Assembly: GCF_026157035.1 (NCBI RefSeq)
Contig: NZ_JANJZA010000001.1
Location: 1,033,001-1,097,000, forward strand
Source: Sphingomicrobium nitratireducens
Lineage (GTDB): Bacteria; Pseudomonadota; Alphaproteobacteria; Sphingomonadales; Sphingomonadaceae
Length of the DNA: 64,000 nucleotides
Direction of reading: 5' to 3'
Shown here: piece by piece, positions 1 to 64,000 of the stretch
How positions within the stretch are numbered: position 1 is the first letter of the stretch
How the letters are laid out: each line of letters begins with the position of its first letter
The notes under the pieces: model-generated
What the model saw: the letters and a program-made list of their open reading frames with translations, nothing else
Databases searched by the model: none
Told to the model about the DNA's origin: nothing
Translations under genes and position numbers: made by a program

Positions 1-1211
1 CCGATATGGTCGGTCGTATAGACCTTGCCCGCCGCGATCCCGTTGAGCGCACGAACGATGCGCGCGAACTGGCCGGCATCGGGCGTCTGTCCGGAGAAAG
101 CGTGGTTTCCGTTGATCCACACGCCCACCCCGTCGGCGGGGATCGCGCGGGTGAGGATGTCGGACAGCCACTGCGGATCGTTGAGCAGGCTCTCGTCGGA
201 GGCGACCGAGCCGAGCAAGTGGTCGGAGATGTCGCGAGCGCGCCGCTCGTAATCCATCATCCGCTGACGTTCGCGCGATTCGATGCGCATTGCGAACATC
301 TGCGCGAACAATTCGCACACCGAACGGCGCTCGAAGCTGGGGCAGCGGGGACCGGCATAATGGTGGCACGCGACAAGCCCCCAAAATTCGCCGTCGACGA
401 TGAGCGAGATCGACATGGAAGCCTTCACCCCCATGTTCCTGAGATATTCGACGTGGATCGGCGAGACCGAGCGCAGCACGGCGAGCGACAGGTCGAGAGG
501 CTCTCCATGCGCGTTCTTGGCCGGCACGATCGGGACGGGCTCTGCCTCGATGTCGGTGATCATGCGTAGCAGGCTTCGCTTGTAGAGTTCGCGCGCTTGC
601 TTCGGGATGTCGCTGGCGGGGTAATGGAGGCCGAGGAAGCTGCCGATGCCCGACTTGGCGGCCTCGGCAACGACCTCGCCCGATCCGTCCTTGTCGAAGC
701 GGTAGATCATCACGCGGTCGAAGCCGGTCAGTGCGCGGACCTGGCGTGCGCCTTCGCGGAAGAAACCTTCCATGTCGTCGGCCTGGTCGAGCCGGCTGAC
801 CATGCCGCGCACGGTGCCGGTCGCATCGCCGTAGCTCTTTTCCTTGGTCGGCTCGGCTTCGACGATGATGACGCCTTCGTTCATGTGGATGGCTGCATCG
901 AAGCGCGCGCCCTGCTCGGTCAGTTCGACGTCGAACAGGCGTTCGACCGCATTGTCGCCGCGCAGCAGCGCGAGCCGGTTGCGCAGCGCATGGATTGCCT
1001 CGCCCGTGATGAAGTCGCTGGCCGGGTGGCCGATCATGTCTTCCGCGGTCGTGGGGAGATATTGGCTGACGTTGGTTGAAGCGCGCATCACCATCCAGTC
1101 GGATGACAGCGCCATGAGGAATCCGATCGGCTGGATCGCGCCGAGGAGGTGGATCGGCTCACGGTCGCAGTTGGTGAGGTCGACCTCGAATTCCGGATCC
1201 TGTTCGCTCAT
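1..1211 (-). CDS. bphP: Bacteriophytochrome (PAS-GAF-PHY photoreceptor), 3' part cut by window edge
   Basis: This reading frame stays open from an ATG at 1211 to the window edge, giving about 403 residues of the N-terminal photosensory part. The start reads MSEQDPEFEVDLTNCDREPI. Cys15 lies at the usual biliverdin-attachment position just before the PAS domain, which continues IHLLGAIQPIGFLMAL. The GAF domain carries the phytochrome motifs PASDIP, SPIHVEYLRNMGV and ACHHY. The last visible part fits the beginning of the PHY domain. Family members sense red/far-red light through biliverdin and usually signal through a C-terminal kinase, which would lie outside the window. It starts 16 bases after a heme oxygenase gene, the enzyme that makes biliverdin, so the pair forms a light-sensing unit downstream of purB. 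The output domain cannot be seen. Confidence 0.93.
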   Translation of the reverse strand, partial: MSEQDPEFEVDLTNCDREPIHLLGAIQPIGFLMALSSDWMVMRASTNVSQYLPTTAEDMIGHPASDFITGEAIHALRNRLALLRGDNAVERLFDVELTEQGARFDAAIHMNEGVIIVEAEPTKEKSYGDATGTVRGMVSRLDQADDMEGFFREGARQVRALTGFDRVMIYRFDKDGSGEVVAEAAKSGIGSFLGLHYPASDIPKQARELYKRSLLRMITDIEAEPVPIVPAKNAHGEPLDLSLAVLRSVSPIHVEYLRNMGVKASMSISLIVDGEFWGLVACHHYAGPRCPSFERRSVCELFAQMFAMRIESRERQRMMDYERRARDISDHLLGSVASDESLLNDPQWLSDILTRAIPADGVGVWINGNHAFSGQTPDAGQFARIVRALNGIAAGKVYTTDHI

Positions 1212-1227
1212 CCCCGCCTTCGCTACG

Positions 1228-1746
1228 CTAGTCCGCGGCATCCAGAAAACAGCCGAATACCGACGCGGCCGCCGTTGCGGCCCGAGTTCGTTCAACGCTG
1301 GATGGCATAAAACGTTCAAGCTGTGCAACGAAGTCTCGCCAGGCGAGCGGCGAGCGGTGCGAGAGGAAGCGTCGCGGGAGATGCGTACCGACCGTCCGGT
1401 CGAGCAATTTCCCGCCCAATCGCGAGCCTTCGAGGACATAAGTCGCGCCGGCAATCTCGGCGTCGGACGCGAAGGTCGGGACCGCCATCGCGGGGGGCAC
1501 GTCGGCACCTAATTCGGCGAGATCGGCGACCAGCGCCTCGCTTCGGCGCATCGCGGTCCATTCGGGCCACAGGCGACTGGCGCCCGCCTCGTCGAGCGCC
1601 TGCTCGATCGGCAGGAAGGCGGCGGCATGGGCGAGGAGAAAGGCGCGATATTGCGCCTCGTCGCCAAGGTCGTAGCCAGAAAAATGCGCGTCGAGACGGT
1701 CGTGCAGGGGCTGCGTTGCCGCCTTCAAAGACGCGCGGGCGTTCAA
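1228..1746 (-). CDS. bphO: Biliverdin-producing heme oxygenase (BphO type)
   Basis: The product of about 172 residues opens heme to biliverdin, the chromophore of the phytochrome encoded next. The N-terminus reads LKAATQPLHDRLD, whose His15 fits the proximal heme ligand. The helical body includes AFLLAHAAAFLPIEQAL and TYVLEGSRLGG, a typical distal-helix pattern for bacterial heme oxygenases. I place the start at a TTG (1746) that overlaps the purB stop codon as TTGA, because homology begins almost at once and no ATG lies in this region. A longer frame exists upstream but lies inside purB. The order purB-bphO-bphP implies cotranscription. Confidence 0.85.
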   Translation of the reverse strand: MNARASLKAATQPLHDRLDAHFSGYDLGDEAQYRAFLLAHAAAFLPIEQALDEAGASRLWPEWTAMRRSEALVADLAELGADVPPAMAVPTFASDAEIAGATYVLEGSRLGGKLLDRTVGTHLPRRFLSHRSPLAWRDFVAQLERFMPSSVERTRAATAAASVFGCFLDAAD

Positions 1747-3062
1747 CCGCCGAACACCCGCTCGAAGATCGTGTCGATCCGCTTCAGGTGATAATCGAGG
1801 TCGAAACTCTCCTCGAGCTTCTCTGGACTGATCTTCGCGGTCACTTCGGGATCGGCCTTGAGGAGGTCGAGCAGCTGCTGCTCCCCGTCCGATTCCCACA
1901 CCTTCATCGCGTTGCGCTGGACGATGGCATAGCTCTCTTCGCGGCTGAGCCCCGCCTGGGTCAGCGCCAGCAGCACGCGCTGCGAATGAATGAGGCCGCC
2001 CATGCGGTCCATGTTGCGCATCATGCGGTCGGGATAGACGAGCAACTTGTCGATGACGCCGGTGAGGCGGCCCAGCGCGAAGTCGAGCGTGATGGTCGCA
2101 TCGGGGCCGATGAACCGTTCGACCGACGAGTGCGAGATATCGCGCTCATGCCACAAGGCGACATTCTCCATCGCCGGCACGACCGCGCTGCGCACCATGC
2201 GCGCGAGGCCGGTCAAATTCTCGGTCAGGATCGGGTTGCGCTTGTGCGGCATGGCCGACGAACCCTTCTGGCCGGGCGAGAAATATTCCTCGGCCTCGAG
2301 CACTTCGGTGCGCTGGAGGTGGCGGATCTCGACCGCGAGCCGCTCGATCGAACTGGCGATGACGCCAAGCACCGAGAAGAACATGGCGTGGCGGTCGCGC
2401 GGGATGACCTGCGTCGAGGTCGGCTCGGGAGTCAGGCCCAGCTCTTTCGCGACATGCTCCTCGACGCGCGGATCGATATTGGCGAAGGTGCCGACCGCGC
2501 CCGAGATGGCGCAGGTGGCGATCTCGTCGCGCGCTGACTTGAGGCGGTCGAGGTTGCGGTCGAACTCGGCATAGGCCTGCGCCATCTTCAACCCGAAGGT
2601 GACGGGTTCGGCGTGGATGCCGTGGCTGCGCCCGATGGTCGGGGTGAGCTTGTGCTCCATCGCGCGGCGCTTGAGCGCTTCGAGCAGCTTTTCGAGATCG
2701 GCGACGAGGATGTCGGCGGCCTGTTTGAGCTGCACCGCGAGGCTCGTGTCGAGCACGTCCGAGCTGGTCATGCCCTGGTGAATCCAGCGGCGCTCGGGGC
2801 CGACCTTCTCGCCCGCCCAGGTCAGGAAGGCGATCACATCATGCTTGGTCACCGCCTCGATCGCGTCGATCGCGGGGACGTCGATCTCGCCCAGCACGTC
2901 GTCGTCGTACGCCTTGCGAAGCTTCTTCGCGTCCTCGGCGGGGATCATCCCGATCTCGCCCATCGCCTCGGCCGCGAAAATCTCGATCGCCCACCAGATG
3001 CGGTAGCGGTTCTCGGCCGTCCAGATGGCGGACATTTCGGGGCGGGCGTAGCGGGGGACCAT
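1743..3062 (-). CDS. purB: Adenylosuccinate lyase
   Basis: This 439-residue enzyme cleaves SAICAR and adenylosuccinate in purine synthesis and releases fumarate. The N-terminus MVPRYARPEMSAIW is typical of the short bacterial PurB group. The fumarase/aspartase-superfamily signature SSAMPHKRNP sits in the central third, and the HGIHAEPVTFG region and the catalytic-loop context EEYFSPGQKGSSAM are intact. Length is normal for the family. The 3' end overlaps the heme oxygenase start by four bases. The upstream neighbour radC is on the same strand 64 bases away. Confidence 0.97.
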   Translation of the reverse strand: MVPRYARPEMSAIWTAENRYRIWWAIEIFAAEAMGEIGMIPAEDAKKLRKAYDDDVLGEIDVPAIDAIEAVTKHDVIAFLTWAGEKVGPERRWIHQGMTSSDVLDTSLAVQLKQAADILVADLEKLLEALKRRAMEHKLTPTIGRSHGIHAEPVTFGLKMAQAYAEFDRNLDRLKSARDEIATCAISGAVGTFANIDPRVEEHVAKELGLTPEPTSTQVIPRDRHAMFFSVLGVIASSIERLAVEIRHLQRTEVLEAEEYFSPGQKGSSAMPHKRNPILTENLTGLARMVRSAVVPAMENVALWHERDISHSSVERFIGPDATITLDFALGRLTGVIDKLLVYPDRMMRNMDRMGGLIHSQRVLLALTQAGLSREESYAIVQRNAMKVWESDGEQQLLDLLKADPEVTAKISPEKLEESFDLDYHLKRIDTIFERVFGG

Positions 3063-3126
3063 GACGTTCCTTCAACGGGCGGATCAACGTTGGCGAGCGC
3101 CTAGCAAGCGCGGCTCCAAGCTTCAA

Positions 3127-3807
3127 TCACAGATGGCCGAGCGCGCGCAGGCTGGCAGGCTCGCCCGCGCCGACGATAAGATGGTCGTGCACCTCGATCT
3201 TGAGCGGTCTTGCCGCCGCGATCATGTCCTGCGTCAACAGGATGTCTGCGCGAGAGGGGGTTGAGTCGCCCGAGGGGTGGTTGTGGACGAGAATGATCGC
3301 CGCCGCGCCCAGCTCCAGCGCGCGCTTCATCACCTCGCGGACATGGGCGGCGCTTTCGTCGACCGTGCCCTCCCACATCGCCTCGTTTGCGATCAGTCGA
3401 TTTTTCGCGTCGAGGAAGAGGACGCGCACTTCTTCGCTTTCACGGTGCGCCATCGCGACGCGAAGGTAATCGTGGAGCGCCTGGCTGGAGGAAATCACTT
3501 CGGCTTCGGCGACCCTTGCCTCGAGCAGGCGGCGAGCGGCGAGGCGGGCGATCTGCACCGCGCCGATCTGAGCGTCGCTCAACCCTTCCTTGCGAAGCAA
3601 TTCAGCGTCGGCGCCGAGCAGCCTGCCAATCCCTCCGAATTGCGCGATCAACCGCTTGGCGATCGGCTTGGTGTCGGTCCGCGGGATGGTGAGGCCTAGG
3701 AGATATTCGACCAGCTCGTGATCGAGCAGCGCATTATCGCCATTGACGATCCGCTCGCGCAGCCGCGCGCGGTGGCCCTTGAGCTCCTCGGGGTCGACAT
3801 CTGCCAT
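3127..3807 (-). CDS. radC: RadC-family JAB/MPN-domain protein
   Basis: The 226-residue product has the RadC layout: an N-terminal helix-hairpin-helix region (KGHRARLRERIV, then GLTIPRTDTKPIAKRL) followed by the JAB/MPN domain. The metal motif HNHPSGDSTPSRAD is complete. RadC proteins were named for DNA repair, but their biochemical role is still unsettled; the fold resembles deubiquitinase-like metalloproteases. It is transcribed toward purB and diverges from the ydbH operon. Family assignment is certain, function is not. Confidence 0.93.
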   Translation of the reverse strand: MADVDPEELKGHRARLRERIVNGDNALLDHELVEYLLGLTIPRTDTKPIAKRLIAQFGGIGRLLGADAELLRKEGLSDAQIGAVQIARLAARRLLEARVAEAEVISSSQALHDYLRVAMAHRESEEVRVLFLDAKNRLIANEAMWEGTVDESAAHVREVMKRALELGAAAIILVHNHPSGDSTPSRADILLTQDMIAAARPLKIEVHDHLIVGAGEPASLRALGHL

Positions 3808-3893
3808 GCGGTTGGACGCTAGGGCGCACCGGCTTGCCGATCAAGCTCGGTTCGGGCACGGAACGGTCTCCCCTTGCGGATGTTGACGTGCCG

Positions 3894-6800
3894 ATGGATC
3901 GCGAGTTTTCCCAAGAATCTGTTCCGGCGCGCCCGGTCTGGCACCGGCGACGCGGCTGGCGCTACACGCGCCGCGCGATCATCGGCTTCCTGTTGCTGGT
4001 CGGATTGGCGGTGTTCGCCCTGTGGCTGATGCGCCGCCCGCTCGCCGAGGATGCGGTCGAGAAATATCTCGAATCCAAGGGCGTCCAGGCGACCTATTCG
4101 CTCGATCGCGTCGGTTTGAGGACGCAGCGCCTGTCCAACCTCGTGCTCGGCGATCCCGACGATCCCGACCTCACGCTCGACTTCGCGGAGATCAAGACGC
4201 GGGTGACCCTGACCGGCAAGGTCAGCGTCTATCGCGTTTCGGCGCGCGGCGCGCATTTGCGGGGTCGCGTCGCCGAGGATGGCACGGTCAGCTTCGGACA
4301 GCTCGACAAGTTGCTCCCCGAACCGAGCGGCGAAGCGTTCCGCCTTCCCGACCTTGCGGTCATTCTCGACGATGCCCGCATCAGCCTGACAACGCCGTAC
4401 GGACCGGTCGGCGCCGCGATCGCAGGGCGCGGCAACCTCGCTGGCGGGTTCAAGGGCATGGCGGCGCTGTCGTCTCCGGGCCTCGCGTTTGGCGAATGCC
4501 GCCTCAACGCGCCCAAGGGCCGCTTCGCCCTGGCGGTAAAGGCGGGAAGGCCCTCGCTCGACGGTCCGCTCAAGGCGGCAGCACTGGGCTGCGGCGACGT
4601 GCGCGTGGCGTCGCCGACGCTCGCGCTCGACATGGAGTTCGGCGAAACCATCGACAGCGCCAAGGGCGATGCCCGGCTGACGGCGGGCCGCATCGCGCTG
4701 GGCGGCGAGAACGGGATGGAAACGATTGACGCGCGGCTGACAGTGAAGGGCCAGTTCGACCGCCTCGTGGGCAAGTTCGACGTTCGCGGGAGCGATGCCG
4801 CGATCGCGATGCTCGATGCGAACGACCTGCGCCTGACCGGCGACTATCGGCTCGATGCGCTCGGCGGCACCTACCGCGTCGAGGCGCAGGCGCGCATGGC
4901 CGACGCCTCGCTCGACGATGACGCGCGCAACGCGCTCGTGGAGGCGGCCGAGGGCCTGTGGAAGACCCCGCTCGAACCGGTCGGCCGCAAGCTCGCGCGC
5001 GCGCTTGCTGCCAATGCCCGCGCGTTCGGTGCGACTGCTGACCTTCTCGTCGAACAAAGCAAGGACGGCCCGGGGCTCTTCACGGTACGCCGCGCCGAGA
5101 TGGTCGCCGACGCAGGGGCGCGGCTCGACATTTCGGGCGGCGCGGGCATCGCCATGCCGATGGATGGCGGCGAGATGCGCTTCGACACGGGGATCACGCT
5201 CGAGGGCGGCGACCTGCCGAGCGTGCGTGCCACCTTGAGCGATCCGCCGGGCAGCGCGCCGTTGCAGGGCCGGGCCGAAGTTGCGCCCTACCGCGCCGGT
5301 CCGTCGCTGGTGCAACTGAGCGACATCCGCTTTCTCGAGGACGGCGTCGGCACGGTGCGCTTCTCCACGATGGCGCGCGTGACGGGTCCGATCCCCGGCG
5401 GCGCGGTGCAGGACCTGCGCGTGCCGATCGAAGGCGTCATCATGCGCGGCGGTGTCTTCCGCATCGGGACGCGCTGCGTCGATGCGCGCATCGGGCGACT
5501 GACGACCGGCAGCTTCAACCTCGTCGACAACCGCATCCGGCTATGTCCCGAAGACGGCTCGATGGTCGCGGGAGGTCCCGGCCAGCGCATCAGCATGGGC
5601 TTCGCGAGCGGCCCGATCACCCTTCGCGGTACGCTCGGCGGCAACCCGTTCGGCCTGACCGCGAAGAGCGGGCGGCTCGACCGCAAAGAGGGCTTCCGGC
5701 TAGCCGGCGTCGAAACCCGCATGGGAAGCCCGGACGCTCCGGTGGTGCTGACCGCCGAAGAAGTGCGCGGCAATCTCAAGGGCGGGCAGTCGGGCACCTT
5801 CTCGGGCGCAAGCGCGGTGGTCGGCAACGTCCCGCTCCTTGTCAGCGAGATGGACGGGAACTGGCGCATTTCGGATGGCGACGTGTTCATCGACGGCGAA
5901 CTGACCGTCTCGGATCGCAACGATCCGGCGCGTTTCTACCCGCTGATCAGCGAGGCGGTGACCTTCACGATGATCGACGGGTTGATCGAGGCCAAGGGCA
6001 GCCTGCTCCACCCCTATAGCGGGATCAAAGTCCTCGACGTGGCGGTGACGCACGATCTCGATACCGGCCGCGGCGAAGCGTTGCTCGGGGTCGACGACCT
6101 CGTGTTCGACGAGCGCCTCCAGCCCGAGGAACTCACCCCGATCACGCAAGGCGTCATCGCGCTCGTCATCGGGCGCGTGCGCGGCGACGGACGGATCGCG
6201 TGGGGCGAGGGCGACGAGGTGGTTTCGACGGGCACCTTCGACATCATCGATACCGATCTCGCCGCGCCGTTCGGCCCGGTCACCGGGCTCGATACGACGA
6301 TCCACTTCTCCGACCTGCTCAACCTCCAGACCCCGGCGAACCAAATGATGCGGGTCGATATTCTCAACCCCGGTATCCCGGTCGAGGAAGGCTTCGTCAC
6401 CTACCAGCTGCTCGGCGGTCAGCTGGTCAAGATCGAGCATGGCGAGTGGCCCTTCATGGGCGGCACGCTGTTCCTCGAGGAAACCGTGCTCGACTTCTCG
6501 AAGGATAGCGACAAGCGCCTGACGTTCCGTGTCGAGGCGTTCGATGCCGAACTGTTCGTCAGACGGCTCGAATTCGACGAGACGGTCTTCATCTCGGGGA
6601 TCTTCGACGGTGCCTTCCCGCTGATCTTCGACGATGCGGGGGGACGCGTGACCGGCGGCCGCCTCGATGCGCGGCCCGGCGGCGGGATCATCGAATACAA
6701 GGCCGGGACCGCGGAACTGTCGCTGGGTGCCAAGCTGGCGATGAGCATCATCCGCTCGTTGCGGTACGAGGCGATGATCGTGCGCCTCGACGGCGACCTC

Positions 6801-7094
6801 GACGGCGAATTCGCGACACGGATGGACATTGACGGCGTGAGGCTGGGCGAGACCACCGCGGCGAAGATCGTCAAGTCGGTGAGCAACATCCCGGTCAACA
6901 TGAACGTCACGATCAACGGGCCCTTCCGCGGCCTGATCGCGACGCTGCAAAGCTTCAAGGACCCCCAGACGCTGATCAACGATATCCTGCCCGGACCGCT
7001 CGACGAGATCCCGGGCGTGGCGACCGAAGTCATCGTCAAGGACGAGAAGAAGGACACCGAGGCCGTCGAGGACGGCACCGAGGAGGAGAAGTGA
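3894..7094 (+). CDS. ydbH: YdbH-family intermembrane phospholipid transport protein (AsmA-like)
   Basis: The product of about 1066 residues has a basic, proline-rich start, one membrane helix near residues 25-45 (IIGFLLLVGLAVFALWL) and then a very long beta-rich periplasmic region. This is the architecture of AsmA-like/repeating-beta-groove lipid bridges. The C-terminus holds the DUF-type YdbH core (TTIHFSDLLNLQTPANQ, LDARPGGGIIEYKAG). In E. coli, YdbH with TamB and YhdP carries phospholipids to the outer membrane. It is followed without a gap by ynbE and ydbL homologues, which fixes the identity. I chose ATG 3894; a GTG at 3888 and a TTG at 3834 are possible earlier starts. It diverges from radC. 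Confidence 0.88.
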   Translation: MDREFSQESVPARPVWHRRRGWRYTRRAIIGFLLLVGLAVFALWLMRRPLAEDAVEKYLESKGVQATYSLDRVGLRTQRLSNLVLGDPDDPDLTLDFAEIKTRVTLTGKVSVYRVSARGAHLRGRVAEDGTVSFGQLDKLLPEPSGEAFRLPDLAVILDDARISLTTPYGPVGAAIAGRGNLAGGFKGMAALSSPGLAFGECRLNAPKGRFALAVKAGRPSLDGPLKAAALGCGDVRVASPTLALDMEFGETIDSAKGDARLTAGRIALGGENGMETIDARLTVKGQFDRLVGKFDVRGSDAAIAMLDANDLRLTGDYRLDALGGTYRVEAQARMADASLDDDARNALVEAAEGLWKTPLEPVGRKLARALAANARAFGATADLLVEQSKDGPGLFTVRRAEMVADAGARLDISGGAGIAMPMDGGEMRFDTGITLEGGDLPSVRATLSDPPGSAPLQGRAEVAPYRAGPSLVQLSDIRFLEDGVGTVRFSTMARVTGPIPGGAVQDLRVPIEGVIMRGGVFRIGTRCVDARIGRLTTGSFNLVDNRIRLCPEDGSMVAGGPGQRISMGFASGPITLRGTLGGNPFGLTAKSGRLDRKEGFRLAGVETRMGSPDAPVVLTAEEVRGNLKGGQSGTFSGASAVVGNVPLLVSEMDGNWRISDGDVFIDGELTVSDRNDPARFYPLISEAVTFTMIDGLIEAKGSLLHPYSGIKVLDVAVTHDLDTGRGEALLGVDDLVFDERLQPEELTPITQGVIALVIGRVRGDGRIAWGEGDEVVSTGTFDIIDTDLAAPFGPVTGLDTTIHFSDLLNLQTPANQMMRVDILNPGIPVEEGFVTYQLLGGQLVKIEHGEWPFMGGTLFLEETVLDFSKDSDKRLTFRVEAFDAELFVRRLEFDETVFISGIFDGAFPLIFDDAGGRVTGGRLDARPGGGIIEYKAGTAELSLGAKLAMSIIRSLRYEAMIVRLDGDLDGEFATRMDIDGVRLGETTAAKIVKSVSNIPVNMNVTINGPFRGLIATLQSFKDPQTLINDILPGPLDEIPGVATEVIVKDEKKDTEAVEDGTEEEK

Positions 7095-7324
7095 GCATGG
7101 ACAAACGCTGGATCGTGGCGGTGCTGGCGGCGGTGCCGCTGGGCGGCTGCATCACGGTCGATCCGCCCGACAAGCCGATCGACATCAACCTCAACGTCAA
7201 GATCGAGCAGGAAGTGCTGGTGCGGCTCGACCAGGAAGTCGACGCGCTCATCGCCGACAATCCCGAGGCCTTCCCGACCGAGCCCGAGGATGTGCCCGAC
7301 GAACCGCCGGGGGCAGGCGAATGA
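7091..7324 (+). CDS. ynbE: YnbE-like outer-membrane lipoprotein
   Basis: This 77-residue lipoprotein has a lipobox LGGC (Cys20 from the GTG start) after a short hydrophobic leader. It contains the family core PDKPIDINLNVKIEQEV. In E. coli, YnbE sits in the outer membrane and pairs with the C-terminus of YdbH to complete the lipid bridge. A strong ribosome-binding site (aggagg, 7081-7086) lies at the end of ydbH. Either GTG 7091, overlapping the ydbH stop, or ATG 7097 could be used. The acidic C-terminal tail (TEPEDVPDEPPGAGE) is longer than the E. coli form. Confidence 0.88.
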   Translation: MSMDKRWIVAVLAAVPLGGCITVDPPDKPIDINLNVKIEQEVLVRLDQEVDALIADNPEAFPTEPEDVPDEPPGAGE

Positions 7325-7692
7325 GCTTCGCGCTCTTCCTTGCGTCCGTTGTCCTCCAGTCCCCTGCCGACACCGGCGCGCTGGTCTTCGAGGCGATGCG
7401 CAGCGGGCGCGTCGCCGAACGCTATGATGGATATCTCGATTTCGCCGAGCCGCCGCAGCCCGCACTGCGCAAGGCAGTGGGCGAGATCAACATCCGCCGC
7501 CGCGCACTCTACGTCGATCTCGCCCAGCGCCGGAAGATCTCGCCCCACGAAGTCGGGGTCGCGACCGCATGCAAGCTGTTCGTTCGCGTTCCCGAGGGCG
7601 GGCTCGTGATGATGCCCGACGGCAGCCGGGCGCCCGTCACCTCCGCGGGCGCGCCGCTACCGTCCTACTGTCCGACCTCGAACGAGGACTGA
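7321..7692 (+). CDS. ydbL: YdbL-family (DUF1318) periplasmic protein
   Basis: The 123-residue product begins with a short hydrophobic leader (SFALFLASVVLQS) and then carries the DUF1318 pattern: EAMRSGRVAERYDGYL, a helical stretch with NIRRRALYVDLAQRR, and VGVATACKLF. E. coli YdbL is described as a periplasmic helper that controls YnbE assembly with YdbH. The start overlaps the ynbE stop (ATGA), so translation is probably coupled. Its last 28 bases overlap the end of the opposing DUF4163 gene. Confidence 0.87.
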   Translation: MSFALFLASVVLQSPADTGALVFEAMRSGRVAERYDGYLDFAEPPQPALRKAVGEINIRRRALYVDLAQRRKISPHEVGVATACKLFVRVPEGGLVMMPDGSRAPVTSAGAPLPSYCPTSNED

Positions 7693-8456
7693 TATTCGGG
7701 ACGCATCGCGTCGATCATATACTGGTCGATCGGCTCGCTGGTCTCGAAGACGCCCTCGGCCCACGGTCCCGCGACATAGGGATTGGCGATCAGGACGAAA
7801 TGGTCGAACAATCCGTTGCCGTCCTCGTCCATCGGCATGATCGTGATCTCGTCGAGCGACGGGCATTCGCCGAACATGCCGTCGACCACTTCGCCGCCGC
7901 GCCGTTCCATCCGCTCGCCTTCGAGCCACACGCACCAGCGCTTGCGCAGCGCCGCGTCGCGCCTTGGCTTGCCCGCGAACAGGCTTTCGACCTCGCTGTC
8001 CGTCTCGCGGTCCCAGATCAGCGCGTGCGTGCCCTGGTTGCCGTGCGCGCCGCCGGTGAAGGTGGCGAACTCGCGTGAAAGGCTGAGCAGCCGCTCGCTC
8101 TGGCCGAGCGGGCGATAGCTGACCTTGGTGAAATAGCCCGGGAATTTGCGTCCGTCCTCCTTGGCGAAGGCCGCGCCTTCCTCGGCCATGGTGCGCAGTT
8201 CCGCCTCGCTCGTCTCGGCCTCGGCGATCAGCTGGCGCGCGAGCGTCGCTTCCATCGAGGCCTCGATCGGCCAGGCGAAGGAGAAATCGACGAGGTCGTC
8301 CTTCTTCGTGATCTCGACGGCCTCGGGCACGGGATCGACCGACTTGGCGACGGGATCGCCGGTCTCTGTGGGATCGTCGGAAACGTCCTGTGCCGGAGCA
8401 GGGCCACCGCAGGCGGCGAGCGAAAGGGCGAACAGGAGAGGCAGGCGCAGGCTCAT
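7665..8456 (-). CDS. DUF4163/DUF3298-type lipoprotein
   Basis: The 263-residue product has a lipoprotein signal ending LSLAAC (Cys16) and a disordered acidic linker, then a domain resembling DUF4163 with DUF3298 as in PdaC and RsiV: FSFAWPIEAS, YFTKVSYRPLG, SREFATFTGGAHGNQGTHALIWD. The TGGAHGN stretch is the most characteristic motif. Such domains occur in envelope proteins and some bind lysozyme or accompany deacetylases, but no catalytic domain is visible here. An AAGGAG site precedes ATG 8456. Function is unknown; it is probably an envelope lipoprotein. It is convergent with ydbL. Confidence 0.75.
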   Translation of the reverse strand: MSLRLPLLFALSLAACGGPAPAQDVSDDPTETGDPVAKSVDPVPEAVEITKKDDLVDFSFAWPIEASMEATLARQLIAEAETSEAELRTMAEEGAAFAKEDGRKFPGYFTKVSYRPLGQSERLLSLSREFATFTGGAHGNQGTHALIWDRETDSEVESLFAGKPRRDAALRKRWCVWLEGERMERRGGEVVDGMFGECPSLDEITIMPMDEDGNGLFDHFVLIANPYVAGPWAEGVFETSEPIDQYMIDAMRPEYQSSFEVGQ

Positions 8457-8508
8457 CACGAATACTCCTTCACGGGGCCACTTGCCCCCTTAGAGCAGCT
8501 TGAAACGG

Positions 8509-8537
8509 TTGACACCATAAGGCCCCCTTCATAAAGG
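8509..8537 (+). promoter_or_regulatory. Candidate promoter of the atp F0 operon
   Basis: TTGACA (8509-8514) is followed after 17 bases by TAAAGG (8532-8537), about 90 bases before atpI. The -35 box is perfect and the -10 box is weak. A small inverted repeat CCCCTT/AAGGGG (8524-8539) overlaps the spacer and -10 region. Confidence 0.35.
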
Positions 8538-8625
8538 GGCGGCGCCTAGGCGGGCTTGTGGACAGGCCCATGCATCTCGCGCCAGCCTTTCCAATGGGTT
8601 GGCGCTTCTCGCAAGGAAGAGAGAC

Positions 8626-8961
8626 ATGGTCGAAAACGAGCCCGGGCAGGCACCGCCGAAGACCCCCGAGGATGCGCGGATCGATTCGCTCGAAGAGCGA
8701 CTTCGCGACGCGCAGGTACGGGAAGCGACGCGGACCGGGTCGATGACCCCGAAGGCCGACGAAAGCGAACGGCTGGGCAACAAGGTCCTCTCGCTGCTGA
8801 TCGGTGGACTTGCCGGCGGTGCGCTGGTCGGATGGGTGCTCGATCGCCTGTTCGATACCGGCAACCTGCTCCTCGTCGTCTTCCTGGTGCTGGGCACCGT
8901 GGGCGGCTTCTGGAGCATTATCAAGCTTGCGAACCGGCCGCGTGACGGGGCCGGTGAATAG
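8626..8961 (+). CDS. atpI: ATP synthase assembly factor AtpI
   Basis: This small membrane protein of about 111 residues has a charged N-terminal half and two membrane helices (LSLLIGGLAGGALVGWVLD and NLLLVVFLVLGTVGGFW). That is the AtpI/AtpZ pattern; these proteins assist c-ring assembly. The start at 8626 follows the ribosome-binding site aaggaagag; an earlier in-frame ATG at 8599 has none. It is the first gene of the F0 operon, 20 bases before atpB. Confidence 0.85.
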   Translation: MVENEPGQAPPKTPEDARIDSLEERLRDAQVREATRTGSMTPKADESERLGNKVLSLLIGGLAGGALVGWVLDRLFDTGNLLLVVFLVLGTVGGFWSIIKLANRPRDGAGE

Positions 8962-8981
8962 AACGGGACGCGGGAAGAACA

Positions 8982-9767
8982 GTGTCAGGCGAATCCGGTA
9001 AAATCGATCCGATGCACCAGTTCGAGGTCCATCCGCTGATGGGCCAGAATTGGGAAGTGGCGGGCTATCACGTGCCCTTCACCAACTCGGCGGCGTGGAT
9101 GCTTCTCACGCTCGTCGTGCTGTGGCTTTTCATGCTCGGCGGGATGAAGCGCGAACTCGTGCCCGGCCGCTGGCAGATGGCGGTCGAAGGCTTCACCGGC
9201 TTCATCACCGACATGATGGATACCAACATCGGGCCGCAGGGGCGCAAGTTCGTGCCCTACGTCTTCTCGCTGTTCATGTTCATCCTGTTCGCCAATCTTC
9301 TGGGCATGCTCCCGACCGCGCTGGTCGGCGTCCACGCCTTCACCGTGACGAGCCATCTGACGATCACCGGCGTCCTCGCCATCGTCAGCTTCGCGATCGT
9401 GCTGATCGTCGGCTTTGCCAAGCACAAGCTTCACTTCTTCAGCCTGTTCGTGCCGCACGGCACGCCGCTGCCGATGATCCCGCTGATCTTCGTGATCGAG
9501 CTGGTCAGCTTCATGGTCCGCCCCTTTAGCCTCGGTCTGCGACTGTTCGTCGCGATGACCGCCGGGCACATCCTCCTCAAGGTGCTGGCGGGCTTCGTCA
9601 TCAACGGGGCCGCGGCGGGTGCCGGGACCGCGCTGATCGTGTCGATTCCCAGCTTCGTGCTGATGGTCGGCATCACGCTGCTGGAGATCCTGGTGGCAGC
9701 CATCCAGGCCTATGTTTTCGCCCTGCTCACGTCGCTGTACCTCAACGACGCGATCAACCTTCACTAA
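8982..9767 (+). CDS. atpB: ATP synthase F0 subunit a
   Basis: The 261-residue polytopic membrane protein forms the proton half-channels. The essential arginine lies in the conserved segment RPFSLGLRLFVAMTAGH, and the last helices (LLEILVAAIQAYVFALL, LYLNDAINLH) match the C-terminal family pattern. I use the GTG start (8982) after gggaag; ATG 9012 (MHQFEVHPL) is a possible alternative. It lies between atpI and atpE. Confidence 0.97.
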   Translation: MSGESGKIDPMHQFEVHPLMGQNWEVAGYHVPFTNSAAWMLLTLVVLWLFMLGGMKRELVPGRWQMAVEGFTGFITDMMDTNIGPQGRKFVPYVFSLFMFILFANLLGMLPTALVGVHAFTVTSHLTITGVLAIVSFAIVLIVGFAKHKLHFFSLFVPHGTPLPMIPLIFVIELVSFMVRPFSLGLRLFVAMTAGHILLKVLAGFVINGAAAGAGTALIVSIPSFVLMVGITLLEILVAAIQAYVFALLTSLYLNDAINLH

Positions 9768-9794
9768 TCTGAATTTCAACTAGGAGTTTTTATC

Positions 9795-10022
9795 ATGGAC
9801 GCAGAAGCCGCAAAATTGCTCGGTGCCGGTCTCGCCGCGATCGGCGTCGGCATGGCCGCCCTTGGCGTTGGTAACGTCTTCGGCTCGTTCCTCGAGAGCG
9901 CGCTGCGCAACCCGGCGGCCGCCGACGGCCAGCAGGGTCGCCTGTTCATCGGCTTCGCCGCTGCCGAGCTTCTCGGCCTGCTGGCGTTCGTCGTCGCGAT
10001 GATCCTGCTCTTCGTCGCGTAA
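9795..10022 (+). CDS. atpE: ATP synthase F0 subunit c
   Basis: The 75-residue hairpin protein forms the rotor ring. The polar loop RNPAAADGQQ separates two glycine/alanine-rich helices. The proton-carrying acidic residue is Glu58 (GFAAAELLGL). The N-terminal helix has the glycine pattern GAGLAAIGVGMAALGVG. A ribosome-binding site (aggag) precedes the ATG. Length and sequence are typical of alphaproteobacteria. Confidence 0.97.
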   Translation: MDAEAAKLLGAGLAAIGVGMAALGVGNVFGSFLESALRNPAAADGQQGRLFIGFAAAELLGLLAFVVAMILLFVA

Positions 10023-10053
10023 GCCACAAGTCTAGCTTTCTAGGGGTCGGCCA

Positions 10054-10551
10054 ATGCCGCAGATCGCCCAAATCGGCGAAATCTACGCATCGCAGCTGTT
10101 CTGGCTCGCGATCTTCTTCGGGCTCATCCTGATCGTCGTGGGCTACGGCATGCTGCCGAAGATCCAGGCGACGGTCGATGCGCGTGACGCCAAGATCGCG
10201 GCCGACCTCAAGACGGCCGAGGAAGCCCGCGCCCGCGCGGACAGCCTCGAGGAAGATTATCGCGCCGCGCTCGACAAGAGCCGTGCCGAGGCTAGCCGGC
10301 TCGCCGGCGAAGCCAAGGCGACTGCCGCGAAGAAGACCGAGGCGAGCGTGAAGCGCGCCGATGCCTCGATCGGCAAGAAGCTTGACGCTGCGGCTGCCGA
10401 GCTGGCGGACGCCCGCAAGGCGGCAATGGCCGAGATCGAAGCGGTCGCGGCCGAGGCGGCGCAGGACATGGTGGCCAAGATTGCCGGTCTCACGGTCGAC
10501 AAGAAGACCGCGAGCGCTGCCGTCGCTGCCGCTCTGGCCAAGGGGAAGTAA
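10054..10551 (+). CDS. atpF': ATP synthase F0 subunit b'
   Basis: The 165-residue product has one N-terminal membrane helix (LFWLAIFFGLILIVVGYGML) and a long alanine/lysine/glutamate-rich coiled coil, the peripheral stalk pattern. It is the first of two b-type subunits. In alphaproteobacteria and phototrophs the stalk is a b/b' heterodimer. Four bases separate its stop codon region from the next b subunit gene. Confidence 0.93.
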   Translation: MPQIAQIGEIYASQLFWLAIFFGLILIVVGYGMLPKIQATVDARDAKIAADLKTAEEARARADSLEEDYRAALDKSRAEASRLAGEAKATAAKKTEASVKRADASIGKKLDAAAAELADARKAAMAEIEAVAAEAAQDMVAKIAGLTVDKKTASAAVAAALAKGK

Positions 10552-10554
10552 GCC

Positions 10555-11100
10555 ATGGCCGACACCACCCATGCCGGCGAAGCCGTGATCGAACCCGAAG
10601 TCGCGACCCATGCGGAGGCCGGCGGCTATCTGACCGATGGCGCCGTGATCGTCGCGATCGCGATGACGTTCGTGATCGTCCTCATGCTGTGGAAGAAGGT
10701 GCCTGCCGCGATCGGCAAGTCCCTGGACGCCAAAATCGCCGCGATCCGCGAGCACCTTGCCGAAGCCGAACAGCTTCGCGCCGAGGCCGAAGCGCTCAAG
10801 GCGGAATACGAGAAGAAGGCCAAGGCTGCTGCCAAGGACGCCAAGGCGATCGTCGCCCGCGCCGAGGAAGACGCCGAGGCGATCGTCGCCAAGGCTGCCC
10901 AGGACGCCAAGGCGCTGGTCGAACGCAAGAAGGCGATGGCCGAGGCCAAGATCGAGGCCGAAAGCCGCGCCGCGATCGCCGAGGTCAAGGCGCGCGCCGC
11001 CAATGCCGCCACGGCCGCCGCTGCCGCGATCATCGCCGAGAAGGCCGATCGCGAAGCCGACCGGAAGATGGTCGACGAGGCGATTGCCAAGATCGACTGA
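10555..11100 (+). CDS. atpF: ATP synthase F0 subunit b
   Basis: The 181-residue product has one membrane helix (GAVIVAIAMTFVIVLMLWKK near residues 27-46) and a long coiled coil of repeated AKA/EA heptads. The hydrophilic N-terminal extension before the helix is usual for alphaproteobacterial b. It is the last gene of the F0 operon. No delta, alpha, gamma, beta or epsilon gene follows, so F1 must be encoded elsewhere. A strong terminator follows at once. Confidence 0.94.
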   Translation: MADTTHAGEAVIEPEVATHAEAGGYLTDGAVIVAIAMTFVIVLMLWKKVPAAIGKSLDAKIAAIREHLAEAEQLRAEAEALKAEYEKKAKAAAKDAKAIVARAEEDAEAIVAKAAQDAKALVERKKAMAEAKIEAESRAAIAEVKARAANAATAAAAAIIAEKADREADRKMVDEAIAKID

Positions 11101-11120
11101 TCGGCACCGACGCGAGACGC

Positions 11121-11160
11121 AAAAAGGCCCGGCAGGAGCGATCCCGCCGGGCCTTTTTTT
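11121..11160 (+). terminator. Rho-independent terminator of the atp operon, probably bidirectional
   Basis: An 11-bp perfect stem, AAAGGCCCGGC (11123-11133) with GCCGGGCCTTT (11146-11156), encloses a 12-base loop and ends in a run of seven T. The A-run on the left lets it also serve the opposing CBS-protein gene. Confidence 0.87.
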
Positions 11161-11182
11161 GCGCTAGAGGCGCGTCATGCGC

Positions 11183-11614
11183 CTAGGACTGATTGTGCAG
11201 TTCGCCCTTCTCGCTGACGCCTTCGAGCGCGGTGCTCGCATCGCTATCCTTGATCGAGCGGGCGAGGTCGCCGAGGCTGACGATTCCGACCAGCTTCTTG
11301 TTCTCGTCGATCACGGGCAGACGGCGGACTTGGTGATCCGACATCTTCTGCGCGATCGCGCTGGTGTCGTCCGTGTCTCGCGCGACGATCAGGTGCTCGG
11401 TCATCAGGTCGCTGACGCTGCAGTCCGGGCTCTTGCCCTCTGCAACGCCGCGAACCGCGATGTCGCGGTCCGTGATCATGCCGAGGACGGTCTCGCCGTC
11501 GCACACGGGCAGCGAGCCGGTATCTTCGCTGAGCATGAAGCTTGCGGCCTCGCGGATCGAGGTCTCGGGCCTAACGGTCTTGGGGCTGGCGGTCATTACT
11601 TCGCGGACTTGCAT
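11183..11614 (-). CDS. CBS-domain pair protein
   Basis: The 143-residue product consists almost only of two CBS domains: residues about 5-60 (VREVMTASPKTVRPET... GMITDRDIAVRGVAEG) and about 70-128 (VSDLMTEHLIVARDTD... VGIVSLGDLARS). Such stand-alone proteins bind adenine nucleotides and act as energy or stress sensors; the partner here is unknown. It is monocistronic, facing the atp terminator. A ribosome-binding site (gggag) precedes the ATG. Confidence 0.88.
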   Translation of the reverse strand: MQVREVMTASPKTVRPETSIREAASFMLSEDTGSLPVCDGETVLGMITDRDIAVRGVAEGKSPDCSVSDLMTEHLIVARDTDDTSAIAQKMSDHQVRRLPVIDENKKLVGIVSLGDLARSIKDSDASTALEGVSEKGELHNQS

Positions 11615-11683
11615 GGCGGTACTCCCTTTTTCACTTTCGTTTCAAAGGGATGAACCGGTACGGAAGGGGAAACGTTCCCGGCC

Positions 11684-13702
11684 CTAGGGCACGTTTTCGG
11701 TGAGAAGGTCGTAGGTTGCGACGAGTTCGTCGCGCTGGTTGAAAATCTCCACCGCCCAGCGCACCACGCCGGTCTCGTCCGACTTGATCGACTTGGTCCG
11801 AACGGTGAGTTCGACCCGCATCGAATCGCCCGGATAGAGCGGGGTCAGGAAGCGCAAATTCTCGAGCCCCGTATTGGCCAACACCGGCCCTGGCGGCGCG
11901 TAGACGAACAGGCCCGCCGCGAAGCTCAGGATCAAATAGCCGTGCGCGACGCGCCCCTCGAAGATGGGCGACGCCTTGGCGGCTTCTTCGTCCATGTGGG
12001 CGTAGAACTTGTCGCCGGTGAACTCGGCGAATTGTTCGATATCTTCGACGCTGACCGTGCGGCTGTCGGTGTACAGCGTATCGCCGATCTTTAACTCGCT
12101 CATCTTCAATTTGAACGGATGCGTGTCGAGCTTCCGCTTGGGGCCGCCCGGGATGTATTGCTGCGCTATCGCGGCGATCATCGAGGGGGTCGACTGGATC
12201 GCGGTGCGCTGCATGTAATGCTTTACCCCGCGCACGCCGCCCATCTCCTCGCTGCCGCCCGCGCGGCCAGGGCCGCCATGGACGAGGACGGGGAGGGGCG
12301 AGCCGTGGCCGGTCTGCTCTTTTGCATTGTCGCGGTTGATGACGAGCATGCGCCCGTGGAAGGCAGCCGCGCCGCGGATAAATTCGCCAGCAATCGCTTC
12401 GTCATGGGTGAACAGCGACATGGCGAGGCTCCCCATGCCGCGATTGGCGAGCGCGATGGCGTCGTCCATGTCCTTGTAGGGCATGACTGTGGCGACGGGG
12501 CCGAACGCTTCGACGTCGTGCACCGCATCGCTCTCCCACGGATCGTCGGCGCGCAGGAGGATGGGGGACAGGGCCGCGCCGCCCTCGGGTCCCACCTGGG
12601 CATCCGGATCCCCGAACACAATGCGCGCGCCGCCTGCGACCAGCTCGGCGACCTTCGAGCGCACGTCGTCGCGCTGCGAGCACGAGACGAGACAGCCCAG
12701 CTGCGTCTCCTTCTCGCGCGGGTCACCGATGGTCAGCGCGGCGAGCTTTTCGGTGATCGCATCCTGCACCGCGTCGACCTGGCCATGCGGAACCATCACG
12801 CGGCGGATCGCGGTACATTTCTGCCCCGCCTTGGTGGTCATCTCCTTGACCACCTCGGCGACGAACAGGTCGAACTCGGGCGTACCGGGGGTGGCGTCGC
12901 TGCCCAGCATCGAGGCGTTGAGGCTGTCCTGTTCGGCGACGAACTTGACGCTCTCGCGCAGCACCGTGGGGTGGTTTTTCAATTTGCCTGCGGTTGCTGC
13001 CGAGCCGGTGAAGCTCACCACGTCCTGGCCCGTGAGGTGGTCGAACAGGTCGCCCACACCGCCGACGATCAGCTGGATCGCGCCCTCGGGGACCTTGCCG
13101 GTCTCGATCAGGATGCGGAACGCGGCCTCGCACAGATAGGCGGTCGCGGTGGCGGGCTTGACGATGCACGGCATGCCCGCAAGCAGCGTTGGCGCCATCT
13201 TCTCGAGCATGCCCCAGACGGGGAAGTTGTAGGCGTTGATGTGGACCGCCGCGCCCTGGTGAGGGGTGAGGATGTGCTGGCCGACGAAGCTGCCGCCCTT
13301 CGACAGGGGTTCGAGTTCTCCGTCCAGGAGCACGTGCGCGTCGGGAAGCTTCTTGCGGCCGGTCGATGAGTAGCTCAGCAGCGTGAGCGCGCCGCCATCG
13401 ATGTCGATCCAGCCGTCGGCCTTGGTCGCGCCGGTGTGCGGGTTGAGCGCGTAAAGTTCGTCCTTGCGCGCCATGATGGCGAGGCCGAGATCCTTGAGCA
13501 TCCATGCGCGCTCGTGGAAGGTCATCGCCCGCAGCGCAGGCCCGCCGACATTGCGCGCATGGTCGAGCATCCCTGCGAAATCGAGCCCGTCCGAGCCGGT
13601 CGAAGCGATCGTGCTGCCGTCGATCGCGCTGGGAATGTCGCGGATCCCGTCGCCGCGCTGCCATTCGTCTCGGGCATAGTTGAGCAGTTCGAGGGTCTTC
13701 AC
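11684..13702 (-). CDS. paaZ: PaaZ: oxepin-CoA hydrolase / semialdehyde dehydrogenase
   Basis: This 672-residue bifunctional enzyme opens the oxepin-CoA ring and oxidises the aldehyde in aerobic phenylacetate degradation. The N-terminal aldehyde dehydrogenase domain has catalytic Glu257 (FVAEQDS) and Cys296 (GQKCTAIR), one position off the E. coli numbering. The C-terminal MaoC-like hydratase domain (from about residue 525) carries DKFYAHMDEE with the Asp/His pair. Length is full. Its start lies one base downstream of the paaG stop, so the order is paaG-paaZ. The paaABCE operon lies on the other strand 1.6 kb away. Confidence 0.96.
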   Translation of the reverse strand: MKTLELLNYARDEWQRGDGIRDIPSAIDGSTIASTGSDGLDFAGMLDHARNVGGPALRAMTFHERAWMLKDLGLAIMARKDELYALNPHTGATKADGWIDIDGGALTLLSYSSTGRKKLPDAHVLLDGELEPLSKGGSFVGQHILTPHQGAAVHINAYNFPVWGMLEKMAPTLLAGMPCIVKPATATAYLCEAAFRILIETGKVPEGAIQLIVGGVGDLFDHLTGQDVVSFTGSAATAGKLKNHPTVLRESVKFVAEQDSLNASMLGSDATPGTPEFDLFVAEVVKEMTTKAGQKCTAIRRVMVPHGQVDAVQDAITEKLAALTIGDPREKETQLGCLVSCSQRDDVRSKVAELVAGGARIVFGDPDAQVGPEGGAALSPILLRADDPWESDAVHDVEAFGPVATVMPYKDMDDAIALANRGMGSLAMSLFTHDEAIAGEFIRGAAAFHGRMLVINRDNAKEQTGHGSPLPVLVHGGPGRAGGSEEMGGVRGVKHYMQRTAIQSTPSMIAAIAQQYIPGGPKRKLDTHPFKLKMSELKIGDTLYTDSRTVSVEDIEQFAEFTGDKFYAHMDEEAAKASPIFEGRVAHGYLILSFAAGLFVYAPPGPVLANTGLENLRFLTPLYPGDSMRVELTVRTKSIKSDETGVVRWAVEIFNQRDELVATYDLLTENVP

Positions 13703-13703
13703 G

Positions 13704-14483
13704 TCACTTCCCCTTGAATTCGGGTTGGCGCTTTTCGAGGAAGGCAGCGACGCCTTCCTTGTAATCCTCGGTGAAGCCGAGGCGGCGCATCTCGTCTCGC
13801 TGAAGGTCGAGTTCCTCGTCGAGGCTGCGTTTCCAGCTGGTGCGGATCAATTTCTTGATGGCCGCCAGCCCGAGCGGCGGGGAGGCGGCAAGCTTTGCTG
13901 CCAGCGCATCGACTTCGGCATCGAGCGCCTCGTCCTCGACCGCTTTCCAGATCAGCCCCCAGTCGGCGGCCCGTTCGGCAGTCAGCGTTTCGTCGGTCAG
14001 CGCGAGGCCGAGGGCGCGCGCCTGCCCGACATGGCGCGGCAGGTGCCAGCTGCCCCCGCTGTCCGGGATGAGGCCCAGCTTGGCGAAGCCCTGGATGAAT
14101 TTGGCCGACTTGGCGGCAATGACGATGTCGCAGGCCAGCGCGATATTGGCGCCCGCGCCGGCCGCGACGCCATTCACGCGTGCGATGACCGGCTGCTTGA
14201 GCGTTGCAATCGTACGGATCAGCGGGTTCCAGCTTTCCTCGACCGTCTCGCCCAGGTCGACGGCGTCGCCCGGCGCGACGTTGCGGTCATTGAGGTCCTG
14301 CCCCGCGCAGAAACCGCGCCCTTCGCCGGTCAGCACGACGACGCGCGCATCGTCCAGCTTGAACAAGGCGTCGCGCAGTTCGGCGTGCATCGCGCGGGTG
14401 AAGCTGTTGAGGCGGTCGGGGCGATTGAGGGTGATGCGCGCGACATGCCCGTCGCGCTCCATCCGGATGCTCTCGTAGGTCAT
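13704..14483 (-). CDS. paaG: PaaG: ring 1,2-epoxyphenylacetyl-CoA isomerase
   Basis: This crotonase-fold enzyme of about 259 residues converts the epoxide to oxepin-CoA and later isomerises dehydroadipyl-CoA. The oxyanion-hole segments are present: GFCAGQDLNDRNV and VNGVAAGAGANIALACD. The active-site region FAKLGLIPDSGGSW carries the Asp used by PaaG-type isomerases. I chose ATG 14483 (MTYESIRMERDG) with an agaag site; a longer frame begins at 14516. It is transcribed with paaZ. The DUF4402 gene diverges from it. Confidence 0.93.
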   Translation of the reverse strand: MTYESIRMERDGHVARITLNRPDRLNSFTRAMHAELRDALFKLDDARVVVLTGEGRGFCAGQDLNDRNVAPGDAVDLGETVEESWNPLIRTIATLKQPVIARVNGVAAGAGANIALACDIVIAAKSAKFIQGFAKLGLIPDSGGSWHLPRHVGQARALGLALTDETLTAERAADWGLIWKAVEDEALDAEVDALAAKLAASPPLGLAAIKKLIRTSWKRSLDEELDLQRDEMRRLGFTEDYKEGVAAFLEKRQPEFKGK

Positions 14484-14601
14484 GGCGCTTCTTCTAGGCC
14501 TGCTCGCGCGGCGCACAAGGGGCCGAAGCGTCGTGGGCTTGGTTAACCCCGTTTTTACCTCGTTCGCCTAGCAAGGCAGGCGACAAGGACCAGATTGCAC
14601 G

Positions 14602-15111
14602 ATGACATTGCCTGCCACCTTCCTGCGACTGCTGCTCGCCGCGTTCCTGATCGGCGCGCCGTCGCTGGCGCATGCGCAGTCGGTCAAGGCGTCGGCCAAG
14701 GTCTCGGTGCAGCTCAAGAAGCCGGTCGTGCTGACCAAGCTCCAGGACCTCGATTTCGGCCTGATCGTCGGGCTGCAAGCGGGCGCGAGCCCGACTGCGG
14801 TCACGATGACGCGGGACGGAACCCTGACCTGTCCCGTGCCGCTGCGCTGTTCGGGGGCGCCGCTCCCGGGCCTCTACAACATCATGGGGTCGAATTCGGC
14901 GCAGGTCAGTATCTCGGTGACGGGCGCCGATCTCGTCAATGCCGTGAGCGGCGCGACGATCGGCTTCACGGCCGACGGACCGACGCTTCTCCAACTCCCC
15001 AATTCAGGCAACAAGGGCGTCGATTTCGGCGTCGGGGGGACCATCGTGGTGCCGTCCGATGCTGCCGGCGACTATGAAGGCGTCATCACGGTCACCGCCG
15101 ACTATCTCTGA
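14602..15111 (+). CDS. DUF4402-domain secreted protein
   Basis: The 169-residue product has a clear signal peptide (cleavage expected after AHA, residue 25) followed by a single DUF4402 beta-sandwich-like domain: KKPVVLTKLQDLDFG, ... and the terminal YEGVITVTADYL. Two cysteines (LTCPVPLRCSG) may form a disulfide. DUF4402 proteins are thought to be surface or fimbria-like subunits, but no chaperone or usher is nearby. It stands alone between the two halves of the phenylacetate cluster and its link to them is unclear. Confidence 0.83.
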   Translation: MTLPATFLRLLLAAFLIGAPSLAHAQSVKASAKVSVQLKKPVVLTKLQDLDFGLIVGLQAGASPTAVTMTRDGTLTCPVPLRCSGAPLPGLYNIMGSNSAQVSISVTGADLVNAVSGATIGFTADGPTLLQLPNSGNKGVDFGVGGTIVVPSDAAGDYEGVITVTADYL

Positions 15112-15135
15112 TCCCGGTCTGCCATCACGACAAAA

Positions 15136-15157
15136 TCACCAAAGCATCACTTGGTGA
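15136..15157. promoter_or_regulatory. Inverted repeat upstream of paaA, candidate operator
   Basis: The arms TCACCAA (15136-15142) and TTGGTGA (15151-15157) are perfect over seven bases with an eight-base spacer. The site lies just after the DUF4402 gene and about 180 bases before paaA. Its size suits a dimeric repressor, but no regulator gene for paa is visible here. It could instead be a weak terminator without a T run. Confidence 0.35.
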
Positions 15158-15248
15158 CGAATCCGCGGAAGACCGATGTTTTTCGCAGTTCGGACGCGCC
15201 TTTCCCAATCGCGGCAGCCCCATCGCTCGCCGTTAGGACGGACGGACA

Positions 15249-15289
15249 TCGACCGGGCTCCTGCTCTTGGGGGACGGGGGCCCGGTCGA
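15249..15289 (+). promoter_or_regulatory. Long hairpin in the paaA leader
   Basis: TCGACCGGGC (15249-15258) pairs with GCCCGGTCGA (15280-15289). The stem can extend inward by three more pairs with one G-T. It ends 48 bases before the paaA start and has no T run, so it is more likely a leader structure or operator than a terminator. Confidence 0.38.
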
Positions 15290-15337
15290 CTTTGCCGCGA
15301 ATTGAATTTGCCGGTCTTCCCGCCTATCTAGGCTGCC

Positions 15338-16336
15338 ATGTACACGACCGAACTCGACAAGCAGCCCGAGAAGAAGAACGTCACGCCGATCGACGGCGCG
15401 GAAGACCCGGCACTGGTCGAAGCGTTCGAGGCCCGCGTCGCCGCCGACGAGTTCATCGAGCCCAAGGACTGGATGCCCGAGGCCTATCGCAAGACGCTGG
15501 TGCGGCAGATTTCGCAGCACGCGCACAGCGAGATCGTCGGCATGCTCCCCGAGGGCAACTGGATCACCCGCGCGCCCAACCTCCGGCGCAAGGCGATCCT
15601 GCTCGCCAAGGTACAGGACGAGGGCGGGCATGGCCTTTACCTCTACTGCGCCGCCGAGACGCTGGGGACGAGCCGCGAGGAGATGATCGAGGCGCTCCAT
15701 TCGGGCAAGGCGAAATACTCGACCATTTTCAACTATCCCACGCTCACCTGGGCGGACATCGCCGCGATCGGCTGGCTGGTCGACGGCGCGGCGATCATGA
15801 ACCAGGTGCCGCTGCAGCGCACCAGCTACGGTCCCTACGCCCGCGCGATGGTCCGCGTGTGCAAGGAGGAAAGCTTCCACCAGCGTCAGGGCTACGAGGC
15901 GATGATGCACCTGATGGCCGGTACGCCCGAGCAGAAGCGCATGGCGCAGGATGCGATGAACCGCTGGTGGTGGCCTTCGCTGATGATGTTCGGCCCGCCC
16001 GACGAGAATTCGCCCAATACCGAACGCTCGATGCGCTGGCGGATCAAGCGCGAGACCAATGACGAACTCAGGCAGAAGTTTGTCGACATCACCGTGCCCC
16101 AAGCCGAATATATCGGGCTGACCGTCCCTGACGATGCCCTTGCCTGGAACGAGGAAAAGGGCGGTTACGATTTCGGCGAGATCGACTGGGAGGAATTCTA
16201 CGCGGTCGTGCGCGGCGAGGGCCCGGTCGCCAAGGAACGCATGAAGGCACGCCGCGACGCCTGGGACAAGGGCGCCTGGGTCCGCGAGGCCGCCGACGCC
16301 CACGAAGCGAAGAAGCGCGCCGCCGCCGCGGCTTGA
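15338..16336 (+). CDS. paaA: PaaA: catalytic subunit of phenylacetyl-CoA epoxidase
   Basis: The 332-residue ferritin-like diiron subunit performs the oxygen-dependent epoxidation of phenylacetyl-CoA. Conserved segments include [36 protein letters not shown] and [18 protein letters not shown], which hold the Glu and His iron ligands. Length is typical. It is the first gene of paaABCE, 63 bases before paaB, and has a structured leader. Confidence 0.97.
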
Positions 16337-16399
16337 TTGTCGTCAAGGCTCGTGCCAACCGGCGCGGGCAACAAGGCTGCATGACACGAGGAGAGTGAG

Positions 16400-16687
16400 A
16401 TGTCCGGTCACGACTGGCCGCTTTGGGAAGTGTTCGTGCGCGCGAAGGGCGGTCTTTCGCACCGCCATGTCGGGTCGGTCCACGCGCCCGACAAGGAAAT
16501 GGCGCTGCACCATGCTCGCGACACCTATACGCGCCGCCTCGAAGGGGTGAGCCTGTGGGTCGTCAAGTCGGACGACATCATTGCCTCCGATCCCGACCAG
16601 GCAGGCCCGACCTTCGCGCCCGCCGAAGACAAGATCTACCGCCACCCGACCTTCTACGAGATCCCGGACGAGGTGAAGCACATCTGA
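16400..16687 (+). CDS. paaB: PaaB subunit of phenylacetyl-CoA epoxidase
   Basis: The 95-residue subunit bridges PaaAC heterodimers in the multicomponent oxygenase. Family motifs are WPLWEVFVRAKGGLSHRHVG, VHAPDKEMALHHARD and SLWVVKSDDI. A ribosome-binding site (gaggagag) precedes ATG 16400. The stop overlaps the paaC start by one base (TGATG). Confidence 0.96.
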   Translation: MSGHDWPLWEVFVRAKGGLSHRHVGSVHAPDKEMALHHARDTYTRRLEGVSLWVVKSDDIIASDPDQAGPTFAPAEDKIYRHPTFYEIPDEVKHI

Positions 16688-17538
16688 TGCCCAGCTTGCC
16701 GACCATCTCGCCCGAAGAAGAAGCGAAGGCGAAGGCCAAAGACGGCACTTCCGTCGGCAGCTTCGATGCGCCGACCGCGGGAAGCCGCGACGAAGCGACC
16801 ATCGCCTATTACCTGATGCTCGGCGACGACGCGCTGATCCTCGGCCAGCGCCTGTCGGAATGGTGCGGCCACGCGCCGACGATCGAAGTCGACCTGAGCC
16901 TTGCGAACATGGGGCTCGACCTGATCGGTCAGGCGACGCACCTGCTGGGTGGCGCAGCCGGCGCGATGGGCGAGGGCAGGGACGCCGACGCGCTCGCCTT
17001 CCACCGCGACGTCCTCGACTTCCGCAACTGCCTGATGGTCGAGCAGCCCAATGACGATTTCGCCCGGACGATGGCGCGGCAATTCCTCTATTCTACTTGG
17101 CACCACATGCTGCTCGGGCGGCTGGCGGGCTCGAAGGACGGTCACCTTGCCGCCATTGCCGCCAAGGGCGTCAAGGAAGTCGCCTATCACCGCGAACTGG
17201 CGAGCGACTGGGTCGTGCGGCTGGGGGACGGCACCGAGGAAAGCGCGCGGCGCATGGCCGAAGGGCTCGATTGGATGTGGCGCTTCGTCCCCGAACTGTT
17301 CCATGTCGACGAGGACCTTCAGAAGGTCATCGACGCCGGCATCGCGGTCGACCCGCGCGAGTTCGAGGCCGAATATCGAGAGGCTATCGCGGCTGTGCTG
17401 GCCGAGGCCAAGCTGACGGTGCCCGACGACCAGCGCCCGATCCTGGGCGGGCGTCACGGCCACCACAGCGAGCATCTCGGCCACCTCCTCGCGGTGATGC
17501 AGTTCCTGCCGCGCGCCTATCCGGACGCGAAGTGGTAG
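16687..17538 (+). CDS. paaC: PaaC: structural subunit of phenylacetyl-CoA epoxidase
   Basis: The 283-residue partner of PaaA shares the ferritin-like fold without the full iron site. Family motifs are YYLMLGDDALILGQRLSEWC, ANMGLDLIGQATHLL and AAKGVKEVAYHRE. The N-terminus has a 25-residue charged extension. I start it at ATG 16687, which overlaps the paaB stop. The stop is one base before paaE, so the usual paaD is absent from its place. Confidence 0.95.
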   Translation: MPSLPTISPEEEAKAKAKDGTSVGSFDAPTAGSRDEATIAYYLMLGDDALILGQRLSEWCGHAPTIEVDLSLANMGLDLIGQATHLLGGAAGAMGEGRDADALAFHRDVLDFRNCLMVEQPNDDFARTMARQFLYSTWHHMLLGRLAGSKDGHLAAIAAKGVKEVAYHRELASDWVVRLGDGTEESARRMAEGLDWMWRFVPELFHVDEDLQKVIDAGIAVDPREFEAEYREAIAAVLAEAKLTVPDDQRPILGGRHGHHSEHLGHLLAVMQFLPRAYPDAKW

Positions 17539-17539
17539 G

Positions 17540-18616
17540 ATGAGCGAGCATTTCCACACGCTGACGGTGGCCGAAAAGGTCGCCGAAACCGACGAGGCCA
17601 ATTCGGTTTCCTTCCTCGTGCCCGACGAGCTGGCGGAGAAATTCCGCTTTCGTGCGGGCCAGCACCTGACGCTCAAGGCGGACATCGACGGCGAGGAAGT
17701 GCGCCGCAACTATTCGCTATGCGTCGCGCCGCACGAGGGGGCGCTCAAGGTCACCGTCAAGCGCATCGCGGGCGGGGTCTTCTCCAACTGGGTTGGCGAC
17801 CACCTCGATGTCGGCGACGCGATCGAGGTGATGCCGCCCCACGGCAGCTTCACCTACGATTTCGCGCCCGACGCGCCCCCGCGTCACTATGTCGGCTTTG
17901 CCGGCGGGTCGGGCATCACCCCGGTGATGAGCCTGATCCGCACCGCGCTAAGCGTGGAGCCGCACGCGCGCTTCACGCTGTTCTACGGCAATCGCGACAG
18001 CTCGTCGGTCATCTTCCTCGACGCCCTGAGCGATCTCAAGGATCGCTACATGGGGCGGTTCGAACTATTCCACTTCCTCTCGGACGAAGCAGGCGACATC
18101 GACTTGTTCAACGGCATGCTCGACCGCGAGACGTGCGATGCGGTGATCGAGGAGCTGGTGCACGCACCCAAGGAGGTCGATGCCTATTTCATCTGCGGCC
18201 CCGGCCCGATGATGGATGCCGCCGAAGCCGCGCTCAAGGATGCGGGTGTCGCCGAGGACCGGATCCATATCGAGCGCTTCACCGCGGGCCGCCCGTCGGC
18301 GGCCGAGGCCGCGCAGATGCAGCAGGCCAAGGAAGAGGCGTCGGGCACGACCATGTGGGTCAATCTCGACGGGCGCGCGCGCAAGGTCGAGTTCAACGGC
18401 GACAATATCCTCGATTCCGCGCGCGAAGCGGGGCTGCCCGCGCCGTTCGCCTGCAAGGCGGGCGTGTGCGCGACCTGCCGCGCCAAGGTGACCGAAGGAG
18501 AAGTCGAGATGGGCGCCCGCTACGGCCTTACAGACGAGGAAATCGCGGCGGGATACGTGCTGACCTGCCAGTCGGTCCCCAAGGGCGAGGGCGTCAAGGT
18601 CGACTACGACGCGTGA
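17540..18616 (+). CDS. paaE: PaaE: NADPH-dependent reductase of phenylacetyl-CoA epoxidase
   Basis: The 358-residue reductase passes electrons from NADPH to the PaaA diiron centre. In order it has an FAD domain (RRNYSLCVAPHEG), an NAD(P) domain (GFAGGSGITPVMSLIRTAL) and a C-terminal 2Fe-2S ferredoxin domain (FACKAGVCATCRAKV plus a distal Cys in LTCQS). It follows paaC after one base. A hairpin separates it from the aminotransferase gene. Confidence 0.95.
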   Translation: MSEHFHTLTVAEKVAETDEANSVSFLVPDELAEKFRFRAGQHLTLKADIDGEEVRRNYSLCVAPHEGALKVTVKRIAGGVFSNWVGDHLDVGDAIEVMPPHGSFTYDFAPDAPPRHYVGFAGGSGITPVMSLIRTALSVEPHARFTLFYGNRDSSSVIFLDALSDLKDRYMGRFELFHFLSDEAGDIDLFNGMLDRETCDAVIEELVHAPKEVDAYFICGPGPMMDAAEAALKDAGVAEDRIHIERFTAGRPSAAEAAQMQQAKEEASGTTMWVNLDGRARKVEFNGDNILDSAREAGLPAPFACKAGVCATCRAKVTEGEVEMGARYGLTDEEIAAGYVLTCQSVPKGEGVKVDYDA

Positions 18617-18627
18617 AGCCGCGTTGG

Positions 18628-18662
18628 GGGCTTTGCGGAAAGGGCGCTTTCCCGCTAAGCCC
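18628..18662 (+). promoter_or_regulatory. Intercistronic hairpin between paaE and the aminotransferase gene
   Basis: GGGCTT-T-GCGG-AAAG (18628-18642) pairs with CTTT-C-CCGC-T-AAGCCC (18647-18662), with one mismatch and one bulge around a GGCG loop. It ends seven bases before the ATG at 18669, has no T run and leaves no visible ribosome-binding site. It may be an mRNA processing or attenuation element, or a weak terminator. Confidence 0.4.
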
Positions 18663-18668
18663 GCCCGC

Positions 18669-19859
18669 ATGGGAAACGAACAGGGCCTGCTGAGCCAGCT
18701 CCAGCCGATCGAAACCGACAGCCTCTTGAGGCTCATCGCGATGGCGATGGCCGACGAGCGTCCCGACAAGATCGACGTCGGCGTCGGCGTATACCGCTCC
18801 TCGAACGGGGCGACCCCGATCCTTTCCGCGGTCAAGAAAGCAGAAGCGCTGCTCCACGAGCGGCAGGAGACAAAGTCCTATCTCGGGATGAAGGGCGATA
18901 CGCGTTACGCCGAGCTTTTGAAGCCGATCGTGTTCGGCGACGAACTGGCGGGCGACGAGCGCATCTTCTCCCTGCAGACGCCGGGCGGGTGCGGCGCGTT
19001 GACGCTGGCGTTCAAGCTGGTCAAGGCGGCGCGCCCCGATGCGCGCGTGCTGGTGGGCACTCCGACCTGGGCCAACCACGAGCCGATCATCAAAGGCGCC
19101 GGTCTGAAGATCGTGCGCTATCCCTATTACCTCAAGGACGAGCGCCGCATCGATTTCGACGCGATGATGGAGGCGATGGACGCGGCCGAGCCGGGCGACG
19201 TCGCATTGCTTCACGGTTGCTGCCACAACCCCACGGGCGCGGACCTCGATGCCGGCCAGTGGGCCAAGCTGCGCGCCAAGATCGCCGACAAGGGCATCCT
19301 CGCCGTCGTCGACATCGCCTATCAGGGGCTGGGCGACGGGATCGACGAGGATGCGGCGGGGCTGCGCGGGCTGGTCTCGGCCTGCGACGAGATCATCGTG
19401 GCGCAGAGCTGCGACAAGAATTTCGGCGTCTATCGCGACCGCGTCGGCTGCCTGTTCTTCAAGACCGCGGACGAGAGCCAGGGCAAGATCGCGATGGACC
19501 ACGTGATGCAGATCGCGCGCGAGATGTGGTCGATGCCGCCCGATCATGGCGCGGCGGTCGTGCGCACCGTACTCGATGACGAGAAATTGCGCGCCGAGTG
19601 GCTCGACGAACTGGAGATCATGCGCGGGCGCATCAACGACCTGCGCAAGCGGATCGCGGCCAAGGACCCGCGCCTCGCCTACATCGCCGAGCAGAAGGGC
19701 ATGTTCTCGATGCTCCCGCTCACCCCCGCACAGGTCGATGGCCTGCGCGAGAAATACGCGATCTACATGGCCGACAGCGGGCGCTTCAACGTGGTCGGTA
19801 TGGGCGATCACGACGTCGACCGCTTTGCCGCGGCGGTGCTGGAGGCGATGGATGGCTAG
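18669..19859 (+). CDS. Class I aromatic/aspartate aminotransferase
   Basis: This 396-residue PLP enzyme is of the AspC/TyrB family. It has the expected active-site residues: N187 (CHNPTG), D215 and Y218 (VVDIAYQG), Lys250 (QSCDKNFGVYRDRVG) and the C-terminal substrate Arg in SGRFNVVGM. The residue before the PLP lysine is Asp where Ser is usual. Family members exchange amino groups between aspartate or aromatic amino acids and 2-oxoglutarate. Its position after paaABCE and before a 2-oxo-acid dehydrogenase suggests phenylalanine/tyrosine as substrates. I chose ATG 18669; a longer frame begins at 18624. Its 3' end overlaps the next start by eight bases. Confidence 0.87.
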   Translation: MGNEQGLLSQLQPIETDSLLRLIAMAMADERPDKIDVGVGVYRSSNGATPILSAVKKAEALLHERQETKSYLGMKGDTRYAELLKPIVFGDELAGDERIFSLQTPGGCGALTLAFKLVKAARPDARVLVGTPTWANHEPIIKGAGLKIVRYPYYLKDERRIDFDAMMEAMDAAEPGDVALLHGCCHNPTGADLDAGQWAKLRAKIADKGILAVVDIAYQGLGDGIDEDAAGLRGLVSACDEIIVAQSCDKNFGVYRDRVGCLFFKTADESQGKIAMDHVMQIAREMWSMPPDHGAAVVRTVLDDEKLRAEWLDELEIMRGRINDLRKRIAAKDPRLAYIAEQKGMFSMLPLTPAQVDGLREKYAIYMADSGRFNVVGMGDHDVDRFAAAVLEAMDG

Positions 19860-21900
19860 CGTGCTCGACCGCGACGACACTTCGACCGACGAGCCGGCCT
19901 TTAGCTGGGAAGACGTCGCGCGCCTCGTCCTCACCAGCCGCGAGATGGACCGGCTCGAGGAAGAGGAACTCGTCCCGGCCAAGAAAGTGCTCTACCAATT
20001 CTCCGCACGCGGCCACGACATGGCGCAGGTCATGCTCGGCCTGCATTTGCGCGATGGCGATGCGGCGTGCGGCTACTACCGCTCGCGCCCGATGCTCTTG
20101 GCGCTGGGCGTCGACCTCGCCGATGCGCTCGGGTCGGGCATGGGCCGCGAGGGCGGCTATTCGGACGGGCGCGATATCGGCGTCGTGTTCAACTATCCCA
20201 ACCCTGGCGGCGCACATGCGCTCCCCATGTGCGGCGGGGTGGGCGCGCAATACACGCCCGCCGCCGGCTGGGCGCAGGCGATCACCTACAAGGCCAAGGT
20301 GCTGGGAGAGAAGGATACGGGCGCGATCGCGGTCGTGCTGGGCGGCGATGCCAGCTGCGCGACGGGCGGTTTCTGGTCGGCGCTGACCATCGCGACGACG
20401 CAGCAGCTGCCTTTGCTCTTCTACGTCGAGGACAACGGCTATGGCATCTCGGTGCCTTCGACCTACCAAACGCCCGGGCAGGACATCGCGGCCAATCTCG
20501 GCAGCTTCAAGGGGCTGGAAATCTTCAACGGCGACGGGACCGATCCCGAAGAAGCCGCCTCCCTCATCGGAAAGGCTTTCGCCCATGTCCGAGGCCGCAA
20601 GGGGCCGGCATTGCTCCGTCTGACCGTGCCGCGCCTCGAGGGGCACAGCGCGCAGGACACGCAGGCCTACAAGAGCGACGAGGAAATCGCCGCCGAATGG
20701 GCGCGCGACCCGCTGCCCAAGCTGAAGGCGAAGGCCAACAATCTCGACTGGGACATGATCGAAGCCTCGGTCGAACGAGAAGTCGACGATGCGCGCCAGC
20801 GGGCCGAGGCGAGGGGGGTCTCTTCGCCCGAGGACGTGGCGAAGGGTGTCTATTTCGAGGGCGACCATGCCAAGGTCGGCGGGCAGGCGGGGCTCTCGCT
20901 GGACGGCACGCACGAGGACCCGCGTCCAGAGGGCCAGCGCATCAACATGGTCACCGCGATCCGCAAGGTGCTCGACCAGGAGCTTGAGGCGAACCCTAAG
21001 ATGAGCGTGTTCGGCGAGGATGTTGGCCCCAAGGGCGGCGTCCACGCGGTCACGCTGGGCCTCCAGGAGAAATTCGGCCACGACCGGGTGTTCGATACCT
21101 CGCTCAACGAGGAAGGCATCGTCGGGCGTGCGGTGGGAATGGCGATGGCGGGGCTGCTGCCCGTGCCCGAAATCCAGTTCCGCAAATATGCCGAGCCCGC
21201 GACCGAGCAGATCAACGACTGCGGCACGATCCGCTGGCGCACCAACAACCGCTTCGCCGCCCCCATGGTGCTGCGCATCCCGGGCGGTTTCTTCAAGTGC
21301 GGCGACCCGTGGCACAGCCAGACAAATGAAGTGCAGTTCGTGCACAATCCGGGCTGGAAGGTCGCGGTGCCGTCCAATGCCGAAGACGCGGTCGGGCTGC
21401 TGCGCATGGCGCTGCGTTCGAACGATCCCACCATCTTCTTCGAACATCGCGCGATGCTCGACGATGCCTGGGCGCGCCGGCCCTATCCGGGCGACGGCTA
21501 CGTGCTGCCGTTCGGCCGCGCGAAGAAGACGAGGGAGGGCGACAAGATCACCATCGTCACGTGGGGCGCGATGACGCCGCGCTGCGAGGCGGCGGCGAAG
21601 GATGTTTCCGCCGATGTCATCGACTTGCGCACGCTGATGCCGTGGGACGAGGAAATGGTGCTGGAAAGCGTTGCCAAGACCCATCGCTGCCTGATCGTCC
21701 ACGAAGACTTGCGTACCGGCGGGTTCGGCGCGGAGATCGCGGCGGTGGTCGCCGACAAGGCGTTCCTCGATCTCGACGCACCGGTCGAGCGCGTGACGAT
21801 GCCAGATATCCCGAGCCCGCATCATCCCAAGCTACTCGACGCGGCGGTCCCGTCTGTCGATGACATCAAGGCGAAAATCGCCCAAATGCTGGAGTTCTAG
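19852..21900 (+). CDS. Fused E1 alpha-beta of a thiamine-diphosphate 2-oxo-acid dehydrogenase
   Basis: The 682-residue product joins E1 alpha (about residues 15-330) and E1 beta (about 365-682) in one chain. The alpha half has the TPP-binding region GGDASCATGGFWSAL and VEDNGYGIS. The beta half has SVFGEDVGPKGGVHAVTLGL, NEEGIVGRAVGMAMAG and HEDLRTGGFGAEIA. This is closest to the branched-chain 2-oxo-acid dehydrogenase type. It oxidatively decarboxylates a 2-oxo acid and passes the acyl group to E2. The start ATG 19852 overlaps the aminotransferase stop. E2 follows two bases later; no E3 gene is in the window. The true substrate could be branched-chain or aryl 2-oxo acids. Confidence 0.9.
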   Translation: MASVLDRDDTSTDEPAFSWEDVARLVLTSREMDRLEEEELVPAKKVLYQFSARGHDMAQVMLGLHLRDGDAACGYYRSRPMLLALGVDLADALGSGMGREGGYSDGRDIGVVFNYPNPGGAHALPMCGGVGAQYTPAAGWAQAITYKAKVLGEKDTGAIAVVLGGDASCATGGFWSALTIATTQQLPLLFYVEDNGYGISVPSTYQTPGQDIAANLGSFKGLEIFNGDGTDPEEAASLIGKAFAHVRGRKGPALLRLTVPRLEGHSAQDTQAYKSDEEIAAEWARDPLPKLKAKANNLDWDMIEASVEREVDDARQRAEARGVSSPEDVAKGVYFEGDHAKVGGQAGLSLDGTHEDPRPEGQRINMVTAIRKVLDQELEANPKMSVFGEDVGPKGGVHAVTLGLQEKFGHDRVFDTSLNEEGIVGRAVGMAMAGLLPVPEIQFRKYAEPATEQINDCGTIRWRTNNRFAAPMVLRIPGGFFKCGDPWHSQTNEVQFVHNPGWKVAVPSNAEDAVGLLRMALRSNDPTIFFEHRAMLDDAWARRPYPGDGYVLPFGRAKKTREGDKITIVTWGAMTPRCEAAAKDVSADVIDLRTLMPWDEEMVLESVAKTHRCLIVHEDLRTGGFGAEIAAVVADKAFLDLDAPVERVTMPDIPSPHHPKLLDAAVPSVDDIKAKIAQMLEF

Positions 21901-21902
21901 GC

Positions 21903-23105
21903 GTGATCGACGTCCATGTTCCCGACGAGCAGGAAGGCACCAAGGCGGTCGTGCGCGCATGGCTGGTCAAGGTCGGCGAGAGCGTCGCCGAGAACGATCC
22001 GCTGGTCGAGCTGGAGACCGACAAGGTCACGCAGGAAGTGCCCGCGCCTGCGGCTGGCGTGCTCACGCAAATCATTCTCGACACCGATTCAGAGGCCGAA
22101 CCCGGAGCGCTGCTCGGCAGGATCGATCCGTCGGGCGAGGCAAGCGGAACGCCCGAGGCCGAGGAGGCGCCCGCCAAAGTCGACGCGCCCAAGGTCGCGC
22201 CCGCCAGCGAGACCAAGCCTGCGGTGATGAAGGAAACGCGCCTGTCGCCCGCGGTGAAGCGCGCCGTCATCCAGCACGATATCGACCCCGGCCATATCGA
22301 GGGCACGGGCAAGAACGGGCGCATCACGCTCGAAGATGTCGATCGCGCGGTCGCCTCCGCCACCGTCAGCCATGTCGGCGCGCCCAAGACTGCGCAGCCG
22401 CGCGTGGTCGAGCCGTTCGCCGCGCAGGACATCCCCCATGACCGGATGCGCAAGACGATCGCCGAGAACATGGTGAAAGCGGTTACCGCCGCGCCTCATG
22501 TCACCGCGCTATTCGAATGCGATTTCTCCGCCGTCGCCGCGCACAAGGCGGCGATGAAAGCGAAGGGCGTGAAGCTCAGCTACACCGCCTACATTCTCAA
22601 GGCCGCGTCGGAAGCGATGGCGGTCGCCCCCGCGATCAACGGCCGCTGGGAAGAGGACCGCATCGCGGTTTCGTCGACCATCGACATCGGTGTCGGCACC
22701 GCATTGGGTGACAAGGGGCTTGTCGTTCCTGTCGTGCGCGACGTCGGTTCGCTGAGTCTCGAGGAGGCGGGCAAGGCATTGGACGCGCTGACGACGAAGG
22801 CGCGTGAGGGCAAGCTCGACCGCAAGGACGTCTCGGGCGGCAGCTTCACGATTTCCAACCACGGCGTCTCGGGCAGCCTGCTCGCCAGCCCGATCATTCT
22901 GCACCAGGGCCAGGCCGCGATCCTGGGCATCGGCAAGCTGGAAAAGCGCGTCGTCGTGCGCGAACTCGATGGTCAGGACGTGATGGTGATCCGCCCGATG
23001 GCCTACGTCACGCTCACCATCGATCACCGCGTCGTCGACGGCCACCAGACCAATGCGTGGCTCAGTCGCTTCGTCGAGGTGCTGGAGACTTGGCCGGCGG
23101 CCTAG
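21903..23105 (+). CDS. 2-oxo-acid dehydrogenase E2 acyltransferase
   Basis: The 400-residue protein has an N-terminal lipoyl domain with the lipoylated Lys41 (ETDKVTQEV), an Ala/Pro/Glu linker, a peripheral-subunit-binding domain (RLSPAVKRAV, GTGKNGRITLEDV) and the catalytic acyltransferase domain ending in DHRVVDG with His375 and Asp379. It takes the acyl group from E1 and forms the acyl-CoA. The start is GTG 21903, two bases after the E1 stop. It is the last gene of the plus-strand run, convergent with the VOC gene three bases away. Confidence 0.94.
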   Translation: MIDVHVPDEQEGTKAVVRAWLVKVGESVAENDPLVELETDKVTQEVPAPAAGVLTQIILDTDSEAEPGALLGRIDPSGEASGTPEAEEAPAKVDAPKVAPASETKPAVMKETRLSPAVKRAVIQHDIDPGHIEGTGKNGRITLEDVDRAVASATVSHVGAPKTAQPRVVEPFAAQDIPHDRMRKTIAENMVKAVTAAPHVTALFECDFSAVAAHKAAMKAKGVKLSYTAYILKAASEAMAVAPAINGRWEEDRIAVSSTIDIGVGTALGDKGLVVPVVRDVGSLSLEEAGKALDALTTKAREGKLDRKDVSGGSFTISNHGVSGSLLASPIILHQGQAAILGIGKLEKRVVVRELDGQDVMVIRPMAYVTLTIDHRVVDGHQTNAWLSRFVEVLETWPAA

Positions 23106-23108
23106 CGC

Positions 23109-23687
23109 CTATTGCGGCGACGTATCCTCGAGCCCGTGCGCCTCGCGCGCGATCTTGTGGAGCCAGTCGGCGTGCTTGGGCGCCTTCTTGGTCTCGCTCC
23201 ATTCGTCGAGCATCAGCGGGGCGACGCGCTTCAGCTCCGCATATTGCTCGTCGGTGCCGATGTCGGCGGCGAGCTCCACGCGGTGGCCGTTGGGGTCGAA
23301 GAAGTAGATCGACTTGAAGATGCCGTGGTGCGTCGGGCCGAGCACGTCGATCCCTTCCGCCTCGATATGCGCCTTGGCTGCTTCGAGTTCCTCTTCGCTG
23401 CCGACGCGGAACGCGAGGTGCTGGACCCAGGCCGGCGTGTTCTCGTCGCGACCCATGTCTTTCTGATTGGGCAGCTCGAAGAAGGCGAGGATGTTGCCGT
23501 TCCCCGCGTCGAGGAAGACATGCATGTAGGGATCGTATTCGCCGGTCGAGGGGACATGGTCTTCGGCAAAGGCTGTGGTGTAGTCCATGCCGAGCACGCG
23601 GCCGTACCACTCGACCGTCTCCTTGGCGTCCTTGCAGCGATAGGCGGCATGGTGGACGCCGCCGAGCTTCACGGGGTGGTCGGTCAT
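23109..23687 (-). CDS. VOC-family (glyoxalase/extradiol dioxygenase-like) protein
   Basis: The 192-residue product has two VOC beta-alpha modules. Possible metal ligands are His in GGVHHAAYRC, His in WVQHLAFRV and Glu in GHRVELA, the usual H/H/E triad. It lies directly after hppD, with the start overlapping the hppD stop as TGATG (or GTG 23690). The pairing implies a role near tyrosine or homogentisate catabolism, but the reaction is unknown. The C-terminal tail beyond the VOC fold is about 40 residues long and charged. Confidence 0.82.
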   Translation of the reverse strand: MTDHPVKLGGVHHAAYRCKDAKETVEWYGRVLGMDYTTAFAEDHVPSTGEYDPYMHVFLDAGNGNILAFFELPNQKDMGRDENTPAWVQHLAFRVGSEEELEAAKAHIEAEGIDVLGPTHHGIFKSIYFFDPNGHRVELAADIGTDEQYAELKRVAPLMLDEWSETKKAPKHADWLHKIAREAHGLEDTSPQ

Positions 23688-24787
23688 CACGCTTTCTCCT
23701 CGACCTTGAGCACGCCGCGCGCGATCTGGTCGCGTTCCATGCTCTCGAACAGTGCCTTGAAGTTGCCCTCGCCGAAGCCTTCGTCGCCCTTGCGCTGGAT
23801 GAATTCGAAGAAGACCGGCCCGACCTGCGCCTCGGCGAAGATCTGGAGCAGCAGGCGCGGCGCGCCGCCCTCGGTGGTCCCGTCGAGCAGGATGCCGCGC
23901 GTCTTGAGGTCCTCGGCATTCTCGCCGTGTCCCGGCAGGCGCTCGTCGAGCATCTCGTAATAGGTCGCGGGCGGCGCGGTCATGAACGGGACGCCGGACG
24001 TCTTGAGATTGTCCCAGCAGCCGACAAGGTCGTCGCAGATGAGCGCGATGTGCTGGATGCCCTCGCCGTTATACTCGCGCAGATATTCCTCGATCTGGCC
24101 CTTGCCGCCTTCGCCTTCCTCGTTGAGCGGGATGCGGATCTTGCCGTCGGGCGCGGTCAGCGCCTTGGAGGTCAGGCCGGTATACTCGCCCTTGATGTCG
24201 AAGTAGCGGATTTCCTGGAAGTTGAAGAGCTTCTCGTACCAGTCGGCCCAGTACTTCATGCGCCCGCCGTAAAGGTTGTGCGTGAGGTGGTCGATCCGGG
24301 TGAACCCCGCCCCTTTCGGCCATTTCTCGACGCCGTCGAGATACTCGAAATCGATGTCGTAGATCGTCAGCGCATCCTCGTCCGGTCCGTCGGCATAGCG
24401 ATCGACGAGGTAGATGTGCGCGCCCCCGATGCCCTGGATGGCGGGAATAAATAGCTCCATCGGCCCGACATCGGTGTCGACCGGCTTGGCACCGCGTTCG
24501 AGGAGCCGTTCCATCGCTGCGCCCGCGTCGCGCACCCGAAAGGCCATGCCGCACGCGCCCGGCCCGTGCTCGGCGGCGAAAAAGGCGGCCGGGCTTCCCG
24601 GCTCGTAATTGGCGACGAGGTTGATCCCGCCCTGGCGCCACAGCTGCACGTCCTTGGAGCGGTGGTTGGCGACATGGGTGAAGCCCATCGCTTCGAACAC
24701 CGGCTCGAGGAGACCCTTCTCGGGCGCGCAGAATTCGACGAACTCGAAACCGTCGAGGCCGATGGGATTGTCGAACAGGTCGGGCAT
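23687..24787 (-). CDS. hppD: 4-hydroxyphenylpyruvate dioxygenase
   Basis: The 366-residue iron enzyme converts 4-hydroxyphenylpyruvate to homogentisate in tyrosine catabolism. The two-VOC architecture is intact and the iron ligands are His167 (RIDHLTHN), His246 (GIQHIALI) and Glu328 (VFFEFIQR). The C-terminal helix region [13 protein letters not shown] is conserved. I chose ATG 24787, preceded by gagga; a longer frame starts at 24856 within the divergent control region. It is read away from marR and followed by the VOC gene. Confidence 0.96.
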
Positions 24788-24842
24788 GGGCGGGTCCTCT
24801 TGTGGCGGGCGACTTGCGCTGGCCCGCGAAAAATGACACTTT

Positions 24843-24873
24843 GTTGCAATAAGCAACTGGTTGTATTCACAAC
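24843..24873. promoter_or_regulatory. Paired inverted repeats between hppD and marR, candidate MarR operators
   Basis: Two small palindromes lie side by side: GTTGC-AATAA-GCAAC (24843-24857) and GTTGT-ATTC-ACAAC (24860-24873). They share a GTTG/CAAC half-site and fall in the control region shared by the divergent genes. This suits autoregulation and control of hppD by the neighbouring MarR protein. Confidence 0.6.
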
Positions 24874-24889
24874 TTACTAGGTGGCGGCC

Positions 24890-25345
24890 ATGGATGTCAA
24901 TTCGAAGAACGCGATCCGACTAGGCGCATTCCTGCCCTACCAGCTTGTGCTCCTCGCCGACCTCGTCTCGCGCCGGATTGCCACGGTGGTGAAACGCCGC
25001 GAAGGGCTCAATCTATCCCACTGGCGCGTGATGGCGGCAGTGGCGGAGGTGCCGGGCCGCACCGCGCGCGAAGTCGTTGCCGTGACCCCGATGGACAAGG
25101 GGATCGTCAGCCGAGCGGTCAAGAGCCTTATCGAAAAGGGTCTGGTCGAGCGTCGCGCCTCGGACAGCGACGGGCGACTGGGCCATCTGCACCTCACGAC
25201 CCGGGGCGAGGCGGCCTATGCCTCGATCGCGGCGGACATTCTGGATGTCGAAGCGGATATGGTCCGAGGGTTGGAGGCAGGCGACCGGGCGGCCCTGCAG
25301 CGTCATCTCGCCGCGCTGCTCGAAAGTTTGCGGGAGGCCGACTGA
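24890..25345 (+). CDS. MarR-family transcriptional regulator
   Basis: The 151-residue product has the MarR winged-helix domain: [37 protein letters not shown] (recognition helix) and the wing [19 protein letters not shown]. The flanking helices would form the dimer. I chose ATG 24890, placed after AGGTGG; a GTG at 24881 is in frame. It diverges from hppD, with paired palindromes between them, so it probably controls tyrosine catabolism in response to an aromatic ligand. Confidence 0.88.
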
Positions 25346-25356
25346 GCGCCGTGCGC

Positions 25357-25932
25357 TCAGTCCTCGTTCGAGCCTTCGGACTGGCTGATCATCCGTTGCA
25401 CCGCCTGTTCGGTGCGGCTGGTCGAGATGACATGGTCGACGCCTTCCACCGTGATCGCGATTGTGCCCTGTTCGGTCGTCTCGATGAGCTTCTTGGACTT
25501 TAGATACCAGACATGGAAGGCGAACTGGTTGTCGCTGCAACCCAGGCTCTCCTGGAGCTGCCAGCCGCCTAGGCCCGGTTCCGCCCCGTTCGCGCGCCGA
25601 CGCTTGTAGAGTTCGAAAAGCAGCCTTGCGTGCTTTTCGGCATCGTCGACGGCCGCCTTTTCGTCGAAGTCGACGCCCTCGACGGGCTTGGGTGCCTGCC
25701 CGTTGCCGCGCTTGATGTAGGCGCTGTCGTAGACCGATCGCGTTTCCGGGTCCGAAAGGACGTCGTACGCCTTGCGGACTTGCGTGAACTTGTCGACGTC
25801 GGCCGTCTCGACGCGGTCGGGATGGTAGATTTTCGCGAAATAGTGGAACGCGACCTCGAGCATCTTCGGGTCGCAGTCGGGGCTGACCTGCAGGAGGGCG
25901 TAATAGTCGGTAAAGCCGTCGTCGCCCGTCAT
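25357..25932 (-). CDS. J-domain protein
   Basis: The 191-residue product has an N-terminal J domain (residues about 7-70: [38 protein letters not shown]) with the HPD motif that stimulates Hsp70 ATPase. The C-terminal part is not zinc-finger or substrate-domain DnaJ. It resembles a small winged-helix-like domain ([27 protein letters not shown]). It is therefore a specialised co-chaperone, not DnaJ itself. It lies between marR (convergent) and tRNA-Arg (same strand). Confidence 0.83.
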
Positions 25933-25956
25933 CGCTCCCGCCTTCGCTCTTGCGGC

Positions 25957-26033
<77 letters not shown>

Positions 26034-26180
26034 AATGCCGGCCGGTTCGCGCCGCCTAACCCGAAGGGGGAAGGGGAGCAAGCCCTCGCGTGGTTCTCGA
26101 GCAAAACCATCGGTGCGAATCCATCTTTTCAAGCCGGAAATTTCTGGCAGAACCGTCGCGAAAACAATGATGAGTTCACT

Positions 26181-27293
26181 ATGCGTGACGCGTTGATCGA
26201 CCACATCTACCAGGCCTCGCACGACGATGCCGCCCTGACTTCCCTCGCAGACAAGTTGATCGACCGCTTCGACCTCACCTCGATGCTGATGGGGTGGCTC
26301 GGTCATGACGGCGAGTTCCGGATGGTCATTTCCGCCAACTATTTCGGCGAGAGCGACCTGGGTGACTATTTCCTCCATTATTCCGAGAAGGACCCGTGGA
26401 TGGCGGCGTCGATGTCGGTGCTGGAATCGGGGCGTGCATTGCGCATGTCGGACCACGTCCCGACCGAGGCCTTCGTGGCCAGCGACCTGTATCGCAAGTT
26501 CCTGCTGCCACGGGGATACGACATCTGTTACGCGCTCAGCCTTCCCGCCGTCTCGCCGCTCGGCATGGGGGCGATGGCGCTGCACAAGGGCCCGGACAAG
26601 GGCGATTTCACCGACGAGGATGTCGCCGAGCTGGCACGGCTCGGACATGCGCTGGAGACTTTGCAGAAATCCCGCGCCCGCCTGCGCACCTCGGAAGTCG
26701 CCGAGCAGGGTTTCGCGATGGTCGCCGACCGGCTCCAGGCGGCCGCGATCGTGCTGGGCGAGAAAGGCCATTTCGTCGAGGCCAACAAGGCGGGCCTGCG
26801 GTTCCTCAAGGAAGGCGACCTCCTCCTCGAATCGGGCGGGAAGGTCGCGGGCTTTAACGGGTCTGGCAAATGGTTCGAGCGCGCGATCGAGGCCGCCACC
26901 AGCAAGAGCGGCGCGCAGGCGACGAGCGGGCGCTTCGTGCGTCCCGACGGCAGCGCGGTCGTCCTGTCCATGATGCCGTTCGGAACCGAGGGGTTCGGCC
27001 GCCGCGCCGTTCTCATCGTCAATTTCCCGCAGACGCTGGGCGAAGCGCACGAGAGCGCGATCGCACAGGCATTCCATCTCACGTCGAGCGAAGCAGCCGT
27101 GGTGCGGCATCTCGCCAACGGCAAGACCGCCGAGGCGATCGCCAAGCTACGCGGGACGAGCTTGCAGACGGTGCGTGTACAGCTGCGCAACGCGATGATG
27201 AAGACGCACTGCACACGCCAGGCCGAACTGGTCGACCTCGTGCGACAGTTCGTGTCGGTCGCGGACATCGACCATAATCAATTTGTGGTATGA
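26181..27293 (+). CDS. LuxR-type HTH transcriptional regulator
   Basis: The 370-residue product ends in a LuxR/FixJ-type helix-turn-helix (about residues 298-362): [37 protein letters not shown] and [13 protein letters not shown]. The first 190 residues look like a PAS/GAF-like sensor, including [18 protein letters not shown]; the middle may be a second PAS-like domain ([15 protein letters not shown]). No receiver domain is visible. The true start is ATG 26181; the frame extends upstream only because it runs through the tRNA. It precedes the autotransporter gene on the same strand and may control it. Confidence 0.83.
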
Positions 27294-27319
27294 CACGGCA
27301 ATAACGCAAATTTAATTCG

Positions 27320-27346
27320 GACAGGTCGAACGAGTACCGACCTGTC
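27320..27346 (+). terminator. Hairpin after the LuxR-type gene
   Basis: GACAGGTCG (27320-27328) pairs perfectly with CGACCTGTC (27338-27346) around a nine-base loop. There is no T run. It may end the regulator transcript or act as an operator in front of the autotransporter gene. Confidence 0.4.
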
Positions 27347-27371
27347 GCGCGTTCCCCGGCGAGGGCATTTC

Positions 27372-27394
27372 TTCCCGCCGGTATTTCCCGCCGG
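27372..27394. repeat. Tandem direct repeat upstream of the autotransporter gene
   Basis: TTCCCGCCGG occurs at 27372-27381 and again at 27385-27394, a 13-bp period. A palindrome GCGAATTCGC follows at 27403-27412, and the autotransporter ATG is at 27436 after ggggga. The repeat may be a regulator binding site. Confidence 0.4.
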
Positions 27395-27435
27395 AGGAAG
27401 GTGCGAATTCGCGCCACCATTTTCGGGGGACCTGA

Positions 27436-30400
27436 ATGTATAAGTATCATTCCTGCCGCGGTCGCCGCGGCCTTTACGCGACTCTTGCTGCCACGACGGC
27501 GCTGCCGCTGCTCGTCGGCGCGACGCCCGCTTCGGCCGGCTATTTCCTCTCGCAGGCCGGTAGCATCGTCTACCAGACCGAAGCACTCGAAGGCGCGCCT
27601 GCCGCGCTCTCGCTGATCTCGACGGGCGGCTATGTCGATGCCGACGTCACCACGATCACTTCGACCTTCGAACCGGGCGAATATGGCGAGGTCGTCTATC
27701 TGGAAACGGATGCGGGCCTGATCGACGGCATGTTCGGATCGATTTCGGCTAGTGGTGAGGGATATGTCACCGGCCTCTACGCGAACTCGAACAGCGGACC
27801 GATCAGCGTCCTGGTCGATACGATGTACCTCGACGGCGAACAGGCGTTCGGCATGCTCGGGATTTCGAGCGGCGACGTCACGCTGATCGCGAACGAACTC
27901 ACCATCGCTGCAACCGGGACCGACTATGACGGAACAGGCCGGACCAGCGACGGTATGGCCGCCATTTCGACCGGCGGGTTCGCGACCGCGTCGATCGGCA
28001 CGGGCCAGGTGTACGGATATAATTCGACGCTCCTGTCCGCGATCGGCCAGACGGGGGCGGATGTCTCGGTGACCGTCGCCGAAGGCTTCGGAGACGACGG
28101 CACGCTCATCTACGGACAGAGCGATGCCGGCGACGTCTCGATCACGGCGACCCAGGCGACCCATTGGGGAAGCGGCAACCTGATCGTCGCCGGGATCGCC
28201 GATGCCGGCAGCGTCACGATCAGCGCGGGCGAAATCGTCGACGGCGGCTCCGACAATCGCGGCATCTATGCGCGCGCCGAAGACCAGATCCAGGTCTTCG
28301 TCGACCAGCTTGCAGTGAATAATTACGGCGTCTTCGCGACCGGTGCCGACGGCGATCGGCCGAATATCCTGATCGATGCCAATTCGATCACGTCTTACGG
28401 CAATGTCGGCATTCAAGCCTACGGCAACGACATCACGATCGTCTCAAGCGACGTCGAAGGCGGGATCTCCGGTGGCACCAGCGGAATGTACCTGGACGCC
28501 ACCGGCGCGGTCGATATCGACGTGGCGGGGCAGGTTTCGGCGACGGCCTACAACGGCGATGCAATCGGCGTGAATGCCACGGACGGCCTTGTCACGGTCG
28601 ACGTCAATGTCGCCTATGCCTCGGGCACGGCAGGCCGTGCCATCATCGTCGAGACGACGAGCGGCGACGTCGTGGTCAATGCGGGCACGACCATCTCGGA
28701 AGCGACCGGATGGAACGGCTCGTATACCGGTGACGGCATTCTCGTGCTGTCGGACACCGGCAACGTCACCGTCAACAGCGAGTACAGCGTGACGAATGGC
28801 CTTGGTGGATCGGCCATCGCGGTCGTGACCAGTGGCGATGTGACGATCGACAGCGGCGTATCGGAGAGCACCGGCACCAACGGCGTCAACTTCTATGCCG
28901 AAGGCCACGACATCTCTGCCACGGTCGACTCGATCCTCATGGGAACGGGCGTCGGGCGCGCCGCTTATGTGCTCGCCAGCGGTGCGGCCGATGTCGTCAT
29001 CGGCGATATCTCGGCGGCAAGCAGCTACGGTGCCTTCGTCCAGGGAGGCACGTCTTCGGACGTGACGATCAACGGTACGGTCGAAACCTACCGTTACGGC
29101 GCCTACGCCTATTCCCCGACCGGCACGGCGAACGTCACTGTCAACGGGGACATCACCAGCGCTATCCGCCAGGGCGCGATCGCGAACGGCGGCACTGCGG
29201 CGACGATGACGGTGAGCGAGGGCGCAAGCGTGACCAGCGGCACCACCGGTGTCGCGCTCTATTCCGACGGTTCGAGCTATTTGCTCAACCAGGGCACGAT
29301 TTCCGGCGGTAGCGAATATGCCGTCTATTTCGGCGCGACGAGCGGAACCGCGGGCGCTGCGACCCTGCGCAACGAGGGCACGCTGATCGGCGGGGATCTC
29401 GGCGCCGTGTTCGGCACCGTGTCGAACGACCTCGTCGAGACGACCGAGACCAGTCATATCGAAGGCGTGGTCGACTTGGGCGACGGCACCGACACGCTGC
29501 GGCTCGTCCAGTCGGACGGCCCGGCGGCGGTTGGCGAAGTGGCCGAGACGGTCAATGTCGAGAATCTCGAGGTCGTCAGCGGAAGCTTCCGCGCCGATGG
29601 CGCCGCATCGAGCTACGATAATGTCACCATCGCGGACGGCGCCGAACTGATCGTCGCCGCCGAGGCTGGCGTCGCGTCGGTCTACGGGCTCGCGGTCGAT
29701 GTGGACGGGCGCTACGCGCTCGACATCACCGGCACCGCGCAGGCGTCCGACTTCTGGTCGGGGACGCTCACCGGCGACGGCACGCTGGCGCTGGTCGGCG
29801 AAGGCACGCTGTCGCTCAGCAACGGCTTCCTCATCGGCAATACGGGCGGCGTCCTCGTCGAGAACGGGACCTTCCTCATCACCGGGGCAGGCGCGAATTA
29901 TTCGGGCACGGTCGAGACGGTCGCGGGCGGCACCTTCCAGCTTGGCGAGGGTGGTGCGACCGGAAACTTCACCGGCGATCTCGTCAACAACGGCAACTTC
30001 ATCTTCGACCGTGACGGAAACTACACGTTCGAGGGCGATTTCTCCGGCAGCGGCGAGTTCGACAAGTATGGCGACGGCACGCTCTTCTTCGCCGGCGACT
30101 ACGCCTACAGCGGGCTGACGACCATCCACGCCGGCGGCATCTCGCTGTCGGGAACGCTCGCGGAGACGACGGAACTCAACCTGGTGGGCGGCACGTTCGA
30201 CCTGTCGGGTGTCGCAGGCGGGGCGCAGACCATCGCATCGCTGTCGGGCACCGGTGGGACGCTGATCCTCGGCGAAATCGTCCTGACTCTCGACCAGATG
30301 ATCGACACCGTTTTCGCGGGCGACATCACCGGCACGGGCACCATCGTCAAGGACGGCGAAGGCACGCTCAACCTCACCGGCGACGTCAGCTATGCGGGCG

Positions 30401-31887
30401 ATGTCGAGATCACGGGCGGCACGCTCGCTGTCAACGGCACGATGACCGAGGCCGACTTCTTCGTCGAAACCGGCGGTCGCCTCGGCGGCAACGGCACGGT
30501 CGGCGACGTGGTCGTCGACGGTGGCACGCTGGGCGCCGGCAATTCGATCGGCCACCTCGTCATCGCGGGCGACCTGACGCTCGACGCGGACAGCATCTTC
30601 GAGATCGAGGTGAATGCCGCGGGCGACGCCGACCTCGTCGAAGTGACGGGCGCGGCCGAGCTGGGCGGGGCCACCGCGACCATCCTTGCCGAGGACGGGC
30701 TCTACGCGCCAGTCACCGAATATACGGTGCTGACCGCAGAGGACGGCGTCACCGGCGAGTTCGGCACGGTCACCACCAACTTCGCCTTCCTCGACCCGAC
30801 GTTCGATTATGGCGCCAACGCGGTGACGCTCACGCTGACCCGCAACGATATCGACTTCTCGGAATATGGCGACACCGCCAACCAGTCGATCGTGGGCGGG
30901 CTGGTCGAGGCGCTCGGCTTCGGCAACGCGCTCTACGACGCCGCTTTGGTCCTCGGGCAGGACAAGGTCGCGGCCGATTTCGAAACGCTGACCGGTGAGG
31001 CCTATCCCGCGCTCGCCTCGGCAATGATCGAGACGACCGACCTCCTGCGCCGTCAGCTCGACGCGGGGGCGCCCGAGGGAGACGGCGTGTTCGTGTGGGG
31101 CCGCGGCGTGCTGACCAACGCCAAGGCCGACGCGCGCGGCAATTACCGAGCAGTCGATCTCGACGGCAGCGGCCTGGCGGCGGGCTTCGGCTACCATGCG
31201 GGCGACCTCGTCGTCAGCCTGGGCGGCGGGCGGCTGTGGCAGGACAGCGATGCGTTCGATCTGTCGGACGCGGACATGAGCTTCCTCGACGGCCGGGTCG
31301 ACTGGTCGTCGGAGTCGGGCTTCGGCGTCACTGCGGGCGCGCTGTTCGGCTGGAGCGACGGCGTCGTGACCCGCGATACGCGCCTCGGCACGATCTCGGC
31401 AACGGTCGTGGGCGACATGGATGCCAGCGTCTCCGCCTTCCATGGCGAGGCGCGCTACGGCTTCGCGATGTCGCAGATCACGCTCGAGCCGTTCGTCGGG
31501 CTCAGCCATGTCTCCTTGTCCCTCGACGACCTCACCGAGACGGGCGGCATCACCGCGCTGGACGTGAGCGATCTCGACCGCGACGTGACGTTCGGCGATG
31601 CCGGGCTGCGGGTCAGTGCGGGATCGGCCAACGGTGTGTCGTTCGACGCCATGGCGGGGCTGCGCCGCGCCTGGGGCGACCGGATGGGCAGTGCCTCGAT
31701 CGCATTCGCCGACAGCCCGGCGAGCGCGTCGATCGGCGCGATGCCGATCGCCAAGGATGCGCTGCGCCTGGGCGCGGGCCTCGGTTACGCCAAGGGCCGC
31801 ATGAAGGTCTCGATCGGCTATGACGGGACCATGTCCAAGGGCTTCGACAGCCACGGCGTGAAGGCCGGGCTCTCGATCGGCTTCTGA
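27436..31887 (+). CDS. Autotransporter (type V secretion) with long beta-helix passenger
   Basis: This 1483-residue outer-membrane protein has a signal peptide of about 35 residues (GATPASA then GYFLS). Its passenger of about 1150 residues is rich in Gly, Thr, Asp and Val, as expected for a right-handed beta-helix. Near its end lie PATR-type motifs such as VSYAGDVEITGGTLAVNG and AYSGLTTIHAGGISLSG. The C-terminal beta-barrel runs from about residue 1217 (VFVWGRGVLTNAKADARGNY) to the end and closes with GLSIGF, a terminal Phe suited to BAM recognition. No protease catalytic motif is visible, so adhesion or biofilm roles are likely. It follows a LuxR-type regulator and ends at a terminator. Confidence 0.93.
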   Translation: MYKYHSCRGRRGLYATLAATTALPLLVGATPASAGYFLSQAGSIVYQTEALEGAPAALSLISTGGYVDADVTTITSTFEPGEYGEVVYLETDAGLIDGMFGSISASGEGYVTGLYANSNSGPISVLVDTMYLDGEQAFGMLGISSGDVTLIANELTIAATGTDYDGTGRTSDGMAAISTGGFATASIGTGQVYGYNSTLLSAIGQTGADVSVTVAEGFGDDGTLIYGQSDAGDVSITATQATHWGSGNLIVAGIADAGSVTISAGEIVDGGSDNRGIYARAEDQIQVFVDQLAVNNYGVFATGADGDRPNILIDANSITSYGNVGIQAYGNDITIVSSDVEGGISGGTSGMYLDATGAVDIDVAGQVSATAYNGDAIGVNATDGLVTVDVNVAYASGTAGRAIIVETTSGDVVVNAGTTISEATGWNGSYTGDGILVLSDTGNVTVNSEYSVTNGLGGSAIAVVTSGDVTIDSGVSESTGTNGVNFYAEGHDISATVDSILMGTGVGRAAYVLASGAADVVIGDISAASSYGAFVQGGTSSDVTINGTVETYRYGAYAYSPTGTANVTVNGDITSAIRQGAIANGGTAATMTVSEGASVTSGTTGVALYSDGSSYLLNQGTISGGSEYAVYFGATSGTAGAATLRNEGTLIGGDLGAVFGTVSNDLVETTETSHIEGVVDLGDGTDTLRLVQSDGPAAVGEVAETVNVENLEVVSGSFRADGAASSYDNVTIADGAELIVAAEAGVASVYGLAVDVDGRYALDITGTAQASDFWSGTLTGDGTLALVGEGTLSLSNGFLIGNTGGVLVENGTFLITGAGANYSGTVETVAGGTFQLGEGGATGNFTGDLVNNGNFIFDRDGNYTFEGDFSGSGEFDKYGDGTLFFAGDYAYSGLTTIHAGGISLSGTLAETTELNLVGGTFDLSGVAGGAQTIASLSGTGGTLILGEIVLTLDQMIDTVFAGDITGTGTIVKDGEGTLNLTGDVSYAGDVEITGGTLAVNGTMTEADFFVETGGRLGGNGTVGDVVVDGGTLGAGNSIGHLVIAGDLTLDADSIFEIEVNAAGDADLVEVTGAAELGGATATILAEDGLYAPVTEYTVLTAEDGVTGEFGTVTTNFAFLDPTFDYGANAVTLTLTRNDIDFSEYGDTANQSIVGGLVEALGFGNALYDAALVLGQDKVAADFETLTGEAYPALASAMIETTDLLRRQLDAGAPEGDGVFVWGRGVLTNAKADARGNYRAVDLDGSGLAAGFGYHAGDLVVSLGGGRLWQDSDAFDLSDADMSFLDGRVDWSSESGFGVTAGALFGWSDGVVTRDTRLGTISATVVGDMDASVSAFHGEARYGFAMSQITLEPFVGLSHVSLSLDDLTETGGITALDVSDLDRDVTFGDAGLRVSAGSANGVSFDAMAGLRRAWGDRMGSASIAFADSPASASIGAMPIAKDALRLGAGLGYAKGRMKVSIGYDGTMSKGFDSHGVKAGLSIGF

Positions 31888-31908
31888 TCCCCCGAAGGGC
31901 AGAAGGGA

Positions 31909-31941
31909 GGGCGTCGTCGGTTTGCCCGGCGGCGCCCTTTT
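31909..31941 (+). terminator. Rho-independent terminator after the autotransporter gene
   Basis: GGGCGTCGTCGG (31909-31920) pairs with CCGGCGGCGCCC (31926-31937) over 12 positions with two G-T pairs, loop TTTGC, and then TTTT. Confidence 0.78.
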
Positions 31942-31951
31942 CGCGTCCCGG

Positions 31952-32575
31952 CTACCAGCGCAGGATCGGCGTCACGAGGACGCGGCCGAGCAGGGCGGCG
32001 ACGATCACGCTGGCGACATGCCACAGGCCCAGGTGGGCAAGCCCGCTGCCCGAACATTCGAGCGTGATGGCCAGCGCTCCGACCGCGCCTGCGGTCAGGC
32101 CGACGAGCGTTCCGGCCTTTTCCGGCAGCACCGTGGCGCCCCGTCGCAGCCAGTGCGTCAGCACGACCCCGGTGAAAAGGCCCGACGCCAGCCCCCAGGC
32201 GAAACAGCGAAGCCCGAAGGCGACGTCCATCGTCCCCGCACTGCCGGAGACGAATTCCACGATACTCACCGCAGGCAGCAGCAACGTCGCCGCGAGCACC
32301 CAATGCGCACCGCCCTGCGGTCCCCCGACGGCGGGCCGCGCGAGCCGGGTCGCGCTCCAGCCGGCCGCAACGGCCAGCAGCGCGAACAGTCCCGCGACAA
32401 GGAGCGTCAGCGACGCGGGGTTTCCGTCCGCAAGGTCGGGCCGGACGCCAAAGACGACCAGCACCGTGGCGATCGTCGCGAGCGCCGCCGTCCCTGCGAG
32501 AATCCGGCCATGACCGAGCGACAGCGGGCGGACGGGCCGGACATCGTCGGCGAGGCGATCGAGGAGGTCGTTCAT
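31952..32575 (-). CDS. nrsF: NrsF-type (DUF1109) anti-sigma factor
   Basis: The 207-residue protein has a short cytoplasmic N-terminus (MNDLLDRLADDVRPVRPL) and six hydrophobic segments, the DUF1109/NrsF pattern. Cys124 (GLRCFAWGLASG) and Cys174 (TLECSGSGLAHLG) are 50 residues apart, the same spacing as the paired cysteines of Caulobacter NrsF that matter for metal sensing. It would hold the sigma factor at the inner membrane until metal stress. It starts one base after the sigF stop and is the last gene of the buf operon. Confidence 0.9.
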   Translation of the reverse strand: MNDLLDRLADDVRPVRPLSLGHGRILAGTAALATIATVLVVFGVRPDLADGNPASLTLLVAGLFALLAVAAGWSATRLARPAVGGPQGGAHWVLAATLLLPAVSIVEFVSGSAGTMDVAFGLRCFAWGLASGLFTGVVLTHWLRRGATVLPEKAGTLVGLTAGAVGALAITLECSGSGLAHLGLWHVASVIVAALLGRVLVTPILRW

Positions 32576-32576
32576 G

Positions 32577-33101
32577 TCATTCGCTTTCGACGAGGGCGGC
32601 GAGCTTCTTGAGGCCGCGATGGATGTTGACCTTGACCGCCGCGATGCTCTGGCCGGTGATTTCGGCGGTTTCCGCGATGCTTCGTCCCTCGACCTTGGCG
32701 AGGGTGATACAGCTGGCCTGGGTCGGGGAAAGGTGGGTCATCAGCCGTTCCAGGCTGAGGCGCGCGAGGACCGGCTCCTCGTCCGAGCGGACGGCGATAT
32801 CCTCATCCTCGATCGTCTGCGGCGCGCGTTCGAGCTTGCGCAGCGTATCGATCCATCGATAGCGCGCGATCGCCGCCAGCCACGGATAGAAGGGGCGCGT
32901 CGCATCGTAGGTCGCGCGCTTGGCATGGAGCGCGAGGAGCGTGTCCTGGACGAGGTCGTCGACCATGTCGGGCGCGATGCGCCGCGTGTAATAGCGCACC
33001 AGCCAGTCGCGCGCGGCCGCGAGCGCGGCGCGGTAGGACGGGCGGTCGCCGTCCTGCGCCCGCGCCATCAGCCGCCTGAGATCGTCGTCGGTGAGGATCA
33101 T
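32577..33101 (-). CDS. sigF: ECF sigma factor, SigF-like
   Basis: The 174-residue product has ECF regions 2 (DMVDDLVQDTLLALHAKRAT, RPFYPWLAAIARYRWIDTLR) and 4 (LSPTQASCITLAKVEGRS, AETAEITGQSIAAVKVNIHRG). It has no N- or C-terminal extension. Pairing with NrsF places it in the group of Caulobacter SigF, which answers heavy-metal stress. Its start overlaps the doxX stop (ATGA). It is encoded inside the bufferin operon whose promoter carries a matching element, so it probably controls its own expression. Confidence 0.92.
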   Translation of the reverse strand: MILTDDDLRRLMARAQDGDRPSYRAALAAARDWLVRYYTRRIAPDMVDDLVQDTLLALHAKRATYDATRPFYPWLAAIARYRWIDTLRKLERAPQTIEDEDIAVRSDEEPVLARLSLERLMTHLSPTQASCITLAKVEGRSIAETAEITGQSIAAVKVNIHRGLKKLAALVESE

Positions 33102-33547
33102 CTTGCCATCTTACGGCTTATTGCCGGGGCGAGCGCAATCCTTCCCGATCCCTGGGTCAGCAGCACCAGTCCCATCGCGATCCAGCTCATGTGCACGCTC
33201 CACCAGGCCAAAGGATAGACGAACAGCTGAATGACAAGGGTCATCGCGATGAGCCCCGCAGCGGCAAAGCGCGTTCCAAGCCCAAGGAGAAGCATGATCG
33301 GCAGGACATGTTCGCCAGCCGTTGCGGCGACCGCAGCGAGGTCGGCGGGAAGCGGGACCGAAGAATAGTCGTTGCGGAACAGGGTGTAGGTCGTGTCGGA
33401 AATCTCGAACAGGCTGCCCTCTTCGACCTTTGTCCGACCCGAACGCCAGAAGATCGCGCCCAGCGCGATGCGCACGAACAGGAGAACGAGGTCGCGCACT
33501 GGCTGCCGATCGGCAAGCGAGACGAGGCGGGCGTAAAGCCGGCTCAT
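33098..33547 (-). CDS. DoxX-family membrane protein (BufD-like)
   Basis: The 149-residue product has four membrane segments. It begins with LVLLFVRIALGAIFWRSGRTKVEEG, a DoxX signature, and later has EHVLPIMLLLGLGTRFAAAG. DoxX-type proteins regularly accompany bufferin operons as the fourth gene; their role there is not settled and may involve quinone or metal handling at the membrane. It overlaps bufC by four bases and sigF by four bases. Confidence 0.87.
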   Translation of the reverse strand: MSRLYARLVSLADRQPVRDLVLLFVRIALGAIFWRSGRTKVEEGSLFEISDTTYTLFRNDYSSVPLPADLAAVAATAGEHVLPIMLLLGLGTRFAAAGLIAMTLVIQLFVYPLAWWSVHMSWIAMGLVLLTQGSGRIALAPAISRKMAR

Positions 33548-34236
33548 AACACCAGCTCCAGCACGGGCCTGAGCGCGCCCTGTTGCACGAGGGTCGTGGT
33601 GGCAGCGGCGTCCTCGTCGAGCAGGCGGCCGAGGGTCGTGCGTTTCCTTGCCAGGGCCAGCAACCGCGTTGCGCTTCTTCCGATGCGCGTGAGGCGGATG
33701 TCGTTCGCGGGGCGAGTGACGAGCAGCATGTCACCGGCGCCGGTCTGGGATGGATTCCACAGGAGGGCATCGGCGTCTTCGAGCGCCACGAGGCGGCAAG
33801 CCGGATGAGGCTGGACCGCAATGTCGACCAGCCGTTCGGGTCGCTGGTCGCCAATGGTCCGCAGGGTCAACGCGGGTGCGCGGGCTGCGCCGTGCGCTTC
33901 CAGCCAGGCCCACTCCGCCGTCGCAAGATCGCGTGCCCGCGGCGTTGCAAAGCGCGCCGCCATTCCGCACCCGATCGAGCGAAGCGGCAACTCGACTGTG
34001 GCGGGTGATTCGAGGTGGCGCTCGGCGACTTCGTGAAATGTGTCGTGACCAACCAGCTCGCGCGTCCGTTTGAAACTGTCTTCGAGCGCGATGCGGCGCG
34101 CATGATTGATCGTATTGGCATGGGCCTTGAGCGCGCGCAGCTGGGCCCGGCGCGTGCCCGAAAGCAATTCGCTTGGCAAACAGGACGGGCCGCCGCGCAG
34201 CGCGCGCATCATCTGGGTCTGGAGGTCAGGCGACAC
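33544..34236 (-). CDS. bufC: BufC/HvfC-family (DUF2063) RiPP maturation partner
   Basis: The product of about 230 residues has the DUF2063 N-terminal helical domain (SPDLQTQMMRALRGGP, HANTINHARRIALEDSF, FHEVAERHLESPA). The C-terminal half resembles the RiPP-recognition region of these proteins (DIAVQPHPACRLVALED). Family members work with the MNIO enzyme encoded next, presenting the precursor for cysteine modification. I set the start at GTG 34236, which overlaps the bufB end by 11 bases; downstream ATGs at residues 9-10 are alternatives. Confidence 0.85.
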   Translation of the reverse strand: MSPDLQTQMMRALRGGPSCLPSELLSGTRRAQLRALKAHANTINHARRIALEDSFKRTRELVGHDTFHEVAERHLESPATVELPLRSIGCGMAARFATPRARDLATAEWAWLEAHGAARAPALTLRTIGDQRPERLVDIAVQPHPACRLVALEDADALLWNPSQTGAGDMLLVTRPANDIRLTRIGRSATRLLALARKRTTLGRLLDEDAAATTTLVQQGALRPVLELVL

Positions 34237-35098
34237 GGGCGACTTCCTGCGCAAGGATCGCGTTGGCGCGTGTTGCTTCGGCCATGAGATCCTCAAAGGA
34301 CGGGACGGCATTGTCGCGCTCGACCAGGACCGGGCGCGGACCGATGCGCGAGACGAGCCGGTCGAGCAGCGACCAGCATTCCTCCGACACGGGTGAGCCG
34401 TGATCGTCGACCGCAAGGCTCGTGCCGTCGTCGTACGTCGCGACGCTGTGCCCCGCGACATGGATTTCGCCCACGAGAGAGCCGTCTATCGCGTCGACAT
34501 AGGCAAATGCGTCGATGCCGAGATTGATCTGGCTCACCAGCACATTGTTGACATCGACGAGCAGCCCGCAGCCGGCACGGCGCGCGAGCGCGTGAAGAAA
34601 ATCGACCTCGTCATAAGCATCCATGCGAAAGGCGGTCATCCGGCTGGGATTCTCGATCAGCATCGGACGACCGAGCCGGTCCTGCACGCGGCCAACCTGC
34701 GCGGCGAAATGATCGAGCGTCTCGTCGGTCATCGGCAAGGGCAGGAGGTCGGGCACCTTTTCGCCGCCAAGGCTCGACCAGCTCAGATGATCCGAGACGA
34801 GGGCCGGGGCGTATCGATCGCACAAGATCGCAAGACGTTCGAGTTCCGGCTCGTCAAGCCCGCCGGGATCGCCCATCGACAGGCCGACCGAGTGGAAGCT
34901 GACGGGTAGCGCGTCGCGCAGCGCACCCAGCCAATCGTGCATCGGCCCGCCTTCCATCATGAAATTTTGCGGATGCACCTCGACGAAGGAAGGGCCGACG
35001 CCCCGCTCCGCTGCGTCGAGGCAGGCGCCGAAATGCTGAGATTTCAGGCCAATTCCTCCACGCGGCGGCGGGGGCTGGTCGTGCGGGACGCCGGCCAC
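34226..35098 (-). CDS. bufB: BufB: MNIO-family (DUF692) multinuclear iron oxidase
   Basis: The product of about 290 residues has the TIM-barrel DUF692 fold with its metal-ligand motifs in order: SFHSVGLSMG, SDHLSW, MLIENPS, DVNNVLVSQ, EIHVAGHS and DDHGSPVSEE. MNIO enzymes such as MbnB and bufferin BufB oxidise cysteines of a precursor peptide to copper-binding heterocycles. It starts at GTG 35098, four bases after the bufA stop. No ATG lies near the domain start. It is certainly an MNIO; the exact product is inferred from the adjacent precursor. Confidence 0.92.
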   Translation of the reverse strand: MAGVPHDQPPPPRGGIGLKSQHFGACLDAAERGVGPSFVEVHPQNFMMEGGPMHDWLGALRDALPVSFHSVGLSMGDPGGLDEPELERLAILCDRYAPALVSDHLSWSSLGGEKVPDLLPLPMTDETLDHFAAQVGRVQDRLGRPMLIENPSRMTAFRMDAYDEVDFLHALARRAGCGLLVDVNNVLVSQINLGIDAFAYVDAIDGSLVGEIHVAGHSVATYDDGTSLAVDDHGSPVSEECWSLLDRLVSRIGPRPVLVERDNAVPSFEDLMAEATRANAILAQEVARVA

Positions 35099-35102
35099 CC
35101 GG

Positions 35103-35441
35103 TCAGGCTTCCGCCTGCGCCGGGTTGCCCGTACCTTCGAACGCTTCCAGCTGGCCGCCACTCGCTTCGCAGTCGCCCGCATCGACATATTTCCAGGCAT
35201 TGCCCTGGTAATCGACGCTCGAGGTGCCCGCGCAACTCGTGCCCGGGCCCGCCGCGCAGTCGTTCTTGCCGGCGAGCGCGATGCCATAGCACTTCTCCTG
35301 GTCGCTTGCGTCGGCAGCCATTTCGGCCTGCTCGACAGCTTCGGCGACTTCGCCATCATTGGCGGCGGGCGCGCCGTCGGAACAGGCGGCGAGCGCCAGC
35401 AAGGCCGTCGCAGCGCCAAGGGTGGAAACGGTTTTCATCAT
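35103..35441 (-). CDS. bufA: BufA1-like (DUF2282) bufferin precursor with lipoprotein signal
   Basis: The 112-residue precursor has a signal ending LLALAAC, a lipobox with Cys20, then an acidic linker (residues 21-49) and the DUF2282 core: [39 protein letters not shown]. The four core cysteines are Cys51, 62, 70 and 91, the residues that MNIO enzymes modify in bufferins. A bufferin is a periplasmic peptide that binds copper or other metals. A lipid anchor is unusual for the family. ATG 35438 (second Met) fits the gggag site as well as 35441. It heads a six-gene operon. Confidence 0.9.
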
Positions 35442-35491
35442 CGAACTCCCTTTTGTGATGCGGGAGGCACCAGCACCCCGCTGGCTCCTTG

Positions 35492-35517
35492 TTCGCTGGG
35501 GGTCTGCAGAAGGTTAC
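35492..35517 (-). promoter_or_regulatory. Predicted SigF-type ECF promoter of the buf operon
   Basis: On the minus strand GTAACC (35512-35517) is followed after exactly 16 bases by CGAA (35492-35495). This matches the GTAACC-N16-CGAA element that I recall being reported for Caulobacter SigF targets. It lies about 50 bases before bufA, leaving room for a short leader. Confidence 0.75.
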
Positions 35518-35540
35518 ACCGAGCGTTTTTCGCGATGATT

Positions 35541-35570
35541 ATGTTGCGCAACATGAGGCTTATGTTGCGG
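35541..35570. promoter_or_regulatory. Palindrome upstream of phaR, candidate PhaR operator
   Basis: ATGTTGCGCAACAT (35541-35554) is a perfect 14-base palindrome, and a further half-site ATGTTGCGG follows at 35562-35570, one turn to one and a half turns away. PhaR proteins bind TGC-rich repeats and repress their own genes, and phaR starts 53 bases downstream. Confidence 0.5.
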
Positions 35571-35622
35571 TGCGGAAGGTGCAGGGCTAGGCTCGTTCGT
35601 TCATGCCGCGAAGGAGCCATGA

Positions 35623-36174
35623 ATGGCCAAGACAAAGGGCGACAAGGTCGTCATCAAGAAATACGCCAACCGCCGTCTCTACGACACCGAGCGTTCGGCC
35701 TATATCACGCTCGACACGCTTGCCGGGATGATCCGCGAGGGCCGCGACGTAGAGGTGATCGATGCCAAGTCGGGCGAGGACATCACCCACCAGGTGCTGA
35801 CCCAGATCATCGTCGACGAGGAAGCGGGCGGCGCGGGCATGCTGCCGGTCTCCTTCCTGCGCCAGCTGATCAGCATGTATGGCGGCAACATGCAGGGCGC
35901 GGTTCCCAACTATCTCGAAGCGGCGATGGACGCCTTCAAGCAGCAGCAGGCGGCGATGATGGGCGGATCGATGGGCGCGGGCGCGTTCGACGCCTCGGCC
36001 TTCACCGACATGGCGCGGCGCAACATGGAAATGTTCCAGTCCGCCGCAAGCGCCTTTTCGGGCGGCAGCGGCGCGGCCAAGTCCGCACGAGCCGACGAGG
36101 CGTCGAAGGATGCCGAACTCGCCGCGCTCAAGGCGGAGCTGGCGGCGCTCAAGGCCAAGGTCGACAAGCTTTGA
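35623..36174 (+). CDS. phaR: Polyhydroxyalkanoate synthesis repressor PhaR
   Basis: The 183-residue protein starts with the PHB/PHA accumulation regulator DNA-binding domain (VVIKKYANRRLYDTERSAYI) and the adjoining granule-associated domain (DITHQVLTQIIVDEE, LPVSFLRQLISMYGGNMQG). The C-terminus is a coiled coil (AELAALKAELAALKAKV). PhaR binds both DNA and PHA granules and so couples phasin expression to storage. No pha synthesis gene lies in the window, though the H1-like gene 470 bases on has a phasin-like N-terminal region. Confidence 0.95.
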   Translation: MAKTKGDKVVIKKYANRRLYDTERSAYITLDTLAGMIREGRDVEVIDAKSGEDITHQVLTQIIVDEEAGGAGMLPVSFLRQLISMYGGNMQGAVPNYLEAAMDAFKQQQAAMMGGSMGAGAFDASAFTDMARRNMEMFQSAASAFSGGSGAAKSARADEASKDAELAALKAELAALKAKVDKL

Positions 36175-36569
36175 TCCTGCCCGCGCTGGCCCTGTTCGTT
36201 GCCGACATCCCGGTAGTCGAGGCGTGGCGCGACCGCGGAGTCGCCCCGGGTACGTGGACCTATGCCGCTGCCCCGCTCGCGAGCGTCGCGAGCTATGGCG
36301 GGCGGGTCGAGGTGCGCTGCGACAAGATGACGCGGCGACTGAGCGTCGTTCTCGACGGACAGGCGATGCCGGGAACCCGGCTGCTGATCTCGACCACCAA
36401 CGGCGATCGCTGGCTGCCTCAGCCGGCCGCGTGGCACGCTTCCGACGCGATCGGCGACTGGATGGCGTTCAGCCGGGGCCGTATCCTGTTCCTCGAAGAA
36501 GGACACATGCCGCTCGTCGTCCCGTCCTGGCCAAGGCTTGCGCGGGTCGTCGAAGACTGCCGCGTCTGA
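36171..36569 (+). CDS. Hypothetical secreted or anchored protein (132 aa)
   Basis: The frame is open after a TTG that overlaps the phaR stop (TTGA at 36171). The product begins MILPALALFVADIP, a short hydrophobic leader, and contains VEVRCDKMTRRLSVVLDGQA and a C-terminal Cys near WPRLARVVEDCRV, so one disulfide is possible. I recognise no domain. The coding reality is supported by its coupling to phaR and continuous codon bias. A CTG at 36177 is another possible start. Confidence 0.6.
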   Translation: MILPALALFVADIPVVEAWRDRGVAPGTWTYAAAPLASVASYGGRVEVRCDKMTRRLSVVLDGQAMPGTRLLISTTNGDRWLPQPAAWHASDAIGDWMAFSRGRILFLEEGHMPLVVPSWPRLARVVEDCRV

Positions 36570-36643
36570 TCGAAAAGGGCGCAAGACGGAACGTTTCGGG
36601 CCTAGAATAGTCTTGTTTTGTGAAGCAGCAGACGGAGGGTGAC

Positions 36644-37162
36644 ATGGCTAAGAAATCCACCAAGACCAGCGGGACCCGTGCGAAGAAGCCCGACTTCGAT
36701 TTCGACAAGCTGACCAAGATGGCGCTGAGCCGCGAGATGCTCGCGGCCGGCCTGACCGCGGCTGCCGCGATGATCGCGGCCAGTCCCAAGGCGCGCGCCA
36801 AGATCAAGAATGCCGGTGTCGATGCCGCCGACCAGATGAGCAAGGCGACCAGCGCGGCGGTCGAGAATGCGACCAGGCTGGGTGCGGTCATCGCCGAGGC
36901 TGTGGCCGATGCGGCCCAGCGCGCCATGTCGGGCGACTGGCTCGACGAGGATGCCGCCAAGCCGGCTGCCAAGAAGGCGGCGCCGAAGAAGAAGGCGCCT
37001 GCGCGAAAGACGGCAGCCAAGAAGCCTGCGGCCAAGAAGCCTGCCGCCAAGAAGGCGACTACCGCCCGCAAGACGGCTGCAGTCAAGAAGCCCGCCGCCA
37101 GGAAGCCCGCGGCGCGCAAGACGACCGCGAAGAAAGCCGCACCCAAGGGCAAGGCCAGCTAA
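36644..37162 (+). CDS. Histone H1-like/phasin-like protein with lysine-alanine tail
   Basis: The 172-residue product has a helical N-terminal part (FDKLTKMALSREMLAAGL, AADQMSKATSAAVENATRL) and, from about residue 105, a tail of AAKKPAAKK-type repeats like eukaryotic H1 and bacterial H1-like or AlgP-type proteins. The tail should bind DNA. The N-terminal part resembles small granule-associated proteins, which would suit the neighbouring phaR, but this is an inference. I chose ATG 36644 after ggaggg; a GTG at 36620 is in frame. Confidence 0.75.
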   Translation: MAKKSTKTSGTRAKKPDFDFDKLTKMALSREMLAAGLTAAAAMIAASPKARAKIKNAGVDAADQMSKATSAAVENATRLGAVIAEAVADAAQRAMSGDWLDEDAAKPAAKKAAPKKKAPARKTAAKKPAAKKPAAKKATTARKTAAVKKPAARKPAARKTTAKKAAPKGKAS

Positions 37163-37243
37163 GGCCCGATCGATCGCTCCGCACGGCGGAACGACCGTGA
37201 AACCGCTTGGAAAAGCGGGCGCGCCCGTGCATGAGCGCTGCCC

Positions 37244-38596
37244 ATGATCCAGATGCGCGAATTTGCCGTCGTGATCCTGGCGGCCGGCCAGGGCACGCGA
37301 ATGCGGTCCGACACGCACAAGGTGCTGCACCCGATCGCCGACAAGCCGATGCTGCTCCACCTGCTCGACACGGTCGACGGGCTGGGGGCCACGCGGCGCG
37401 TTGTCGTCGTCGGCAAGGGCCGCGACCAGGTCGAGGCCGCGCTCGCCGGTCGCGAAGTCGCGACCGCGCTGCAGGCCGAACAGCGTGGCACCGGCCACGC
37501 CGTCCAGCAGGCCGAAGACGCGCTCGAAGGCTTCGAGGGCCCTGTCGTCGTGCTCTACGGCGACACGCCGTTCGTCACGCCCGAGACGCTGACCCGCATG
37601 CTCGGTCGCCTGTGTGCGCACGACAATCCCGCTGTGGTCGTGCTGGCGTCCTCGCCGGCAGACGCCAAGTCGTACGGTCGCGTCATCCTCGGAGAGGGCG
37701 ACCGCATCTCCAAGATGGTCGAGTTCAAGGACGCCAACGAGGCGGAACGCGCAGTGCGCCTGTGCAATTCGGGCATGATGGCAGCGATGAAAGGCGATCT
37801 GTTCGACTGGCTGGGCAAAGTTGGTAACGACAATGCGGCAGGCGAATTCTACCTGCCGGACGTGGTCATGGTCGCGGCCGACGAAGGCCGCCACTCGGTT
37901 GCGATCGAGGGCGAGGCGTTCGAGACCGCGGGCGTCAATTCGCGCCGCGAGCTGGCCGACCTAGAACATGACTGGCAGCAGCGCCGCCGCGCCCGGGCGC
38001 TCGACGAGGGGGCAACGCTGGTCGATCCCGATAGCGTCTGGTTTAGCCACGACACCAAATTGGGCCGCGACGCCACCATCGAACCGCATGTCGTGTTCGG
38101 TCCCGGCGTCGAAATCGCCGACGGCGCGACCATCCGCGCCTTCTGCCACATCGAGGGTGCGAGCATCGCGGGCGGCTGCGAAGTCGGCCCGTTCGCGCGC
38201 CTGCGCCCCGGCGCGGTGATGGAAGAGAGCTCCAAGGTCGGCAATTTTGTAGAGATGAAGAAGACCCGCCTGGGCAAGGGCGCCAAGGCCAACCACCTGA
38301 CCTATCTCGGCGATGCCGAGATCGGCGCGAAGGCTAATATCGGCGCGGGCACCATCACCTGTAATTATGACGGGTTCGGCAAGTATCGGACCCAGATCGG
38401 CGAGGGCGCCTTCATCGGGTCGAACAGTGCGCTGGTCGCGCCGGTGTCGATCGGCGACGGCGCGATCGTCGGCGCGGGCAGCGTCGTGACCAAGAATGTC
38501 GAGGCCGACGAACTCGCCATCGCGCGCGGCGAACAGCGCGGCCTCAAGGGCTGGGCAGCCCGCTTCCGCGAACGCCAGAAGGCGAAGAAGGGCTAG
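37244..38596 (+). CDS. glmU: Bifunctional GlcNAc-1-P uridyltransferase / GlcN-1-P acetyltransferase
   Basis: The 450-residue enzyme makes UDP-GlcNAc for peptidoglycan and LPS. The N-terminal pyrophosphorylase domain has ILAAGQGTRM, QRGTGHAVQ and VLYGDTPF. The C-terminal left-handed beta-helix has hexapeptide repeats (EIGAKANIGAGTITCNYDGF). ATG 37253 is a second possible start. It lies 1.1 kb from glmS, which makes its precursor, with an opposing hydrolase gene between. Its last bases overlap that gene by four. Confidence 0.97.
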   Translation: MIQMREFAVVILAAGQGTRMRSDTHKVLHPIADKPMLLHLLDTVDGLGATRRVVVVGKGRDQVEAALAGREVATALQAEQRGTGHAVQQAEDALEGFEGPVVVLYGDTPFVTPETLTRMLGRLCAHDNPAVVVLASSPADAKSYGRVILGEGDRISKMVEFKDANEAERAVRLCNSGMMAAMKGDLFDWLGKVGNDNAAGEFYLPDVVMVAADEGRHSVAIEGEAFETAGVNSRRELADLEHDWQQRRRARALDEGATLVDPDSVWFSHDTKLGRDATIEPHVVFGPGVEIADGATIRAFCHIEGASIAGGCEVGPFARLRPGAVMEESSKVGNFVEMKKTRLGKGAKANHLTYLGDAEIGAKANIGAGTITCNYDGFGKYRTQIGEGAFIGSNSALVAPVSIGDGAIVGAGSVVTKNVEADELAIARGEQRGLKGWAARFRERQKAKKG

Positions 38597-39603
38597 TCCT
38601 TCATCTTCTCCAGGAACGCGATCAGGCCTCCGAAGTAAGTGTCCTGATCGTCGTACATGGAAAGGTGGCTCCCCTCGGTGGCGAGGAGTTCGCCTTTCGG
38701 CAGGGTCTCGGCCATCCACGCCATGTGGGCCGGATCCATCGTGTCGTACTTGCCCGAAATGACGAGCGTGGGCACGTCGATCTTGTGGAGATCGGCGGTG
38801 CGGTCCCAGTCGGCCAGCCGACCGCTCGCTCCCATCTCGCTCGGCCCCTGCATCAGCGTGTAGATGTGCATGTTGGCGCGCGAGAAGGTGCGGAGCAGGC
38901 CGTGCGGCCATTGATCGTGCGGACGCCGGATCACGTGCTGCTCGTACCACATCGGAACGAGCGTTTCCTCGTAGCGCGGATCGTCGGTCTTGCCTTCTTT
39001 TTCGAGCTGCAGGACGAGCGCAACCTGCTCGGGATCCTTTTGCGGGATCAGCACGTCCTTCGCATAGGCATTATAGGCCGGGATCGAGGCCATCATGTTC
39101 GAAATGACCAGGCATTTGACCTTGTCGGGATGGGCGAGCGCATATTCGATCGCGAGGATGCCGCCCCAGCTCGTTCCGAACAGGCAGAAGTTGGACGCAT
39201 CGCCGTCGATCGCCTCGCGCACCTGGTCGACTTCATCAACATAGCGTTCGATCGTCCACAGGTCGTCATTGTCCGGCCGGTCGCTCCAGCCCGAGCCGAG
39301 CTGGTCGTACTGATAGAATTCGATGCCCGTCTGGGGGAGATAGGCATCCATCACCTCGAGGAAATCGTGCCCCATGGCGGGGCCGCCATGGAGCAGCAGC
39401 AACTTGTAGTCGGGATTGTTGCCGTGCCGCTTCAGCCAGACCTTGAAGGTGCCCGCCTCGGTCTCGATCGGAAGCATGGTGACGCCCCCCGACCAGCTGT
39501 CGGGACGACCCTTCGTCTCGTAGTAGGAAGCGGGCGGCGCATCGGCGCTCGCAGGGACCGAAAGGGCGAGGGCGGCAACCGCGGCAAACAGGCTCGAACG
39601 CAT
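38593..39603 (-). CDS. Secreted proline iminopeptidase-like alpha/beta hydrolase
   Basis: The product of about 336 residues has a signal peptide (VAALALSVPASADAP) and a peptidase S33 fold. The oxyanion motif is LLHGGPAMGHDF, the nucleophile lies in FGTSWGG, the Asp in VISGKYDTMDP and the His in TEGSHLSMYDD. The proline-iminopeptidase type motif HGGP and YDQLGSGWSDRP support release of N-terminal residues from peptides. The signal peptide implies periplasmic action. ATG 39603 is chosen because the signal starts there. Confidence 0.87.
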   Translation of the reverse strand: MRSSLFAAVAALALSVPASADAPPASYYETKGRPDSWSGGVTMLPIETEAGTFKVWLKRHGNNPDYKLLLLHGGPAMGHDFLEVMDAYLPQTGIEFYQYDQLGSGWSDRPDNDDLWTIERYVDEVDQVREAIDGDASNFCLFGTSWGGILAIEYALAHPDKVKCLVISNMMASIPAYNAYAKDVLIPQKDPEQVALVLQLEKEGKTDDPRYEETLVPMWYEQHVIRRPHDQWPHGLLRTFSRANMHIYTLMQGPSEMGASGRLADWDRTADLHKIDVPTLVISGKYDTMDPAHMAWMAETLPKGELLATEGSHLSMYDDQDTYFGGLIAFLEKMKD

Positions 39604-39707
39604 GGCAATTCCCCTGCAATATGTGGGGCGAACGCCTCCTTGTGCCTTGCCCCTCCAACGTGCATAGCAGCGCCCGTTCAAGCGAGGAAGGAGCGCAAGC
39701 AGGCCCC

Positions 39708-41531
39708 ATGTGCGGAATTGTCGGGATCGTGGGCGACAGGCCCGTGGCGGATCGCCTGTTCGACGGGCTCAAGCGGCTCGAATATCGCGGCTATGACAGC
39801 GCCGGCATTTGCACGCTCGACGAAGGCGACTTCGATCGTCGCCGCGCCGAGGGCAAGCTCAACAATCTCGCCGCCGTGCTCGCCGACAAGCCGCTCCACG
39901 GGACGACGGGGATCGCGCACACGCGCTGGGCGACCCACGGCGCGCCGGTGGTCAAGAATGCGCACCCGCATATCGTCGGGCCGGTCGCGATCATCCACAA
40001 CGGCATCATCGAGAACTTCAAACCGCTGCGCGCCGAACTCGAAGCCGAGGGACGCACCTTCGAGAGCGACACCGATACCGAGGTCGTCGCGCACCTCGTC
40101 GCCCGCGAGATCGAGGGCGGGGCCGAGCCGCGCGACGCGGTGGCCGCCGTCCTGTCACGCCTTCACGGCGCGTTCGGCATGGCCTTCCTGTTCCGCGACC
40201 ATCCCGGTCTCATCATTGGCGCGCGCCACGGCTCGCCGCTGACGGTCGGCTATGGCGAGGGCGAGAATTACCTAGGGTCGGACGCGATCGCGCTCGCGCC
40301 GCTGTCGCAGCGCATCGCCTATCTCGACGATGGTGACTGGGTCGTGCTGACGCGCGACGAGATCGAGATCTACGACAAGGACAACCAGCGCGTCGAGCGC
40401 GAGATCGTCCTGTCGGGTGCGTCTGCCGCCTCGGTCGAGAAGGGCAATTACCGCCACTACATGCAGAAGGAGATCTTCGAGCAGCCAATCGTGGTCGCCC
40501 AGACGCTCCAGTCCTACGTGCGCCCCTACGAGGGCAAGGTGGCGCTGCCCGACAGCGACCTCGACCTGTCGTCGATCCGCCGCGTGACCATCGTCGCGTG
40601 CGGCACCAGCTTCTACGCGGGCATGGTCGCCAAATACTGGATCGAGCAGTTCGCGCGCGTGCCCGTCGACATCGATGTCGCAAGCGAGTTCCGCTACCGC
40701 GAGCCGGTGCTCGAGAAAGGCGGGCTCGCGCTGTTCATCTCGCAGTCGGGCGAGACCGCCGACACGCTCGCGGCGCTACGCCACGCGCAGGAAGAGGGGC
40801 AGATCATCGCCGCGGTGATCAACGTGCCGACCTCGACCATGGCGCGCGAGGCGGACATCGTGCTGCCGACCCATGCCGGCCCCGAGATCGGCGTCGCCTC
40901 GACCAAGGCCTTCACCTGCCAGCTCGCGGTGCTCGCCGCCTTCTCCGCCAACCTCGCCCGCGCAAACGGGCGGATGAGCGAGGAAGAGGAGGCCGACTTA
41001 GTCGACCGGCTGCAGAAGGTGCCCGAGATCATGAACGAGGCGCTCGATCATGACGAGGATATCGCTGCGATGGCGCACCTCGTCGCGCCGGCGCGCGACG
41101 TGCTCTATCTCGGCCGCGGCCCCGACTATCCGCTGGCGATGGAAGGCGCGCTGAAACTCAAGGAAATCAGCTATATCCACGCCGAAGGTTATGCGGCGGG
41201 CGAGATGAAGCACGGCCCGATCGCGCTGATCGACGACGCCGTGCCGGTGATCGTGCTCGCCCCCTCGGGACCCTTGTTCGAGAAGACCGTCTCGAACATG
41301 GAGGAAGTTCGCGCGCGCGGCGGCAAGATCATCTTCGTCTCGGATGCCGAAGGCCTCGAGAAAGCGGGCGAGGGCTGCCTTGCGACGATCGAGATGCCCA
41401 AGGCGCACCCGCTGATCCAGCCGATCGTCTACGCCATCCCCGTGCAGCTGCTCGCCTATCACGTCGCGGTCGCCAAAGGCACCGACGTCGACCAGCCGCG
41501 CAACCTCGCGAAATCGGTGACGGTCGAGTGA
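39708..41531 (+). CDS. glmS: Glutamine-fructose-6-phosphate aminotransferase
   Basis: The 607-residue enzyme makes glucosamine-6-phosphate. The N-terminal glutaminase domain begins MCGIVGIVGDRPVADRL with the catalytic Cys2 exposed after Met removal, then HTRWATHG and HNGIIEN. Two SIS isomerase domains follow (VACGTSFYAGMVAKYW, ISQSGETADT, EGYAAGEMKHGPIALID), ending NLAKSVTVE. ATG 39708 is the only start compatible with the Cys2 mechanism. I see no glmS ribozyme upstream. Confidence 0.97.
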   Translation: MCGIVGIVGDRPVADRLFDGLKRLEYRGYDSAGICTLDEGDFDRRRAEGKLNNLAAVLADKPLHGTTGIAHTRWATHGAPVVKNAHPHIVGPVAIIHNGIIENFKPLRAELEAEGRTFESDTDTEVVAHLVAREIEGGAEPRDAVAAVLSRLHGAFGMAFLFRDHPGLIIGARHGSPLTVGYGEGENYLGSDAIALAPLSQRIAYLDDGDWVVLTRDEIEIYDKDNQRVEREIVLSGASAASVEKGNYRHYMQKEIFEQPIVVAQTLQSYVRPYEGKVALPDSDLDLSSIRRVTIVACGTSFYAGMVAKYWIEQFARVPVDIDVASEFRYREPVLEKGGLALFISQSGETADTLAALRHAQEEGQIIAAVINVPTSTMAREADIVLPTHAGPEIGVASTKAFTCQLAVLAAFSANLARANGRMSEEEEADLVDRLQKVPEIMNEALDHDEDIAAMAHLVAPARDVLYLGRGPDYPLAMEGALKLKEISYIHAEGYAAGEMKHGPIALIDDAVPVIVLAPSGPLFEKTVSNMEEVRARGGKIIFVSDAEGLEKAGEGCLATIEMPKAHPLIQPIVYAIPVQLLAYHVAVAKGTDVDQPRNLAKSVTVE

Positions 41532-41532
41532 C

Positions 41533-42426
41533 CTAGGGCAGGCCGAGCGCGCGGGCGCGCTTGGTCAGCTCGTCGCCCAGATAGCTCATCACCGCGCGCA
41601 CGTGCGGCGCGGCCCGGACGCGTTCGTGGGTGACGAGCCAGATGTGGCGCTTGACCGGATTGGACGGGAAGCACTGGATCAGCAAAGGGTCGTCGCCGAC
41701 CGCGAAGACCGGGAGCGCAGCCAGCCCGGCGCCCGACCGCACCGCCGCCAGAAGGCCCGAGGTGCTGTCGTAGGTCATCACCGGCTCGACGCCCGGTGCA
41801 TGGGTTTCCAGCCAGCGCTCGTAGATTTCCCGGATGCCGGGCGCGCCGCCCCCGACCACGTGGCTGTTGACGATGTCGCGGACGCTTCTGGGCTTGCCAT
41901 GGTCGGCCGCATAGTGCGCGCTGCAGAAAAAGGTCCAGCGATCCTCGCAGATGCGCCTGGCGATCAGCGCGTCGCCCTTGATCGCGTCGTCGACGCGAAA
42001 GCCGATGTCGGCTTCCCCCTTGCCCAGGTCGCGGATCGCTGAGGAATGATCGAGTTCGATGCGGATCTCCGGATGCGTCTGCTTGAAACGGACGAGCAGC
42101 GGCGTGATCGCGGCTGCGGAATAGACCTCGTTGGCGGTGAGGCGGACCGTTCCCGACAGGCTTCTGGCGCTTGCCGCGGCTTCGGCGGCCACCGCGTTCG
42201 CGGCCTGCTCCACCGCCCGCGCGAGATCGAGCAGGCGTTCGCCCATCTCGCTCAGCCGGTAGCCCGACCGTTGCTTCTCGAACAGCGCGTGACCCAGCGA
42301 CGCCTCGAGCGCGTGAACGCGGCGCGCGACCGTCGTCTGGTTCGCGCCGAGCGCGCGCGCCGCCTTGAGCGTGCTGCCCGCCTCGGCCACGGCGAGGAAA
42401 TATCTGAGGTCGTTCCAGTCGAACAT
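41533..42426 (-). CDS. LysR-family transcriptional regulator
   Basis: The 297-residue product has the LysR winged helix (FDWNDLRYFLAVAEAGST, ARALGANQTTVARRVHALE) and a periplasmic-binding-like effector domain (GTVRLTANEVYSAAAITPLL). Target and ligand are unknown. The ATG at 42426 matches the usual MFDWNDLRYF start. It is convergent with glmS, one base between stops, and its control region diverges from the urcA gene 152 bases away. Confidence 0.9.
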   Translation of the reverse strand: MFDWNDLRYFLAVAEAGSTLKAARALGANQTTVARRVHALEASLGHALFEKQRSGYRLSEMGERLLDLARAVEQAANAVAAEAAASARSLSGTVRLTANEVYSAAAITPLLVRFKQTHPEIRIELDHSSAIRDLGKGEADIGFRVDDAIKGDALIARRICEDRWTFFCSAHYAADHGKPRSVRDIVNSHVVGGGAPGIREIYERWLETHAPGVEPVMTYDSTSGLLAAVRSGAGLAALPVFAVGDDPLLIQCFPSNPVKRHIWLVTHERVRAAPHVRAVMSYLGDELTKRARALGLP

Positions 42427-42578
42427 GCCGAGAAGATAGCGTGCCTCGTGAGTCCGCGCATCTGCAAAAATGCAGAACGTGCGGGCGATCTTGTGGCTGC
42501 CGGGCGTGAAATTCGAGGCGTAAATGGAGTCCCCATCGGGTCGCCGGGCGTGGCGGTCCCCAAAATGGGAGAAGACCA

Positions 42579-42869
42579 ATGACCAAGTTGATGATGAGCA
42601 TGGCAGCGCTGGCAAGCCTGGCGATCGCCGTTCCGGGCGTAGCGAATGCCGAACCCGTCCGCGTGAGCGTCCAGGTCGCCGACCTCGACCTTTCGAGCGC
42701 CGAAGGCCGCGCAACCGCCGAGCAGCGTGCCCAGCATGCCGCCGCCGACGCCTGCGGGGACCGTTCCTCGGCCGACCGCATGAGCGGCCCCGCGATCAAG
42801 CAGTGCCGTGCCGACGTCGTCGCCGACGTTCTGGCCAAGGCGCGTCCGGTCCAGCTCGCCAAGCGCTAG
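42579..42869 (+). CDS. UrcA-family small secreted protein
   Basis: The 96-residue protein has a signal peptide (MAALASLAIAVPGVANA) followed by the UrcA pattern VRVSVQVADLDLSSAEGR, AAADACGDRSSADRM, IKQCRADVVADVLAKA with two conserved cysteines. UrcA proteins are common in Sphingomonadales and Caulobacterales; the function is unknown. A terminator follows. Confidence 0.88.
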   Translation: MTKLMMSMAALASLAIAVPGVANAEPVRVSVQVADLDLSSAEGRATAEQRAQHAAADACGDRSSADRMSGPAIKQCRADVVADVLAKARPVQLAKR

Positions 42870-42893
42870 GCAAGTGCATCGCTGGCTCCCGAG

Positions 42894-42924
42894 GGGGCGG
42901 AACTCGGAGGGGTTCCGCCCCTTT
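42894..42924 (+). terminator. Rho-independent terminator after the urcA gene
   Basis: GGGGCGGAAC (42894-42903) pairs with GTTCCGCCCC (42912-42921) around an eight-base loop, followed by TTT. Confidence 0.8.
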
Positions 42925-42941
42925 GTGCATCTGGAGGCTGC

Positions 42942-44177
42942 ATGCACAGTACTGAAGTCTTTCGTTTCAAGGGCGCCGAGGGGCAACAACTCGACGGGCG
43001 GCTCGAACGCCCGCGCTACGGGGCCCCGCGCGCGGTGGCGATCTTCGCCCACTGCTTCACCTGCACCAAGCAAAGCCGCGCGGCGACCTTCATCAGCCAG
43101 GCCCTCGCGGCCAAGGGAGTGATGGTGCTGCGTTTCGACTTCACCGGGCTCGGCAAGAGCGAGGGCGAGTTCGCCGACAGCGGCTTTCTCACCAATGTCG
43201 ACGACCTCGTCGCGGCGGCCGACGCGCTGCGCGCGGCGGGACACGCGCCGAACCTCCTCGTCGGGCACAGTCTCGGCGGGGCCGCGGTCATTGCCGCCGC
43301 GCCGCGGATCGAGGAAATCCGCGCAGTCGCGACCATCGGCGCCCCGTTCGACACCGCTCACGTCCTCGGCCATCTCGGCGACCAGCTAGACGCGGTGAAG
43401 GAAGAAGGCCGCGCTGCGGTCGAGATTGCGGGCCGCGAATTCACCGTCGGCAAGGCGTTCGTCGAGCAGGCGATGGGCCAGCCGCAGGCAAAGCGGCTCG
43501 CCAACCTCGACCGCGCGCTGCTCGTCATGCACGCGCCGGGCGACGAGGTGGTCGGGATCGACAATGCCCGCGCTATCTTCAAGGCCGCCAGACACCCCAA
43601 GAGCTTCGTCAGCCTCGACGAGGCCGACCATCTCCTTACCGCCGATGGCGCGGCGCATTATGCCGCCGAAATGATCGCGGCATGGATGACTCGCTACATC
43701 GCCGATACGCCGCATGAGGACGAAGAGCCGCCGCTCGAGGGCGTGGTAAGGGTCGAGACCGCGGGCGGCAAGTTCGCGCAGCACGTCACCACCGCGACCC
43801 ACGGCTTCATCGCCGACGAACCCAAGGCGGTGGGCGGCGAGGATGACGGGCCGACGCCCTACGACCTCCTCCTGTCGGCGCTGGGCACCTGCACCGCGAT
43901 GACCGTGCAGATGTATGCGCAGCGCAAGAAGTGGCCGCTGACCTCGGTGCGTGTCGAGCTCGAACATAGCCGCGAACATGCGCGCGACTGCGAAAGCGAC
44001 GTGGCGGGCGGCGAGGACCGGATCGAGGCGATCGACAAGACGCTGGCATTCACCGGCGACCTCGACGAGGATCAGCGCACGAAGCTGATGGAAATCGCCG
44101 ACAAGTGCCCGGTGCACCGCACCCTGCTTGGCGAGATGCACATCCATTCGACCCTGCTCGGGAAGGACGAGACGTGA
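42942..44177 (+). CDS. Alpha/beta hydrolase fused to an OsmC-type peroxidase domain
   Basis: The 411-residue protein joins an alpha/beta hydrolase (nucleophile Ser110 in VGHSLGG; AHCFTCTKQSRA; FDFTGLGKSEG; SLDEADHLLT) to a C-terminal OsmC domain (from about residue 265) with its peroxidatic and resolving cysteines Cys317 (LGTCTAM) and Cys389 (DKCPVHRT). OsmC proteins reduce organic hydroperoxides with thiols. The fusion is a known sphingomonad arrangement; perhaps the hydrolase frees acyl hydroperoxides. Its stop overlaps the next start as GTGA. Confidence 0.93.
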   Translation: MHSTEVFRFKGAEGQQLDGRLERPRYGAPRAVAIFAHCFTCTKQSRAATFISQALAAKGVMVLRFDFTGLGKSEGEFADSGFLTNVDDLVAAADALRAAGHAPNLLVGHSLGGAAVIAAAPRIEEIRAVATIGAPFDTAHVLGHLGDQLDAVKEEGRAAVEIAGREFTVGKAFVEQAMGQPQAKRLANLDRALLVMHAPGDEVVGIDNARAIFKAARHPKSFVSLDEADHLLTADGAAHYAAEMIAAWMTRYIADTPHEDEEPPLEGVVRVETAGGKFAQHVTTATHGFIADEPKAVGGEDDGPTPYDLLLSALGTCTAMTVQMYAQRKKWPLTSVRVELEHSREHARDCESDVAGGEDRIEAIDKTLAFTGDLDEDQRTKLMEIADKCPVHRTLLGEMHIHSTLLGKDET

Positions 44178-44557
44178 AGATCAAGGGGGGATGCCATTGC
44201 CGCGCCGTGCGGTTCGAGGCCGAGGTCGGCGCGCCGCCGCTCCCCGTGCTCGACTGCAACTGTTCGGTGTGCCGCATGACCGGCTTTCTCCACCTCGTCG
44301 TCCCGCACGACCGGTTCGCGCTGCTGTCAGGCGAGGAGGCGCTGACCTCCTACCGCTTCGGGACGGGGACGGCCGAACATCTCTTCTGCCGTCATTGCGG
44401 CGTAAAGAGTTTTTACCAGCCGCGCAGCCATCCCGACGCGTGGAGCGTCAACGCGCACTGCCTCGACGAGGGGGTCGCGCTCGACGTCACAGAGTTCGAC
44501 GGAAAAAACTGGGATGCGGCCAAGGCGACGCTCGACGACAGCGATGCCGCTGGCTAG
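44174..44557 (+). CDS. GFA/CENP-V-family zinc protein
   Basis: The 127-residue product has the GFA zinc-site cysteines: Cys7 and Cys9 (GGCHCRAVRF), Cys28, 30 and 33 (LDCNCSVCRMTG), Cys72 and 75 (FCRHCGVKSFY). The family was named for glutathione-dependent formaldehyde binding, though most members have no proven substrate. The start is GTG 44174 after ggaagga, overlapping the hydrolase-OsmC stop, so the two may act together in redox or aldehyde stress. Confidence 0.9.
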   Translation: MKIKGGCHCRAVRFEAEVGAPPLPVLDCNCSVCRMTGFLHLVVPHDRFALLSGEEALTSYRFGTGTAEHLFCRHCGVKSFYQPRSHPDAWSVNAHCLDEGVALDVTEFDGKNWDAAKATLDDSDAAG

Positions 44558-44566
44558 GGCAGGGCC

Positions 44567-45598
44567 GTGACCCACAAGCCGCTGCGCCTCCACCTCGATT
44601 CCGATGCCCTTGTCGCCAATTGGCGCTGGTTGCAGGAGCGCGGCGGCGCGCCCGCCGGCGCGGCGATCAAGGCCGACGGCTATGGCGTTGGCGCGCGCGC
44701 GGTACTCGACAAGCTGGCCGAAGCGGGCGCGCGCGACTTCTTTGTGTCGACCTGGGACGAGGCGGAGGCGCTCGGCGACCTGCCCGAAGGCGTCCGTCTG
44801 GCCGTGCTCCACGGCGTCGGCCCGGACGATGGCGAGGCGGCAGCGAACAGCGCGGCACGCCCGATCCTCAACAGCATGGCGCAAGTCTCCCGCTGGCGCG
44901 CGATGGCGCCCGAGCGGCCCTGCGACCTGATGGTCGATACCGGCATGAATCGGCTCGGCCTGTCGCTGGAGGATCTCGGGACCGTCGAGGGGCTGACGGT
45001 CGACACGCTCCACAGCCATCTCGCCTGTGCCGACGAGGATCATTCGATGAACACGCGCCAGCTCGAGCGTTTTCGCGACGCGAAGGCGCGGTTCGACGCG
45101 GCCCGTTACAGCCTCGCCAATTCGGCCGGTACCTGCATCGGCCCCGACTATGGCTTCGACCTCACCCGCCCGGGGCTCGCCCTCTACGGCGGTATTCCGC
45201 GCACCGAAGCTCGCGGCCATATCCGGCCCGTGGTGACCCCCGAAGCACAGATCCTGCAATTGCGCACACTCAAGGCGGGCGAGAGCATCGGTTACGGTGC
45301 CACCTTCGTCGCCGATCGCGACACACCCGTCGCCATCCTCAATATCGGCTATGCCGATGGCTATCCGCGCAACCTGTCGGGCCACGGCCACGTGCGCCTC
45401 GCCAACACCAACCTCCCGCTGATCGGGCGCGTGTCGATGGACCTCGTCGCGGTCGACATCACCCGCTCGCCCGACTGGCGCGAAGGCGACTGGCTGCCGC
45501 TCGACTTCGATCTCGAACAGGTCGCCGAGCAGGCCGGCCTGTCGCAATACGAGGTGCTGACCGGTCTCGGGACGCGATACGGGCGCCGCTGGAGCTAA
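44567..45598 (+). CDS. alr: Alanine racemase
   Basis: The 343-residue PLP enzyme makes D-alanine for peptidoglycan. Lys35 (AAIKADGYGVGA) holds PLP. The second catalytic base should lie near ESIGYGATFVADRDTPVA, and GYADGYPRNLSG and LIGRVSMDLVAVD are conserved. Start is GTG 44567, nine bases after the GFA stop, so it probably belongs to the same transcript. It is a little shorter than E. coli Alr. Confidence 0.95.
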   Translation: MTHKPLRLHLDSDALVANWRWLQERGGAPAGAAIKADGYGVGARAVLDKLAEAGARDFFVSTWDEAEALGDLPEGVRLAVLHGVGPDDGEAAANSAARPILNSMAQVSRWRAMAPERPCDLMVDTGMNRLGLSLEDLGTVEGLTVDTLHSHLACADEDHSMNTRQLERFRDAKARFDAARYSLANSAGTCIGPDYGFDLTRPGLALYGGIPRTEARGHIRPVVTPEAQILQLRTLKAGESIGYGATFVADRDTPVAILNIGYADGYPRNLSGHGHVRLANTNLPLIGRVSMDLVAVDITRSPDWREGDWLPLDFDLEQVAEQAGLSQYEVLTGLGTRYGRRWS

Positions 45599-45631
45599 TC
45601 CGGCGACGCCCGCAGGTGAGGGGAACCGAGC

Positions 45632-45982
45632 TTAATCGTCGAGCTGTGAAAGCGCGGCCTGCGCCAGCTCGCGCGAACTCGCGACCGACCCATCGGCCAG
45701 TACCAGCGCGACATCGCGTGCGTCGGCGGCGCGGGTGAACATGACCTTGGCTTCGGCAGCGCGGCCGGTTTTGGCGAAGACATGTCCCAGGTTGATGAGG
45801 CGCGCGGGATCGTTGCGGCTAACCCCGTTGGCCTTGAGAAGCTGCGCCTCGGCCTTTTCATAATCCTGCGCAACGATCGCATCGAAGCCGAGCGCGCCTT
45901 CGCGATAATTGACTTCGCCGCCATCGGCGAGGGCAGGGGTGGCCAGAAGGGCGGCCATACCGGCGAGGATCATCGTGCGCAT
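45632..45982 (-). CDS. Small periplasmic TPR-like protein
   Basis: The 116-residue product has a signal peptide (ILAGMAALLATPALA) and helical-repeat sequence resembling two TPR units (YEKAEAQLLKANGVSRND, PARLINLGHVFAKTGRAAEA). It is otherwise unrecognised. An aggag ribosome-binding site precedes ATG 45982 and a plausible promoter lies upstream. It is convergent with alr. Confidence 0.75.
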   Translation of the reverse strand: MRTMILAGMAALLATPALADGGEVNYREGALGFDAIVAQDYEKAEAQLLKANGVSRNDPARLINLGHVFAKTGRAAEAKVMFTRAADARDVALVLADGSVASSRELAQAALSQLDD

Positions 45983-46012
45983 GGTCGTCTCCTCAAGCTG
46001 TCGTTGCCCGAC

Positions 46013-46040
46013 ATACTACAGGAGAGTCTCGATATTGCAA
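46013..46040 (-). promoter_or_regulatory. Candidate promoter of the TPR-like gene
   Basis: On the minus strand TTGCAA (46035-46040) is separated by 16 bases from TAGTAT (46013-46018), placing the start of transcription about 25 bases before ATG 45982. Confidence 0.45.
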
Positions 46041-46070
46041 AGGAAAAGTCATGGCTATGTCATTGATTCG

Positions 46071-46090
46071 TAACAATATTGTAACAATTA
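46071..46090. repeat. AT-rich repeat between nth and the TPR-like gene
   Basis: TAACAAT occurs twice (46071-46077 and 46082-46088), and ACAATATTGT (46073-46082) is a perfect palindrome. It is one of the few AT-rich patches in the window and sits 90 bases upstream of the small TPR-like gene. Confidence 0.5.
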
Positions 46091-46119
46091 GGCCGAGGTC
46101 GTGCTAAATCGTTGAAGGC

Positions 46120-46773
46120 TCACTTTTTCTTCGGCATTGGCGCGGGCGTCTTGGGCTTGTAGGCGCACAGATCCACCACCACGCAGCGCCAGCATTCCGG
46201 CGTGCGCGCCTTGCAGACATAGCGTCCGTGGAGGATCAGCCAGTGGTGCGCGCCCAATCGGAAGGGCTGGGGCGTGACCTTGTCGAGCGTCTTCTCGACG
46301 GCAAGCGGGGTCTTGCCCCGCGCCAGGCCGGTGCGGTTGCCGACGCGGAAGATATGCGTGTCGACCGCGAACGTCTCGTGCCCGAAGGCGCAGTTGAGAA
46401 CCACATTGGCGGTCTTGCGCCCGACGCCCGGCAATTTCTCGAGCGCCTCGCGCTCTTCGGGCACTTCGCCGCCATGCTCGTCGACGAGAATCTGCGCGGC
46501 CTTCATCACGTTTTTCGCCTTCTGGTTGAACAGGCCGAGGGTCTCGATGTGCGCCTTGAGCCTGTCCTCGCCCAGATCGAGCATCTGCTGCGGCGTCTTC
46601 ACCTTTTCGAACAGGGCGCGCGTCGCCTTGTTGACCCCGACATCGGTCGACTGCGCCGACAGCGCGACCGCGACCACCAGCTGGTACGGGTTGCCGTAGG
46701 CGAGTTCGGTCTCGGGGTTGGGATTGTCCTCGGCGAGCCGCGAATAGAATTCGAAAATGTCGGCCTTCTTCAT
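46120..46773 (-). CDS. nth: Endonuclease III
   Basis: The 217-residue DNA glycosylase/AP lyase removes oxidised pyrimidines. Catalytic Lys120 (LPGVGRKTANVV) and Asp138 (FAVDTHIFRVGNR) are at the same numbers as in E. coli, and the 4Fe-4S ligands Cys187, 194, 197 and 203 match too. A 14-residue basic tail is added at the C-terminus (AYKPKTPAPMPKKK). It follows dapB after one base and is cotranscribed with it. Confidence 0.97.
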   Translation of the reverse strand: MKKADIFEFYSRLAEDNPNPETELAYGNPYQLVVAVALSAQSTDVGVNKATRALFEKVKTPQQMLDLGEDRLKAHIETLGLFNQKAKNVMKAAQILVDEHGGEVPEEREALEKLPGVGRKTANVVLNCAFGHETFAVDTHIFRVGNRTGLARGKTPLAVEKTLDKVTPQPFRLGAHHWLILHGRYVCKARTPECWRCVVVDLCAYKPKTPAPMPKKK

Positions 46774-46774
46774 G

Positions 46775-47464
46775 TCAGCCGATGACGTCGCTCATCGCAT
46801 AGAGGCCGGGCGACTGGGCCTTGAGAAAGCGCGCCGCCGCGATCGCGCCGCGCGCGAAGATGGCGCGGCTTTCAGCGCGGTGCGAAAGAATCAGCCGCTC
46901 GTCGGGGCCGAGAAACAGGACGTCATGATCGCCCGCGACAGTGCCGCCGCGCACCGCCGCGTAGCCGATGCTGCCGGTCTCGCGCGCCAGCCCGGTGCCG
47001 CAGCGGCCCATCTCGTCCTTGGCGTCCTCGTCGCGTCCGCGCTCGGCGGCAAGACCGAGGTGGAGCGCGGTGCCCGAGGGCGCATCGGCCTTCTTCCTGT
47101 GGTGCGCCTCGAGGATCTCGATGTCCCAATCGTCACGGCCCAGCACGCGCGCGGCGCGCTCGACCAGGTCGGCGAGCAAGGCGACCCCGAGCGAGGTGTT
47201 GGGGGCGTAGAGGACGGGAATGTCCTGCGCGGCGCTCGCGAGCAGGTCCTTATGTCCTTCGTCGAGCCCGGTGGTGCCGACCAGCAGCGGCATGCCCGCG
47301 CTGACTGCCGCATCGATGCTCTGGCGCAGCGCGTCGGGGGCGGAGAAGTCGACCAGCACGTCGCCGCCTTCGGTGACGATGGAAACGCCTTCCTCGCGGG
47401 CGGCGTCGGCGATCGCCCGGCCCATGCGGCCGTCGGGGGCGAAGAGATTGAGCGAAAGGGCCAT
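46775..47464 (-). CDS. dapB: 4-hydroxy-tetrahydrodipicolinate reductase
   Basis: The product of about 229 residues acts in lysine and diaminopimelate synthesis. It has the nucleotide-binding start SLNLFAPDGRMGRAI, LVGTTGLDE, and the substrate motif EAHHRKKADAPSGTAL with the catalytic His/Lys. The first loop reads APDGRMG where most have GAxGRMG. I start it at ATG 47464 (MALSLNLF); a frame extends to 47500. It precedes nth. Confidence 0.95.
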   Translation of the reverse strand: MALSLNLFAPDGRMGRAIADAAREEGVSIVTEGGDVLVDFSAPDALRQSIDAAVSAGMPLLVGTTGLDEGHKDLLASAAQDIPVLYAPNTSLGVALLADLVERAARVLGRDDWDIEILEAHHRKKADAPSGTALHLGLAAERGRDEDAKDEMGRCGTGLARETGSIGYAAVRGGTVAGDHDVLFLGPDERLILSHRAESRAIFARGAIAAARFLKAQSPGLYAMSDVIG

Positions 47465-47499
47465 GATCGATTGATTGGCGCGTTCGGCCCTGTTGTGCA

Positions 47500-47531
47500 A
47501 CCGGCGACGCGACGATGGCCGCGTCGCCGGT
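47500..47531 (-). terminator. Long perfect hairpin between the 145-aa secreted protein and dapB
   Basis: ACCGGCGACGCG (47500-47511) pairs with CGCGTCGCCGGT (47520-47531), 12 bp without mismatch, and outer arms GTTG-t-GCAA / TTGCAAC extend it. It starts nine bases after the stop at 47541 on the minus strand. There is no T run, so termination or mRNA protection are both possible. Confidence 0.5.
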
Positions 47532-47540
47532 CTTGCAACC

Positions 47541-47978
47541 TTAGCGTTTGGTCAGGTGACGCAGCAGCATCGTACCGCCGATGGTGCGGAACTTGGCGCG
47601 CTCGCCGCTCTCGGCCTGGAGCTGGGCGGTCGTGCGCTTCATGTAGGCCTCGTAAGCCGCCTGGCGACGGTCGCTTTCGGCATTGTCGGGCCAGTCGTTG
47701 AAGGTCGTCACGAGATAGATGTCGGGTTCGCCTTCGCGATTATGGACGTTGGCGAAGGCGTAGTAGCTGTTGATCCAGCCTTGCGACTTGGCGAATTCCT
47801 GGTTCGCCATCCAGCGGTTGGCGATGTAGTTCGCATAGTCGAGGCCGTGTCCGTCATCGACGTCGATGCCGGTCACTTCCCAATAGTCGCCGCCCACCAG
47901 CGGCCATTGCTGCGCACTTGCAGGCGTGGCGAAAGCGAGGGTCGCGGCCGCGGCCGCCCCGATCATCCAGTTCTTCAT
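47541..47978 (-). CDS. Periplasmic hypothetical protein (145 aa)
   Basis: The 145-residue product has a clear signal peptide (AAAATLAFATPASAQQ). The mature part is rich in aromatic residues (WPLVGGDYWEVTGIDVDDGH, NRWMANQEFAKSQGW, DIYLVTTFNDWPDNA), with a pattern weakly like dimeric alpha-beta barrel/NIPSNAP proteins. I do not recognise the family. gggaga precedes ATG 47978. It stands alone upstream of dapB, separated by a strong hairpin. Confidence 0.72.
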   Translation of the reverse strand: MKNWMIGAAAAATLAFATPASAQQWPLVGGDYWEVTGIDVDDGHGLDYANYIANRWMANQEFAKSQGWINSYYAFANVHNREGEPDIYLVTTFNDWPDNAESDRRQAAYEAYMKRTTAQLQAESGERAKFRTIGGTMLLRHLTKR

Positions 47979-48129
47979 GTCAGTCTCCCTGTTGCCGGGC
48001 CATCGGGCCCGGGGTCCCCGGGGAGCTACTTGTCTACGCACACGCCTCAGGCGGATCGCAATCTGTCTGGGGCCTTGTCTCCCCGCGGGCGGCCTTATGC
48101 GCCGTTTTTCGCGAAGAGTCTAACCTGGA

Positions 48130-48525
48130 TCAAAGTTCGGGAAGGAAGCGCCGGGCGACGTCGCGTGCAAGGCGGGCAGGGCGCCTGGAGGCGGCATCGA
48201 GACAGCACCACGTGCTCTTGGCTTCGGCCACCACTTCCTCGCCGCGCTTGATGATCGTGGTAAAGAAGACTTTCGCACCCTGCATCTTCTCGGCGATCAC
48301 GTCCGCGACGACGTCGTCGTCGAGGAAAGTCGGGCGGCGGTAGCTGATCTCGTGCTTGAGCGCGACCCACAGGTGGCGCGCGACCGCATCGGGCGGCGCG
48401 ATCGATTCCCAGTAGCGCACGACCGCGTCCTGTACCCATTTCAGATAGACGGCATTGTTGACGTGACCCATGTGATCGATGTCGTCCTGCCGGATGCCGA
48501 TCTGGTGATGATACGCGTCAACCAT
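48130..48525 (-). CDS. 4HBT-type acyl-CoA thioesterase
   Basis: The 131-residue hotdog-fold protein has the 4HBT signature DHMGHVNNAVYLKWVQDA with the catalytic Asp, and KHEISYRRPTFLDDDVV. It belongs to the YbgC/FadM-like group that hydrolyses acyl-CoA thioesters; the natural substrate is not visible. It diverges from the sirtuin gene, 81 bases apart. Confidence 0.9.
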   Translation of the reverse strand: MVDAYHHQIGIRQDDIDHMGHVNNAVYLKWVQDAVVRYWESIAPPDAVARHLWVALKHEISYRRPTFLDDDVVADVIAEKMQGAKVFFTTIIKRGEEVVAEAKSTWCCLDAASRRPARLARDVARRFLPEL

Positions 48526-48606
48526 GTCGGAACCATCGCATAATTGACATTGATGTCAACAGCATGACGGTTTCGAAACGGGCCATTTTCTGCGAATGGC
48601 GGTGCG

Positions 48607-49305
48607 ATGCGTGATTTTCGCAACATCGTCGTCCTGACCGGAGCCGGGATCAGCGCGGAGAGCGGGCTGGCGACCTTTCGCGGGCCCGAGGGGCTGTGGG
48701 AAGGGCACCGCGTCGAGGACGTCGCGACGCCGGAGGCCTTCGCCCGCGATCCCGAGCTCGTCCAGCGATTCTACGATGCGCGCCGCGCGAACCTTGCGAG
48801 CGTCGCGCCCAATCGGGCGCACGAAGCCCTCGCGCGGCTCGATGCCGAATGGGACGGCGAGTTGCTGATCGTCACCCAGAATGTCGACGACCTGCACGAG
48901 CGGGCAGGAGCGAGGCGCATCCTCCACATGCACGGCGAACTGAACAGCGCCTGGTGCCTCGCCTGCGACGCGCGCGCCCGAAGCCCCGCAACATTGCTCG
49001 ACGGCCCGTCATGCCCCGCTTGCGGCAAGCCGGCGCTGCGCCCCGACATCGTCTGGTTCGGCGAGATGCCCTACGGCATGGACGCGATCGAGGCGGCGCT
49101 GATGCAGGCCGACCTGTTCGTCTCCATCGGCACCTCGGGAGCGGTCTATCCGGCGGCGGGTTTCGTCCAGACCGCACGCTATCGCGGCACGCGGACGCTC
49201 GAGCTCAACCTCGAGCCGAGCCAGGGCAGCATCTTCTTCGACGAAAGTCGCATGGGCCCTGCAAGCGAGCTGGTGCCCTCCTTCGTCGACGAACTGCTAG
49301 GCTGA
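48607..49305 (+). CDS. cobB: NAD-dependent protein deacylase (sirtuin, CobB type)
   Basis: The 232-residue sirtuin removes acyl groups from lysines using NAD. Motifs are LTGAGISAESGLATFRG, TQNVDDLHERAG, the catalytic His in LHMHGEL, and a four-Cys zinc site (CLACDAR and CPACG). Tyr56 and Arg59 (FYDARR) fit the class III pair that favours succinyl or malonyl groups. Its 3' end overlaps era by nine bases on the other strand. Confidence 0.95.
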   Translation: MRDFRNIVVLTGAGISAESGLATFRGPEGLWEGHRVEDVATPEAFARDPELVQRFYDARRANLASVAPNRAHEALARLDAEWDGELLIVTQNVDDLHERAGARRILHMHGELNSAWCLACDARARSPATLLDGPSCPACGKPALRPDIVWFGEMPYGMDAIEAALMQADLFVSIGTSGAVYPAAGFVQTARYRGTRTLELNLEPSQGSIFFDESRMGPASELVPSFVDELLG

Positions 49306-50190
49306 CCAGTCGAGTCCGACTTCCTCGTAGACGTCGCGGTCCTCGTCCCACTTGGGGTCGACCTTGACGTGGAGGAAGAGGTGGACCTTGCGCCCGAGAT
49401 GCTCGGAGATCTCCTTGCGCGCCGCCTCGCCGATCGACTTGAGCTTCGAGCCGCCCTTGCCCAGCACGATGCCCTTCTGGCTGTCGCGGGCGATGCGGAT
49501 TTGCTGGTGGATCGCGGTCGACCCGTCGGGACGATCCTCCCACTTCTCGGTCACCACCGCCGACGCGTAGGGCAGTTCCTGGTGAAGCTGGCGGTAGAGT
49601 TGCTCGCGGGTCATCTCGGCTGCGATCATGCGGTCGGTCGCGTCCGACAGCTGGTCCTCGGGAAAGTGCCACGGCCCCTCGGGCATGACCGAGGCGAGGT
49701 GCGCCTTCAGATCGTCGACCCCGTCGCCGAGCGTCGCCGAGATGAAGAACACCGCTTCGGGCGAAAGCCGGTCGTGGAGGTCCTGCGCGAGCTTGAGCAT
49801 ATCCGCCTTGTTGGCGGCATCGACCTTGTTGAGGACGAGGATCTTGGCCTCGGGACGACCTTCGAGGCCCTCGACCAGCATCTGCGCCTTCTTGTTGAGT
49901 CCGGTCGAGGCATCGACTAGCACCACCAGCCGGTCGGCGTCTTCGGCGCCTTCCCAGGCCGCCTTGACCATCGCGCGGTCGAGCCGGCGGCCGGGCGCGA
50001 AGATGCCGGGCGTGTCGAGCAGCAAGAGCTGTGCCTCGCCGTGGATCGCGATCCCCATCAGTCGGGTGCGCGTGGTCTGCGCCTTGGGCGAAGTGATCGC
50101 GACCTTCTGGCCGACGAGCGCGTTGACGAGGGTCGACTTGCCCGCATTGGGCGCGCCGAGCACGGCGACGAGGCCGCAAGTCTTGGTCAT
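49297..50190 (-). CDS. era: GTPase Era
   Basis: The 297-residue GTPase assists 16S rRNA processing and 30S assembly. G motifs are VLGAPNAGKSTLVNAL, TTRTRLMGIA, LDTPGIFAP and LNKVDAAN; the C-terminal KH domain has GIVLGKGGSKLKSIGE. It is translated from ATG 50190, overlapping the rnc stop by four bases, in the classical lepB-rnc-era order. Confidence 0.97.
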   Translation of the reverse strand: MTKTCGLVAVLGAPNAGKSTLVNALVGQKVAITSPKAQTTRTRLMGIAIHGEAQLLLLDTPGIFAPGRRLDRAMVKAAWEGAEDADRLVVLVDASTGLNKKAQMLVEGLEGRPEAKILVLNKVDAANKADMLKLAQDLHDRLSPEAVFFISATLGDGVDDLKAHLASVMPEGPWHFPEDQLSDATDRMIAAEMTREQLYRQLHQELPYASAVVTEKWEDRPDGSTAIHQQIRIARDSQKGIVLGKGGSKLKSIGEAARKEISEHLGRKVHLFLHVKVDPKWDEDRDVYEEVGLDWSA

Positions 50191-50852
50191 TGCAAATTCT
50201 CCAACAGCGCAGCCGCTGCGGCGGTCTCCGCTTCCTGCTTGGACGCGCCGTCTGCTTCCGCTTCGCGCCCTCCGGCCAGCGTCACGCGGACGCGGAAGCT
50301 GGGGGCGTGGTGCGGGCCGCTGCGCCCGATCATCTCGTAGCGCGGGGTGCCGATATTGAGCTTGGCGGCGAGTTCCTGCAGCTCGTTCTTGGGGTGGACG
50401 GGCGCCTTGCGCTGTTCGTCGAGGAAGGGAGCCCATTGCGCCTTGATGAAGTCCTCGCACGGCGCCAGTCCCTGGTCGAGATAGAGCGCGCCGAGCAAAG
50501 CCTCGACGACGTCGCCCAGCACGTTGTCGCTGGTCTCCGCGCGATTCTCGCGCGCCTGCTGGGAGAGGCGGATGTGCGAGGCGAGCTTGATCGCGCGCGC
50601 GACCTCGGCGCAGGTCTCGCGGGCGACAAGCGCGGCGTAACGCCGGTTCATCTTGCCTTCCGCCTCGTGGGGGAAACGGTCGTAAAGCCAGCGCGCGACG
50701 ACCAGCCCGAGCACGCGGTCGCCCAGGAATTCCAGCCGTTCGTAATTCTCGTCGCCCTTGCGGCTGCCGTGGGTCAGCGCCTGCTCGAACAGGGCCGGAT
50801 CGGCGGGTTCGACCCCGAATAGCGCAAGAGCGAGTTTGGCGGCGCTCGTCAT
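50187..50852 (-). CDS. rnc: Ribonuclease III
   Basis: The 221-residue enzyme cleaves double-stranded RNA in rRNA and mRNA processing. The catalytic signature is YERLEFLGDRVLGLVVA, with the second acidic cluster in NVLGDVVEALLGALYLDQG. The C-terminal dsRNA-binding domain begins HPKNELQELAAKLN. Start ATG 50852 overlaps the lepB stop. It is on the short side for the family but complete. Confidence 0.96.
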   Translation of the reverse strand: MTSAAKLALALFGVEPADPALFEQALTHGSRKGDENYERLEFLGDRVLGLVVARWLYDRFPHEAEGKMNRRYAALVARETCAEVARAIKLASHIRLSQQARENRAETSDNVLGDVVEALLGALYLDQGLAPCEDFIKAQWAPFLDEQRKAPVHPKNELQELAAKLNIGTPRYEMIGRSGPHHAPSFRVRVTLAGGREAEADGASKQEAETAAAAALLENLQ

Positions 50853-51682
50853 CCGCCGTAGCCGACCCCGATGCGGCCCGGCCGGAGCGCGGTGAGCCAG
50901 GTCCACGGAAGGAGATAGTTGGCACTGCCGTCGGTCGACCAGAAATTGCCGATCGCGCGCCCGACGAGGTTCTCGATCGGAACGAACCCGATCCCGCCCT
51001 GGAAGGGGGAGAAGCGGGAATCGAGGCTGTCGTCGCGATTGTCGCCCATCAGGAAGACGTGCCCCGCTGGCACGGTGATCGGGCCGTACGTGTCCGCGGC
51101 GGGGGTGTTGACCTGGTCGAGCACGACGTAGGAGCGTCCGCCCGGGAGCGTCTCGCGATAAGCGGGGTAAAGGCAGGCCTCGGTGCCGTCCTCGAGGCTG
51201 CGCACCTGCGGCACCGCGTTGCCGACCACGCGGCACGGGCTGTTCTCGCTGATCGGCATCGCGAAATTGGCGAGCCGCTGCTTGGGGATCGGCTTGCCGT
51301 TGAGGATCACGGTGCCCATGCGCACTTCGATCGTGTCGCCCGGAAGACCGATCACGCGCTTGACGAAGTCGACGTCCTCCTGCCCGGGCGGACGGAACAC
51401 GACGACGTCGCCGCGTTCGGGAACATTCTCGAGCACGCGCCCGTCGAACGAGGGGATCTGCAGCGGGAAACTGTAGCGGGAATAGCCGTAGGGCCATTTG
51501 GCGACGAACAGATAGTCGCCGATCATCATCGTCGGCAGCATCGAACCCGACGGGATCGAGAAAGGGGCGACGATGAAGCTGCGCAGGATCCAGGCGAAAA
51601 TGGCGAGGCCGATCAGGAATCGCCAGAGCGAGCCCTCCTTCTTTTCCGGCGTCTCGTCCGCCCTGGTCTGCTGATCGGTCAT
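50849..51682 (-). CDS. lepB: Signal peptidase I
   Basis: The 277-residue enzyme cleaves signal peptides of secreted proteins. One membrane segment (LWRFLIGLAIFAWIL) precedes catalytic Ser47 (FSIPSGSMLPTM) and Lys108 (VDFVKRVIGLPGD); the C-terminal box is MGDNRDDSLDSR. I use ATG 51682; an earlier ATG at 51703 lacks a ribosome-binding site. It heads lepB-rnc-era and diverges from pgi. Confidence 0.95.
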   Translation of the reverse strand: MTDQQTRADETPEKKEGSLWRFLIGLAIFAWILRSFIVAPFSIPSGSMLPTMMIGDYLFVAKWPYGYSRYSFPLQIPSFDGRVLENVPERGDVVVFRPPGQEDVDFVKRVIGLPGDTIEVRMGTVILNGKPIPKQRLANFAMPISENSPCRVVGNAVPQVRSLEDGTEACLYPAYRETLPGGRSYVVLDQVNTPAADTYGPITVPAGHVFLMGDNRDDSLDSRFSPFQGGIGFVPIENLVGRAIGNFWSTDGSANYLLPWTWLTALRPGRIGVGYGG

Positions 51683-51761
51683 GGAGGGCGCTTCTTCTCG
51701 CATCGCGCGGGAAGGTCAAGCGGGGATGGCAATCGCATCGACGAACGCTAAGAGGAGCGCG

Positions 51762-53276
51762 ATGAGCGATTCCGACAGCCTTGCCGCCGCCTGGAGCCAG
51801 ATCGAGGAGTTCGAGGTTCCGCCGATCGAGGCGCTCTTCGCCGCCGAACCCGATCGCCTCGACCGACTGGTCACCGACGCGGCGGGGATTCGCTTCGACT
51901 GGTCGAAGACCCATCTCGAACGCGATCTTCTCGACGCGTTCGAAGCGCTCGCAAGCGCCGCAGATCTCGAGGGCAAGCGCCGCGCGCTGTTCGCGGGCGA
52001 GGTCGTCAATCCGAGCGAGGGGCGTGCGGCCACGCACGTCGCCGAGCGCGGTGAGGGGGCGGGCGAGGACAACCGCATCGCTGCCATGCTGCGCCAGCGC
52101 ATGCGCAGCCTGGTCGATGCGATCGAGGCCGAAGCGTTCGGCGAAGTCGACGCGATCCTCCACATCGGGATCGGCGGCTCGGCGCTCGGCCCGGCGCTCG
52201 CGGTCGACGCGCTGGGGCGGGGCGGCACCAAGCTCGAGCTGCGCACACTCGCCAATATCGACGGCGAGGCGATGGACGAGGCGCTGATCGGGCTCGACCC
52301 GGGCACGACGCTGGTCGTCGCCGTGTCCAAGAGTTTCACCACCACCGAGACGCTCGCCAATCTCGAATCAGCGCTCGAATGGCTCGAGGGTGCGGGCATC
52401 GAGGACCCGGCGGCGCAGGTCGTCGCGGTGACCGCCAACCCGGACAAGGCGATCGCGTTCGGGATCGACGAGACGCGCATCCTGCCCTTCGCCGACAGCG
52501 TGGGCGGGCGCTATTCTCTGTGGTCGTCGGTCGGCGTGTCGATCGCGCTGGCGCTCGGCTGGGACGCCTACGAGGCGATGCTCGAGGGCGCGGCGGCAAT
52601 GGACCGCCATTTCAAGCTTGCCCCGCTGGCCGGGAACGCGCCGGTCATCGCGGCCTTCAGCGACCTCTATTACACCCAGAACCGCCATGCCGAGACGCGC
52701 GCGGTATTCGCCTACGACGAACGGCTGCGGCTTCTCGTGCCCTATCTCCAGCAGCTGGTGATGGAATCGAACGGCAAGGGCGTCACCGCCAACGGCGAGC
52801 ATCTCGACCGCCCGACCTCGGCGATTCTGTGGGGCGGGGTCGGCACCGATGCGCAGCACGCCGTCTTCCAACTGCTCCACCAGGGCAGCCATCTCGTTCC
52901 GGTCGAATTCGTCGCGGTGATCGAGAACGAGGACAGCCAGGACCCGCGCCAGCACCGTCAGCTGCTCCTCAACGCCTTCGCGCAAGGGGCGGCGCTGATG
53001 ACGGGGCGCGATCATGACGATCCTGCGCGCGCGTATCCGGGCGATCGTCCGTCGGCGACGATCCTGCTCGAGCGCCTGGATGCGCACTCGCTGGGCGCAT
53101 TGATCGCCTTCTACGAGCATCGCACCTTCGTCGAGGCGGCGCTTCTCGGCATCAACCCGTTCGACCAGTTCGGGGTCGAACTCGGCAAGGAAATGGCGCG
53201 CGCCATCGACGACCCGGAGGCGCGCGAAGGATTCGATACCTCGACCCGCGCCCTCATGGAAAAGGCAGGCTTGTGA
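51762..53276 (+). CDS. pgi: Glucose-6-phosphate isomerase
   Basis: The 504-residue enzyme interconverts glucose-6-P and fructose-6-P. Family motifs are HIGIGGSALGPALAVDAL, VVAVSKSFTTTETLAN, QQLVMESNGKGVT and INPFDQFGVELGKEMA. Its ribosome-binding site is agaggag before ATG 51762. The stop overlaps the start of the protease gene (GTGA), and the next four genes follow with overlaps. Confidence 0.96.
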   Translation: MSDSDSLAAAWSQIEEFEVPPIEALFAAEPDRLDRLVTDAAGIRFDWSKTHLERDLLDAFEALASAADLEGKRRALFAGEVVNPSEGRAATHVAERGEGAGEDNRIAAMLRQRMRSLVDAIEAEAFGEVDAILHIGIGGSALGPALAVDALGRGGTKLELRTLANIDGEAMDEALIGLDPGTTLVVAVSKSFTTTETLANLESALEWLEGAGIEDPAAQVVAVTANPDKAIAFGIDETRILPFADSVGGRYSLWSSVGVSIALALGWDAYEAMLEGAAAMDRHFKLAPLAGNAPVIAAFSDLYYTQNRHAETRAVFAYDERLRLLVPYLQQLVMESNGKGVTANGEHLDRPTSAILWGGVGTDAQHAVFQLLHQGSHLVPVEFVAVIENEDSQDPRQHRQLLLNAFAQGAALMTGRDHDDPARAYPGDRPSATILLERLDAHSLGALIAFYEHRTFVEAALLGINPFDQFGVELGKEMARAIDDPEAREGFDTSTRALMEKAGL

Positions 53277-54103
53277 AGCGTATTTTCGTCCTTCTTGCGC
53301 TGCTGGGCGCGTCTCCGGCCGGGGCCGAACCGCTCGAAACGGTCGGCAACCGCCTGTTCCTCGATGCGCGCGTCAACGGGGTCGAGACCCGCGCCCTTCT
53401 CGACAGCGGGGCCGAGGTCAGCATCCTCTCTCCCGAGTTCGCGGCGCGCGCGGGCCTGCAGGCCGACGGCGAAGCGACCGAAGCGCGCGGGACCGGCGCG
53501 GGGCCGCAGGACGCAGTGCTGCTGGAAAGCGTTCATGTCGACGCGCTCGGTCTCGCTCTCGAAGCACCCGCCGCTATCATCGATCTGCAGGATGTCTCGG
53601 CGCGGCTCGTCGGGCGCCCGCTCGACCTCATCGTCGGCCGCTCGCTGTTCGACAGAGCGCGGCTCGCGATCGACATCGAGGGCGGCACCATCGCCCTCGC
53701 CGAAAACGCGATCGGTCCCGGCACCGTTCTTCCGCTCGGCGAGGCACAAGGGTTGGCGACGATCCCGGCGCGGCTCGGCGAAGTGGTCGTGCCCGCGCTG
53801 TTCGACCTCGGCAACGGCAGCCGGCCGCAAGTCTCGCGCGCCTTGGTCGATCGCCTCGGCCTCGAGGTCGTGGGCACCGAGACGGCGGGCGGGATCGGCG
53901 GCGCGCACGAACGCGACCTCGTCGCGCTCCCGACGCTGACGCTGGCCGGGCGCACGTTCGACGGGCTGATCGCGTCGGTCGACGAGACCGACGGGGACCT
54001 CATCAACGTCGGCACGTCGATTCTTCGCCACTACCTGATCGTCACCGACTTTTCCGCCGGCTGGATCCGGCTCGATCCGCGTAACGAGGCACAAGATGGC
54101 TGA
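53273..54103 (+). CDS. Retropepsin-like aspartyl protease, periplasmic
   Basis: The 276-residue product has a signal peptide (ILLALLGASPAGA-type leader) and two retropepsin-like halves. The first holds ALLDSGAEVSILS with the catalytic DSG. The second reads ALFDLGNGSRPQVS, where Gly is kept but the DSG/DTG motif is DLG, so the second active-site loop may be altered. Such pairs would normally form one active site as in pepsins. The start is GTG 53273 overlapping the pgi stop, and its end overlaps gor by eight bases. Confidence 0.8.
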   Translation: MKRIFVLLALLGASPAGAEPLETVGNRLFLDARVNGVETRALLDSGAEVSILSPEFAARAGLQADGEATEARGTGAGPQDAVLLESVHVDALGLALEAPAAIIDLQDVSARLVGRPLDLIVGRSLFDRARLAIDIEGGTIALAENAIGPGTVLPLGEAQGLATIPARLGEVVVPALFDLGNGSRPQVSRALVDRLGLEVVGTETAGGIGGAHERDLVALPTLTLAGRTFDGLIASVDETDGDLINVGTSILRHYLIVTDFSAGWIRLDPRNEAQDG

Positions 54104-55442
54104 ACATTACGACCTGTTCGTGATCGGCGCGGGTTCGGGCGGGGTGCGCGCGGCACGCATCGCGGCGGGACATGGCGCGAAGGTTGGCATCGCCGAGGAC
54201 TACCGCGTTGGCGGGACCTGCGTCATTCGCGGCTGCGTGCCCAAGAAATTGCTCGTCTACGGCGCGCATTTCGCCGAGGACATCGAGGATGCGGCCATGT
54301 TCGGCTGGGACATCCCGGAAAAGCGCTTCGTGTGGCCGACGCTGCGCGACAACGTACTCGCCGAAGTCGACCGGCTCGAGGGCCTCTACCGCCAGACACT
54401 CCAGAACAACAAGGTCGACCTCTACGAGGCGCGCGGCAGGCTCGCGGGCGGGGGCAAGGTCCAACTGTCGACCGGCGAGACGGTGACCGTCGACAAGATT
54501 CTCGTCGCGGTCGGCGCGTGGCCCTTCATGCCGGACATTCCGGGCATCGAGCATGCCATCACCTCGAACGAGGTGTTCCACCTGCCCGAGTTGCCCAAGC
54601 GCGTCGCGATTGCGGGCGGCGGCTATATCGCCAACGAATTCGCGGGCATTTTCAACCAGTTCGGCGCGCATGTTACGATCGTCAATCGCTCCGACACGAT
54701 CCTGCGCGGCTATGACGAGCAAGTGCGCGACCGGCTGCTCCAGATCTCGATGACCAAGGGCATCGACTTCCGCTTCAACTCGACCTTCGAGACGATCGAG
54801 AAGATGGACGACGGCCGCCTGCACCTGACCATGAAGGGTTGCGACGACATGGAAGTCGACCAGCTCGTCTTCGCCACCGGGCGCATCCCCAAGACCGACG
54901 ATCTCGGCTGCGAGGTCGCAGGCGTCTCGCTCGACGACAAGGGCGCGATCAAGGTCGACGAGTATAACCAAACGAGCGCCAAGGGGGTGTTCGCGGTGGG
55001 CGACGTCACCGACCGCATCCAGCTGACCCCGGTCGCGATCCGCGAGGGACACGCCTTCGCCGACACGCAGTTCGGCGACGCGCCGCGCACGGTCGACTAC
55101 GACTTCGTCCCCAACGCGGTCTTCTCGCACCCGCCGGTCGCCGCGGTCGGGCTCACCGAGAGCCAGGCGCGCGAGCGCTTCGGCAACGAAGTAAAGACCT
55201 ACACGTCCGACTTCCGCGCGATGAAGAACGTGCTCGCCAACCGCCACGAACGCTCGCTCTACAAGCTCGTCGTCGAGCCGGTCAGCGACAAGGTGGTCGG
55301 CATCCACATGATCGGGCCCGAGACGCCCGAAATTCTTCAGGCTGCAGCGATCGCGGTGAAGGCGGGGCTGACCAAGGCCGATTTCGACGCGACCGTGGCG
55401 CTCCACCCGACCATGGCTGAAGAACTGGTGTTGATGCGGTAA
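54096..55442 (+). CDS. gor: Glutathione-disulfide reductase
   Basis: The 448-residue flavoenzyme keeps glutathione reduced with NADPH. The redox-active pair lies in VGGTCVIRGCVPKKLL. The FAD-binding start is DLFVIGAGSGGVRAAR, the NAD(P) loop is AIAGGGYIANEFAGI, the second FAD motif is VFAVGDVTDRIQLTPVA and the C-terminal catalytic His lies in ALHPTMAEE. It overlaps the protease gene upstream by eight bases and the oxidoreductase gene by one. Confidence 0.95.
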   Translation: MAEHYDLFVIGAGSGGVRAARIAAGHGAKVGIAEDYRVGGTCVIRGCVPKKLLVYGAHFAEDIEDAAMFGWDIPEKRFVWPTLRDNVLAEVDRLEGLYRQTLQNNKVDLYEARGRLAGGGKVQLSTGETVTVDKILVAVGAWPFMPDIPGIEHAITSNEVFHLPELPKRVAIAGGGYIANEFAGIFNQFGAHVTIVNRSDTILRGYDEQVRDRLLQISMTKGIDFRFNSTFETIEKMDDGRLHLTMKGCDDMEVDQLVFATGRIPKTDDLGCEVAGVSLDDKGAIKVDEYNQTSAKGVFAVGDVTDRIQLTPVAIREGHAFADTQFGDAPRTVDYDFVPNAVFSHPPVAAVGLTESQARERFGNEVKTYTSDFRAMKNVLANRHERSLYKLVVEPVSDKVVGIHMIGPETPEILQAAAIAVKAGLTKADFDATVALHPTMAEELVLMR

Positions 55443-57028
55443 TGAGCGACGCGATTGTCATCGGAGCGGGGCATAATGGGCTGGTCTGCGCCTATTACCT
55501 CGCCAAGAAGGGCCTTAAGGTCACGATCGTCGAGGCGGCGGAAACGGTTGGCGGCGCGGCCGTCACCGACGAATTCTCGCCCGGCTTCCGGAACAGCGCG
55601 GCGAGCTACACGGTCAGTCTGCTCAATCCCAAGGTCATCGCCGACATGGACCTGGCGCGCCACGGGCTGCAGATCGTGCTGCGCAAGATCGACAATTTCC
55701 TGCCCGGCAAGGGACACGACTACTTGCTCGCGGGGCGCGACGGGCTGACGCGTCAGGAACTGGCGCGGCGGCGCCCCAATGACGGGCGCGCCTACGACCG
55801 CTACATCGCCGATCTCGAGATCGTCGTCGGGCTGATCAAGAAGTGGCTGCTGCGCGCACCGGTCGAGGCGGGCGCGGGCCTGTCGGGGCTGCCGAAGCTC
55901 CTGGCGCTCGGCAAGGACCTCGTCGGGCTCGATACGAAGGAAATCGACACGCTCCACCGCTTTGCGACGCGCAGCGCGGGCGAGATCCTCGACAGCTATT
56001 TCGAAGGCGAGTTGGCCAAGGCACTGTTCGGCTTCGACGGGATCGTCGGCAATTTCGCCTCGCCCTACACGCCGGGCACCGCCTACGTTCTGCTCCATCA
56101 TCTTTTTGGCGAAGTGAACGGGGTCGAAGGCGCGTGGGGGCACGCGATCGGCGGGATGGGCGCGATCACGCAGGCGATGGCGCGCGCCGCGCGCGAGGCC
56201 GGCGTCGACATCGTCCTCAACACGCCGGTCGAGGAGATCATCGTCGAGAAAGGCCGCGCGGTGGGCGTGGTCGCGGGCGGCAAGGCGCGCCGCGCGAGCC
56301 GCGTCATCGCCGGGGTCAATCCCAAGCTATTGTTCGAACGGCTGGTGCCCGAGGGCGCGGTCGAGCGGCCGGTCGAGCGCCACTTCGCCAACTGGTCGTG
56401 CGAGAGCGCGACCTTCCGCATGAACGTGGCGCTGTCGCGGCTGCCCAACTTCACCGCGCTCCCGGGGCGCGGCAATCACCTCACCGCCGGCATCATCATC
56501 GGCCCGAGCCTCGACTACATGGAGCGCGCGCATGCCAGCGCGGTGCTCCACGGCTGGTCGGACGAGCCGGTGGTCGAGATGCTTGTCCCCTCGACGCTCG
56601 ACCCCACGCTCGCGCCCAAGGGCAAGCATGTCGCGAGCCTGTTCTGCCAGCATTTCCGCTACCGATTGCCGGGCGGGACGAGCTGGGACGACGTGCGCGA
56701 GAAGGCGGCCGATCATGTCATCGCGACCATGGACCGCTACGCGCCGGGTTTTGCCGAAAGCGTCATCGACCGCCAGATCCACTCGCCGCTCGACCTCGAG
56801 CGCCGCTTCGGGCTGATCGGGGGCGACATCTTCCACGGCAAGATGGGGCTCGACCAACTCTTCTCGGCACGCCCGATGATCGGCGCCGCCGACTATCGCA
56901 TGCCGCTGCCGGGCCTGTATCTCTGCGGCTCGGGCGCGCATCCGGGCGGCGGGGTGACCGGCGCGCCGGGACACAACGCGGCGCGTGCGGTGCTCGCCGA
57001 CATGAAGCCGTGGAAACGCGCCTCGTGA
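55442..57028 (+). CDS. FAD-dependent oxidoreductase (PYROXD2/phytoene-desaturase-like)
   Basis: The 528-residue flavoprotein has the Rossmann motif DAIVIGAGHNGLVCAYYLA and follows the phytoene-desaturase/PYROXD2 pattern: VGGAAVTDEFSPGFRNSAA, GFDGIVGNFASPYTPGTAY, HAIGGMGAITQAMARAARE and C-terminal PGLYLCGSGAHPGGGVTGAP. The substrate is unknown; no carotenoid genes are beside it, so a carotenoid role is unlikely. It overlaps gor by one base and the CoA transferase gene by four. Confidence 0.88.
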   Translation: MSDAIVIGAGHNGLVCAYYLAKKGLKVTIVEAAETVGGAAVTDEFSPGFRNSAASYTVSLLNPKVIADMDLARHGLQIVLRKIDNFLPGKGHDYLLAGRDGLTRQELARRRPNDGRAYDRYIADLEIVVGLIKKWLLRAPVEAGAGLSGLPKLLALGKDLVGLDTKEIDTLHRFATRSAGEILDSYFEGELAKALFGFDGIVGNFASPYTPGTAYVLLHHLFGEVNGVEGAWGHAIGGMGAITQAMARAAREAGVDIVLNTPVEEIIVEKGRAVGVVAGGKARRASRVIAGVNPKLLFERLVPEGAVERPVERHFANWSCESATFRMNVALSRLPNFTALPGRGNHLTAGIIIGPSLDYMERAHASAVLHGWSDEPVVEMLVPSTLDPTLAPKGKHVASLFCQHFRYRLPGGTSWDDVREKAADHVIATMDRYAPGFAESVIDRQIHSPLDLERRFGLIGGDIFHGKMGLDQLFSARPMIGAADYRMPLPGLYLCGSGAHPGGGVTGAPGHNAARAVLADMKPWKRAS

Positions 57029-58239
57029 GCGCGAAACCGCTTGCCGGGCTCAAGGTGCTCGACCTCAGCCGGGTGCTGGCGGGGCCGTGGTGCACGCAGC
57101 TCCTTGCAGACCTCGGCGCGGAGGTGATCAAGGTCGAGAAGCCTGGCGCGGGCGACGACACGCGCCATTGGGGGCCGCCCTGGCACGAGCATGAAGGCGA
57201 GAAGGTCGCGGCCTATTTCCTCGCCGCCAATCGCGGCAAGAAGAGTCTCGCGCTCGACTTCGCGACGCCCGAAGGGGCCGAGGTCGTGCGCCGCATGGCA
57301 GCGGATGCCGACGTGCTGGTCGAGAATTACAAGGTGGGCGGGCTCGAGAAATACGGGCTCGACGCGAATAGCCTGCGCGCCGCCAATCCGCGCCTCGTCA
57401 CGGCCTCGGTGACCGGCTTCGGGCAGGACGGGCCCTACGCGCCGCGCGCGGGCTACGACTATATCATCCAAGCGATGGGCGGGATGATGAGCGTCACCGG
57501 CCTTCCCGACGACGAACCGGGCGGCGGGCCGCTCAAGGTCGGGGTGGCGATCGCCGACATTTTCACCGGGATGTACACGGCCAGCGCCATCCTTGCGGCC
57601 TTGCACGAGCGCGAGCGGACGGGCGAGGGGGCGGTGATCGACATGGCGCTGTTCGACACGCAGCTCGCGGTCCTCGCCAACCAGGCGTCGAATGCGCTCG
57701 TCTCGGGACGAGACCCGCAGCGGCTCGGCAACGGCCACCCCAATATCGTGCCCTACCAGCCCTTCCGGGCCAGCGACCAGCCGCTGGTGATCGCGGTCGG
57801 CAACGATGGCCAGTTCGCGAGGCTGGCAGAGATTTGCGGCCATCCCGAGTGGACGAGCGACGAGCGCTTCGCAACCAACGCGGCGCGCGTCGCCAATCGC
57901 GAGGCGATCGTCGCCAAGATCGGGGCGGTGATTGCCGACCGGCCGGCGTCCGACTGGCTCGACGAATTGCTCGAGGCGGGCATCCCGGCGGGCCCGATCA
58001 ACACGATCACGCAGGCGCTCGCCGACCCGCAGGCGCTGCACCGCGGCGCGAGGCAGCAGCGCGGGGTAGGGGCCTTGGGCGAAGTGCCGATGGTGGGATC
58101 GCCGATCCGCCTCGACGGGATGCGCGCCGATGCCGAACTCGCGCCGCCCGCGCTGGGCGAACATTCGGACGATGTCTTGTTGCGGTGGCTCGAGGCGGAC
58201 GAGATCGCGGCGCTGCGCGCCCGCGGCGTCGTCGGCTGA
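57025..58239 (+). CDS. CaiB/BaiF family III CoA transferase
   Basis: The 404-residue enzyme moves CoA between carboxylates. It has LAGLKVLDLSRVLAGPW, LLADLGAEVIKVEKPG, the characteristic GYDYIIQAMGGMMSVTG and the nucleophile region GVAIADIFTGMYTASAIL. It is full length. I chose GTG 57025, which overlaps the oxidoreductase stop (GTGA); GTG 57010 is an alternative. Natural substrates are unknown. Confidence 0.9.
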   Translation: MSAKPLAGLKVLDLSRVLAGPWCTQLLADLGAEVIKVEKPGAGDDTRHWGPPWHEHEGEKVAAYFLAANRGKKSLALDFATPEGAEVVRRMAADADVLVENYKVGGLEKYGLDANSLRAANPRLVTASVTGFGQDGPYAPRAGYDYIIQAMGGMMSVTGLPDDEPGGGPLKVGVAIADIFTGMYTASAILAALHERERTGEGAVIDMALFDTQLAVLANQASNALVSGRDPQRLGNGHPNIVPYQPFRASDQPLVIAVGNDGQFARLAEICGHPEWTSDERFATNAARVANREAIVAKIGAVIADRPASDWLDELLEAGIPAGPINTITQALADPQALHRGARQQRGVGALGEVPMVGSPIRLDGMRADAELAPPALGEHSDDVLLRWLEADEIAALRARGVVG

Positions 58240-58298
58240 CGGCCTTAACTTGGAGCAACTTTGGGTCTAGTCTTCCTCCTTCTACAGGAGGGAATGAC

Positions 58299-58703
58299 AT
58301 GATTAGGACATTAGCGATCGGCCTGCTTGCGCTGGGCACGGCGGCAGCTGCCCACGGCCCCGAGAATCTCGCGGCCAGCGAATTGGAGTGGGTCGAAATC
58401 ATACCTGGGGTCGATTTCGCACCTGCCTTCGGCGACTGGGCCAAGGAAGGTCACGGCAAGTTCGTGCGCTTGGCGCCGGGCGCGAGTGTCCCGATGCACA
58501 CCCATTCGGGCAGCTATGAAGGCGTCTTCGTTTCAGGCGAGATGGTCAATATTCTCGATGGAGGCACTCGGGTCGCGGTGGGGCCGGGCCATTATTTCCA
58601 GATGGCCGGAGGTCGCCTCCACGGGCACGAATGCGTGTCGGAGGTTCCATGCTTCTTCTACACTCATTCGCCGGCGGCTTGGGACATTCAGGTCCCTGAA
58701 TAA
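58299..58703 (+). CDS. Secreted cupin-domain protein (DUF4437-like)
   Basis: The 134-residue product has a signal peptide (LAIGLLALGTAAAAHG) and a cupin fold. The metal-binding motifs are partly recognisable as VPMHTHSGSYEGVFVSGEM and GGRLHGHECVS with several His residues. AGGAGGG precedes the ATG. It lies 60 bases after the CoA transferase gene and is convergent with the XpaC-like gene. The reaction is unknown. Confidence 0.8.
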   Translation: MIRTLAIGLLALGTAAAAHGPENLAASELEWVEIIPGVDFAPAFGDWAKEGHGKFVRLAPGASVPMHTHSGSYEGVFVSGEMVNILDGGTRVAVGPGHYFQMAGGRLHGHECVSEVPCFFYTHSPAAWDIQVPE

Positions 58704-58709
58704 AAGCGG

Positions 58710-59501
58710 CTAGAGGTCTTCCTCGCCCTTGTAGCGGGCCTTGATGAAGCGGCCTTGCGTCTCGAGCGCGGCGAGATCGCGCTGCGCCATCTTCTCGCCG
58801 AGTTCGCCGAGCGCCTCGCGGCCCGCCTTGAGCCCGTCGACCAGCCGCTCGTCCACCGTCAGGCCCTCGCCGTCGATCGCGTCGCGATAGGAAGGGGGCA
58901 CGTGCGAATAGCGCTCGATCAGGCCGGGCAGGTGCTTCGACATCAGCCGGCGCGCTTCCTGCGCATGTTCGTTCATCGCCTCGACCCGCGACAGCGCCTT
59001 CTTGAGGTCGGGCAGCTTGGCGTGAATGAGGTCGACCTCGACCCTCGCGGCCGAGGGGAGCGAGGGGCGCGCGCGCGTCAGCAAACTGTCGAAACGCGAC
59101 ACCATCTCGGCGTTGGAAAGATCGTCGGAGATGACCGGCGAGGGACGGACGGTATCGTTCGGGCTCCACATGGCGAGCAGCGCGGCGACGCCGATGGCGA
59201 GGCCGACCGCGGCGATGAAGCCGAACAAGCCGATCGGCATGAACAGGCCGATGCCGATGGTGATGAGGCTGATCGCTCCGACCGCCATCCCGATCCGCGC
59301 CAGCCGCCCGCCTAGGTCGCCCATGACGCGCTCATATTCGCGTTTGCGCGCCTGCCGGGCCGCCCCGTGCGCTTCGTCGGCGCGCTCGAGAATGCGGTCG
59401 GCGCGGGCGAGCGCACGGTCGGTCTTCACGTTGACGGCCGCGGCGCGGTCCATCTCCTTGAAGTGGTGTTCGATCGTACGCGTGAGGTCGGAGATGCTCA
59501 T
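58710..59501 (-). CDS. XpaC-like membrane protein, partner of TelA
   Basis: The 263-residue product has an N-terminal amphipathic helical region (residues 1-65), two membrane helices close together (about 70-112, IGMAVGAISLITIGIGLF and AVGLAIGVAALLAMW) and a long helical C-terminal domain (LPDLKKALSRVEAMNEHA, LKAGREALGELGEKMAQRD). Its place directly after telA suggests the XpaC group that often accompanies TelA. Sequence similarity cannot be measured here, so the name is tentative. Confidence 0.65.
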   Translation of the reverse strand: MSISDLTRTIEHHFKEMDRAAAVNVKTDRALARADRILERADEAHGAARQARKREYERVMGDLGGRLARIGMAVGAISLITIGIGLFMPIGLFGFIAAVGLAIGVAALLAMWSPNDTVRPSPVISDDLSNAEMVSRFDSLLTRARPSLPSAARVEVDLIHAKLPDLKKALSRVEAMNEHAQEARRLMSKHLPGLIERYSHVPPSYRDAIDGEGLTVDERLVDGLKAGREALGELGEKMAQRDLAALETQGRFIKARYKGEEDL

Positions 59502-59508
59502 CGTGGCG

Positions 59509-60720
59509 TCAGCGGCTCTCGATCGCCTCGAACGGGCTGGCCTGCTGCTCCTTGCGGCCCTGCTCGACGCCTTCGGCGCGCGCGATATAGCCCTTCGACT
59601 TCTTCATCTCGCCCTCGAGCACGTTGACCGTCTGCTTCATGTTGTCGAGCGCGGCGAGCTTGAACGTATCGATCTGGTCCATCGTGTCATAGATGTTCTG
59701 GAAAGCGCGCTGGAGCGTCTCGACCGGAATGGTCGAGCTGGCCGCCTGCTCGTGGATCGCGCCCGTCTGGGTGCGCAGCAACTCGCCGGTGGAATCGATC
59801 ATGTTGGCGGTCGTCGTGTTCAGGGCGGTGACCTGTTCGAGCACCAGCTTCTGGTTGCTCATCGCCTGCGCGACGGTGACCGCGGTGCGCAGCGCCGAAA
59901 CGGTGGTGGTCGAGGCGCGGTCGACGCCCTTCACCAACTCGACATTGTTCTTCTTGACGAGGTCGAGCGCGAGGTAGCCCTGCACGGTGACCGCCATCTG
60001 CGTCAGCAGGTCCTGCGTACGCTGGCGGGTGTAGAAGAGCGCGGTCTCGCGGATCGCCTTGGCCTTGGCCGGGTCGGTGGCGTCGAGCTCGGCCGCCTTG
60101 GACTCGAGTTGGCCGTCGAGCGTCTTGGAGATGTGCACCATCTGCTCGAGCTTGTGCATCGTCTTCCACAGGCCGGCGCGTTCGGTATCGATCGCGGCAT
60201 TGTCCATCAGCAATTCGTCCTTGCCGTTCTGGAGGCGGCCGAGGATCGCACTGATGTGGCTCTGCGAGCTGCGATACTTGTCGAAATAGCGGTTCACGCG
60301 CTTGCCGAACGGGATGATGCCGAGAAGCTTGCGCCCGGTCAGCGCCTTGGAATTCTCGCGCGGGTCGAGATCCTCGACCGTGCGGCGCAGCTCGGTCAGG
60401 TCGGCGCCGATGCCGGTATCACTGTCGATCGCCTTGACCGGGCGGTCGAGGAAGCGCGAGCTGGCGCCTGCGGCCTCCGAGATTTCCTTGCGGCCCATTG
60501 CGGTCAGCTGGTCGACCTTCTTGCCGAATTCGGGGCTGTTGGGGTCGAGCGCGGCCAATTCGTCGATGAAGGCGTCGACCTTCTTGTCGAGTTCGGAGCG
60601 TTCCTCCTCCTTCAAGGGCACCAGCCCCTCCGCCTGGTGGACGGCGATCGGCTGCAGCGCCTCGGGCGGATCGAGCTTGATCTTGGTCGCCGTCTGGGTC
60701 TCGGTCTTGGTCTCTTCCAT
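59509..60720 (-). CDS. telA: TelA-family toxic anion resistance protein
   Basis: The 403-residue protein is almost all helical, with the TelA features IPFGKRVNRYFDKYRSSQSH, DELLMDNAAIDTERAGLWKT, MQVNHR-like coiled coils and QNIYDTMDQIDTFKLAAL near the end. TelA homologues raise tolerance to tellurite and to some antibiotics by an unknown mechanism. It precedes the XpaC-like gene by seven bases. No ter genes are present. Confidence 0.9.
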   Translation of the reverse strand: MEETKTETQTATKIKLDPPEALQPIAVHQAEGLVPLKEEERSELDKKVDAFIDELAALDPNSPEFGKKVDQLTAMGRKEISEAAGASSRFLDRPVKAIDSDTGIGADLTELRRTVEDLDPRENSKALTGRKLLGIIPFGKRVNRYFDKYRSSQSHISAILGRLQNGKDELLMDNAAIDTERAGLWKTMHKLEQMVHISKTLDGQLESKAAELDATDPAKAKAIRETALFYTRQRTQDLLTQMAVTVQGYLALDLVKKNNVELVKGVDRASTTTVSALRTAVTVAQAMSNQKLVLEQVTALNTTTANMIDSTGELLRTQTGAIHEQAASSTIPVETLQRAFQNIYDTMDQIDTFKLAALDNMKQTVNVLEGEMKKSKGYIARAEGVEQGRKEQQASPFEAIESR

Positions 60721-60956
60721 CGAATGTCCCTCTATCGGTGCGTCGCCCGTTCGCCTTGAAGGTGGCGTGCGGGGCGGCGCAACGCAATAACAATCACTGT
60801 GTTATCCATGTAATACGCATGACAAGTCCCTGCAAGACCTGCCGCATCGGAAACGTGGTTAGGCATTCGTCAACCACGCCTCATAAGGCTTCACATACCC
60901 TGTTCGCGCTATCCGGCCCGATGACCATGCGTGGAAACCGCACGCCGGAGGTGGGT

Positions 60957-62264
60957 ATGAAGAAGCTTTTGAAGCGTATCTGGAACGACAAGCGCGGCAA
61001 CGTGCTGATCCTGACGGCCGCCGCCATGCCGATGGTGATCGGTGCGGCAGGCCTTGCCACGGACACCGTCCAGTGGACCGTCACCAAGCGCCAGCTGCAG
61101 CGCGCTGCCGACTCCGCCGCGTTCGCGGGCGTCTACGCCGAAATGCAGGGCCAGACCGTCTCGAATGCAGTCAACACGGACCTGGCCCATAACAACACCA
61201 CCGGGCTCGCCATCGTGGGCACGCCGGGCATCACCTATCCCGCCGACACCGGCACCTACAGCAAGGCGGTACGCGTCGAACTGAGCGTTCAGCGCCCGCT
61301 GACCTTCACGGCCTTGTTCTTGTCCGAGCCGATCACGATCACGGCTGCGGGGACCGCGGCCATCGTCCCGGTCGGCGAATATTGCGTCGTCAGCCTCGAG
61401 AATACGGGTGCGACCGGCATTACCGCGACCGGTAGCGCGAGGCTCGATCTGGGTTGCGGCATGATCACCAATTCGACGTCGCTCGACGCGGCGGTCGCCA
61501 CTGGTGCCTCGACCGTCGACGCCTCGCCGATCGCGGCCGTGGGTGGCATCGACACGGAAGGCAACTGGGGCGACGATACGACGTTCCTGCCGTTCACGGT
61601 TGCCCAGCCCGACCCGTTTGCCAGCGTCAATCCGTCGCCGCCCACGCCCTGCAACGGCGGCAGTATCCGCATCAATTCGAGCGGCAACGTCATCGGTGGC
61701 GGTGCGTCGCCCATTTCTACCGATTCCAGCGGCAGGCACACGTTCGGTCCCGGTTGCTACAGCGATATCGATATCGGCGCGAAGGCCAAGTTCGAGCCCG
61801 GCATCTATTACATCAATGGCGGCGACTTCGACCTTGGATCTCAGGCCGACCTGATCGCGACCGATGGCGTCACCATCGTCCTGACCAACATCAGCTCGAG
61901 CAGCACCGCGACGATCGGCAACGTCGATATCAACGCGGGTGCCAAATACAAGATCGAGTCGCCCGACAGCGGCACGTTCAAGGGCATTGCGATCTACCAG
62001 GATCGTCGCGCCACCGACACTTCGTCCAGCTCGGCGTCGAGCCCCAACAAGATCAACGGGCACGCTGACGCGATCTTGGAAGGCGCGCTGTACTTCCCGA
62101 GCCAGCAGCTGACGGTAAATGGTACGGCAGGGATGAATACGGCGTGCATGCAGCTCGTCGCGCGCCGCGTCTATTTTTCGGGCACCAGCGACATTTCCAA
62201 CACCTGCGATTCCGACAGCGGCGCATCGAGCTTTGCGGGCCAGCACATCCGGTTGGTGGGGTAA
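60957..62264 (+). CDS. TadG-like pseudopilin with Tad N-terminal domain
   Basis: The 435-residue product begins with a positively charged stretch and a Tad-type membrane helix (NVLILTAAAMPMVIGAAGL), then the usual coiled segment VTKRQLQRAADSAAFAG. The rest is a Ser/Thr/Asp-rich extracytoplasmic domain with repeat-like beta segments (IDIGAKAKFEPGIYYINGGD, LGSQADLIATDGVTIVL) and several Cys residues. I see no vWA metal motif. GGAGGTGGGT precedes ATG 60957; the 236 bases upstream hold its control region, with no clear promoter. The two TadE-like genes follow. Confidence 0.87.
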   Translation: MKKLLKRIWNDKRGNVLILTAAAMPMVIGAAGLATDTVQWTVTKRQLQRAADSAAFAGVYAEMQGQTVSNAVNTDLAHNNTTGLAIVGTPGITYPADTGTYSKAVRVELSVQRPLTFTALFLSEPITITAAGTAAIVPVGEYCVVSLENTGATGITATGSARLDLGCGMITNSTSLDAAVATGASTVDASPIAAVGGIDTEGNWGDDTTFLPFTVAQPDPFASVNPSPPTPCNGGSIRINSSGNVIGGGASPISTDSSGRHTFGPGCYSDIDIGAKAKFEPGIYYINGGDFDLGSQADLIATDGVTIVLTNISSSSTATIGNVDINAGAKYKIESPDSGTFKGIAIYQDRRATDTSSSSASSPNKINGHADAILEGALYFPSQQLTVNGTAGMNTACMQLVARRVYFSGTSDISNTCDSDSGASSFAGQHIRLVG

Positions 62265-62268
62265 GAAA

Positions 62269-62727
62269 ATGAAGAAATTTCTCAACCTTCTCAAGCGGGA
62301 CGAGCGCGGCACTTCGGTGATCGAACTCGCCATGGTCGCGCCGGTATTGATCACGCTGATCATCGGCGTATCGGACCTCAGCCTCGCATATTCGGAGAAG
62401 CTCAACCTCGAGCAGTCTGCGCAGCGGGCCGTCGAAAAGGTCATGCAGCGTTCGGCAAATGGAACGACGACTGGCACCTTGCGCGCCGAGGCCGCCGCGA
62501 CTGCAGGCGTCGATGCCAGCGAGGTCACCGTCGATGCGTGGCTCGAATGCGACGGCGTTCGCCAGGACAATTACGACACCACCTGCACGTCGGGGACGAC
62601 TTACGCGCGCTACCTGTCGGTCGACATCCAGAGCGAATACGAGCCGATGTTCCCGCTCAAGGTGTTCGGCGCCAACGACAACGGCAATTACGACATCAAC
62701 GGCCACGCAGGGATCCGCACGCAATGA
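62269..62727 (+). CDS. TadE-family pseudopilin-like protein
   Basis: The 152-residue product has the TadE layout: a basic N-terminus, then RGTSVIELAMVAPVLITLII with the conserved Glu and a transmembrane helix, and an extracytoplasmic domain with Cys residues (WLECDGV, TTCTSG). The start is ATG 62269, four bases after the TadG-like stop, and the stop overlaps the following start (ATGA). Confidence 0.9.
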   Translation: MKKFLNLLKRDERGTSVIELAMVAPVLITLIIGVSDLSLAYSEKLNLEQSAQRAVEKVMQRSANGTTTGTLRAEAAATAGVDASEVTVDAWLECDGVRQDNYDTTCTSGTTYARYLSVDIQSEYEPMFPLKVFGANDNGNYDINGHAGIRTQ

Positions 62728-63119
62728 GCAAGATCTTCAAGACGCTTCGCGACAGCGAACGCGGCGCGGCCGCGGTCGAGTTCGCGCTCGCCCTCCCGCT
62801 CTTCCTGAGCTTCATTCTCGGGCTGTGGCAGCTCGGCCTGGTCTTCTGGGCCAATGCCGGCGTGCAGCACGCGCTGGGCGAGGGGGCGCGCTACGCGAAC
62901 ATCTACCCCACCCCGACCGACGACGAGATCAAGGCCTATATCGTCGCGCGGGAATTCGGCACGCACAACGGCACGCTGCAGGATGCTGTCATCACGACCG
63001 ATAGCGCCAACGGCTACAAGACGATCGCGATCAGCTATTCGCAGCCGACCGACTTCATCTTCTTCGAGGGCCCGACGGTCGCCATCGACAAGTCGAAGCG
63101 CGTCTACACCGCCAACTAG
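62724..63119 (+). CDS. TadE-family pseudopilin-like protein
   Basis: The 131-residue product has SERGAAAVEFALALPLFLSF, the TadE membrane helix with its conserved Glu, and GLVFWANAGVQHALGEGARYA. It overlaps the preceding TadE-like gene. It is more classical than that one. No Flp pilin, TadA ATPase or TadV peptidase gene is in the window, so the secretion apparatus must be elsewhere. Its last four bases overlap the enoyl-CoA hydratase gene. Confidence 0.9.
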   Translation: MSKIFKTLRDSERGAAAVEFALALPLFLSFILGLWQLGLVFWANAGVQHALGEGARYANIYPTPTDDEIKAYIVAREFGTHNGTLQDAVITTDSANGYKTIAISYSQPTDFIFFEGPTVAIDKSKRVYTAN

Positions 63120-63874
63120 GCCTTCGCGCGCGCCGCGAAGAAGGCGGTAATCACCTCGCGCACCTCGTCCGAGGTGAGCCGCTCGGCGAAATGGCCGTTC
63201 TCGGTCCTCATCCGCTCGTGCACTGCGTCGCGGTCGACCTTGCGCAGCAGCGTCTGGGTGAGCCGTGCCGACTGGGGCGGGCGCGACAGGAAACGCGCCT
63301 TCACGCGATCGAATTCCGCCTCGAGCCCGCCTTCGTCGGCGACGTGGCTGGCGATCCCGTAGCCCAGCGCCTCGTCCGCGCCGAAGCTCTCGCCGAGCAG
63401 CAGCACCTTCGCGGCGACGCGCCGACCGGCCAGCTGCGGGATGATCATCGAACTGGCCGCCTCGGGGACGAGGCCGAGTTCGGTGAACGGCATTTTGAAG
63501 CGGCACCCGCGCTCTGCGACGACTAGGTCGCAGTGGAGCAGCATGGTGGTGCCGATGCCGATCGCGTTGCCGTGGACGCCCGCGAGGATCGGCACCTCGT
63601 TGTCGGCCAGTGCGCGCAGGAAACGCCACACCGGGATGTCGCTGCCATCGCGCGGCATTTCGGCCATGAAATCCATCAGGTCGTTGCCCGCGGTGAAGTC
63701 CTGGCCCTCGCCGCGCAGCGTGATCAGGCGGACTGACTCGTCGCCCTTGGCGCCTTCGATCGCCTCGGCGAGCGCGGCGTACATGGCGACCGTGATGGCG
63801 TTGCGCCGCTCGGGGCGCGCCAGCGTGATCGCGAGAACGGCGCCGTCACGTTCGATCCGGACATGCTCGCTCAT
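63116..63874 (-). CDS. Enoyl-CoA hydratase/isomerase-family protein
   Basis: The 252-residue crotonase-fold protein has AITLARPERRNAITVAMYAA, the oxyanion loop GQDFTAGNDLMDF, GVHGNAIGIGTTMLLHCD and a Glu in ELGLVPEAASSMI at the position of catalytic acids. It could be a hydratase or an isomerase for fatty or aromatic acyl-CoA. It is monocistronic and convergent with the TadE-like gene. It diverges from the transaldolase gene. Confidence 0.87.
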   Translation of the reverse strand: MSEHVRIERDGAVLAITLARPERRNAITVAMYAALAEAIEGAKGDESVRLITLRGEGQDFTAGNDLMDFMAEMPRDGSDIPVWRFLRALADNEVPILAGVHGNAIGIGTTMLLHCDLVVAERGCRFKMPFTELGLVPEAASSMIIPQLAGRRVAAKVLLLGESFGADEALGYGIASHVADEGGLEAEFDRVKARFLSRPPQSARLTQTLLRKVDRDAVHERMRTENGHFAERLTSDEVREVITAFFAARAKA

Positions 63875-63961
63875 GGAAAATTCCCTTTCGAATCGGGTGA
63901 CGGGGGCAGGCCCAATCGCTATCGCTTGGGCGACTTTTGCGCCAGAGACGGGAGCGACCCC

Positions 63962-64000
63962 ATGAAATTCTTCGCCGACACTGCCGACACCGATGCCATT
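63962..64000 (+). CDS. tal: Transaldolase / fructose-6-phosphate aldolase family, N-terminal 13 residues
   Basis: Only MKFFADTADTDAI is visible. This is the characteristic start of the short transaldolase/FSA family (MKFFVDTAD type). The window ends before the catalytic lysine. It would act in the pentose phosphate pathway, but only the start can be confirmed. Confidence 0.7.
   Translation, partial: MKFFADTADTDAI

Follow-up and report, generated by a model that had tools for sequence, protein, structure and literature searches.

A SigF/NrsF-type Buf1 bufferin operon with a predicted lipoprotein precursor in Sphingomicrobium nitratireducens

The window analysed here, the whole stretch of 64,000 nucleotides from Sphingomicrobium nitratireducens, carries bufA, bufB, bufC, doxX, sigF and nrsF as a compact minus-strand operon in the region 31952-35517 (Table 1). 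Judged by its sequence, it belongs to the SigF/NrsF type of Buf1 bufferin operon, and we consider it rather probable that it activates itself and that its precursor is a lipoprotein. The kind of operon is already known; less ordinary are the lipoprotein BufA, a sigma-F-type site embedded in bufC in relatives, and the absence of that site from the window's genus.

Gene content and known systems

The first-pass annotation had read the region as a bufferin-type operon that encodes a SigF and an NrsF of its own. This description stands: Pfam matches and coordinates place the six genes on the minus strand in the order it gave, and the layout is able to self-activate, an exact sigma-F-type site lying upstream of bufA. 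Its junctions of 1-4 nt are right for four of the five (bufA-bufB +4, bufC-doxX -4, doxX-sigF -4, sigF-nrsF +1 nt) but not for bufB-bufC, which is -11 nt with the GTG at 34236 as the bufC start. Since MNIO, NrsF and DUF2282 each occur once in the genome, every one within the operon, the assemblage is not due to chance.

Table 1. Features of the operon (window positions)
Feature	Positions	Strand	Basis or remark
Sigma-F (ECF16-type) site GTAACC-N16-CGAA	35492..35517	-	exact match; 5' edge 76 nt before bufA ATG
bufA, Buf1 (DUF2282) precursor, 112 aa	35103..35441	-	PF10048, 80.7 bits (cut-off 22.4)
Lipobox LAAC, predicted lipidated Cys20 of BufA	35382..35393	-	sequence reading, pattern rule
bufB, MNIO maturase, GTG start, 290 aa	34226..35098	-	PF05114 (MbnB_TglH_ChrH), 294.6 bits (cut-off 25)
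bufC, DUF2063 / PME1-type partner, GTG start, 230 aa	33544..34236	-	PF09836, 29.3 bits (cut-off 27.2)
bufC position where relatives have the embedded sigma-F-type site; absent here	33604..33629	-	GGC CGC CTG vs xGT AAC CTT
doxX, DoxX/HvfX-like membrane protein, 149 aa	33098..33547	-	PF07681, 68.7 bits (cut-off 23.6)
sigF, ECF sigma factor, 174 aa	32577..33101	-	Sigma70_r4_2 (PF08281), 52.8 (cut-off 25.7); Sigma70_r2 (PF04542), 37.4 (24)
nrsF, anti-sigma factor, sensor-type C124 + C174	31952..32575	-	PF06532, 114.5 bits (cut-off 26.8)

BufB passed the NCBIfam equivalog MNIO_BufB (314.5, cut-off 310). The Pfam call for bufC is narrow; NCBIfam gave no match for it, and its sequence found just two matches in the PDB, both with E > 0.8. 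The call is backed by the predicted fold, as the AlphaFold model of BufC (mean pLDDT 88.4) had NGO1945/3dee (E 1.9e-5) as its sole PDB match at E <= 0.001. SigF, a candidate ECF16 member, passed the cut-offs of general sigma-70/ECF models alone, and NrsF scored 42.9 against the anti-sigma-F equivalog NF042994 (cut-off 300), a strict model that does not define the pair. Along with this NrsF score, two further NCBIfam results count against our preferred reading: DoxX scored 47.4 with HvfX, under the cut-off of 80, and BufA gave a weak BufA2 match alone (19.9, cut-off 60).

It had also been claimed that the arrangement differs from that of Caulobacter, where sigF-nrsF was described as lying apart from its buf targets. 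This is true of the second cluster alone (CC2907-CC2905) and fails for the buf1 cluster, which sigF-nrsF adjoins in the excerpts available of two reports: SigF (CCNA_03362), NrsF (CCNA_03273) and CCNA_03363-03366 stand in one cluster (PMC8224329), and sigF-nrsF (CC3253-CC3252) is numbered beside CC3254-CC3257, with a separate promoter (PMC3511200). An excerpt of PMC12452194 likewise describes Buf1 clusters that include sigma and NrsF genes. The Caulobacter crescentus buf1 cluster, so far as these excerpts go, resembles the window in its six families, in a sigma-F promoter of the same consensus and in having sigF-nrsF beside buf1, but in Caulobacter sigF-nrsF is served by a promoter of its own and the second cluster belongs to the regulon, whereas in the window all six genes run in one direction and the only bufA is of the lipoprotein type.

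Homologous genes are also neighbours in two further organisms, again as excerpted. In Sinorhizobium meliloti (rpoE7-ecfR7 / SMb20530-SMb20527; PMC6180224), as in the window, an ECF16 pair lies beside DUF692 and DUF2063 genes with GTAAC...CGAA promoters, but divergently and with two promoters; in Cupriavidus metallidurans (gigPABT / rpoQ-rsqA; PMC10304878) the genes are, unlike here, divergent, with rpoQ-rsqA RpoD-dependent. Given these neighbours and the buf1-adjacent pair of Caulobacter, novelty of the arrangement was rejected. The search for the same six-gene order that the first-pass annotation had proposed found it in 26 other genomes, so that the order is recurrent.

Sigma-F-type sites ahead of bufA and inside bufC

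The outer end of the operon region, 35517, is the 5' edge of the exact GTAACC-N16-CGAA site, which, read as TGTAACC...CGAA, agrees with the promoter consensus (T/C)GTAAC-N17-CGAA given in the excerpt of PMC8315932 and quoted also in that of PMC3511200. In the family sample, 63 of 99 Buf1 genes have GTAAC-N17-CGAA in the 250 nt before them, as compared with about 1.5 expected by chance from the motif density in the same DNA and 0 for the reversed motif. One split of this count speaks against our reading, namely that an exact site lies within that distance of 10 of the 27 lipoprotein-type genes versus 53 of the 72 others; here the first BufA of one locus (L070) was scored as non-lipoprotein through the choice of start, which is corrected in the set of 101 domains (28 lipoprotein-type) used below, while the groups of the BufA-core tree bear the old label. 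Genome-wide, GTAAC-N17-CGAA has nine matches and the reversed motif four, with GTAACC in three of the nine; the two GTAACC sites outside the operon are not convincingly upstream of a gene of related role, and further sigma-F targets in the genome were rejected.

In the operon lineage to which the window belongs, 17 of 20 family loci have a second sigma-F-type site inside the bufC reading frame, in front of doxX-sigF-nrsF; the window, L070 and L085 are the three without it. In an alignment made by eye, the site is missing from all 12 co-directional operons of the window's genus. Where present, it is apparently under DNA-level constraint, the codon-shuffle control having covered the 17 loci selected because they carry the site (17/20 without such selection).

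Such observations bear on whether the six genes form one unit at all, given that sigF-nrsF might owe most of its transcription to a separate housekeeping promoter located in doxX or bufC. This we find somewhat doubtful. In its favour are the embedded sites of the lineage, the RpoD dependence of rpoQ-rsqA in Cupriavidus (PMC10304878, excerpt) and the promoter of Caulobacter sigF, which has basal sigma-F-independent activity (PMC3511200, excerpt). In the window, however, the bufC site is absent, bufC shares 4 nt with doxX, as doxX does with sigF, and the sigma-F-type motif scan found no further GTAACC-N16-CGAA in the operon at up to two mismatches; a looser scan of the operon, with other spacings allowed, gave one poor match at 33114. 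As the window's genus lacks the bufC site, a single promoter is a better reading for this operon than for most of its relatives.

The BufA precursor and its lipobox

BufA has the four core Cys that the first-pass annotation had counted (C51, C62, C70 and C91), conserved in 97-99% of 99 relatives, and a fifth that it did not mention, C20, which sits in a lipobox (LAAC). The hydrophobic N-terminus reads as a Sec-type export signal, assigned to the lipoprotein type over type I by a pattern rule. The sole BufA of the genome carries this lipobox, and a lipoprotein BufA is the only BufA in four species of the genus, the window's included. By the same rule, lipoprotein-type Buf1 is recurrent in the family sample (28 of 101 Buf1 domains). 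This sample derives from 135 BufA profile matches, 109 of them with at least 40 bits, no start being chosen for 7 of the 109 and no core found in 1; rows below 56 bits (nine, with six Cys and Buf2-like) were excluded from the Buf1 counts. Gene classes were counted with profiles grown from the window proteins over about 6 kb on either side or less, with shorter stretches for the genus set and near the ends of contigs, and genes counted absent may therefore lie outside; a BufB search of the contigs gave one locus, L032, which was not used.

It seems quite improbable to us that BufA is an ordinary soluble periplasmic Buf1, cut by signal peptidase I as most bufferins are, with LAAC unused and no anchoring. 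One might point to the 72 of 101 Buf1 domains in the family sample that lack a lipobox by the pattern rule, or to the AxA-type sites immediately before and after C20 (ALA at 16-18, APA at 24-26). However, the LLALAAC lipobox recurs in L161, L164, L167, L168 and L169, and in relatives lipobox copies stand next to soluble copies with AxA but without a Cys at that place.

The upstream BufA of L161 has an N-terminus near-identical to that of the window BufA, which shares 82 identities with this lipoprotein copy versus 62 with the soluble copy, and in the BufB tree the window and L161 are neighbours (support 94/99). On such comparisons, the window BufA matches the lipoprotein copy that stands upstream in a tandem pair, and its soluble partner was probably lost. 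The origin of the lipoprotein form was judged by pairwise comparison and BufB trees; the BufA-core tree, unresolved on its 55 columns, was rejected as evidence on it.

As for known lipidated products, the excerpt of PMC12636315 describes MNIO RiPPs (DAG-RiPPs: DybA, NedA) whose MNIO-modified precursor has a lipoprotein signal, like the one predicted in the window, and NedA is an MNIO product shown to be lipidated, for which a mass change of about -4 Da with each modified motif is reported. The DAG-RiPPs shown experimentally in that excerpt are ChrH-type and oxazolin-type, whereas the window has a four-Cys Buf1 in a SigF operon. A subset of bufferins are predicted lipoproteins (PMC12636315, PMC12452194), the figure of about 16% in these excerpts referring to Buf2. 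According to the excerpt of PMC12452194, bufferins chelate Cu, their central Cys are modified and their outer Cys form a disulphide. Two genomes of one genus (G051, G128) have kept DUF2282 with no MNIO match, and there the two central Cys are lost and the outer two retained, a pattern that agrees with what this chemistry, with the central Cys as targets, predicts.

The NrsF sensor, the proposed mechanism and its meaning

Both C124 and C174 of NrsF are present in 54 of 54 relatives, and their spacing of 50 residues is that of C131/C181 in Caulobacter, through which NrsF works there (PMC3511200, excerpt), and of C129/C179 in the Brucella homologue (PMC8315932, excerpt). It speaks against our reading that NrsF also occurs independently of bufferins: an NrsF match exists in 95 of 199 family genomes (above the cut-off in 94), compared with 66 for DUF2282 and 70 for MNIO.

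That NrsF acts through two Cys would also suit an oxidant (hypochlorite, thiol oxidation) as the trigger instead of copper, with the bufferin and DoxX serving in oxidative-stress defence, and the Brucella ECF16/NrsF pair is indeed hypochlorite-responsive, others being said to sense reactive oxygen or chlorine (PMC8315932, excerpt). We nevertheless hold this to be unlikely, as the Caulobacter SigF regulon is Cu-induced and the sigF mutant Cu-sensitive (PMC8224329, excerpt), and Cu chelation is reported for bufferins (PMC12452194). Against the reading that we favour, fusions for the homologous Sinorhizobium pair gave no response to H2O2, Cd or chromate, copper not being among the stresses listed in the excerpt of PMC6180224, and deletion of rpoQ in Cupriavidus left gig expression unlowered (PMC10304878, excerpt).

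In the self-activating operon that we favour, NrsF would hold SigF at the inner membrane until, by analogy with Caulobacter, excess copper or thiol-reactive stress on C124/C174 freed it. SigF would then fire the GTAACC-N16-CGAA promoter ahead of bufA, from which the whole six-gene transcript, sigF and its brake nrsF included, probably arises in this genome. In the cytoplasm, BufB and BufC may turn the central C62 and C70 of BufA into 5-thiooxazoles; after export through Sec, the precursor would receive a lipid at C20 and stay anchored, via an acidic tether of about 30 residues, to the periplasmic side of a membrane, where C51 and C91 may form a disulphide and Cu may be chelated.

For the genus, we tentatively suggest that a membrane-anchored MNIO-modified Buf1 replaced the soluble one as the only bufferin, probably in at least two branches, and that the ancestral bufC-embedded promoter was lost, so that a circuit once driven by two promoters now yields one transcript. 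If so, sensor, regulator, precursor and maturase would rise together in the window's genus, while in relatives the bufC promoter would let sigF-nrsF be transcribed apart from bufABC. The embedded site would neatly exemplify a promoter that DNA-level constraint preserves within coding sequence, and the one genus that lacks it would serve as a natural experiment for how the response changes once a sigma factor is coupled to its target operon. Bufferins, modified peptides that bind copper, were described as a class only recently, and the two MNIO-less genomes without the central Cys independently support the residues assigned as targets. If a lipid-anchored Buf1 can be the sole bufferin, copper buffering need not be soluble and periplasmic, and the tandem soluble/lipoprotein pairs of relatives offer ready comparisons.

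Genes, relatives and precedents of the operon

The window locus is a real Buf1-SigF operon. As the first-pass annotation had proposed, it is a six-gene bufferin operon with its own SigF and NrsF, whose genes are all present on one strand and pass Pfam cut-offs (6/6, bufC by a narrow margin). The gene junctions, in order, measure +4, -11, -4, -4 and +1 nt, and the likely start codon of both bufB and bufC is GTG. BufB also passes the NCBIfam BufB model (314.5, cut-off 310), while the AlphaFold model of BufC (mean pLDDT 88.4, built with 12 sequences) has a sole PDB match at E <= 0.001, the DUF2063 protein NGO1945/3dee (E 1.9e-5). MNIO, NrsF and DUF2282 each occur once in the genome. Downstream, an autotransporter converges on nrsF across a gap of 64 nt.

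Features of the operon and its flanks in the window
Feature	Position	Strand	Remarks
Autotransporter with PATR repeats	27436-31887	+	flank; 1483 aa
Operon	35517 -> 31952	-	order: sigma-F-type site, bufA, bufB, bufC, doxX, sigF, nrsF
Poor match to the sigma-F-type site	33114		looser scan with other spacings; the one match in the operon
PHB-accumulation regulator	35623-36174	+	flank of operon

DUF2282 was found in 66 of the 199 family genomes (own included), at 101 places. The 100 places outside the window gave 89 stretches, whose genes were called by profiles built on the window proteins. All six genes are co-directional in 17 of these 90 family stretches (window included), five of them with tandem bufA; bufBC is divergent from bufA-doxX-sigF-nrsF in 21, bufA stands alone in 17, and the remainder take other forms. 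In the genus set, DUF2282 occurs in 31 of 71 genomes (own included); stretches were added for the 28 of these not already covered, and 12 co-directional six-gene operons are found, the window and locus L070 among them. Overall, the suggested search of relatives for the same order led to 26 other genomes (16 + 11 - 1; window excluded, genome G077 counted once). NrsF is wider, with a match in 95/199 family genomes versus 70/199 for MNIO.

The six-gene arrangement is not new. In the portions of the literature available to us, Caulobacter sigF-nrsF is CC3253-CC3252, adjoining CC3254-CC3257 and having its own sigma-F promoter (PMC3511200); sigF, nrsF and buf1 genes are given as one Cu-induced cluster, and the sigF mutant is Cu-sensitive (PMC8224329). 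Sigma and NrsF genes are likewise known to occur in Buf1 clusters (PMC12452194, section 14). Cupriavidus differs in that gigPABT and rpoQ-rsqA form a divergon (PMC10304878, in part), as does S. meliloti, where the buf-like operon and rpoE7-ecfR7 diverge (PMC6180224, in part). With sigF-nrsF published beside buf-type genes in Caulobacter and others, the earlier claim that Caulobacter encodes this pair apart from its buf targets is therefore wrong for buf1, and applies to the second cluster alone.

The direct observations cover the gene families, the motif, the copy numbers, the lipobox pattern, the closest relative and the lack of the bufC site; from the named families one would further predict induction, co-transcription, modification, lipidation and copper binding. 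Against this functional reading count the scores of the window proteins below the cut-offs of the strict NCBIfam NrsF and HvfX models, the weak NCBIfam match of BufA, the S. meliloti fusions, described in an excerpt of PMC6180224 as not responding to the stresses tried, and the response of a related ECF/NrsF pair to hypochlorite (PMC8315932, in part).

Sigma-F-type sites upstream of bufA and within bufC

GTAAC-N17-CGAA lies at most 250 nt upstream of 63 of the 99 Buf1 genes, where about 1.5 would be expected from motif density in the same DNA and the reversed motif gave 0 in the same test. The motif-to-gene distance is 63-161 nt (76 nt in the window). Among the genus six-gene operons, 11 of 12 carry the site upstream of bufA; L163, with a soluble BufA, is without an exact one.

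In the BufB tree, the window falls within a group of 20 loci, formed by 17 co-directional loci together with L081, L085 and L093 (support 94/96). A further GTAAC-N17-CGAA lies inside bufC in 17 of the 20 (L057, L060, L064, L071, L073, L075, L078, L079, L081, L084, L088, L093, L097, L101, L109, L112 and L116), 98-155 nt ahead of the stop and at one aligned codon. Its DNA is constant (xGT AAC) and the residue before Asn is variable (Gly, Cys, Arg, Ser). When the 17 bufC genes were shuffled synonymously (500 shuffles), the site survived in that region in a mean of 0.66 loci and a maximum of 4. Where doxX directly follows bufC, the distance from site to doxX resembles the bufA promoter distances. 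We read the buried site as a putative sigma-F promoter for doxX-sigF-nrsF. L081 and L093 keep it, yet have no sigF downstream within the stretch. Such a buried site is reported in no title or abstract opening of open-licence literature, among the matches listed.

The buried site is missing in the window, in L070 of the same genus and in L085. By alignment read by eye, the aligned site is absent from all 12 co-directional genus operons; an exact sigma-F-type site stands elsewhere in bufC in three (L070, L165, L170). The window operon holds no other GTAACC-N16-CGAA at <=2 mismatches. In three divergent-type loci of one genus (L062, L066, L067), a sigma-F-type site lies ~20-33 nt before the doxX end, just ahead of sigF.

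A sole precursor of predicted lipoprotein type

The window BufA has a signal ending LAAC-SDG, then an acidic linker of ~30 residues and the DUF2282 core. AxA-type sites lie near the lipobox Cys, and the signal may therefore instead be type I. Across the family sample, a pattern rule assigns 28 of the 101 Buf1 domains to the lipoprotein type. The 66 DUF2282 genomes comprise 22 with both types, 40 with soluble only, one with soluble plus a truncated domain and three with lipoprotein only, namely the window's, G051 and G128. The 12 genus operons hold a tandem lipoprotein and soluble pair (6), a sole lipoprotein (4: the window, L167, L168 and L169, each with one DUF2282 per genome) or a sole soluble form (2). 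As a side observation, L073:5853-6603 is a single open frame with two tandem DUF2282 domains, upstream of a normal bufA.

The window BufA is closest to the upstream lipoprotein copy of locus L161, with 82 identities against 62 for the soluble one there, and the BufB proteins of the two loci sit side by side in the tree (94/99); most probably, then, the window lineage has lost the soluble copy. Mapped onto the BufB tree, having a lipoprotein copy alone takes three changes, two of which are forced by well-supported branches.

Lipoprotein bufferins as such are already predicted in print. In the accessible parts of these papers, a lipoprotein signal is predicted for ~16% of Buf2 (PMC12452194), a 'subset' of bufferins are predicted lipoproteins, and lipidation is experimentally shown for an oxazolin (PMC12636315). 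Lipoprotein Buf1 was not found singled out in the accessible parts of the literature on lipoprotein bufferins, MNIO or DUF2282.

A natural control comes from G051 and G128, two genomes of a single genus: both retain a DUF2282 lipoprotein (loci L129, L130), neither has an MNIO match, and in both the two central Cys are lost while the outer two remain. This pattern fits the split described in part of PMC12452194, with central Cys modified and outer Cys in a disulphide; the loss may be one event.

Eight loci (L058, L090, L092, L098, L105, L108, L110, L114) carry a six-Cys precursor between bufB and nrsF-sigF, with the Buf1 gene and doxX divergent. The two scored (L058, L098) match NCBIfam BufA2 at 108.2 and 103.2 bits (cut-off 60). 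Section 14 of PMC12452194 gives sigma/NrsF for Buf1 clusters, not Buf2 clusters.

Overall, the initial ground for interest in this operon falls, and its interest, a modest one, lies in an only bufferin of predicted lipoprotein type and in the lack of the putative buried promoter.
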